Positions 1 through 32,382 of a stretch of 32,382 nucleotides of DNA are shown here, one piece after another (positions within the stretch are counted from its first letter, which is position 1; every line of letters starts with the position of its first letter). The notes under the pieces are model-generated. The model did no database searches. It had not been told where the DNA came from and worked only from the letters and a program-made list of their open reading frames with translations. A program made the position numbers and the translations under genes. Origin of the DNA: an uncultured Gammaproteobacteria bacterium (GTDB lineage Bacteria; Pseudomonadota; Gammaproteobacteria; GCA-002705445; GCA-002716945); assembly GCA_913045115.1 (NCBI GenBank), contig CAJWPJ010000012.1, positions 1-32,382 of the forward strand, given 5' to 3'.

Positions 1-1083
1 AGCCTTGATGATAAGGCCATTATCAAGAGGTTCTGGTGTGACTGGGTTGTGTGCTACAAGCAGCGCCTGATGCTGGTCTTTTTGCTTATGGTGCTTGTTG
101 CGGTAACAGGCGGTGCTTATCCTGCTTTAATCCGGCACGTGTTTGATGTGCTGGCAGCAGGTCCGGAACGCAATGCCTCTGCAGATGCCCTCATCAATCT
201 GGATGATCCGTTTGTTCTTATTCCGCTCGCGATTATTTGTTTAGCTTCTGTAAAGGGGGTGGCAATGTATTTTCAGGTATTGAGTGTGAATAGCCTAGCC
301 CTGAAGGTTGCCACCGATATACAGAAAGCTATGGCTCATCGTCTGATAGATGCTGATCTGGCAACTGTGACCGCTGAACCAGCAGGAGCGTTTATTTCAC
401 GTATTATGAACGACTTGAATCTTGTCAGGGAAGCCTTTGTCCGTTTGGCCAATAATCTGGTTAGAGACGTACTGACGATTTTTGTCATGGTTGGGGTCAT
501 GTTTTGGTTCAGCTGGCTGTTGTCTATTTTGGTTTTAGCGATATACCCCCTTGCAATGCGGCCCATCATTCAGATTGGAAATCGGCAGCGAAAAGCATCT
601 GGTGCCTTGCAGGAACATATGGAAACCGTCACCTCATTGCTGGCAGAAATTCTGCAGGGTGTGCGCATGGTCAAAGCCTATCAGCTGGAAGCTGCAGAAA
701 AGACCAGAAGTGCGCGCGCATTTGACGGTTTATATGAACGCCTTGTTAATCTTCTGGCTGGGCGGGCCCGTATTGACCCTATTCTTGAGGTATTGGGTGG
801 ATTTGCTGTTGCCGGCGTTATAGGTGTGGCCGCCTGGCAGGTATCAACTGGCCAGTCAGAGGTCGGTGATGTTGCTGGTTTCATTACCGCTCTTTTATTG
901 TTGGTCCAGCCTGTGCGGGCAATTGGCACATTGAATGCGATCACCCAAGAAGGCCTTGCTGCCACAGCGCGGGTGTTTGCTCTACTTGATCAGCGTGCGC
1001 ATATTATTGACCCGCCTCAGCCTGCACGCTTGCAAAACATAAAGGGGGAGCTGTGCTTTAAAAAGGTCAGCTTTGCTTATCAA
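1..1083 (+). CDS. MsbA-like ABC exporter, membrane domain only (both ends incomplete)
   Basis: The frame is open from base 1 (the first codons read SLDDKAIIKRFW, a typical cytosolic lead-in before TM1), so the gene starts before the window; a GTG at 49 is only an internal codon. The visible protein has the six-helix fold of a type IV ABC exporter: hydrophobic segments near residues 20-40, 65-90, 150-185 and 260-310, and the intracellular-loop segment LLAEILQGVRMVKAYQLE typical of MsbA/lipid or drug exporters. It ends at GELCFKKVSFAYQK, the first beta strand and A-loop Tyr of the nucleotide-binding domain; Walker A, signature and Walker B are all absent because the frame runs into GlmU. G+C and codon use are clearly richer than in everything downstream. 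The family is confident; lipid A versus drug substrate cannot be decided. Confidence 0.85.
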
Positions 1084-1098
1084 AAAATATTAGACGGG
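1081..1098. other. Chimeric junction between ABC exporter and glmU
   Basis: Upstream of about 1081 the frame encodes the A-loop strand of an ABC ATPase (VSFAYQ). Downstream of about 1093 it encodes the GlmU segment GTAGAVKAAL, equivalent to the GTGHAM region near residue 81 of E. coli GlmU. Base composition drops sharply at the same point. The single open frame 49-2244 therefore joins two unrelated proteins, each missing the part the other interrupts. An assembly, cloning or amplification artefact is the simplest reading; a real deletion or transfer is possible but would break an essential enzyme. Confidence 0.8.
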
Positions 1099-2244
1099 AC
1101 AGCTGGTGCAGTTAAGGCTGCTCTTAAATCAAAAACAAACTCCAACTCAAAATTACTCATTTTATGTGGAGATATTCCGTTTATCACAAGCAGCTCTATT
1201 AAAAAGCTTGTTGCAAAGCTTAAAAACCATGACGCAGTCGTTGGAACTGTAGAGCTTGAATCACCGAAGGGTTATGGAAGAATAATTAGAGTAAATAATA
1301 AATTTAGTTCTATCGTTGAAGAAAACGAAACAACTCCACAGCAGAGGCAAATTAGAGAGGTTAATACAGGCATCATTGCTATCCAGGAAAAAGTATTGAG
1401 AAAATATATTCCATTGATAAAAAACAATAATCAAAAAAAAGAATACTACCTAACTGATATTATCAAAATATTGATAGATCATGACAAGAGTGTCACAACA
1501 TTTAAATTCAGCGATGAAATTGAAGTAAAAGGTGTTAATTCAAAAGTTGATTTAGTAAATCTAGAACAACAATACTTGAGACATAAAGCTGAGCAACTTC
1601 TTGAGAAAGGAACTTTGATAAGAGATCCATCAAGAACAGACATCAGGGGGAAATTAACAGTAAGTAAAAATGTAGAAATAGACATAAACTGTGTGTTCGA
1701 AGACAATGTCTCTATAGGGGAAAATAGTTCTATTGGATATAACTGCTTATTGAACCGATGTAAAATTGGAAAGAACGTAAATATTAAACCCAACACTATT
1801 ATCTTTGGTGCAACCATAGGTGATAATTCAACTGTGGGACCATTTGCTCGAATTAGACCAGGCACTATCATTAAACGATCTTGTAATATAGGAAACTTTG
1901 TTGAAATTAAAAACTCTACAATAGGAGATGGGACAAAGATAAATCACCTAAGTTATGTTGGAGATGCAACACTTGGGAAAGAAGTGAATATTGGTGCAGG
2001 CGCAATTACATGTAATTATGATGGTGTGAATAAACACAAAACTATTGTAAGAGACAATTCTTTTATCGGCTCTGGGTCAATGCTGGTGGCTCCAGTAATT
2101 ATCGGCAAAGGATCATTCATTGCAGCTGGCTCTACAATTACTAGAGATACTTCAGGGTCAGGACATCTAACTATTGCTAGAAGCAAACAAATGACTATAA
2201 GGAATTGGAAGAATAAAAATACTGTAAAAACTAAGAAAAAATAA
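1084..2244 (+). CDS. glmU: GlmU, bifunctional UDP-GlcNAc pyrophosphorylase/GlcN-1-P acetyltransferase, 5'-truncated
   Basis: GlmU acetylates glucosamine-1-phosphate and uridylylates GlcNAc-1-phosphate to give UDP-GlcNAc for peptidoglycan and LPS. The remaining part shows the uridyltransferase motifs LCGDIPF, GYGRI, EVNTGI and YYLTDI, then GVNSKVDL, the linker helix and a long left-handed beta-helix of hexapeptide repeats. The acetyltransferase site is intact: NHLSYVGDA (catalytic His, equivalent to E. coli His363) and CNYDG. Roughly the first 75-80 residues are missing, including the GxGTRM nucleotide loop, so the uridyltransferase half could not work as written. The stop codon overlaps the glmS start by one base (TAATG), the usual glmU-glmS arrangement. 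Family certain; truncation follows from the upstream junction. Confidence 0.92.
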   Translation, partial: KILDGTAGAVKAALKSKTNSNSKLLILCGDIPFITSSSIKKLVAKLKNHDAVVGTVELESPKGYGRIIRVNNKFSSIVEENETTPQQRQIREVNTGIIAIQEKVLRKYIPLIKNNNQKKEYYLTDIIKILIDHDKSVTTFKFSDEIEVKGVNSKVDLVNLEQQYLRHKAEQLLEKGTLIRDPSRTDIRGKLTVSKNVEIDINCVFEDNVSIGENSSIGYNCLLNRCKIGKNVNIKPNTIIFGATIGDNSTVGPFARIRPGTIIKRSCNIGNFVEIKNSTIGDGTKINHLSYVGDATLGKEVNIGAGAITCNYDGVNKHKTIVRDNSFIGSGSMLVAPVIIGKGSFIAAGSTITRDTSGSGHLTIARSKQMTIRNWKNKNTVKTKKK

Positions 2245-4058
2245 TGTGCGGCATTTTTGGAATATCTTCAACTAAACCAATTTCAAACCAACTGATCAAG
2301 GGATTATCAAAACTTGAATACAGAGGTTATGATTCAGCAGGCATTTCAGGCCATGGCATTAATAGTAAATTAATAACTATTAAAGCTACCGGACCAATTA
2401 AAAATCTAAAAAATAAATTATCTAAGTTAAAAGGAATCACAACGGCTGTATCACACACGAGATGGGCGACACATGGGCAGCCAACATTAAAAAATACTCA
2501 TCCACATTTGTCCGAATATATTGGCATTGTCCATAATGGGATTATAGAAAATTATATAGACCTTAGGTCATATTTAAAAAGGAAAGGATATGTTTTTAAA
2601 AGTGATACTGATTCAGAAGTTATCTGCCATTTAATGAATTACTATTTTAATAAGACTGCTGATATGCAATCATCAATTGTATCAACAGCGAATTCGCTGG
2701 AAGGGAGTTATGCAATCGCAGCAATCAATACGCACACACCTCATACGCTTTACACTTCATGCAAAGGAAGCCCAATAATTCTTGGTAAAGGCTTGGATGC
2801 TAATTACATATCGTCTGACATAACTCCAATAATTGATCACACAAAACACTTTATCTCAATGGATGATGGCGAATTTGCAGAAATTAATTCGGCAAGTATC
2901 AAAATATTTAATAAAAATAAAAAAGTAATAAAGAAGCCAACTAAAGTATCGAAGATCGATAAAAACCAAGCCTCATTAATGGGCCATAGACACTTTATGC
3001 ACAAAGAGATTTATGAGCAGAAAACAATTATAAAAGATATGACAAGTCGCTATGTCGGTACTAACAAAATATTACCAAATATATTTGGGCACAATACTGA
3101 TAAGCTTCTTGAAAATATCGAACATATTCATTTTGTAGGTTGCGGTACAAGTTATCATGCATCTTTGGTAGCTAAAGATTGGATTGAGCAATTTTCTAAG
3201 ATTACATGTACTGCTGAAGTTGCCAGCGAATATAAATATAAAAAGATAAATGTATTACCTAAGACACTTTTTGTAAGTATTTCTCAGTCTGGTGAGACTG
3301 CCGATACTATCTCATCACTTAAGAAAGCTCTAAAACTCAGGTATACAAATACTCTAGCTATATGTAATGTAGCAGAAAGCACGCTTACAAGATTATCTAG
3401 TATGAATTTTCTTATGAATGCAGGGCCAGAAATAAGCGTTGCATCAACCAAGGCTTTTACATCGCAATTATTTACTCTTTTGTTGCTAACAGTGATTCTC
3501 TCAAGAAAGTACGGCAAAACAGAAAAAAAGATGGTTCAAGATATAAGACAGATAGATAAGAAAATAGATGAACTTTACAAAATGGAAGACGAGATTAAGA
3601 AAATATCTTCTAAATTCAAAAACAAAGAGCATACTCTTTTTTTAGGTAAAGGGACATCTTACCCCATAGCTCTTGAGGCTGCTTTAAAACTGAAAGAAAT
3701 ATCATACATCCATGCATCAGCGTATCATTCTGGCGAACTAAAGCATGGCCCCTTAGCGCTAGTTGATAAAAAGATGCCGGTTGTATGTTTTCTTCCTGAT
3801 AATCATCTAGCTAGGTTAGTCTTATCTAATCTTGCTGAAGTTGAGGCAAGGCAAGGTCAAACATTTATTTTCACTAACAAAAAAATTGCCAGAAACAAGA
3901 AACAAGTGGAAGTGATAAAAATGCCAGATTGTCCTGACCTTATTGTTCCAATACTTTACATTATCCCCGCACAACTTTTGAGTTATCATGTTGCTTTGAA
4001 AAAAAATACTGACGTAGATAAGCCAAGGAACCTTGCGAAATCAGTCACAGTGGAGTAG
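2244..4058 (+). CDS. glmS: Glutamine--fructose-6-phosphate aminotransferase (isomerizing)
   Basis: Makes glucosamine-6-phosphate from fructose-6-phosphate and glutamine, the entry step to UDP-GlcNAc, completed by the adjacent GlmU. The protein begins MCGIFGI, so Cys2 becomes the N-terminal nucleophile of the class II glutaminase domain (about 1-220, with the THTRWATHG-type motif seen here as SHTRWATHG). Two SIS sugar-isomerase domains follow (about 285-430 and 455-590) with CGTSYHAS, SQSGETADT and the SGELKHGPLAL motif. The C-terminus DVDKPRNLAKSVTVE is the canonical GlmS end carrying the catalytic Lys. Length 604 residues matches the family (609 in E. coli). Its start overlaps the glmU stop by one base, suggesting translational coupling. 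No glmS ribozyme or GlmZ-like site was seen. Confidence 0.98.
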   Translation: MCGIFGISSTKPISNQLIKGLSKLEYRGYDSAGISGHGINSKLITIKATGPIKNLKNKLSKLKGITTAVSHTRWATHGQPTLKNTHPHLSEYIGIVHNGIIENYIDLRSYLKRKGYVFKSDTDSEVICHLMNYYFNKTADMQSSIVSTANSLEGSYAIAAINTHTPHTLYTSCKGSPIILGKGLDANYISSDITPIIDHTKHFISMDDGEFAEINSASIKIFNKNKKVIKKPTKVSKIDKNQASLMGHRHFMHKEIYEQKTIIKDMTSRYVGTNKILPNIFGHNTDKLLENIEHIHFVGCGTSYHASLVAKDWIEQFSKITCTAEVASEYKYKKINVLPKTLFVSISQSGETADTISSLKKALKLRYTNTLAICNVAESTLTRLSSMNFLMNAGPEISVASTKAFTSQLFTLLLLTVILSRKYGKTEKKMVQDIRQIDKKIDELYKMEDEIKKISSKFKNKEHTLFLGKGTSYPIALEAALKLKEISYIHASAYHSGELKHGPLALVDKKMPVVCFLPDNHLARLVLSNLAEVEARQGQTFIFTNKKIARNKKQVEVIKMPDCPDLIVPILYIIPAQLLSYHVALKKNTDVDKPRNLAKSVTVE

Positions 4059-4068
4059 TTTTTAGTTA

Positions 4069-4215
4069 CTAGCAGCAGTTATCTGAATCATCGCAGCATC
4101 CATCCTTGCAACATGTAGTGCTACACTCTCCAGTCTTGCAACCATCGCTGCAACACCCATCAGCGCAACAAGTATTCTTGCAACATGTTTCTGCTTTGTC
4201 TTTTTGATCTGTCAT
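4069..4215 (-). CDS. 48-residue cysteine-rich, metallothionein-like protein
   Basis: Reading the minus strand from ATG at 4215 to TAG at 4069 gives 48 residues with 14 Cys (29%). There is no Cys-poor core: six Cys-Cys pairs at 11-12, 16-17, 21-22, 35-36, 40-41 and 47-48, plus single Cys at 26 and 31, a near five-residue period (CCKNT CCADG CCSDG). The rest is Lys, Asp, Glu, Gly, Thr and Ser, with no aromatic residue and no His. This composition fits a cytosolic metal-thiolate cluster protein; there is no signal peptide. AAGAG lies about 7 bases before the ATG, and a strong sigma-70-like promoter lies just upstream (4242-4271). It is convergent with glmS. I do not recognise the sequence family; metal binding is inferred from composition only. 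Confidence 0.75.
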   Translation of the reverse strand: MTDQKDKAETCCKNTCCADGCCSDGCKTGECSTTCCKDGCCDDSDNCC

Positions 4216-4241
4216 ATGAGTTCTCTTAAACTTATAAAGTC

Positions 4242-4271
4242 ATTATATACACTCTGTTAAAGCGATATCAA
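4242..4271 (-). promoter_or_regulatory. Sigma-70-type promoter of the Cys-rich protein gene
   Basis: On the minus strand TTGATA (4271-4266) is followed after 18 bases by a perfect TATAAT (4247-4242). Transcription would start near 4235, leaving a leader of about 20 bases that holds the AAGAG ribosome site. This is one of the best promoter matches in the window. Confidence 0.6.
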
Positions 4272-4296
4272 ACGATAATTCAACAAAAAGTAATCT

Positions 4297-4989
4297 TTAA
4301 AGACTTTCTTTAGGTAAGGAATTTTCTGTAATTCTTCCTTTTTCATTCTTGACCAAAAAAGAATTTTTATCATCTTTAAAAGATATCGCTTTAACAACCT
4401 GGTCATTTTTCAAATGTAATGCACAGCCGCCATCTATTGCATAACAATCACTAAGCTCTCCATTTAAGATAAATTTTGATAAAGATGGCTTTCTTTCAGG
4501 TTCTTCATCATAGTGTGGACAACAATTACCTTTCGTATAACCTAAGCAGTCTAAAATATTCAGCTTATTTGCCCATGAGTCTGTTATACCTTTTTCAAAC
4601 CAACATATTGCACCAGCACTTACTCCGCTCATTATAGTTCCTGATTCATACGCATTTTTTAAAATTATATCCAAACCCCATTCACGCCAAACTGCTAACA
4701 TACTTTTAGTATTTCCACCGCCTACAAAAATTATATCTTGTGTCTGAATTAATTTTTCTAGGTTCGGAGTTCTCTTAAAAAAATCTAAATGAGTTGGATT
4801 ACAGTTCAACTTAGTCATTGTCGAATAATAACTAACTTTATAAGATTCACTATCTCCAGTTGCTGTCGGAATAAAGCAGATGTTTGGAGTTTCCTTGCCT
4901 GATTGATCTAGTACATATTTTTCAATAATACCAACCCCAGGATTTCTTCCAAACCCACCACCACCAATTGCTATGATTTGCTTATCCAT
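4297..4989 (-). CDS. Peptidase E-like protein (family S51)
   Basis: Similar to alpha-aspartyl dipeptidase PepE and cyanophycinase relatives, Ser peptidases with a class I glutamine-amidotransferase-like fold. Visible motifs are an N-terminal glycine-rich strand (IAIGGGGFG), ICFIPTATGD, FVGGGNTKSML (oxyanion/Gly-rich motif) and the nucleophile elbow GVSAGAICW with Ser124. CPHYDEEPERKP supplies His159, as in the PepE family, and AIDGGCALH follows. At 230 residues it matches PepE length. The ATG at 4989 is the only acceptable start after an in-frame TAA upstream; no close ribosome site is seen, the nearest AAGGAG being more than 20 bases away. Natural substrate is unknown; it could act on Asp-X dipeptides in turnover. 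Confidence 0.85.
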   Translation of the reverse strand: MDKQIIAIGGGGFGRNPGVGIIEKYVLDQSGKETPNICFIPTATGDSESYKVSYYSTMTKLNCNPTHLDFFKRTPNLEKLIQTQDIIFVGGGNTKSMLAVWREWGLDIILKNAYESGTIMSGVSAGAICWFEKGITDSWANKLNILDCLGYTKGNCCPHYDEEPERKPSLSKFILNGELSDCYAIDGGCALHLKNDQVVKAISFKDDKNSFLVKNEKGRITENSLPKESL

Positions 4990-5028
4990 ACTTTCAAAGT
5001 TATTGACTACTACTCCTTAATCTTTAGC

Positions 5029-5059
5029 ATTATACAACTATTGGAATAACTTATATAAT
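5029..5059. promoter_or_regulatory. Divergent promoter region, peptidase E-like / ytoQ
   Basis: A TATAAT on the plus strand (5054-5059), with TATACA 17 bases upstream (5031-5036), would drive ytoQ. A TATAAT on the minus strand (5034-5029) would drive the peptidase gene. The two elements overlap face to face within about 30 bases, so the two transcripts may compete. The -35 matches are weak. Confidence 0.4.
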
Positions 5060-5089
5060 ACCTAAAATAGTAAACGCAAGGAGAACGCA

Positions 5090-5536
5090 ATGCTTAATGT
5101 ATATTTATCAGGAGAAATTCACACTGATTGGAGACAAGAAATAATTGATGAGTGCCAAAAAGAAGGGCTGGATATCAACTTTTCATCGCCAGTTACTAAT
5201 CATGAATTATCAGATAACTGTGGAGTAGATATCCTAGGCGCAGAGGAGAATAATTTCTGGAAAGACAATAAAGGCGCAAATATCAATTCAATCCGTACTA
5301 AAAAATCAATCGAAGACAGTGATGTTGTAATAGTTAAGTTTGGAGAGAAATACAAACAGTGGAATGCTGCATTCGATGCAGGCTATGCTTCAGCATTGAA
5401 TAAATCAATAGTCGTTATTCATGGAGATGAACATCAACATCCACTTAAAGAGGTTGATGCTGCGGCATGTGCAGTGACAAAAGATCAGAGCCAAGCAGTC
5501 AAGATACTCAAGTACATCGTCCAAGGTTCTTTGTAA
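5090..5536 (+). CDS. ytoQ: YtoQ family protein (nucleoside 2-deoxyribosyltransferase-like fold)
   Basis: A 148-residue protein matching the YtoQ family: NVYLSGEIHTDWR at the N-terminus, SPVTNHELSDNCG, FWKDNKGANINSIRT, the DSDVVIVKFGEKYKQWN stretch and AAFDAGYASALNKS. The YLSG start and the later DAGYA motif are typical of the nucleoside 2-deoxyribosyltransferase-like superfamily, but no reaction is established for YtoQ as far as I know. The start is supported by AAGGAG seven bases before the ATG. It is the first of three closely packed plus-strand genes leading to proteorhodopsin; the next gene begins eight bases after the stop. Confidence 0.88.
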   Translation: MLNVYLSGEIHTDWRQEIIDECQKEGLDINFSSPVTNHELSDNCGVDILGAEENNFWKDNKGANINSIRTKKSIEDSDVVIVKFGEKYKQWNAAFDAGYASALNKSIVVIHGDEHQHPLKEVDAAACAVTKDQSQAVKILKYIVQGSL

Positions 5537-5544
5537 TAAAAAAT

Positions 5545-5766
5545 ATGGCCGCAAGCAAAAATAATAAACTCAATGATGCTCAAATCGGAGAGATTATTTT
5601 TATGGCTCTTTCTGATGATGTAAGTTTTGATAGTATAAATGAACGTTTTGGTATCGATAGTGATCAAATTAAAAGAATAATGAAACAAAATATTTCTTTT
5701 GGTTCCTATAAAAAATGGAGAGAGCGTGTGAAAAAATTCTCAAAAAGAAGGACGCACTACAAGTGA
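5545..5766 (+). CDS. DUF2805 / TIGR03643 family protein
   Basis: A 73-residue basic protein. The pattern LNDAQIGEIIFMAL..VSFDSINERFGID..QIKRIMKQ..SFGSYKKWRERV followed by a Lys/Arg-rich tail matches the TIGR03643/DUF2805 family. Its first half looks like a helix-turn-helix (residues about 9-45), suggesting nucleic-acid binding, but the function is unknown. I chose the ATG at 5545 because earlier in-frame starts lie inside ytoQ and would give an extra 26 residues not seen in the family. My weak recollection is that relatives are found beside photolyase or cryptochrome genes in marine bacteria, which would suit its place beside proteorhodopsin. The stop TGA is followed directly by the ATG of the next gene. 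Confidence 0.82.
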   Translation: MAASKNNKLNDAQIGEIIFMALSDDVSFDSINERFGIDSDQIKRIMKQNISFGSYKKWRERVKKFSKRRTHYK

Positions 5767-6039
5767 ATGAGTGACGATAAAATTATTATTAAGCAGTCGA
5801 CTCCAATTTATGGAACATTAGGCATCATATTTGGATTCATTGGAATATTTATTTTATCACCTCTTTTCAGTCCATTAGCAATGATACTAGGTTCATTGGC
5901 ATGCCTTCAAAAAGAGTACACGGCTGGATTATTGAGTATAGTATTTGCAATTTTAGGTATTATCACATCGCCCATACTAATGGCGCTTCTTAACATGTCA
6001 AACATTGTAATTTATCAAAATCAGGGTATTTTTCTATAA
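5767..6039 (+). CDS. Small membrane protein, DUF4190-like
   Basis: A 90-residue protein with two or three hydrophobic segments (about 15-45, 53-76) rich in Gly, Ile and Leu, including GTLGIIFGFIGIF and GLLSIVFAILGII. The alternation of GxIxGxIG and PLAMILGSLA resembles DUF4190-type proteins, which usually have two helices and no known reaction. It starts at the base after the DUF2805 stop, so the two are probably co-transcribed. The C-terminal NIVIYQNQGIFL is polar and short. A function cannot be given from sequence. Confidence 0.65.
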   Translation: MSDDKIIIKQSTPIYGTLGIIFGFIGIFILSPLFSPLAMILGSLACLQKEYTAGLLSIVFAILGIITSPILMALLNMSNIVIYQNQGIFL

Positions 6040-6077
6040 AATGCACCAAATTTGACCATACTTTTTGTAATAGATAA

Positions 6078-6105
6078 TTGATAAATATAGTAATTTAGTT
6101 AGAAT
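6078..6105 (+). promoter_or_regulatory. Sigma-70-type promoter of proteorhodopsin
   Basis: TTGATA at 6078-6083 is followed, after 16 bases, by TAGAAT at 6100-6105; both differ from consensus at one base. Transcription would start near 6112, giving a leader of about 38 bases with AAGGAG at 6139-6144. It would allow proteorhodopsin to be expressed independently of the three genes upstream. Confidence 0.55.
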
Positions 6106-6149
6106 GATAATTAATCTTATTTAAATTAATTAAAAAAAAGGAGTTATAT

Positions 6150-6911
6150 ATGAGGAACGTTTTATCATATGCTCTCTCACTACTATTAGTATCTGCTCTA
6201 CCGTCCGTAGCACTTGCTGGGGATTTACAAGCAAACGACTTTGTAGGGGTGACATTTTGGATAATTTCGATTTCGATGGTTGCAGCAACTCTCTTCTTCT
6301 TCTCTGAAAGATCTAGAGTGTCAGCTAAATGGCAAACATCGTTATCAGTCATATCACTAGTAACGCTAATAGCAGCTGTGCACTATTTCTACATGAGAGA
6401 AGTGTGGGTTGAAACAGGCGAGTCTCCAACAGTATTTAGATATATTGACTGGATATTAACTGTGCCGTTACAAATGATCGAATTCTATTTGATACTAGCA
6501 GCGGTAACAACTGTTAGTGCAGGTGTATTCAATAGACTGCTTGTAGGTACATTAGTCATGCTGATTGGTGGTTACTTAGGTGAAGCTGGAGTCATCAACG
6601 CGATGCTTGGATTCATCATCGGGATGGCAGGCTGGATATACATCCTGTATGAAATCTTTGCTGGTGAAGCAGGACAAAAAAGTACGTCTTGTGGAAGCAT
6701 AGGTGCTCAAATGGCATTTAACGCGTGTCGTATGATCGTGTTAGTTGGTTGGGCAATTTACCCACTCGGTTATCTATTTGGATATTTAATGGGTGGAGTC
6801 GATGCAGCAAGCTTGAACTTGATTTATAACCTTGCAGATTTTGTAAACAAAATCGCATTCGGTGTATTTATCTGGGCAGCTGCAGTAGCAGATTCAGCAG
6901 AAACTGCATAA
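6150..6911 (+). CDS. Proteorhodopsin, light-driven proton pump (blue-tuned)
   Basis: A 253-residue seven-helix retinal protein with a cleavable N-terminal signal (MRNVLSYALSLLLVSALPSVALA). Pump residues are present: His78, Arg97, Asp100 (proton acceptor, Asp97 of green proteorhodopsin), Thr104 and Glu111 (donor, Glu108), together the DTE pattern of proton pumps. Lys234 in ADFVNKIAFG binds retinal. The tuning position, 105 in the reference numbering, is Gln108 (TVPLQMIEFY), which predicts blue absorption. AAGGAG sits six bases from the ATG, the best ribosome site in the light block, consistent with high expression. It is followed by a hairpin and then the retinal-synthesis genes. Identity and pump class are confident; the spectrum is inferred from one residue. 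Confidence 0.98.
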   Translation: MRNVLSYALSLLLVSALPSVALAGDLQANDFVGVTFWIISISMVAATLFFFSERSRVSAKWQTSLSVISLVTLIAAVHYFYMREVWVETGESPTVFRYIDWILTVPLQMIEFYLILAAVTTVSAGVFNRLLVGTLVMLIGGYLGEAGVINAMLGFIIGMAGWIYILYEIFAGEAGQKSTSCGSIGAQMAFNACRMIVLVGWAIYPLGYLFGYLMGGVDAASLNLIYNLADFVNKIAFGVFIWAAAVADSAETA

Positions 6912-6929
6912 ACAAAACTAAATATATGT

Positions 6930-6953
6930 ACAAGGAGCGCTTGCGCTCCTTGT
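6930..6953 (+). terminator. Hairpin between proteorhodopsin and crtI (attenuator or weak terminator)
   Basis: A perfect 10-bp stem, ACAAGGAGCG with CGCTCCTTGT, closes a four-base loop CTTG; T6929-A6954 can extend it. Only a poor U tract follows (TATTATGT), so full termination is doubtful. It lies 18 bases after the proteorhodopsin stop and could protect that message or let only part of transcription reach crtI. The left arm contains AAGGAG. Confidence 0.65.
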
Positions 6954-6964
6954 ATTATGTCTGA

Positions 6965-8434
6965 ATGAAAAAAACTTTTGTCATTGGTTCGGGCTTCGGT
7001 GGCCTAGCAATTGCTTGTAGACTAAAAGCAATGGGCCACGATGTTACCGTACTTGAAAAGTTAGATAATTTGGGCGGTCGAGCTCGCACACTCTATCATA
7101 ATGAATTTGAATATGATGCAGGCCCTACAGTTATTACTGCACCTTATTTACTTAATGAAATATTCAACCTATTTAATAAAGATTCTCGTGATTACTTTAA
7201 TTTGCTCCGAGTTGATCCTTATTATAGGTTTATATTCAGCGATCAATCTCACTTTGATTATGGCTCTTCTCTTAAGTCTATGCTTAGACAAATTGAGACG
7301 AATTACTCTAAAGATGATTCACTGGGATATCTCAGTCTTCTCAGGCATTCAAAAAGAATTTTTAATACTGCATACTTACAATTAGCTGATTATCCATTTG
7401 AAAATATACAAAGTATGTTTCCTTACATACCTGAATTAATGAGAATCAAGTTTTATAAATCTGTACATAGTTCCGTTAAAACATACTTGAAAAATGACAA
7501 CCTTGTCAAAGCACTCAGCATGCATCCTCTTTTGGTGGGTGGCAATCCCTACACTACTACATCAATCTACTTGTTAATCCAATATTTAGAATGGAAATGG
7601 GGTGTTTATTACGGAGAAGGTGGCACACGCTCAATAGTAAATGGCTTTGAGAGGCTATTTAAAGAGGAAGGAATTGAATATAAAACAAACTGTGAAGTTT
7701 TAAATATTCATCACAAAAATCATCACATAAAAACTATTGAGACAACAAAAGGGGACTTCGATGCAGACATTGTTGTAAGTAATGCTGACCCTTCATTTGT
7801 TTATGAAAATATTCTCAAAATTAAGCCCAAAAAAATATTTAATAAAAAATCGATATTAAAACATTCCATGGGTTTATTTGTCTTTTATTTTTCTACTAAA
7901 AAAATCTATAACGATGTTCAACACCATACTATTATTTTTAATAAAAGGCATAAAGGACTTCTTGATGACATTTTTGATAATAAAGTCTACATTAATGATC
8001 CCAGCCTATATTTACATCGCCCTTTAGCTACTGATAAAAAAAATATACAAAATGACTGTGACTCATTCTATGTACTAGCACCCGTAGCTAATAACCAGAG
8101 TGACATTAATTGGAGTGATAAAGGCAATGAGTTCTGCCAACATGTTATAAGTATTCTAAGTGATACTGTATTGCCAGATCTTAAATCACATATTGTTGAC
8201 CAGTTCTTTGTTACTCCTGATTACTTTGAAACAGAACTAAATTCATATAATGGAAGTGGATTTGGCATACAGCCTATCTTTAGACAATCAGCTTATTTTC
8301 GTTACTCAAATAAATCCCAGGAACTTGATAATCTGTATTTCGTCGGTGCTGGTAGCCATCCAGGAGCAGGAGTTCCAGGCGTATTATCCTCTGCAAAAGT
8401 TACTGAAAAGCTTATACTTAAATATGATGCGTAG
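6965..8434 (+). CDS. crtI: Phytoene desaturase
   Basis: Converts phytoene to lycopene by four desaturations; FAD-dependent, CrtI type. The N-terminus KKTFVIGSGFGGLAIACRL is the FAD dinucleotide fold, followed by EKLDNLGGRAR and DAGPTVI, both typical of CrtI. The middle has GVYYGEGGTRSIVNGFERLFKE-type sequence split here as YYGEGGTRSIVNGF, and the C-terminus FVGAGSHPGAGVPGVLSSAK is the bacterial desaturase signature. Length 489 is normal. The ATG at 6965 has no ribosome site in the usual place; a three-codon frame (ATG at 6957, M-S-E-stop) ends on its start codon. First gene of the retinal operon; its last 11 bases overlap crtB. The usual neighbour crtE is missing. Confidence 0.97.
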   Translation: MKKTFVIGSGFGGLAIACRLKAMGHDVTVLEKLDNLGGRARTLYHNEFEYDAGPTVITAPYLLNEIFNLFNKDSRDYFNLLRVDPYYRFIFSDQSHFDYGSSLKSMLRQIETNYSKDDSLGYLSLLRHSKRIFNTAYLQLADYPFENIQSMFPYIPELMRIKFYKSVHSSVKTYLKNDNLVKALSMHPLLVGGNPYTTTSIYLLIQYLEWKWGVYYGEGGTRSIVNGFERLFKEEGIEYKTNCEVLNIHHKNHHIKTIETTKGDFDADIVVSNADPSFVYENILKIKPKKIFNKKSILKHSMGLFVFYFSTKKIYNDVQHHTIIFNKRHKGLLDDIFDNKVYINDPSLYLHRPLATDKKNIQNDCDSFYVLAPVANNQSDINWSDKGNEFCQHVISILSDTVLPDLKSHIVDQFFVTPDYFETELNSYNGSGFGIQPIFRQSAYFRYSNKSQELDNLYFVGAGSHPGAGVPGVLSSAKVTEKLILKYDA

Positions 8435-9254
8435 ATCATTTGAACATGTGCTTAAATCTAATAGCAAAACATTTTATATTGCATCTAAGCTCCTGCCTAA
8501 ATATATCAGGAATGATGTCTTTAAAGTCTACTCTTTTTGCAGGCTTTATGATGATAATGTTGATCTTGATAGGCAAGATGACACAAACGACCTTGAAGAA
8601 TATATTCTTAAACTAGGAATAGATGGAAGTGTTATCAGAGAATTGAAAAATGGTATTAATTCAGACATAAACCGCTCAGGAATAGATGATATTGATGATT
8701 TACTTAAATATTCATACAAAGTAGCTGGGTGTGTTGGATTGATGATGTGTGATGTGTTGTCTATAAAAGATTCTCTTGCAAGATATTATGCAATTGATCT
8801 TGGCATTGCAATGCAACTAACAAATATTTGCCGAGATGTTTTTATTGATTATAGAGATGGCAGAATATATCTTCCTAGTACTTTGTTAAGCGGAAACGAA
8901 ATATCAACAATGACAGATGATGAAATATTAAAAGTAGTCACCAAGCTAATCAAGCTGGCCGATGAATATTATAATAGCGCACTCAACGGTATAGTTTACA
9001 TACCAATTAGATCTCGATTTTCAATTCTTTACGCACTACGACTCTATCAAGCTATCGGGCATAAAATTCTTCGTCATAAAGACAAATATTTTAAAGAAAA
9101 GATAAACACCACTTTTTTTGAAAAGATATCAGTATTTATTAAAACATCTTTTGAATTTTCTTCCATGTTCTTTAGATTGTCTGCTAAAAGGAAACATAAT
9201 AAAAATCTACATAAGTCATTACATGGATTACCTTACGTCAATGAAGCAGTATGA
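8424..9254 (+). CDS. crtB: Phytoene synthase
   Basis: Joins two geranylgeranyl diphosphates head to head to give phytoene. Both Mg-diphosphate motifs are present: YSFCRLYDDNVD (Asp43, 44, 47) and LGIAMQLTNICRDVFIDYRDGRIYLP (shown in two parts: LGIAMQLTNICRD and the following IDYRDGRIYLP; Asp138 and Asp142). The length of 276 residues is at the short end for CrtB (about 280-310). I start at the ATG at 8424 (or 8427), since upstream sequence in this frame lies inside crtI and does not resemble the family. The overlap of 11 bases with crtI and 14 with crtY suggests coupled translation. Confidence 0.95.
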   Translation: MMRRSFEHVLKSNSKTFYIASKLLPKYIRNDVFKVYSFCRLYDDNVDLDRQDDTNDLEEYILKLGIDGSVIRELKNGINSDINRSGIDDIDDLLKYSYKVAGCVGLMMCDVLSIKDSLARYYAIDLGIAMQLTNICRDVFIDYRDGRIYLPSTLLSGNEISTMTDDEILKVVTKLIKLADEYYNSALNGIVYIPIRSRFSILYALRLYQAIGHKILRHKDKYFKEKINTTFFEKISVFIKTSFEFSSMFFRLSAKRKHNKNLHKSLHGLPYVNEAV

Positions 9255-10362
9255 TGTCGCTATAATAGGAGCCGGTTGCTCTGGGCTAAGTTTAGCCTAC
9301 AGATTAATCGGATCACCGCTTAAGGTATGCGTGTTGGACAACAGTAAAAGGGATAATAGGTATAGGAAAACATGGTCATATTGGAATACCTACGAACATC
9401 CCTTTCAACATCTTCAAGCAAACTCAAATAGCTCACTTGTAGTAAAAAATTCTTCGCAAACAATCCTTGATTGTAGCAACTACAACTATTCGACAATTGA
9501 CTCTTATGATTTTGATAATTTTATTTTCGATGAATTAGAGAAAAGCAAGAATATAGATGTTGTTTTCGAGACGAACATTGAGGACATCCAGCTTTCAGAT
9601 GATGGATACAGTCTAATAATTTCTGATAATGAAACATGCAAGACGGGCTATGTGTTTGATAGTAGGCCTAGCAATTCATTTTCTACTATGAAGCAAATCT
9701 TTAAAGGACTGTTTGTAGAGTTTCACCACCCTCTTAAAGATTTCCAAGCGCATTTAATGGATTTTAGTGACAAGAATCAGTTTCATTTTTTTTATAGTCT
9801 TCCACTAGGCAAAGGTAAGTATTTATTTGAATCAACTTATTACACATCTTTGGAGATGGATAAAGAGTCTATGGCTAGTGAAGTCCATGATTATATTGTT
9901 GAAAAATATGGAGAGGATTACTCGGTTATTCGAGAGGAGTATGGAGAGATACCACTAACTACAAATACAAAACTTAACAATAATAAATCAAATTACATAA
10001 AAATTGGCATACCCGCAGGTTCTACTAGAGCTTCTACTGGCTACACATTTTTAAACATTCAAAAACAAGCAGATGAATATATGAAAATGTTAAATGGAAA
10101 ATCATTCATAGAGCACCCTAAAACCTTTAAGAATAAAATCTTAAGAAAAATGGATAACCTCTTGCTGATGATAATAAAAGATCACCCTACTGAAAGTAAA
10201 AACATTCTTTTTGAAATGTTCAACCGCAACCAAGCCCAGAGGGTAATTAGGTTTCTTTCTGATACGCCTTCACTAATGGACATTATTCTTATCATATGGA
10301 ATATGCCTAAACTACTATTTATTAAATATGCAATTAGATCATTCACAACTCCAAAGATATAG
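9241..10362 (+). CDS. crtY: Lycopene beta-cyclase (CrtY type)
   Basis: Closes both ends of lycopene to beta-carotene. The protein starts MKQYDVAIIGAGCSGLSLAYRL, a dinucleotide-binding fold, followed by KTWSYWN, a close match to the WxxW motif after the FAD domain of CrtY (RTWSFW in others). Later IPLTTNTK and GIPAGSTRASTGYTFLNIQ match the conserved IPMTL and GxxAGxxHPxTGYS region of the family. Length 373 is slightly short. The ATG at 9241 is chosen because sequence upstream in this frame overlaps crtB. Overlaps blh by 35 bases, unusually long. Family confident from fold, motifs and context. Confidence 0.93.
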   Translation: MKQYDVAIIGAGCSGLSLAYRLIGSPLKVCVLDNSKRDNRYRKTWSYWNTYEHPFQHLQANSNSSLVVKNSSQTILDCSNYNYSTIDSYDFDNFIFDELEKSKNIDVVFETNIEDIQLSDDGYSLIISDNETCKTGYVFDSRPSNSFSTMKQIFKGLFVEFHHPLKDFQAHLMDFSDKNQFHFFYSLPLGKGKYLFESTYYTSLEMDKESMASEVHDYIVEKYGEDYSVIREEYGEIPLTTNTKLNNNKSNYIKIGIPAGSTRASTGYTFLNIQKQADEYMKMLNGKSFIEHPKTFKNKILRKMDNLLLMIIKDHPTESKNILFEMFNRNQAQRVIRFLSDTPSLMDIILIIWNMPKLLFIKYAIRSFTTPKI

Positions 10363-11224
10363 CTCATATCAATTAGTACTTCTTGCCAATTTAAGTATTT
10401 TATCCTGGGTGATAATAATTATTTCACCAAATCTATTCAGTATGGACATTCAACTTTTATTGCTTCTCACAACTGTTACAGTAATTGGAATTCCGCATGG
10501 ATATTTTGACTTTCTTGTTGCAAAAAAGCTTTATTCAAATTTAAGTAATTGGCTATTGAAGTTTATTTTAATTTATCTAGCAACATCCCTAGTATATTTA
10601 TACGTTTGGACTGTTTCATCAATATTCGCGTTAATTTTATTTTTACTGATGGCTCTATACCATTTTGCAGTAGAGGAAACTATGAATCTAAAATCGAGTA
10701 ATCATATTTTGATGCTAGCTCTTGGTAGCGTTCCAATACTAACACCTATAATATTTCATACCGATGATGTTTTTAGTTTATTCAGTATTTTATTAAGTAC
10801 CAAATTACATAACCCTGAAATTTCTATATTACATCAATACCTTTATGTTTTAACTGTATCAATAATTGTTTTTACCTATGCTAGGAGTCTAACATTACTG
10901 TATACCTTGCTATTTATAAACTTTATCTTTTTACCACCCTTACTGTCGTTCATATTGTATTTTTGTTTTCATCATTCTCTAAGACATTATCTAGAGGCAC
11001 TCGGCGATCCTAAATTATTTGATAAAAAAATTCCTTTAGCTAGGTATGCGTTACTGTTTTTATTTCTAACTATAGCCTTCACGCTAGGAGCAATTTTCAT
11101 GCTATCTACAGTGGCACAGGTTTCACTCGAGAGCGCGATAATAAAGTACATATTCATCACATTGGCCTGTCTTACACTTCCCCACTTGCTCTTGAACATA
11201 ATTTACGAGAGTAAATTTAGTTAA
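10328..11224 (+). CDS. blh: Beta-carotene 15,15'-dioxygenase, Brp/Blh family
   Basis: Cleaves beta-carotene into two retinals, the chromophore of the proteorhodopsin upstream. An integral membrane protein of 298 residues with about seven to eight helices. Candidate iron ligands match the family pattern: His57 in GIPHGYFDF, His112 in LYHFAVEE, and His216 and His220 in CFHHSLRH; His286 lies in the terminal LPHLLL motif. The start at 10328 lies inside the crtY end (35-base overlap); no later ATG would keep the first helix. It closes the retinal operon, and no terminator hairpin is visible after it. Confidence 0.94.
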   Translation: MQLDHSQLQRYSSYQLVLLANLSILSWVIIIISPNLFSMDIQLLLLLTTVTVIGIPHGYFDFLVAKKLYSNLSNWLLKFILIYLATSLVYLYVWTVSSIFALILFLLMALYHFAVEETMNLKSSNHILMLALGSVPILTPIIFHTDDVFSLFSILLSTKLHNPEISILHQYLYVLTVSIIVFTYARSLTLLYTLLFINFIFLPPLLSFILYFCFHHSLRHYLEALGDPKLFDKKIPLARYALLFLFLTIAFTLGAIFMLSTVAQVSLESAIIKYIFITLACLTLPHLLLNIIYESKFS

Positions 11225-11299
11225 TTAGATTGTTCTAATATTGATTTATATTGATTTTATGAATTAAAGGAAGATACTGAATCAAGGGAGGGGGAGAAA

Positions 11300-11371
11300 A
11301 TGATATTATCTATTTTAGCTTTTATTGTTTTGATGTGGTTGTTTTGTTGTGGTTTCAAGAGCAATAAATAG
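11300..11371 (+). CDS. Putative 23-residue single-helix membrane microprotein
   Basis: Between blh and acs an ATG at 11300 opens a 23-codon frame ending TAG. It is preceded by a very purine-rich ribosome site, GGGAGGGGGAG at 11286-11296, four bases before the ATG. The peptide is one hydrophobic helix (ILSILAFIVLMWLF) followed by CCGFKSNK, a short polar basic end. A strong ribosome site followed by a clean membrane helix argues for translation, either as a microprotein or as a leader peptide upstream of acs. Nothing in sequence identifies a function, and 23 codons is short enough to occur by chance. Confidence 0.45.
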   Translation: MILSILAFIVLMWLFCCGFKSNK

Positions 11372-11397
11372 TAAATGTATGGAAGATTATAAAATAA

Positions 11398-13347
11398 ATG
11401 AGTTCATCTAATATTTACAAATCTAAAGACTGGATTATTGATAAAGCATTCATAAAACAAGATGAATATAGAGAACTTTATAAACAATCTATATCTGATC
11501 CTGATAAATTTTGGTTTGAACAAGGAAAAAGATTAGACTGGATTACTCCATTTACAAAAGTACGCAATTACTCGTATGATAAGAATAATCTCTATGTAAA
11601 GTGGTATGAAGATGGCGAGCTTAATGCTTCGGTCAATTGCCTAGATCGTCACGTCGATAAAAATGGAGACAAGACCGCAATTATTTGGGAGGGAGACGAG
11701 TCTTCAGATTCAAAAAAAATCACCTATCGTGAATTGCTCGCTGAGGTGTGTAAGTTTTCAAATGGCCTCAAATCTATAGGTATTAAAAAGGGAGATAGGG
11801 TTACTATATATATGCCCATGATACCTGAAGCTGCTGTTGCCATGCTTTCATGCACCCGTATCGGAGCTATTCACTCAGTTGTTTTTGGCGGCTTTTCCCC
11901 AGAAGCTCTAGCTGGACGGTTGGAGGATTGTGACTCGAAGTTCATAATTACTGCGGATCAAGGCGTTAGGGGTGGAAAGACAATACCTCTCAAAGAAAAT
12001 GTTGATATAGCAATTTCTAAAATTGATGATTTTAAGAAATGTGTAGTCGTGAAAAGGACTGGTAATAAAGTTAACTGGAACAGCGAAATTGATCATTGGT
12101 ATGATGATTTAATATCATCCTCATCGCCTATATGTGAACCAGAAAAAATGTCTTCTGAAGATCCAATGTTTATTTTGTATACATCTGGCTCAACCGGTAA
12201 ACCCAAAGGCGTGTTGCATACCACTGGGGGATATCTTGTCTACGCATCCATTACACACCAATATATATTCGACTGTCATGACGATGATATCTATTGGTGC
12301 ACAGCGGATGTCGGTTGGGTAACTGGACACTCTTATATTATTTACGGGCCTTTGTGTAATGGATCAACAACAATAATGTTTGAGGGAGTTCCAAATTATC
12401 CAACACCAAGTAGATTTTGGGAGATTGTTGATAAATATAAAGTCAATATATTTTATACTGCACCAACAGTTATACGAGCACTGATGTCAGAGGGTGAGGA
12501 TTATGTTACTAATACATCTAGAAAATCTCTCAGAATTTTAGGCAGCGTAGGTGAGCCTATAAATCCTGAGGCATGGCGCTGGTACTACAATATTGTAGGT
12601 AAAGGTGATTGCCCCATTGTCGATACATGGTGGCAAACTGAAACAGGAGGGATAATGATAACACCACTTGTCGGTGCAATAGATATGAAACCAGGTTCAG
12701 CTACTCTTCCATTTTTTGGGATAGAGCCCGTCTTAGTGGATGACAAAAATAATGAAATTGAAGGTCCAGGAGAAGGAAGTCTGTGCATTAATATGTCATG
12801 GCCGGGCCAAATGAGGACTGTCTATGGCGATCATCAAAGATTTATAGACACATATTTTAAACAATACCCAGGCAGATATTTTTCTGGAGATGGTTGCAGA
12901 CGTGATGAAGACGGTTATTATTGGATAACAGGAAGAGTTGATGATGTTATTAATGTATCAGGACATCGTTTAGGTACTGCCGAGGTTGAGTCTGCACTCG
13001 TGCTTCATAAAGATGTATCAGAAGCCGCTGTTGTTGGTTACCCACATAAGATAAAAGGACAAGGTCTGTATGCATTTATTACACTAAATAAAAATGTTGA
13101 ACCCAGTCATATACTTGAGAAGGAATTGTTGCAATGGGTAAAACAAGAAATTGGCTCTATCGCAAAACCAGATTTTCTACAATTTACATGCGGTCTGCCA
13201 AAAACTCGCTCTGGGAAGATTATGAGAAGAATTTTAAGAAAGATTTCTATAAACGATTATAATAACCTCGGAGATACTTCTACCCTTGCTGATTCTAGTG
13301 TGGTTGAAGATCTCATAACAAATAGGAAGAACTTACAAAATGATTGA
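11398..13347 (+). CDS. acs: Acetyl-CoA synthetase (AMP-forming)
   Basis: Activates acetate to acetyl-CoA through acetyl-AMP. All ANL-family landmarks are visible: [18 protein letters not shown] (P loop), [41 protein letters not shown] with the hinge Asp, [12 protein letters not shown], and the C-terminal [11 protein letters not shown] whose Lys is the site of control by acetylation in Acs. Length 649 is standard (652 in E. coli). The ATG at 11398 has GGAAG about 10 bases upstream. Its last 8 bases overlap the unknown gene at 13340. In a light-using heterotroph it would let acetate feed the TCA cycle or lipid synthesis. Confidence 0.97.
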
Positions 13348-13726
13348 TATAGTTAAAAAACGTGTAATTGATTGGGATAATCAACTAAGAAAAGAAAAAC
13401 ATTTCAATGAAAAATTTGGAACCAACTTGTCACAAAGTAGTGTAAAAGAGCTAACAGGTTCTTTTAGGAGATTAACTGAAAAAAGTAAATCAAAAATTGG
13501 TGACGGAACTTTACAACAATGTGAGGAATTCTATCTTTCTTTAGATTTAATGAAACAAAATCAATATACACACATATGTAAAAACCGAAGTGCTGCTTTT
13601 TATAAAATTGGAGATGAACCAGATTCTGATAAAGAGAATTCAGAAAACCAAAAACTTTTTTCTGAATGGGATGACAAGCTCAATGATTTTAAAGCTCAAA
13701 ATGGGTGGGATAAGTTTAATAAATAA
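13340..13726 (+). CDS. Hypothetical protein, 128 residues
   Basis: A soluble, highly charged protein (Lys, Asp, Glu, Asn-rich), mostly helical in appearance, with repeats of a Trp-Asp motif: [12 protein letters not shown] near the start, [11 protein letters not shown] and NGWDKFNK near the end. The single Cys pair positions (about 60 and 79) do not form a known motif. No signal peptide or membrane segment. I do not recognise the family. Its ATG lies within the acs end (8-base overlap), and its stop is five bases before the SRAP gene, so the three are probably one operon. It uses the same AT-rich codons as its neighbours. Confidence 0.75.
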
Positions 13727-13731
13727 AGCAC

Positions 13732-14310
13732 ATGTGTGGCAGATATACTCTCACGAATAAAAACGATATCAAGAGAAAGTTTAATGTTGATATTGAGCCA
13801 AACTTCAATATTTGCCCTACATCAAAAGTCCTTGTATACACAAATCATCCTCAGTGGATGGAATGGAATTATTCGCCTCGTTGGGCAAAAAAGCCTATGA
13901 ATCTTATAAATGCAAGATATGAGACTATCGATGAAAAGCCATCTTTTAAACATATGAAACGTTGTGTTTTTATCATGGATGGATGGTATGAGTGGAAGAG
14001 ATATTTTAATTGGAACAAAAGAGAGAATGTAAAAGACCCTTATTATCATCATATGAACAGTGAGATTATTTATGTTGCTGGTTTATATGATGAAAGTAAA
14101 TGTGTATGTGTTACAAAAAAATCAGTATTACCAATATCCGAGATACATAATCGTCAGCCATTATTAATAGAGGAATCACAAATAGACAAATGGACGAGGG
14201 GAGATTTTATATTGAAGGATTTCTTATCTAAAGATATTCAAATTCATAAAGTATCAACTCACGTTAATTCTCCAAAGAATAATGATGCAAGCTGTATAAA
14301 ACCTATATAG
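13732..14310 (+). CDS. SRAP-domain protein (YedK/HMCES type, abasic-site DNA crosslinker)
   Basis: Proteins of this family bind single-stranded DNA and form a covalent thiazolidine link from Cys2 to abasic sites, shielding them during replication. The start MCGRYTL leaves Cys2 N-terminal after Met removal. Other signature residues are NFNICPTS (the rYNiaPt motif), INARYETIDEKPSF (the Asn of NARaET), MDGWYEWKR (catalytic Glu) and EIHNRQPLLI (His of the HxRMP motif). At 192 residues it is slightly short (222 in E. coli YedK). It follows the 128-residue unknown by five bases and converges on a small membrane gene with an 8-base overlap. No LexA box is seen upstream. Confidence 0.95.
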   Translation: MCGRYTLTNKNDIKRKFNVDIEPNFNICPTSKVLVYTNHPQWMEWNYSPRWAKKPMNLINARYETIDEKPSFKHMKRCVFIMDGWYEWKRYFNWNKRENVKDPYYHHMNSEIIYVAGLYDESKCVCVTKKSVLPISEIHNRQPLLIEESQIDKWTRGDFILKDFLSKDIQIHKVSTHVNSPKNNDASCIKPI

Positions 14311-14440
14311 AAAGAGTGTTCAAAAATTTAGAAAAGAAAAATAAAATTATTGATGCAATAACATCGTATAGCGGCGAGGCTGCAGGATAACCGTAATTCC
14401 ATAGAATTATCAATAATACCCAGATTAGAAATACTAGCAT
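14303..14440 (-). CDS. 45-residue membrane protein downstream of the SHOCT gene
   Basis: On the minus strand the ATG at 14440 follows directly on the TAA of the SHOCT-protein gene (TAA ATG), and the frame ends TAG at 14303. The peptide is two hydrophobic helices, LVFLIWVLLIILW and YDVIASIILFFFSKF, joined by a short turn NYGYPAASPL with Pro and Gly: a clean helical hairpin. The turn with its YGYP and an acidic residue before helix 2 looks conserved in style rather than random. No named family comes to mind. The directly abutting start suggests coupled translation with the SHOCT gene. The convergent SRAP gene overlaps its end by 8 bases. Confidence 0.65.
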   Translation of the reverse strand: MLVFLIWVLLIILWNYGYPAASPLYDVIASIILFFFSKFLNTLSI

Positions 14441-14758
14441 TTATTCAATCTTGTTAAGTAATATTGCTTTTTTATCGTTAAATTCTTCTTCAGTAATAAT
14501 GCCACGATCCTTCATATCAGCTAATTTTTCAATTTGAGATAATATTTGATCGTTACCTTCATTAGCACTTTGGTTAGCTCCATTTGATTCCATAATGTCT
14601 AACTCATTATTGAAAAGCTTGTAGAAGAAGGTCTCTTTTTTATTTTCTTCGGACTGTTTTGTGTGACCAATCTTGTTGTGAGGACCAGGTCTGGCCTTTT
14701 CATCAGCAAGCGATTGGAAAGAGAAAAAAGCCAGAGTTATAAATAAAAAAATTCTCAC
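14441..14758 (-). CDS. Exported protein with C-terminal SHOCT domain
   Basis: 105 residues. An N-terminal signal peptide (MRIFLFITLAFFSFQSLA, cleavage likely before DEK) is followed by a charged linker and a C-terminal SHOCT motif of about 30 residues: ILSQIEKLADMKDRGIITEEEF with a final ILLNKI. SHOCT is a short helical oligomerisation motif with no catalytic role. It probably sits in the periplasm. The 45-residue membrane protein starts immediately after its stop codon, so they may work as a pair. Upstream, the hydrolase gene ends 30 bases away on the same strand. Confidence 0.8.
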   Translation of the reverse strand: MRIFLFITLAFFSFQSLADEKARPGPHNKIGHTKQSEENKKETFFYKLFNNELDIMESNGANQSANEGNDQILSQIEKLADMKDRGIITEEEFNDKKAILLNKIE

Positions 14759-14788
14759 AGCTATATTATAAACTTATCTTGAACAAAA

Positions 14789-15796
14789 TCATTCGCCGGA
14801 TAGAGTTTTTATAAAAAATTCTTTAACTTTTTTGAGTGTAATCTTCGTAGCCTCTGAATTATATTTAACTGTAACTCCCTTTTTTGAGCACTTATTTAAA
14901 AAATACTCACTAAGTTCAGGCGTATTTATAATAGTTCCATTCATATTTTGAATTTCGCCTTTTGTATTTATTGTTAAAGTGCAATCCATGTTCATTATCA
15001 TTAAATTTGGTAATTTTTCGAAGGTTAAGCCAAAATATAAAAACGGGTTATCAAAACCATGACGGGCATTATCAATCGAGACAAATTCTAGTTTGTTATC
15101 ATTTCTAAAAAACTTTGAATATAAATTCCTGCACGCAGCCTCCGGCGTTAAATCGTCATCAGCGCCAGTAATCATCAACAATGGAGTTTCAGTTTCTGAT
15201 TCACCAGGAAATGTAAATCCACAGTATGGATATATTGCAACAGCAGATTGAAACCTATGATTCATTGGCAAAAGCTCATTAACAAATTTAAAATGCGACA
15301 GAATTGGACCAACTCCGCCTTGCGACCAACCCAGATAACCCACATTTTTAATTTTCGAATTAGATTTTAGTATGTTTAAGGCAGCGTATGCATCATTCAT
15401 AAAGGTTATTCCAGATACCTTTGAGAATGTTTTGTCATATTTAATTCTCCTTGCCGAATAATGATCAATTTGAAATACGACGTAACCATTTCTTGTCAGA
15501 AGATCAATATATTTGTCATGATAACTTCTTTTACCACCTGAGCCATGAGTCATTACCACTGCGTTGTAACTATCTTTTTTTACTTCTGGTAAAAATACTT
15601 CACCATTTATGGTAATTTTTTTCTTGCTTGAGTAATTTAAATCATAGCTATCAATTGATTCAAAACAAATTAGTCTATCTGATTGAATATTTATTGAATT
15701 CTTCGGATTTACGCCTTCACATGGATTGTCAATTGGTCTTGAGCAAGATGTTACCAGCACTGCACTAAGTATCCATATAGCGACTCTGATGTGCAT
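14789..15796 (-). CDS. Alpha/beta-hydrolase lipoprotein (dienelactone hydrolase-like)
   Basis: 335 residues with a lipobox: MHIRVAIWILSAVLVTSC, so Cys18 is the likely lipid-modified residue. The mature protein shows the alpha/beta-hydrolase fold: VVMTHGSGGKR (oxyanion HG motif), YLGWSQGGVGP (nucleophile Ser158 in GxSxG), LLMITGADDDLTP (acid, Asp213-215) and ARHGFDNP (His246). The arrangement matches the dienelactone hydrolase family, though the family covers many esterases and the substrate is unknown. The Cys-rich spacing (Cys26, Cys44, Cys192, Cys222) may give disulfides in the periplasm. It starts five bases downstream of the ctpA stop, so the two share an operon. Confidence 0.85.
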   Translation of the reverse strand: MHIRVAIWILSAVLVTSCSRPIDNPCEGVNPKNSINIQSDRLICFESIDSYDLNYSSKKKITINGEVFLPEVKKDSYNAVVMTHGSGGKRSYHDKYIDLLTRNGYVVFQIDHYSARRIKYDKTFSKVSGITFMNDAYAALNILKSNSKIKNVGYLGWSQGGVGPILSHFKFVNELLPMNHRFQSAVAIYPYCGFTFPGESETETPLLMITGADDDLTPEAACRNLYSKFFRNDNKLEFVSIDNARHGFDNPFLYFGLTFEKLPNLMIMNMDCTLTINTKGEIQNMNGTIINTPELSEYFLNKCSKKGVTVKYNSEATKITLKKVKEFFIKTLSGE

Positions 15797-15801
15797 GAAT
15801 G

Positions 15802-16995
15802 TTACTTGAGTTGTGAAATATTCGTTTTGTGATCTTCTAGAATAGCGATTATTTGATTGTCGGTATTATATGGATCAGGAACTAATAAGTTTGGTGATTC
15901 TAGTTCTTTATATTCCACTTTTATGTCTGGCATTATTCCGTTTTCATGGATATGCCTGTCATTAGGTGTGTAGTATTTCGCTGTAGTGAGTTTTAGTGCT
16001 GATCCGTCTATCATTTCCTGTATTGATTGAACTGATGCTTTACCAAATGATTTCTCTCCATAGATTATTGCTCTTTCATGATCTTGAAGAGCCCCAGCTA
16101 CAATTTCAGAAGCAGATGCAGATCCTCCATTTATGAGAACATACAATGGCAAGCCCTCTAGGATATCCTCACTATTTGCAAAGTACTCTAGGTCCGAGTT
16201 ATTTGTTCGTCCTTTGGTATATACAATTTTTCCCGATTTCAAAAATAAGTCTGAGATACCAACTGCTGCTCCGAGAACTCCGCCTGGATTATTTCTAAGA
16301 TCGAGGATAAGTGCTACCATCATATTTCCACTTTCTTTCCTTAGATCATATATTGCCTTTCTAACGTTTACAGTTGAGTTGGATTGAAAACTAGATAGTC
16401 GCAAGTATCCTATCTCTCCGTTAAAGATTTCTGTTTTAATTCCTTTTGATACAATGATTTGCCTTACAAGCTCAAAATCTAATGGAGCTTTCTCTTTTTC
16501 TCTTAATATCTTTAGCTTTACTTTTGTTCCAGGTTCTCCTCTCATGAGCTTAACTGCATCATTGATTGATTTGTCTTTAAGTGAGATGTCTTGTACTTCG
16601 ATGACTAGGTCACCAGATTTAAGTCCTGCCCTTTGTGCTGGCGTATCGTCAATAGGAGAGATAATTTTCACAAATCCATCTTCCATTGTTATTTCAATTC
16701 CGATGCCACCGAACCTACCAGTTGTTCCAATTTTTAGTTCTGAAAAGTCTTCTTTGGTTAGATAATCAGAATAGGGGTCTAAATTGGAAACCATTCCCTC
16801 TATCGCGTAGTTGAATAATGTTTCATCATCTACATCATCAACATATTGATCTTTTATTTTTTTGTATACATCTATAAACTGCTGAATCTTCTCTGTTGGC
16901 ACCTCATTGTCAGATGTGTATGCAGGCGAACAGAATAAGGCAATCAATGCCATAAATATTACAAATTTAGAGGTTTTTCGTGTGATTATCATCAC
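15802..16995 (-). CDS. ctpA: C-terminal processing peptidase (S41 family, CtpA-like)
   Basis: A periplasmic Ser/Lys protease that trims or degrades exported proteins. The N-terminal signal (about residues 10-27, ending SPAYTS) is followed by a helical segment with NLDPYSDYLTKEDF, a PDZ domain (about 85-165; GGIGIEI, AGLKSGDLVIEV) and the peptidase core. Core motifs are LDLRNNPGG (230-239), GGSASASEIVAGALQD (290-305, catalytic Ser) and YGEKSFGKASVQ with Lys319 as the general base. Length 397 fits CtpA (about 380-440). Two adjacent ATGs occur at the start; either may be used. First gene of the minus-strand operon with the hydrolase; divergent from the arsR-type gene 67 bases away. Confidence 0.95.
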   Translation of the reverse strand: MMIITRKTSKFVIFMALIALFCSPAYTSDNEVPTEKIQQFIDVYKKIKDQYVDDVDDETLFNYAIEGMVSNLDPYSDYLTKEDFSELKIGTTGRFGGIGIEITMEDGFVKIISPIDDTPAQRAGLKSGDLVIEVQDISLKDKSINDAVKLMRGEPGTKVKLKILREKEKAPLDFELVRQIIVSKGIKTEIFNGEIGYLRLSSFQSNSTVNVRKAIYDLRKESGNMMVALILDLRNNPGGVLGAAVGISDLFLKSGKIVYTKGRTNNSDLEYFANSEDILEGLPLYVLINGGSASASEIVAGALQDHERAIIYGEKSFGKASVQSIQEMIDGSALKLTTAKYYTPNDRHIHENGIMPDIKVEYKELESPNLLVPDPYNTDNQIIAILEDHKTNISQLK

Positions 16996-17050
16996 GCTAA
17001 TAATAGCACTTTATTACTAGATTTATTATTAGTTTCGGCTAATATAGGTA

Positions 17051-17056
17051 TATAAT
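17051..17056 (+). promoter_or_regulatory. -10 element of the arsR-type gene (possible leaderless transcript)
   Basis: A perfect TATAAT ends six bases before the ATG at 17063, so transcription would start at or next to the start codon. No ribosome site lies between. The best -35, TTAGTT at 17029-17034, is weak. A leaderless message is inferred. Confidence 0.4.
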
Positions 17057-17062
17057 AATACA

Positions 17063-17404
17063 ATGGAAAACGAGCAAGTACAGTTAGAAGAAAAAATAGA
17101 ATATTCTTCCGCAGACCAAGAAAAAGACATAGAAACTGCCTCACGTTCTCTTAAGGCAATGTCCCATCCTTTAAGATTGATGATATTGTGCAAGCTGGGT
17201 GAAGGAGAATTTAGTGTCCAAGATATAGTTGATAATGTAGGTACATCACAAAGTAACATATCTCAGCATCTTGCTATACTCAGAGATAAAGGTATCCTCT
17301 CAGCCAGAAAGGATGCGAACAAAGTCTTTTATAAGGTTAGTGATTTCAAGACACTGAAGCTCATTGATATGATGAGAGAAGTTTTCTGCTCTAGACATAA
17401 CTGA
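17063..17404 (+). CDS. ArsR-family regulator, two-cysteine (SqrR/BigR/YgaV-like)
   Basis: 113 residues with an acidic N-terminal tail (1-25) and a winged helix: ASRSLKAMSHPLRLMILCKLG, helix-turn-helix SVQDIVDNVGTSQSNISQHLAILRDKG, and wing ILSARKDANKVFYKV. Two cysteines, Cys43 in LMILC and Cys109 in REVFC, occupy the positions of the two Cys of the persulfide sensors SqrR, BigR and YgaV (66 residues apart, as for Cys41/Cys107 in SqrR). Metal-binding ELCVCDL of classical ArsR is absent. Sulfide or redox sensing is therefore the best inference; the target is not visible. It precedes yibN by eight bases, probably same operon. Confidence 0.88.
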   Translation: MENEQVQLEEKIEYSSADQEKDIETASRSLKAMSHPLRLMILCKLGEGEFSVQDIVDNVGTSQSNISQHLAILRDKGILSARKDANKVFYKVSDFKTLKLIDMMREVFCSRHN

Positions 17405-17412
17405 TCCATACA

Positions 17413-17820
17413 ATGGATCATTCATTTGAATTTATTCTCAATCATCCAGTTTTATCAGTAGCTTTATTTATATTTATTTATCTTATTATTTCTTTTGAGA
17501 TAAAGAATTTAACAAAAAAATACAAATCAATCACCTGTAATGATCTAGTAACCAAGATTAACGAGAATGACATTGTTGTACTAGATACAAGAGAGAAAGC
17601 AGAATATAAAAAAGGCCACATATCAAATGCAATACTACATGACTCATCATCGTCAAAAAATTTAGATTTTAATGAAGTCGTCATATACGACAAGGATGAA
17701 ATATCAAGTGTAAGTAGTGCAGAAAAAATATCCAAGAATAATTCAATTAAAGTCTTATATCTAGAGGGAGGTATACAGTCGTGGACTGATAATAACTTTC
17801 CACTAGTGGAGGGAAAATGA
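17413..17820 (+). CDS. yibN: YibN-like membrane-anchored rhodanese-domain protein, active Cys lost
   Basis: 135 residues: an N-terminal membrane helix (about 13-30, HPVLSVALFIFIYLIISF) then a rhodanese fold (about 40-133) with VVLDTREKAEYKKGHISNAI and LEGGIQSWTDNNFPLVEGK, closely like E. coli YibN in order and ends. In E. coli yibN-grxC-secB-gpsA is the gene order, and here yibN-secB-gpsA remains without grxC. The active-site loop reads VVIYDKDEISSVSS, so the usual catalytic Cys after VVxY is Asp93. The only Cys is Cys42, outside the loop. Sulfur transfer is therefore unlikely; a structural role in the membrane is possible. The stop overlaps the secB ATG by four bases. Confidence 0.87.
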   Translation: MDHSFEFILNHPVLSVALFIFIYLIISFEIKNLTKKYKSITCNDLVTKINENDIVVLDTREKAEYKKGHISNAILHDSSSSKNLDFNEVVIYDKDEISSVSSAEKISKNNSIKVLYLEGGIQSWTDNNFPLVEGK

Positions 17821-18254
17821 CTGACAACAAAGTACAATTTAATATTCAAAGAATATATCTTAAAGACATTTCATTTGAATCACCTATGGCACCTGAAGTG
17901 TTCACTAATATGTCATCAACTCCAAAGGTAGGTTTTAATTTTGAGTCTAACATAACTAATTTATCAGACGATATTCATGAACTGACTTTGACTTTTAACG
18001 TAAAAGCAGAAGTTGAAGATAAAACATTATACCTTGTAGAATTGAAGCAGTGTGGAGTGTTCACAATTTCGTCAGACGATAAAGATCTTAAAAAAAGATT
18101 CTTGAATGTACACTGCGCTGAAATAGTTTATCCGTATGCCCGAGAGAATATTTCAAACATTATTCAAAAAGGAGGTTTTCCTCCTCTATTTTTATCTCCG
18201 ATAGATTTTCATACAATTTATCAGAATGAACTGGATAAAAGAAAAGATACTTAA
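17817..18254 (+). CDS. secB: Protein-export chaperone SecB
   Basis: A cytosolic tetrameric chaperone that keeps exported proteins unfolded and hands them to SecA. 145 residues, normal for SecB (155). Family motifs: FNIQRIYLKDISFESPMAP near the start, FNVKAEVEDKTLYLVELKQCGVF (shown in part as VKAEVEDKTLYLVELKQCG), and YPYARENISNIIQKGGFPPLFLSPIDF (in part ARENISNIIQKGGFPPL), which is diagnostic. The ATG overlaps the yibN stop (ATGA), and the stop overlaps the gpsA ATG by one base. Confidence 0.97.
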   Translation: MTDNKVQFNIQRIYLKDISFESPMAPEVFTNMSSTPKVGFNFESNITNLSDDIHELTLTFNVKAEVEDKTLYLVELKQCGVFTISSDDKDLKKRFLNVHCAEIVYPYARENISNIIQKGGFPPLFLSPIDFHTIYQNELDKRKDT

Positions 18255-19264
18255 TGAAGTATAAATTCAGAGTAATAGGTGCTGGCGTCTGGGGCTTGGC
18301 CTTCTCGGATTATCTTTTGAATCTAGGTCATAATGTCGAAATATTCAGGAGAGATAGGAACTTAGATGCAGAGAGCATCCGACAAATCGGACTTAAGAAC
18401 ATAACATCCGGCCACATTAAATCACTAGATACTCTTAATGACTTACAGCTTGATAATGAAATAAATATCGTTGCTGTTAACAGCAAAGGTTTTAGCAATC
18501 TTCTAAATACTTATGAGAGCTACTTTACTAGATTAACTGAGTTGGTGTCACTGACAAAAGGTATTGATCATCAAAGTGGAAAATACTTTAGTAACTTTGT
18601 ATTTGATAAATTTAAGAATATCCAAAAATATGGACTTATATCCGGCCCTTCCTTTGCTAAGGATTTATGCGATGGGAAGACAATTGCTGTGTCTTTTGCT
18701 TCTCTAGATGATGTCTTGTCTAAAACCATGTCTGATGCAACAAGAAGCTCATATTTTACGATGATCCCAACAAAAGATGTTTCTATTATTGAGATTGCAG
18801 GAATTATAAAAAATATTGCTGCAATTATATGTGGAATGACAGATGAATATTTTGACAAGGGTACTCATGTGAACAAAATTATAAAAAAAGCTTGCGAAGA
18901 AGTATGGCAGCAAAATTTGAAAGATTGGGAGTTTCTTCCCGCTGAAACCTATAAAAATATGACTGATAATCTGAACCATAACAAGGAAGCAATTATATCT
19001 TCGCCCGGCTTTATAGGAGACATGATTTTAACTTGCAAACAGAGTCAATCTCGTAATTATCAATTTGGAAAGCTTATTGCTGATTCAAAAATAACTGTTG
19101 AGGATGCTAAAAATAAAATTGGAACGGTTGAGGGCTATGACTGTTGCCAAACACTTGTAGAGAAAAAGTATATCACTAATAGTTTAACAAAACTTTTATA
19201 TAATATTTTAAAATCAAATAGCACAGACCGCGAAAGACTACTCAAACAATTTTTACAAGCCTAA
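18254..19264 (+). CDS. gpsA: Glycerol-3-phosphate dehydrogenase (NAD(P)+)
   Basis: Reduces dihydroxyacetone phosphate to sn-glycerol-3-phosphate for phospholipid synthesis, feeding PlsC-type acyltransferases such as the one at 25316. 336 residues. Motifs: VIGAGVWGLAFSDYLLNLGH (NAD-binding GxGxWG), SLTKGID, GPSFAKD, IAGIIKNIAAIICG with the catalytic Lys, and FIGDMILTCKQSQSRNYQFGK, the GpsA signature. The normal LGDL is IGDM, a mild change. Starts on the last base of secB; its final 12 bases overlap the convergent ntrC. Confidence 0.96.
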   Translation: MKYKFRVIGAGVWGLAFSDYLLNLGHNVEIFRRDRNLDAESIRQIGLKNITSGHIKSLDTLNDLQLDNEINIVAVNSKGFSNLLNTYESYFTRLTELVSLTKGIDHQSGKYFSNFVFDKFKNIQKYGLISGPSFAKDLCDGKTIAVSFASLDDVLSKTMSDATRSSYFTMIPTKDVSIIEIAGIIKNIAAIICGMTDEYFDKGTHVNKIIKKACEEVWQQNLKDWEFLPAETYKNMTDNLNHNKEAIISSPGFIGDMILTCKQSQSRNYQFGKLIADSKITVEDAKNKIGTVEGYDCCQTLVEKKYITNSLTKLLYNILKSNSTDRERLLKQFLQA

Positions 19265-20650
19265 TTCTTTTATTTTTCTTGTGATGGTATTTCTTCCAAG
19301 ACCTAATATTTTAGCTGCATCGATACGTTTACCATTACTTGCAGTTAAGGCCTCCTTGAGTAGTAACTTTTCAATTTCCTTTGAAAATAGGCTTAGGTCA
19401 TTACTGTGCGATAAAACTTCTTTTATATGATCTGTTAAATTCTCTTCCCATGATGACCCTGAACCGTTACTAGTAGATTGTTCAGCAGCTGTACTATCAG
19501 AATGAGGTATTTTTACTTCATCTGGAATATCATCAACTGTAATTGTAGAGGATGGAGCCATCACTGTCATATATCGACAAATATTCTCCAACTGCCTGAT
19601 ATTTCCTGGCCAATCATAATCATTTAAAAACTGCATGGCTGTATCATCAATTGTTTTTGAGTCACTCTTGAGTTCATCAGCGCTTTTATTTAAAAAATAC
19701 TTTACGAGTTCTGCGATATCTTCTTTTCTCTCCCTAAGAGGAGGGAGTTCAATCCTAAACACATTGAGTCGGTGATATAGATCTTCACGAAATTTTCCAC
19801 TTTTAATAAGTTTTTCAATGTTTTGATTAGTTGCTGCTATAATCCTAACATCAGATTTAATTGGCTTTTGGCCACCAACTCTATAAAACTCATGACTTGA
19901 TAGTACTCTCAGTAACCTTGTTTGTAGTTCTGGGTGCATATCTCCAATTTCATCGAGAAACAAAGTTCCACCTAAAGCTTGCTCAAATCTTCCAATTCTT
20001 TGTGATTGAGCCCCAGTAAATGATCCTTTTTCATGCCCAAATAGCTCACTTTCAAGTAATTCGTGTGGGATAGCAGCCACATTTATTGCAACGAATGGCT
20101 CATTGTTTCTTGGACTATTTGTATGAACTGATTGTGCAATTAATTCTTTGCCTGTACCAGACTCGCCCCTGATGAGAACCGTAATATCTGTTTTTGAAAT
20201 CTTACCTATGGCCTTAAAAACATCTTGCATAGAATCAGCTTTACCAACGATATTATTTTTTGAACTATTTTTGACATCAGTGCTATTTATCCCATTAGAT
20301 CTTGTGGCTTTGATAGCTAACTTTCTTATTTCATTTATATCAAATGGCTTCGTTAAATATTCAAAAGCACCACCTTTATATGCTGAGAGTGCATTATCAA
20401 TGTTCGCATGTGCAGTTATGATAATTGTCGGGATTTCAGGAAATTTTACGGAAACTTTATCAAGAAATTCTAGCCCCGACATTCCAGGCATTTTTATATC
20501 TGTTATTATTAAATCAGGTTGCGTTGAATTAAGTCCAATTAAAGCTTCTGATGCGTTAGCAAAGGCTTCAACCTCAAAAAGGTCTTCAAGTGCACTCGTG
20601 CAAATAGTTCTTATGCTCTGTTCATCATCAATTATCCAAACTTTATTCAT
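19253..20650 (-). CDS. ntrC: Nitrogen regulation response regulator NtrC (GlnG)
   Basis: Activates sigma-54 promoters when nitrogen is short. Three domains: receiver (1-120; Asp51 in LIITDIKMPGMSG phosphoacceptor, Lys101 in LTKPFD), AAA+ domain (about 135-370; Walker A RGESGTGKE, Walker B GTLFLDEIGDM), and a C-terminal Fis-type helix-turn-helix (RIDAAKILGLGRNTITRKI). The sigma-54 contact loop reads EKGSFTGA, i.e. GSFTGA in place of the usual GAFTGA. Length 465 matches E. coli (469). It overlaps ntrB by 8 bases, forming glnA-ntrB-ntrC. The sigma-54 promoter upstream of glnA is its obvious target. Confidence 0.96.
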   Translation of the reverse strand: MNKVWIIDDEQSIRTICTSALEDLFEVEAFANASEALIGLNSTQPDLIITDIKMPGMSGLEFLDKVSVKFPEIPTIIITAHANIDNALSAYKGGAFEYLTKPFDINEIRKLAIKATRSNGINSTDVKNSSKNNIVGKADSMQDVFKAIGKISKTDITVLIRGESGTGKELIAQSVHTNSPRNNEPFVAINVAAIPHELLESELFGHEKGSFTGAQSQRIGRFEQALGGTLFLDEIGDMHPELQTRLLRVLSSHEFYRVGGQKPIKSDVRIIAATNQNIEKLIKSGKFREDLYHRLNVFRIELPPLRERKEDIAELVKYFLNKSADELKSDSKTIDDTAMQFLNDYDWPGNIRQLENICRYMTVMAPSSTITVDDIPDEVKIPHSDSTAAEQSTSNGSGSSWEENLTDHIKEVLSHSNDLSLFSKEIEKLLLKEALTASNGKRIDAAKILGLGRNTITRKIKELGL

Positions 20651-21725
20651 AGACTTTATTCCTAACTGGGAGAACTATTGTAAATATGGTTTCCCGGTGT
20701 TTACTTGAGCATTCAATAAGTCCAGAATTTTGCATTATAATTGATTGAGCGATTGTTAGCCCAAGGCCCATGCCATCTGACTTTGTGCTAACCATCGGAT
20801 AAAAAATCTCTTTCAATTTTTCGTCAGGAATACCAGGGCCGTTATCAATTACATCAATTTTAGCAACTAGTGCACAGTATTCATTACCAATCGTGTAACT
20901 AGGTTCAGCTCGAGTTCTGATAGTAATGTTACCCTTGAACTCTAGTGCTTGGATTGAATTTCTAACGAGATTGATTAATGCCTGTATGAGTTGTTCTTTG
21001 TTTGTGTTTACATCTGGAATACTGGGGTCATAGTCTTTCTGAAAGATAACATTCTTATTCTTAAGATCAAATTTAAAGAGATCAACGACGTGCTCTGTGA
21101 CTTCATGAATATTTATGAATGATTTTTTTATTTCAGTCACTGGCAGCGCCATATCATTAAGGAGATTGACTAAGCGGCCGGTCTCTTTTTTTATGATATC
21201 AGTAAACTTTGTATAAGATTGATCGAGAGATTTTTCTAATATTTGTGCGGCTCCAAGTATTCCACCCAGAGGATTTTTTATTTCGTGAGATAACCCTTTT
21301 ATCATCTCTCTTGTTGCTCTCTCTTGTTCAATTAAATTTTGTTCTAGAGATATGCTGTGCAACCTACCAGTTTCTGTAAATTCAATAAGTGTAACACTCT
21401 CATTTTCTAGCTTAGCTCGAGAGATATTACAATCTACTATTTTCTCGTTTCCTTCAAAGTTCTTAAATTTCAAATCTCTGATCATTTTAGAGTGATTCTC
21501 ATCACGTACAGACTCAACATGCTGCCCTATACTCTTGTGACCAATTGAAGATTTTAGAGATGAGATGTTTGGAAACCTGTTACTTATGCCTAATAAATTT
21601 AAAGCAGAAATGTTTATAAAAAAATAAGAATTGTCATCATTTAATACAACAACGGCGGTTGATATATTTTCCAGAATATCCAAAAGAATCTTTGGGTCCA
21701 ATGTTATTTTATTTTCTAATTCCAT
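20643..21725 (-). CDS. ntrB: Nitrogen regulation sensor kinase NtrB (GlnL)
   Basis: Cytosolic histidine kinase/phosphatase for NtrC. A PAS domain (about 15-110; TAVVVLNDDNSYFFINISA) is followed by the dimerisation helix with the phospho-accepting His in IKGLSHEIKNPLGGILGAAQ and an ATPase domain with N box LINLVRNSIQAL, G1 DNGPGIPDE and G2 STKSDGMGLGL. No membrane segment. I place the start at the ATG at 21725 rather than 21737: AGGAAG lies three bases before it, and the upstream ATG sits inside the glnA-ntrB hairpin. Length about 360 (349 in E. coli). Confidence 0.94.
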   Translation of the reverse strand: MELENKITLDPKILLDILENISTAVVVLNDDNSYFFINISALNLLGISNRFPNISSLKSSIGHKSIGQHVESVRDENHSKMIRDLKFKNFEGNEKIVDCNISRAKLENESVTLIEFTETGRLHSISLEQNLIEQERATREMIKGLSHEIKNPLGGILGAAQILEKSLDQSYTKFTDIIKKETGRLVNLLNDMALPVTEIKKSFINIHEVTEHVVDLFKFDLKNKNVIFQKDYDPSIPDVNTNKEQLIQALINLVRNSIQALEFKGNITIRTRAEPSYTIGNEYCALVAKIDVIDNGPGIPDEKLKEIFYPMVSTKSDGMGLGLTIAQSIIMQNSGLIECSSKHRETIFTIVLPVRNKVYE

Positions 21726-21734
21726 TTGCTTCCT

Positions 21735-21758
21735 CATGCTGCCCGTTTGGGCAGCATG
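21735..21758 (-). terminator. Hairpin between glnA and ntrB
   Basis: A perfect 10-bp GC-rich stem, CATGCTGCCC with GGGCAGCATG and a four-base loop, lies just after the glnA stop. No U run follows on the minus strand, where AGGAAG and the ntrB start come directly. It probably acts as a partial terminator or message-stabilising stem, as in the enteric glnA-glnL gap. The ntrB ribosome site adjoins the stem. Confidence 0.6.
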
Positions 21759-21767
21759 TAAAGTTTC

Positions 21768-23180
21768 TTATAGACTGTAATACATCTCAAATTCGCATGG
21801 ATGAGTAGATTGTCGTAATCTTTGAACTTCATCCATCTTCAGGTCAATGTACGAGTCAATCATGTTATTAGTGAATACATCACCTGCATTGAGAAACTCT
21901 CTATCTTTATCAAGCGCGTCAAGAGCTACATCGAGACCAGGAGCTACAGTTGGAAGAAGAGCTTCTTCTTCTCTACTTATTGCAAAAAGATCTTTGTCCA
22001 TTGCAGGGCCTGGATCTATTTGGTTTTTAATACCATCAAGCCCAGCCATCATCATTGCAGAAAATGCGAGATATGGATTGGCGGTTGAGTCAGGAAATCT
22101 CACCTCTATCCTTCTTGCTTTATCGCTCATTACATATGGGATCCTAATTGATGCCGACCTATTTCTTGCTGAATAGGTTAGTATGACTGGAGCCTCAAAG
22201 CCTGGAATAAGTCTCTTATAACTATTTGTAGATGCATTAGTAAAAGCGTTTAATGCTCTTGCATGCTTTATTATGCCGCCAATATACCAAAGAGCTTCTT
22301 GTGATAAGTTACCATATTTATCACCAGCAAAAATATTTTTGCCATCTTTTGATAATGATTGGTGAACATGCATCCCTGTTCCATTATCGCCAACTACTGG
22401 CTTCGGCATAAATGTTGCTGTTTTTCCAAAAGCGTGGGCCACATTTTGAACAACATATTTGTACTTTTGAACTTCATCAGCTTTTTTCACAAGAGTATTA
22501 AATAATGTTCCTATTTCACATTGGCCTGCTGTTGCTACTTCATGATGATGTACCTCACATTTCACACCTACCTCTTGAAGAGTTGTGATCATAGCTGATC
22601 TACAGTCTTGAAGTGCATCTACAGGAGGCACCGGAAAATATCCTCCTTTTACGCCTGGTCTGTGTCCCATATTTCCGTCTTCATAACTTTTGCCACTATT
22701 CCAGCATGCTTCAGATGAATCAACTTTAAAAAAGCAGCTTCCTATAGTGTCTTCAAATTTAACATCGTCGAAAACAAAGAATTCATTTTCAGGACCAAAG
22801 TAAGCAGTATCGGCTATTCCAGAATCAGTCAGATATTTTTCTGCTTTTTTCGCAATACCTCTTGGGTCCTTTTCGTAGCTTGAACCATCTGCTGGTTCTA
22901 TTACATCACAAGTCACATTAATAGTAGGCTCATCATAGAACGGATCAGCGAAGGCTGTAGATGTATCAGGCATCAAAATCATGTCAGATTCATTAATATC
23001 TTTCCATCCTGCTATCGATGATCCATCAAACATTTTACCCTCGTCACAATCAGTGGAGATTCCGTCTTCAGTAGCTGTTACAGTAACGTGCTGCTCCTTC
23101 CCTTGTGTATTTGTGAATCTGTAATCGATGAATTTAGCTTCTTTCTCATCGACCAGTTTCATTATGTCATTTGCACTCAT
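21768..23180 (-). CDS. glnA: Glutamine synthetase, type I
   Basis: Makes glutamine from glutamate, ammonia and ATP. 470 residues from the chosen start [14 protein letters not shown], which aligns with E. coli MSAEHVLTMLNEHE; the ATG at 23192 would add four residues (MRNK), and AGGAAT lies at correct distance before 23180. Motifs: [54 protein letters not shown] and [20 protein letters not shown]. The adenylylation segment reads MDKDLFAIS where E. coli has MDKNLYDLP: the target Tyr is Phe399 (codon TTT at 21986-21984). GlnE-type control would thus be impossible. First gene of glnA-ntrB-ntrC, behind a sigma-54 promoter. Confidence 0.97.
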
Positions 23181-23224
23181 TTTATTCCTCACTAGTGATT
23201 TTTTGTTATATGCACTAGATAAAC

Positions 23225-23240
23225 TGCATTAATCATGCCA
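23225..23240 (-). promoter_or_regulatory. Sigma-54 (RpoN) promoter of glnA
   Basis: On the minus strand TGGCATGATTAATGCA has the invariant GG and GC ten bases apart, close to the TGGCAC-N5-TTGCA consensus. Transcription would start near 23214, about 34 bases before the glnA start at 23180. NtrC in the same operon supplies the activator. Confidence 0.7.
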
Positions 23241-23285
23241 CTATTTTTTCTTTATATACTTGTTAGTGATCTATATTGTGACATA

Positions 23286-23352
23286 ATATGCACTAAAAAG
23301 GAACATAAAATGCATAAACATAGTGCATATGCACTATATATGAACATGCAAT
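23286..23352. promoter_or_regulatory. Two NtrC-like sites as a direct repeat upstream of glnA
   Basis: ATATGCACTA-N5-GAACAT occurs at 23286-23306 and again at 23327-23347, 41 bases apart (close to four helical turns). TGCACTA is the left half of the enteric NtrC site (TGCAC-N7-GTGCA); the right half here is GAACA. They lie about 75-135 bases upstream of the predicted glnA start point, where NtrC enhancers normally sit. A third ATATGCACTA occurs at 23208-23217, over the predicted transcription start. Confidence 0.55.
23320..23337. repeat. Perfect 18-base palindrome in the glnA-glyRS gap
   Basis: ATAGTGCATATGCACTAT reads identically on both strands and is centred about 115 bases upstream of the predicted glnA transcription start. 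It places two TGCACTA half-sites back to back, the reverse of the usual NtrC arrangement. It may be a dimer operator or two abutting half-sites. Confidence 0.7.
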
Positions 23353-23412
23353 AAAATATTTTTGGGGCAATTAAATTAACTAAAATTCTTATGCATAGTT
23401 TGTAGATATAAG

Positions 23413-23418
23413 TATAAT
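23413..23418 (+). promoter_or_regulatory. -10 element for the glycyl-tRNA synthetase gene
   Basis: A perfect TATAAT lies 13 bases before the AAGGAG ribosome site. No convincing -35 is seen (TATGCA at 23390-23395 is the best). Confidence 0.4.
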
Positions 23419-23441
23419 TTCTATATTCCTAAGGAGTGAAT

Positions 23442-24794
23442 TTGGAACAACATACTATGGATGAATTGGTAGCGCTTTGTAAAAGAAGAGGCTTCATTTT
23501 CCAATCAAACGAAATTTATGGCGGTCTTCAGGGTTTATATGACTATGGCCCTCTTGGTGTTGAGTTAAAAAATAATCTAAAAAACTCCTGGTGGAAAGCA
23601 ACTGTTTATAACAGAGATGATGTTGAAGGCTTGGATACCTCTATTCTGACGCACCCAGATGTTCTGAAATATTCTGGTCATCAAGAAACATTCACTGACC
23701 CATTAGTTGATTGCAAAAGCTGTGGACTAAGATTCAGACAAGACCAAATCCCGGACCAGTGCAAAGGAGAGGAGTTAACTGATCCGAGGGAGTTTAATTT
23801 GATGTTTGAGACAAATGTTGGACCAGTTATTAATGAGTCATCAACCGCATATCTTAGGCCTGAGACAGCACAACAAATTTATATAAATTTTAAAAATGTA
23901 GTTGATTCTACATCCAGATCACTTCCATTTGGGATTGCACAAATTGGTAAATCTTTCAGAAATGAAATTACACCCAGAAACTTTATTTTTAGAGTTCGTG
24001 AATTCGAACAAATGGAATTGGAATTTTTTGTTCTACCAGGTGATGATGATGAATGGCATAAAAAGTGGGTAGATAACAGAGTTGAATGGTGGATAAAACA
24101 AGGAATACCGAAAGAAAAGTTACAGCTTCTTAATGTGACTGGAGAGGATCTTGCTCATTACTCCAAAGCAACGATAGATATCATGTATCAATTTCCACAT
24201 GGCCTTGAGGAATTAGAGGGTATAGCAAATAGAACTGACTTTGATCTTGGTTCACATACAAAAAATCAAAAAGATTTGAACATAAGTGCTAGCGTGATGA
24301 AAAATTCAGATTCCAACACGCGTTTAGCTATACAAAATGAGAAAAATGAATGGATTGTTCCATACGTAATTGAGCCCTCCGCAGGTGTTGATAGAGGAGT
24401 CTTAGCGGTTTTAAATGAGGCTTTTACTCTGGAGAGATTAGATGATAGTAAGCATAGGGTAGTGTTGAAGTTAGAGAAACATTTATCTCCGATAAAAGCT
24501 GCAACTATCCCCCTCAAGAGGAACAATGATAACCTTGTTCAGTTAGCACATAAGATCAAGTCGTCTTTACAAAAATATCAAATTGGGCGAGTAGTTGTCG
24601 AGAATACTGGGAATATTGGCAAGAGCTACAGGAAACATGATGAGATAGGAACACCTTTGTGTATAACTATAGACTTTGATTCACTTGATAAAAATACTGT
24701 TACTATCAGAGACAGAGATTCTATGAATCAGGATATAATTCCGCTTGATAATGTAGAAAAATACTTCTTGGATTATTATTCAGATGCAAAGTGA
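23442..24794 (+). CDS. glyS: Glycyl-tRNA synthetase, dimeric (eukaryotic/archaeal/Gram-positive) type
   Basis: Charges tRNA-Gly. This is the single-chain alpha2 enzyme, not the two-subunit GlyQ/GlyS usual in gammaproteobacteria. Signs: [20 protein letters not shown] and [14 protein letters not shown] near the start (as in Bacillus GlyRS), [14 protein letters not shown], class II motif 2 [21 protein letters not shown] (in part [19 protein letters not shown]), DFDLGSHTK, and motif 3 [14 protein letters not shown], followed by an anticodon-binding domain (about 350-450). About 450 residues is normal (Bacillus about 460). AAGGAG at 23431-23436 is five bases before TTG at 23442, my preferred start; GTG at 23436 overlaps the ribosome site, and ATG at 23457 is the alternative. 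Overlaps gmhB by 11 bases. Confidence 0.95.
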
Positions 24795-25344
24795 TAAGTA
24801 CATTATTTTAGATAGAGATGGTGTTATAAATTACGATTCCCCATCGTATGTTAAGACCGCGGAGGAATGGGATCCTATTCCAAATAGTCTTGAGGCAATA
24901 TCGTTATTATCTAAAAATAACTATAAGATTATTGTAATATCAAATCAGGCTGGTATCAGTAAAGGGATAATTAAATATATAGACCATTTGAAAATTCACA
25001 GTAAATTTATTAGCTCTTGCAGAAAAAACTCTGGAGATATAACTGCTACGTATTACTGTTATGAGCACCCGAATAAAAATTCTCATTTTAGAAAACCTAA
25101 CCCAGGGATGTATCTCGAGGTATCAGAAAGGCTGAATATAGACTTATCTGATGTATTTGCCATCGGTGATTCACCAAGAGATATGAGCGCGGCTTTATCA
25201 GCAGGTTGTAAGCCATTAGGAGTTCTTACAGGAAACGGGGTTAAAATAAATACAGAAATGCCAAATATAGATATCTTCAAAAACTTGTACGAAGCAGTAC
25301 AATTTGTCATCTCTTATGATAAGCAATATATTCTTAACATTTAA
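24784..25344 (+). CDS. gmhB: D-glycero-beta-D-manno-heptose-1,7-bisphosphate 7-phosphatase-like (HAD-IIIA)
   Basis: Removes the 7-phosphate in ADP-heptose synthesis for the LPS core. HAD motifs: [11 protein letters not shown] (Asp10, Asp12), [11 protein letters not shown] (motif II), RKPNPGMY (motif III Lys) and [16 protein letters not shown] (motif IV). Length 186 fits GmhB (191 in E. coli). The zinc loop is degraded: E. coli uses Cys92, His94, Cys107 and Cys109; here Cys92 remains but Glu94, Ser100 and Phe102 replace the rest and the loop is shorter. Activity may persist without zinc, or the substrate may differ. Overlaps GlyRS by 11 bases and plsC by 29. Confidence 0.88.
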
Positions 25345-26008
25345 ATCCTTTTTATTCTGGGTAAATCTAGTCTTATCTGTACTTTTGTTCGGGCCTATTG
25401 CATTCACCCTTGGACTTTTTTCTTACGAACTATGCCTTTTTGTGAGCAAATTGTGGTGTAGATATAATTTATATTTTCTAAGGCAAGTGTGTTCTCTAAA
25501 GCATGAATTACGAGGCCCTAAATTGGGGAAACACTATGTAATTATTTCTAGACATCAATCCGCCTGGGAAACTTTATTTTTTGCTGCATTTATTGAACGT
25601 CCGATATTTATTCTGAAGAAAGAACTACTAATGATACCGTTATTTGGATGGTGCTTATATTTACTTAAGAACATCTCAATAGACAGGACAGATGGTATAT
25701 CCTCTCTGAAAAAAATTATGAGATGTTGTGGTGATCATATTAACAATGGTAGAACACTTATAATATTTCCTGAGGGCACAAGAGTTCCATATGGGATGAA
25801 TATTGAAATTAAAAAAGGTGTTTTGAAAATTATCGATAGTCTCAAGTTACCATCTATAATTATTAATCATGACGCAGGTAAATTTTGGAATAAAAACTCT
25901 CTATTAATTAAGCCAGGTATAATTACTATCGACACACTTTCGCTTGACTATAACTCAGATCAGTCTTTTGTAAAAAAGGCTATACAAAAACATTTTGAAC
26001 AAGTTTAG
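25316..26008 (+). CDS. plsC: 1-acyl-sn-glycerol-3-phosphate acyltransferase
   Basis: Adds the second acyl chain to lysophosphatidate at the inner membrane. An N-terminal membrane region (about 5-45) is followed by the acyltransferase motifs VIISRHQSAWETLFF (HxxxxE variant of HxxxxD), PLFGWCLYLL, ISIDRTD and IFPEGTRVPYG. The ATG at 25316 is chosen; a TTG at 25304 is also open. About 230 residues is typical. The RHQSAWET form, with Glu in place of Asp, is frequent in the gammaproteobacterial gmhB-linked plsC. It ends 12 bases before the convergent tas-like gene. Confidence 0.93.
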   Translation: MISNIFLTFKSFLFWVNLVLSVLLFGPIAFTLGLFSYELCLFVSKLWCRYNLYFLRQVCSLKHELRGPKLGKHYVIISRHQSAWETLFFAAFIERPIFILKKELLMIPLFGWCLYLLKNISIDRTDGISSLKKIMRCCGDHINNGRTLIIFPEGTRVPYGMNIEIKKGVLKIIDSLKLPSIIINHDAGKFWNKNSLLIKPGIITIDTLSLDYNSDQSFVKKAIQKHFEQV

Positions 26009-26019
26009 TCAAAGTGATT

Positions 26020-27048
26020 CTATGGTGCTGGGTTTGGTTGCGATGCATGAACTTGATTTATTTCATCTAAGATATCTTGTGACAAGTCTAGATTGACAGA
26101 TTCTATATTTTCTTTTAGTTGTTCCATTGTAGTTGCGCCAATAATATTAGATGTGACAAATGGTTGCGAATTAACAAATGCTAGAGCCATGTGTGTCAGA
26201 GATAGATCATACTTCTTTGCAATAGCGGAATATTTTTTAACAGCACTTAAGCATTCGTCGTTGCTATATCGCGTAAACCAATCACCAAATAACCCCAGTC
26301 TAGAGTTATCTTCTGTCTTATTGATATACTTTCCAGTAAGCTGCCCAAAGCCAAGAGGAGAGTATGCTAACAGACCAATATTTTCATGCTGAGAAATTTC
26401 TGCTAGACCAACTTCATAAATTCTATTAAGCAACGAATATGGATTTTGTATGCTAACGATTCTCTCTAAATTGTTCACTTTTGCAAGATTTAGATACTTA
26501 TTCGTACCCCAGGGAGTCTCATTCGATATTCCAATGTATCGGACTCTTCCAGATCTTACTAAATCACTCATAGCTTCCAGCGTCTCTTCAATATGAACTC
26601 CCATTTCATCAGAATATTCATAACCTAATCTACCAAAGTAATTTGATTTTCTCTCTGGCCAATGTACTTGATATAAATCTATATAATCTGTTTGCAATCT
26701 TTTAAGTGAATCATCCAGAGCTTGAACAATATGTTTTTTACTTAGGCGGGACCCGCCACGTAAATACTCCATTCCTGGTCCAGCAACTTTTGTAGCAACA
26801 TAAATTTTGTCTCTGTCCTTTCTTTTGGCAAGCCATGTTCCTATTATGGTCTCGGTGGAGCCTTGTGTTTCCTCTCTAGGTGGTATTGCGTACATTTCTG
26901 CTGTATCTATCAAATTTATTCCATTTGCCAATGAATAGTCTAATTGTCGGTGCGCATCCGCCTCAGTGTTCTGCTCACCGTAAGTCATGGTTCCCAGACA
27001 AATTAAGCTTACGTTTAGATTAGTGTTAGCAAGTTTTCTATATTTCAT
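26020..27048 (-). CDS. tas: Tas-like aldo/keto reductase
   Basis: An NADPH-dependent aldo/keto reductase close to E. coli Tas in sequence style and length (342 against 346). Barrel features: LICLGTMTYGEQNTE at the start, NLIDTAEMYAIPPREETQG with catalytic Asp and Tyr, VATKVAGPG with the Lys, YIDLYQVHWPER with the His, and RYIGISNETPWG. The C-terminal SNIIGATTMEQLKENI holds the cofactor phosphate site. Physiological substrate unknown; E. coli tas was found by suppression of tyrosine auxotrophy. Stands alone between two plus-strand genes. Confidence 0.9.
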   Translation of the reverse strand: MKYRKLANTNLNVSLICLGTMTYGEQNTEADAHRQLDYSLANGINLIDTAEMYAIPPREETQGSTETIIGTWLAKRKDRDKIYVATKVAGPGMEYLRGGSRLSKKHIVQALDDSLKRLQTDYIDLYQVHWPERKSNYFGRLGYEYSDEMGVHIEETLEAMSDLVRSGRVRYIGISNETPWGTNKYLNLAKVNNLERIVSIQNPYSLLNRIYEVGLAEISQHENIGLLAYSPLGFGQLTGKYINKTEDNSRLGLFGDWFTRYSNDECLSAVKKYSAIAKKYDLSLTHMALAFVNSQPFVTSNIIGATTMEQLKENIESVNLDLSQDILDEINQVHASQPNPAP

Positions 27049-27117
27049 ATTTAAATTTTTTATACGATCAGTATCTTATTTTATCAAATCTTCAACAAAA
27101 TATGTTAATTGATAATG

Positions 27118-27146
27118 TTGACCATTAATGTTAACTCCCTTGTAAT
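27118..27146 (+). promoter_or_regulatory. Sigma-70-type promoter of the SulP transporter
   Basis: TTGACC (27118-27123) and TGTAAT (27141-27146) are 17 bases apart and each differs from consensus at one base. Transcription would start near 27153, ahead of all candidate SulP start codons. Confidence 0.55.
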
Positions 27147-27263
27147 TACTGTGTTATGTTTATATTATACCCACTTAACGTAATACTATGAGGTCAAAGT
27201 ATTAACTACCTTCTATATATACAATCTTTATTATCAAATTTTCTATCTTGGCTTCCTGATGCC

Positions 27264-28568
27264 ATGTCTAAAAAAGATTACTTAGCCAGAGACATTATAG
27301 CTGGCACAACAATAGCAATGATAATAATTCCTCAGTCTATGGCATATGCCACCCTTGCAAACCTTGACCCAATCTATGGTCTATATGCATCTTTTTTACC
27401 TGTTGCTGTTGCTGCTTTTTTTGGATCATCAAGATATCTAGCGACTGGTCCAGTTGCAATGGTAAGCCTGTTGACAGCAGTTGCTATTACTTCTCTATCA
27501 TTTGGCGACGAGTCAATGTATGTCCCGTTAGCAATTATGCTAGCTTTGAGCGTTGGAATTTTTCAAATAACATTATCATTAGCTAAAGCTGGTAAGTTAA
27601 TAGATGTAGTTCTTAAAGAACACGTAATACTAGGCTTTACATCAGCTGCAGCACTAATCATAGCAAGCTCACAATTGAGTAAAGTTTTCGGAATAAGCAA
27701 AGTAGCTGTTTCTGACTTGTTTGACCTTGGATCTTTTTTAGAGCAGTCACCAATAAACACCTCTGCTATTTTAATGTCCTTAATCGCTTTATTAGTTCTC
27801 TACGTATTCAAAAATAGACTCACAAAGTATCAATTTTTCGCAAATATTGCCGTCTTAACTGCTGTGGTAGTAACAATTCTATTGTCAAAAATTTTAAACT
27901 ATCAAGGTCCGATTGTTGGGATAATTCCACAAGGCCTTCCAAATTTTTCTTTCAAAGAATTTGATATTAGTCCTGATCTAGTATTCATGTTTATTGTTCA
28001 CACAGTTATTATTAGCTTCGTTGGTTTTATGGAAGCAATTGCCATTGCTAGACAACTAGAATCGAAAGAGCCACAAAAAAATTCTAAAGGCATAGAGCTA
28101 TACAAATATCCAACACCCGTAAACTCTAATCAAGAGTTATTTGGACAAGGCTTAGGGAATATTGCTTCTAGTGTTTCCGGCTCATATCCTGTTTCTGGAT
28201 CATTTTCTAGATCCGCTGTAAACGAATCTGTTGGGTCATACAGTCCAATATCATCATTGACAACGACAATAATTGTCATGCTAACACTTCTTTATGCGAC
28301 TCCATTGCTATTTGACTTACCAAAGGCGACCTTAGGTATAATAGTAATATTTGCAGTTATACCTCTTATAAAAATAAATAAGATGAATGATTTATACAAT
28401 TCAAACAAAGATAAAGGTATTGTTTGTTGGATTACTTTTTCGAGCACATTAATTTTTCCTTTATTGTCAATTGAGTTGTTTTCGGGAGTAAATACACACA
28501 TATGGACTGGAATCATTTTCGGCTTTTTAGTATCACTTGTTATTGAGAGAAAATCAGTCAACTCTTGA
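27264..28568 (+). CDS. SulP-family anion transporter without STAS domain
   Basis: A membrane anion carrier or channel (SulP/SLC26: sulfate, bicarbonate and similar). DIIAGTTIAMIIIPQSMAYA and YGLYASFLPVAVAAFFGSSRYLATGPVA are the SulP signatures (the second also as GSSRYLATGPVAMVSL), with PVSGSFSRSAVNESVG in helix 10. About 10-12 helices. The usual C-terminal cytosolic STAS domain is absent: the protein stops at [10 protein letters not shown]. The ATG at 27264 gives 434 residues, but the frame is open and reads SulP-like from about 27201 (LLSNFLSWLPDA), so the true start is probably upstream. Overlaps the convergent trmB by 11 bases. Substrate unresolved. Confidence 0.88.
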   Translation: MSKKDYLARDIIAGTTIAMIIIPQSMAYATLANLDPIYGLYASFLPVAVAAFFGSSRYLATGPVAMVSLLTAVAITSLSFGDESMYVPLAIMLALSVGIFQITLSLAKAGKLIDVVLKEHVILGFTSAAALIIASSQLSKVFGISKVAVSDLFDLGSFLEQSPINTSAILMSLIALLVLYVFKNRLTKYQFFANIAVLTAVVVTILLSKILNYQGPIVGIIPQGLPNFSFKEFDISPDLVFMFIVHTVIISFVGFMEAIAIARQLESKEPQKNSKGIELYKYPTPVNSNQELFGQGLGNIASSVSGSYPVSGSFSRSAVNESVGSYSPISSLTTTIIVMLTLLYATPLLFDLPKATLGIIVIFAVIPLIKINKMNDLYNSNKDKGIVCWITFSSTLIFPLLSIELFSGVNTHIWTGIIFGFLVSLVIERKSVNS

Positions 28569-29142
28569 AATATAGCAAGTCAAAGATAAAATTTCTTTTT
28601 TTTAATCCCTTCATTTCATATTTGGTAATCGGTCTAGATCCTCTATGTTTAGAGAAATCTATTTTTTTTGATGATAATTTTCTTATGACATCCCTAGCTT
28701 CAAAAGCATAGTTGATATTATCAGTGGTAAAGTGAAACAAGCCGCCTTTTATAAGGAGACGATTTATGATTTCAAAACTATAGTCGTTTAATAACCTTCT
28801 CTTTCTATGTTTATTCTTCTGCCAAGGATCTGGGAATAATAAGTATATTTGCGATATTGTTTCAGCCTCTAATTTCTCAATGATTTCAACTGCGTCACCG
28901 TATTCAACTGGTATGTCGCGTTTATCTAGAATTTTTATTCCAGGTTTGTAGGCCTCAATCCCACACACTAAGTGCCCAGGGAACATTTTGTTAAGAAATA
29001 TGGTGGAATCCCCAGTTCCAAATCCAATATCTAGGATAATATGACTATCTTTGGAGATTACTTCAGATAAGGAATTTTTGGGAGGACTGAAATCTTCAAA
29101 TTTTCTTGACCTAAATGATTTATAATATATCGGTCTAGTCAT
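28558..29142 (-). CDS. trmB: tRNA (guanine-N7-)-methyltransferase
   Basis: Methylates G46 in the variable loop of tRNAs. SAM-binding [11 protein letters not shown] (motif I), CGIEAYKPG, and the TrmB signature [29 protein letters not shown] and [13 protein letters not shown] complete the family pattern. 194 residues is short for the family (about 215-240) because the N-terminal extension is minimal; [13 protein letters not shown] stands directly before the fold. The start overlaps the thiG end by 8 bases, as in the conserved thiS-thiG-trmB order. Confidence 0.95.
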
Positions 29143-29917
29143 CTGTAACTAACCCATGCACAGGCGAAGAGGCTGTTCCGATTTCCTTTTTTGTTATTCT
29201 ACCTGCCTTAAAAGCATCTCTTCCAGCTATAACAGCATTCTTCATTGCAGATGCCATTAGAACAGGGTGTTTGGCACAAGCAATTGCAGTATTCATTAAT
29301 ACGCCATCGCATCCAAGTTCCATTGCTATACATGCATCACTAGCAGTACCAACACCTGCATCTACTATTACGGGCACAGTAGCATTTTCAATTATTTCTT
29401 TGATATTATATTCGTTTATGATTCCTAACCCTGAACCTATCGCTGATCCAAGAGGCATGATGCATTCGCAACCAATATTTTCAAGTTCTTTAGCGATTAT
29501 TGGGTCATCTGTTGTATAGACCATCACCTTAAAGCCTTTTTTTACAAGTACTTCTGAAGCCTTTATTGTTTCAATAACGTTTGGGTAAAGTGTTTTACTG
29601 TCGCTTAAGACCTCCAGCTTTACCAACATTTCTCCTGATAGCAATTCTGCTGCCAGTTCACATGTTCTTACAGCATCCTCGCTCGTGTAACATCCGGCAG
29701 TATTGGGGAGTATGGTGTAATTTTTAGGTGAAATTACATCCAGTAAATTTTTTGATTTTTTGTCTTGACCAATGTTCATGCGCCTTATTGCAACAGTCAC
29801 CATCTCACACCCACTTGCTTCGACAGAACTCGCAGTTTCATCAAAATCTTTATATTTACCAGTACCTAAAATAAGCCTAGAATCATATTCTTTATTATTG
29901 ATGATTAATCTTTTCAA
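29135..29917 (-). CDS. thiG: Thiazole synthase
   Basis: Builds the thiazole phosphate of thiamine from deoxyxylulose-5-phosphate, dehydroglycine and ThiS thiocarboxylate. A TIM barrel of 260 residues: [47 protein letters not shown] with the Schiff-base Lys, [26 protein letters not shown] and [15 protein letters not shown]. ThiS is encoded three bases upstream. Other thiamine genes are not in the window. Confidence 0.97.
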
Positions 29918-29920
29918 AAC

Positions 29921-30121
29921 TTAACCTCCACCAATTGCAGTTATTATCTCTATCTTATCCCCATCCTGGATTACATATTTATGATGGTCTGATTTTGGTA
30001 ATACATTTCTATTTATCTCAACAGCTATGTATTTGTTGTTAATATTTTTATAACGTAGTAATTGATGTACAGTGGTTCCATCTTGAATTTCTTCTTTTGT
30101 GTTGTTGAGTATAATATTCAT
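29921..30121 (-). CDS. thiS: Sulfur carrier protein ThiS
   Basis: A 66-residue ubiquitin-like protein that carries sulfur as a C-terminal thiocarboxylate to ThiG. It starts with the beta strand NIILNNTKEEIQDGTTVHQLL and ends DGDKIEIITAIGGG; the terminal Gly-Gly needed for activation is present (here three Gly). Only three bases separate it from thiG. Family and partner are clear. Confidence 0.96.
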   Translation of the reverse strand: MNIILNNTKEEIQDGTTVHQLLRYKNINNKYIAVEINRNVLPKSDHHKYVIQDGDKIEIITAIGGG

Positions 30122-30146
30122 AAGCCGTCCACTATGATAATATAAT
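30117..30146 (+). promoter_or_regulatory. Possible promoter of tRNA-Thr
   Basis: TATAAT at 30141-30146 has TTCATA (30117-30122) 18 bases upstream. The transcript would begin near 30153, about 19 bases before the mature tRNA. The -35 matches only four of six. Confidence 0.4.
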
Positions 30147-30171
30147 CCTTTATTGATGGATAGTATTCCAA

Positions 30172-30244
30172 GCCGGAATAGCTCAGTTGGTAGAGCACCG
30201 CATTCGTAACGCGTAGGTCAGTGGTTCGATTCCACTTTCCGGCA
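30172..30244 (+). tRNA. tRNA-Thr (anticodon CGU)
   Basis: A full cloverleaf of 73 bases: acceptor GCCGGAA paired with TTCCGGC, D arm GCTC...GAGC with AGTTGGTA, anticodon loop TTCGTAA (anticodon CGT at 30205-30207), variable AGGTC, T arm AGTGG-TTCGATT-CCACT and discriminator A30244. CCA is not encoded. The layout closely matches E. coli tRNA-Thr(CGU). The anticodon stem is weak: C30198 faces T30214 and A30202 faces C30210, leaving three Watson-Crick pairs. Confidence 0.93.
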
Positions 30245-30317
30245 AGCATAAAAGAAGCATAGAAATAAATACATTATTAAATTATTATTAAATCTTAACT
30301 AATTTGAGAGAAATCTT

Positions 30318-31190
30318 TTGGATAGAAAAGGAATAATTCTTGCTGGAGGTAAAGGCACAAGGCTCTATCCATTAACTAAGTCCATAAGTAAGTGTATTTT
30401 ACCAGTCTATGACAAACCAATGATTTACTACTCCCTGGCCACATTAATGATGTCAGGTATAGAAGATATATTGATAATTTCTACTCCAGATGATTTGGAA
30501 AATTATTCAAACCTTATTGGAGATGGTAATAGTTTTGGAATTAATATCTCATATGAAACTCAACCAAGCCCAGATGGAATTGCGCAAGCACTTATCATTG
30601 CTGAGAAATTCTTGGATAGCCATCCTTCAGCGCTGATGTTAGGCGATAACATATTCTATGGCCCAGACCTAGAGACAAAGCTAGTTGAAAGTTCAATGAA
30701 AAACCACAGTACAGTTTTCTCATATGAGGTTCATGATCCTGAGAGGTTTGGTGTTTGTGAAATTGATAATGATAAACGAGTGATTAGTTTAGAAGAGAAA
30801 CCAGATAAGCCAAAATCTAATCTTGCAGTAACTGGATTGTACTTTTATGATTCAAGTGCGCCGCAAATAGCAAAAAATATCAAACCATCAGATAGAGGGG
30901 AGCTTGAAATTACGGATGTTAATATTGAGTATATGAAATCATACAATCTTTACAGTGAAGTTCTTGATAAGAGTTACATGTGGATTGATGCTGGAACTCA
31001 AGAATCCTTTTTGGTTGCAAGTAATTATGCTAAAAAAATAGAGGATGAAACTGGTATGAAAATATTATGCCCAGAAGAAATAGCTTTTAATAGAGGGTTA
31101 ATTTCTTCAGAAGATTTGAACAAAGCAGCAGAAGACTACTCAAACAGCGAATATGGCAGATACCTAAAGAGAGTAGTTTCTAAAATATGA
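30318..31190 (+). CDS. rfbA: Glucose-1-phosphate thymidylyltransferase
   Basis: Makes dTDP-glucose, the first step to dTDP-rhamnose and other deoxysugars of surface polysaccharide. KGIILAGGKGTRLYPLTKSISK is the nucleotide loop (in part GGKGTRLYPLT), then LPVYDKPMIYYSLATLM, LMLGDNIFYGPDL, FGVCEIDNDKRVISLEEKP and DRGELEITDVN, all RmlA/RfbA signatures; MWIDAGTQESFLVAS follows. Length 290 is standard. The start is a TTG at 30318 with GAGAG nearby; no ATG occurs at a suitable place. rfbB, rfbC and rfbD are not beside it. Confidence 0.95.
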   Translation: MDRKGIILAGGKGTRLYPLTKSISKCILPVYDKPMIYYSLATLMMSGIEDILIISTPDDLENYSNLIGDGNSFGINISYETQPSPDGIAQALIIAEKFLDSHPSALMLGDNIFYGPDLETKLVESSMKNHSTVFSYEVHDPERFGVCEIDNDKRVISLEEKPDKPKSNLAVTGLYFYDSSAPQIAKNIKPSDRGELEITDVNIEYMKSYNLYSEVLDKSYMWIDAGTQESFLVASNYAKKIEDETGMKILCPEEIAFNRGLISSEDLNKAAEDYSNSEYGRYLKRVVSKI

Positions 31191-31230
31191 TGGGGTCCTT
31201 AACCAAGAACCTCGGTTAGAATATCGTAGT

Positions 31231-31905
31231 CTAAAATTTCATGTATTTTCTAAATACGAGTGGAATAAGTCCTAATAAGGTTAAATAAACTACTAGGTCT
31301 ATACTAAAAGGGCTTCCTTCAATCAAAAAACTATTTAATTCTGATCCAATTAATACAATTATGATAGTCCCCGGCAACATGCCTAGCTGGCTTATTAAAT
31401 AAAATGTAGCTGTTTTAATTTTGGTTAATCCAAAGGCAACATTAATCACAAAAAATGGGAATATAGGCGACATTCTTAAAGCAAATAAATAATATGCACC
31501 ATGCATATTGATTTCGTTGTTTATCGTGTAAATTTCATCTTCAAATCTCCTAGATACATACTCATTGATAAAATACCTAGAAATTAACATAGCTGAAGTT
31601 GCTCCTATTGATGATGCAAAAGAAATTATTATGATGGCAAGATACAGGTCAAATATAAATCCTGAGAGTAACCCCAGTAAAAGCGCAACTGGAAGTGATA
31701 TGGTCGTGAGAAAAATATATCCAAAAAAATATAGGAGAATAAAAGTAGTAGGGCTTTGAGAATAGAAACCTTCCAATCGGAGTATGTTATCTAAAATTGT
31801 ACTCTCAAATAACGTGTTGTTGTAATATAGATAAATTACGATGGCTGTGAGAGCAATGAGGTATAAATATTTTTTACTTTTCATATCGTTAATTCTTTCT
31901 GTCAT
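31231..31905 (-). CDS. TVP38/TMEM64-family membrane protein (VTT domain)
   Basis: An inner-membrane protein of 224 residues with about six hydrophobic segments. The VTT/SNARE-associated pattern is visible: YFFGYIFLTTISLPVALLLG, GLLSGFIFDLYLA, SFASSIGATSAMLISRYFI, and FALRMSPIFPFFVINVAFGLT with the LPGT element in GMLPGTIIIV. The family is linked to lipid handling (DedA superfamily); substrate unknown. ATG at 31905 leaves only 13 bases to the divergent ispA; ATG at 31884 (MKSKK) is an alternative. Convergent with rfbA, 40 bases apart. Confidence 0.87.
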   Translation of the reverse strand: MTERINDMKSKKYLYLIALTAIVIYLYYNNTLFESTILDNILRLEGFYSQSPTTFILLYFFGYIFLTTISLPVALLLGLLSGFIFDLYLAIIIISFASSIGATSAMLISRYFINEYVSRRFEDEIYTINNEINMHGAYYLFALRMSPIFPFFVINVAFGLTKIKTATFYLISQLGMLPGTIIIVLIGSELNSFLIEGSPFSIDLVVYLTLLGLIPLVFRKYMKF

Positions 31906-31918
31906 AATAGACTAACTA

Positions 31919-32382
31919 ATGACGATAGAAAAATACATATCAAGCCAAAGAAAGATATTCAATAGAGATTTGAAGTCTTTTTTTGATACCTATAAGACAT
32001 CTAACCTATTGCAAAGTGCAATGTGGTATAGCCTAAGCAACGGTGGGAAAAGACTTCGTCCGATTATATTAGCTGAGGTTTCTAAAGCTCTGGAACTGAA
32101 AAAGAGTGACTATCTAAATATGACCTTAGCTACAGAATTAATACACTGTTATTCTTTAGTACATGATGACCTCCCAAGCATGGATGATGATGACTATAGA
32201 AGAGGAAAATTATCGACTCATAAAAAATTCAATGAAGCGCAGGCAATATTATCTGGTAATGGACTTTTGACATTAGCATTTGAGCTATTGTCAAAAAAAT
32301 ACGATTCTAAAGTATGTCATGAAATCTCAAAAGTATCCGGAGCATATGGTCTAGCGGGAGGGCAATCAATTGATATTGCGTT
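31919..32382 (+). CDS. ispA: Polyprenyl diphosphate synthase, IspA type (cut by window end)
   Basis: The first 154 residues of a trans-prenyl diphosphate synthase. LSNGGKRLRPIILAEV is the diphosphate-binding segment and LIHCYSLVHDDLPSMDDDDYRRGKLSTHKKF holds the first Asp-rich motif DDLPSMDDDD (quoted in part; DDX4D form of bacterial enzymes); GLAGGQSIDIA follows. The close likeness to E. coli IspA (LIHAYSLIHDDLPAMDDDD) points to farnesyl diphosphate synthase, but a geranylgeranyl product cannot be excluded. No ribosome site is seen. With no crtE in the retinal operon, this is the only prenyl synthase in view that could supply carotenoid precursors. Confidence 0.93.
   Translation, partial: MTIEKYISSQRKIFNRDLKSFFDTYKTSNLLQSAMWYSLSNGGKRLRPIILAEVSKALELKKSDYLNMTLATELIHCYSLVHDDLPSMDDDDYRRGKLSTHKKFNEAQAILSGNGLLTLAFELLSKKYDSKVCHEISKVSGAYGLAGGQSIDIA

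Follow-up and report, generated by a model that had tools for sequence, protein, structure and literature searches.

In a 32,382-nucleotide stretch of DNA from an uncultured gammaproteobacterium (the whole of which is called the window below), we identified a genuine protein-coding gene under purifying selection whose 48-residue product contains 14 cysteines and which is patchily distributed in several unrelated small-genome marine proteobacterial groups. The product is probably (at a chance of about three in four, by our estimate) a metallothionein-like chelator that acts on its own in the cytosol and belongs to a new sequence family, whose gene would have been patchily gained or lost at variable sites. 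The relevant features of the window are the following.

2244..4058, plus strand: glmS, convergent neighbour whose 3' flank is variable in the family
4059..4290: approximate extent of the segment that the relative L057 lacks (empty site)
4069..4215, minus strand, stop codon included: gene for the Cys-rich metallothionein-like protein (48 aa, 14 Cys), based on conservation and selection
4222..4227, minus strand: ribosome-site-like AAGAGA, ending 6 nt before the ATG, based on sequence
4242..4247, minus strand: -10-like hexamer TATAAT, consensus match only
4266..4271, minus strand: -35-like hexamer TTGATA, 18-nt spacer, consensus match only
4297..4989, minus strand: peptidase S51 (PepE/cyanophycinase-like) gene, upstream neighbour on the same strand

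Translation of the ORF at 4069-4215 on the minus strand yields MTDQKDKAETCCKNTCCADGCCSDGCKTGECSTTCCKDGCCDDSDNCC, a peptide of 48 residues, and bears out what an earlier note on this DNA had described for the frame, namely 14 Cys, six CC pairs, no aromatic residue and no His. With a low molecular weight and a Cys content of 29%, the peptide has the size and Cys richness expected of a metallothionein. The CC pairs are located at positions 11-12, 16-17, 21-22, 35-36, 40-41 and 47-48 while C26 and C31 are unpaired. The five-residue Cys rhythm, also pointed out in the note, is kept along most of the peptide but slips by one past C31 and by two ahead of 47/48. The chain is hydrophilic and its N terminus has no signal-like hydrophobic character. 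In the window copy, neither His nor F, W or Y occurs. Since Y or F is frequent at position 14 in relatives, and some of them contain His in unconserved places, these absences are not family traits. Aromatic residues are nonetheless as scarce as is usual for metallothioneins, with none in the window copy and one Y/F in many relatives.

The next-richest of the window's 145 ORFs of 30 or more residues has 8 Cys per 48 residues, and 8 was also the maximum when the locus was shuffled 2000 times under a first-order Markov model. The earlier note had made its proposal depend on homologous frames free of frame-breaking changes, and these were found: the frame is intact in more than 50 genomes, with the Cys pattern kept over several orders and, judged by record titles, three proteobacterial classes. 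In a 32-row family alignment, 12 columns are invariant, 10 of them Cys, and conservation is 90% or higher in the remaining four Cys columns. Conserved non-Cys positions are A18, G20, D24 and G29. Both TGT and TGC are used, in different genomes, at all 14 Cys columns, which indicates that selection acts on the residue. The comparison of synonymous and non-synonymous change proposed in the note gave a median dN/dS of 0.18 (289 usable pairs of family members), as expected under purifying selection. A spurious frame or a non-coding feature might have been suspected because the ORF is short, has no match in the libraries searched and is missing from most close relatives. Its maintenance in more than 50 genomes of several orders and the synonymous changes at every Cys column argue against this, and on the strength of the alignment and of the Cys codon and dN/dS analysis we discard the idea with near certainty. 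The repeat seems to be somewhat modular, since one five-residue CC unit is missing in two members (L025 and L030) and the C-terminus is altered in the most distant ones (L033, L039 and L040).

A near-consensus promoter and a ribosome site of its own had also been attributed to the gene. Both are present in the window copy by sequence match, where the putative sigma-70-like promoter TTGATA-N18-TATAAT (4271-4242, minus strand) agrees with the consensus at 11 of 12 positions, a score that ca. 1% of shuffled versions of the upstream sequence attain. The promoter is not, however, a trait of the family. When a conserved promoter was sought in relatives, an echo was seen in L015 and a partial one in L026, and in most relatives the score does not exceed that of shuffled sequence. 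The purine-rich ribosome-site-like elements of relatives are stronger than AAGAGA and lie at a comparable distance. As a separate observation, a perfect 15-bp inverted repeat (4255-4269 and 4382-4396) has one arm in the promoter region of the Cys-rich ORF and the other at the 3' end of pepE, and strong folding is predicted for the RNA running from pepE to the ORF (z = -3.6). This repeat could be an attenuator or the trace of a template switch; the relatives L057 and L060 lack the same pepE arm.

The gene is present as a single copy in its own genome (1.05 Mb, 96.65% complete) and occurs in 4 of 25 genomes of the same gammaproteobacterial family. This family is probably SAR86, to judge from the small genome of the window's organism, its proteorhodopsin and carotenoid genes and the gammaproteobacterial titles of matching contigs. 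By profile search, 29 of 136 genomes in an order containing SAR116 relatives have the gene, and another order, reached via an alphaproteobacterial contig, carries it in 17 of 32 genomes. In even samples of the class (369 genomes) and the phylum (398 genomes), only the window's own copy was recovered. The 35 loci found among genome contigs are mostly titled as SAR116-cluster and other alphaproteobacteria, the rest as TMED41-type betaproteobacteria and gammaproteobacteria. Phage or plasmid carriage was rejected, as neither the IMG/VR contigs and GenBank phages nor PLSDB contained a match.

In the window, the Cys-rich ORF has its stop ca. 10 bp past that of glmS and is followed by pepE. Of the relatives, L057 has the GlmS most similar to that of the window (98% identity across its C-terminal half), and there glmS and the peptidase gene are immediate neighbours. 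The difference amounts to ca. 230 bp, comprises the ORF plus promoter and may represent either a gain in the window's genome or a loss in G002. The location next to glmS suggested in the earlier note applies to part of the family, both gamma- and alphaproteobacterial, while other members lie near guaA. Genomes of the related genus g6 likewise carry it at glmS but differ in what lies beyond; in G022 it is separated from glmS by further genes, one of them with a NOV_C domain. In three contigs titled as alphaproteobacterial (L009, L026 and L007) it also lies near glmS. In six further records (L010, L012, L014, L016, L020 and L038), titled as alpha- and betaproteobacterial, it lies 466-1412 bp downstream of guaA, and the GuaA proteins encoded there share only 46-64% identity with each other. 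At the glmS 3' flank the gene content varies, since other relatives carry unrelated genes at the same place, including some whose products resemble DNA methyltransferases (read by eye from N termini). We take the glmS 3' flank (attTn7) and the guaA flank (genomic islands) to be classical integration sites. With Tn7-type cargo at attTn7 the gene shares only the site: in a search for Tn7-type ends and tns genes at the glmS locus, no transposon end was recognised by eye.

Other forms of linkage were likewise rejected. By comparison of coordinates, 1 of 27 genomes (G433) has an intact PF00589 integrase gene no more than 4 kb from the Cys-rich gene on its contig, and G426 has a decayed PF00589 fragment 1.3 kb from it. 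tRNAs occur in some flanks without a consistent link. No neighbour is common to all lineages among those scanned, which speaks against a conserved operon partner, and these did not include a recognisable modification enzyme, a metal sensor, an exporter or a resistance gene. The pattern may reflect vertical inheritance with loss inside each lineage or repeated insertion, both of which are compatible with the data.

Several further observations were made around these loci. In two genomes from different genera (L059 and L072), TTAACTCTGAACAGGGTGG stands just after the glmS stop and resembles the end of a Tn7-like element. It is followed by similar motifs (ACATA..AAAGTT.TCCACAG), and the adjoining genes look by eye like restriction or methylation genes. 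The window also encodes (5090-5536) a YtoQ-family protein 78-80% identical to those encoded close to the Cys-rich gene on the alphaproteobacterial contigs L009 and L026, whose GlmS is only ca. 43% identical to that of the window; it is possibly a second transferred gene at the same locus. In six SAR116 contigs (L036, at 4662-4916, and L032, L034, L035, L037 and L038) a small ORF of 73-84 aa lies directly upstream of the Cys-rich gene and has zinc-ribbon-like Cys pairs (CSKCEYP...CYNC in L036); the one scanned had no Pfam match. Further along the window (6150-8434), a bacteriorhodopsin-like protein is followed by a CrtI-type phytoene desaturase, a pair as expected for a proteorhodopsin-bearing marine bacterium.

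Searches of Pfam, NCBIfam, PHROGs and the PDB gave chance-level hits at most for the peptide and, where run, for the family. In the PDB, no metallothionein was matched even at E <= 10, including the eukaryotic CC-motif proteins, and only weak matches to disulfide-rich peptides appeared (best E = 0.41). PF02069, the model of the SmtA, BmtA and Pseudomonas metallothioneins, matched neither the window peptide nor any of 32 relatives, and was absent from the 25 genomes of the gammaproteobacterial family while a Synechococcus control was positive. The likeness to these proteins lies in being a small Cys-rich bacterial protein with presumed metal-thiolate clusters. In contrast to SmtA/BmtA, the family has CC doublets in a five-residue rhythm and essentially no His, its member here has 14 Cys compared with about 9, there is no sequence match, and no zinc-finger-like fold is predicted. 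SmtA-type clusters use Cys and His (PMC7387436), and the peptide offers no such His ligand. Another short Cys-rich ORF missed by annotation is MymT, the Cu(I)-binding metallothionein of Mycobacterium tuberculosis (PMC7558416); this comparison is by description, and the family was not linked to it by searches of the above libraries, which may lack a MymT model. AlphaFold2 gave no confident fold (mean pLDDT 60, pTM 0.33), and the model was too weak for a fold search. It would fit a peptide folded by metal but equally any disordered one, and is thus compatible with the metallothionein reading rather than evidence for it. Eukaryotic metallothioneins also contain CC motifs, and the Cys number of the peptide is within the usual range.

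Other functions were also considered. A thiol store or redox buffer that scavenges reactive oxygen and nitrogen species, with metal binding incidental, would suit the high thiol density and presumably the light-exposed surface ocean, and scavenging of reactive species is described for metallothioneins (PMC7387436). We consider this unlikely because the fixed Cys spacing and the conserved A18, G20, D24 and G29 suggest a defined ligand geometry. Because NCBIfam contains a precursor model with Cys at every fifth residue, we also considered a RiPP precursor whose Cys-rich core would be enzymatically modified, for example to thioether links by a radical SAM/SPASM maturase, and exported as a bioactive peptide. 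The spacing does recall CefA (NF038108), although only 1 of 32 members touches this model, at E = 3 and below the cut-off. No maturase, protease or exporter is found among the shared neighbours; the assumed partner of CefA is a SPASM protein. Such a protein is present in 7 of 18 carrier genomes overall but in none of the four carriers of the window's own family (G000, G021, G022 and G023), and conservation of the chain from residue 11 on would leave a leader of only ca. 10 residues. A RiPP precursor therefore appears quite improbable.

Weaker still is the case for a secreted disulfide-rich peptide with a bacteriocin-like or defensive role, which we regard as very unlikely. Small size, Cys richness and the weak PDB matches to disulfide-rich peptides speak for it, while the N terminus lacks a signal-like hydrophobic stretch and no export or immunity gene is common to the neighbours. 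Adjacent CC pairs are, moreover, unusual in disulfide frameworks. The metallothionein reading itself has to accommodate CC doublets at five-residue steps, which are unlike the SmtA-type Cys-His pattern, and the peptide might instead serve in redox chemistry or sulfur storage, or be matured by an unlinked system. Since the sequence matches none of the known families and neither maturation nor export genes lie alongside, a metallothionein of a new type, as suggested in the earlier note, is nevertheless the best reading of the sequence, under which it would bind metal.

As a metallothionein, the apo-peptide would be unstructured, and in the reducing cytosol its 14 thiolates would wrap soft d10 metal ions (Zn2+, Cu+ or Cd2+). 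In metallothioneins the metal is bound in metal-thiolate clusters (PMC7387436), and folding follows metal binding (PMC7558416). The Cys fall into an N-terminal block of eight (C11-C31) and a C-terminal block of six (C35-C48), which suggests that they would form one or two clusters. By analogy with the stoichiometries of other metallothioneins, the peptide would probably take up some 4-5 divalent ions, or a larger number of Cu+; for comparison, SmtA accommodates four Zn although it has fewer Cys (PMC10612145, PMC7387436). The protein may act as a metal buffer or detoxifier, expressed from a promoter of its own. As neither a sensor nor an exporter was seen linked to the gene, any regulation would probably act in trans. 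For the Pseudomonas metallothionein, induction in stationary phase rather than a need for metal resistance has been reported (PMC7387436). The gene itself would be an accessory trait gained and lost at the glmS and guaA 3' flanks of small-genome marine proteobacteria. On the broader proposal of an undescribed His-free CC-x3 metallothionein family that widely serves small-genome proteobacteria of the surface ocean as a metal buffer and crosses classes as a single-gene insertion at glmS/guaA 3' hotspots, we lean neither way.

In conclusion, we infer that the protein works like a metallothionein, yet it would stand outside the tested SmtA-type family. A biological role has been established for few bacterial metallothioneins, two having been counted in one study before its own (PMC7387436), and no paper mentioning metallothionein together with SAR86 or SAR116 was found among the open papers searched. 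If our reading is correct, a His-free CC-repeat family in uncultured ocean lineages would represent a new thiolate architecture, genome-streamlined cells would be seen to retain or regain a dedicated metal chelator, and the gene would provide a marker to seek in marine metatranscriptomes.
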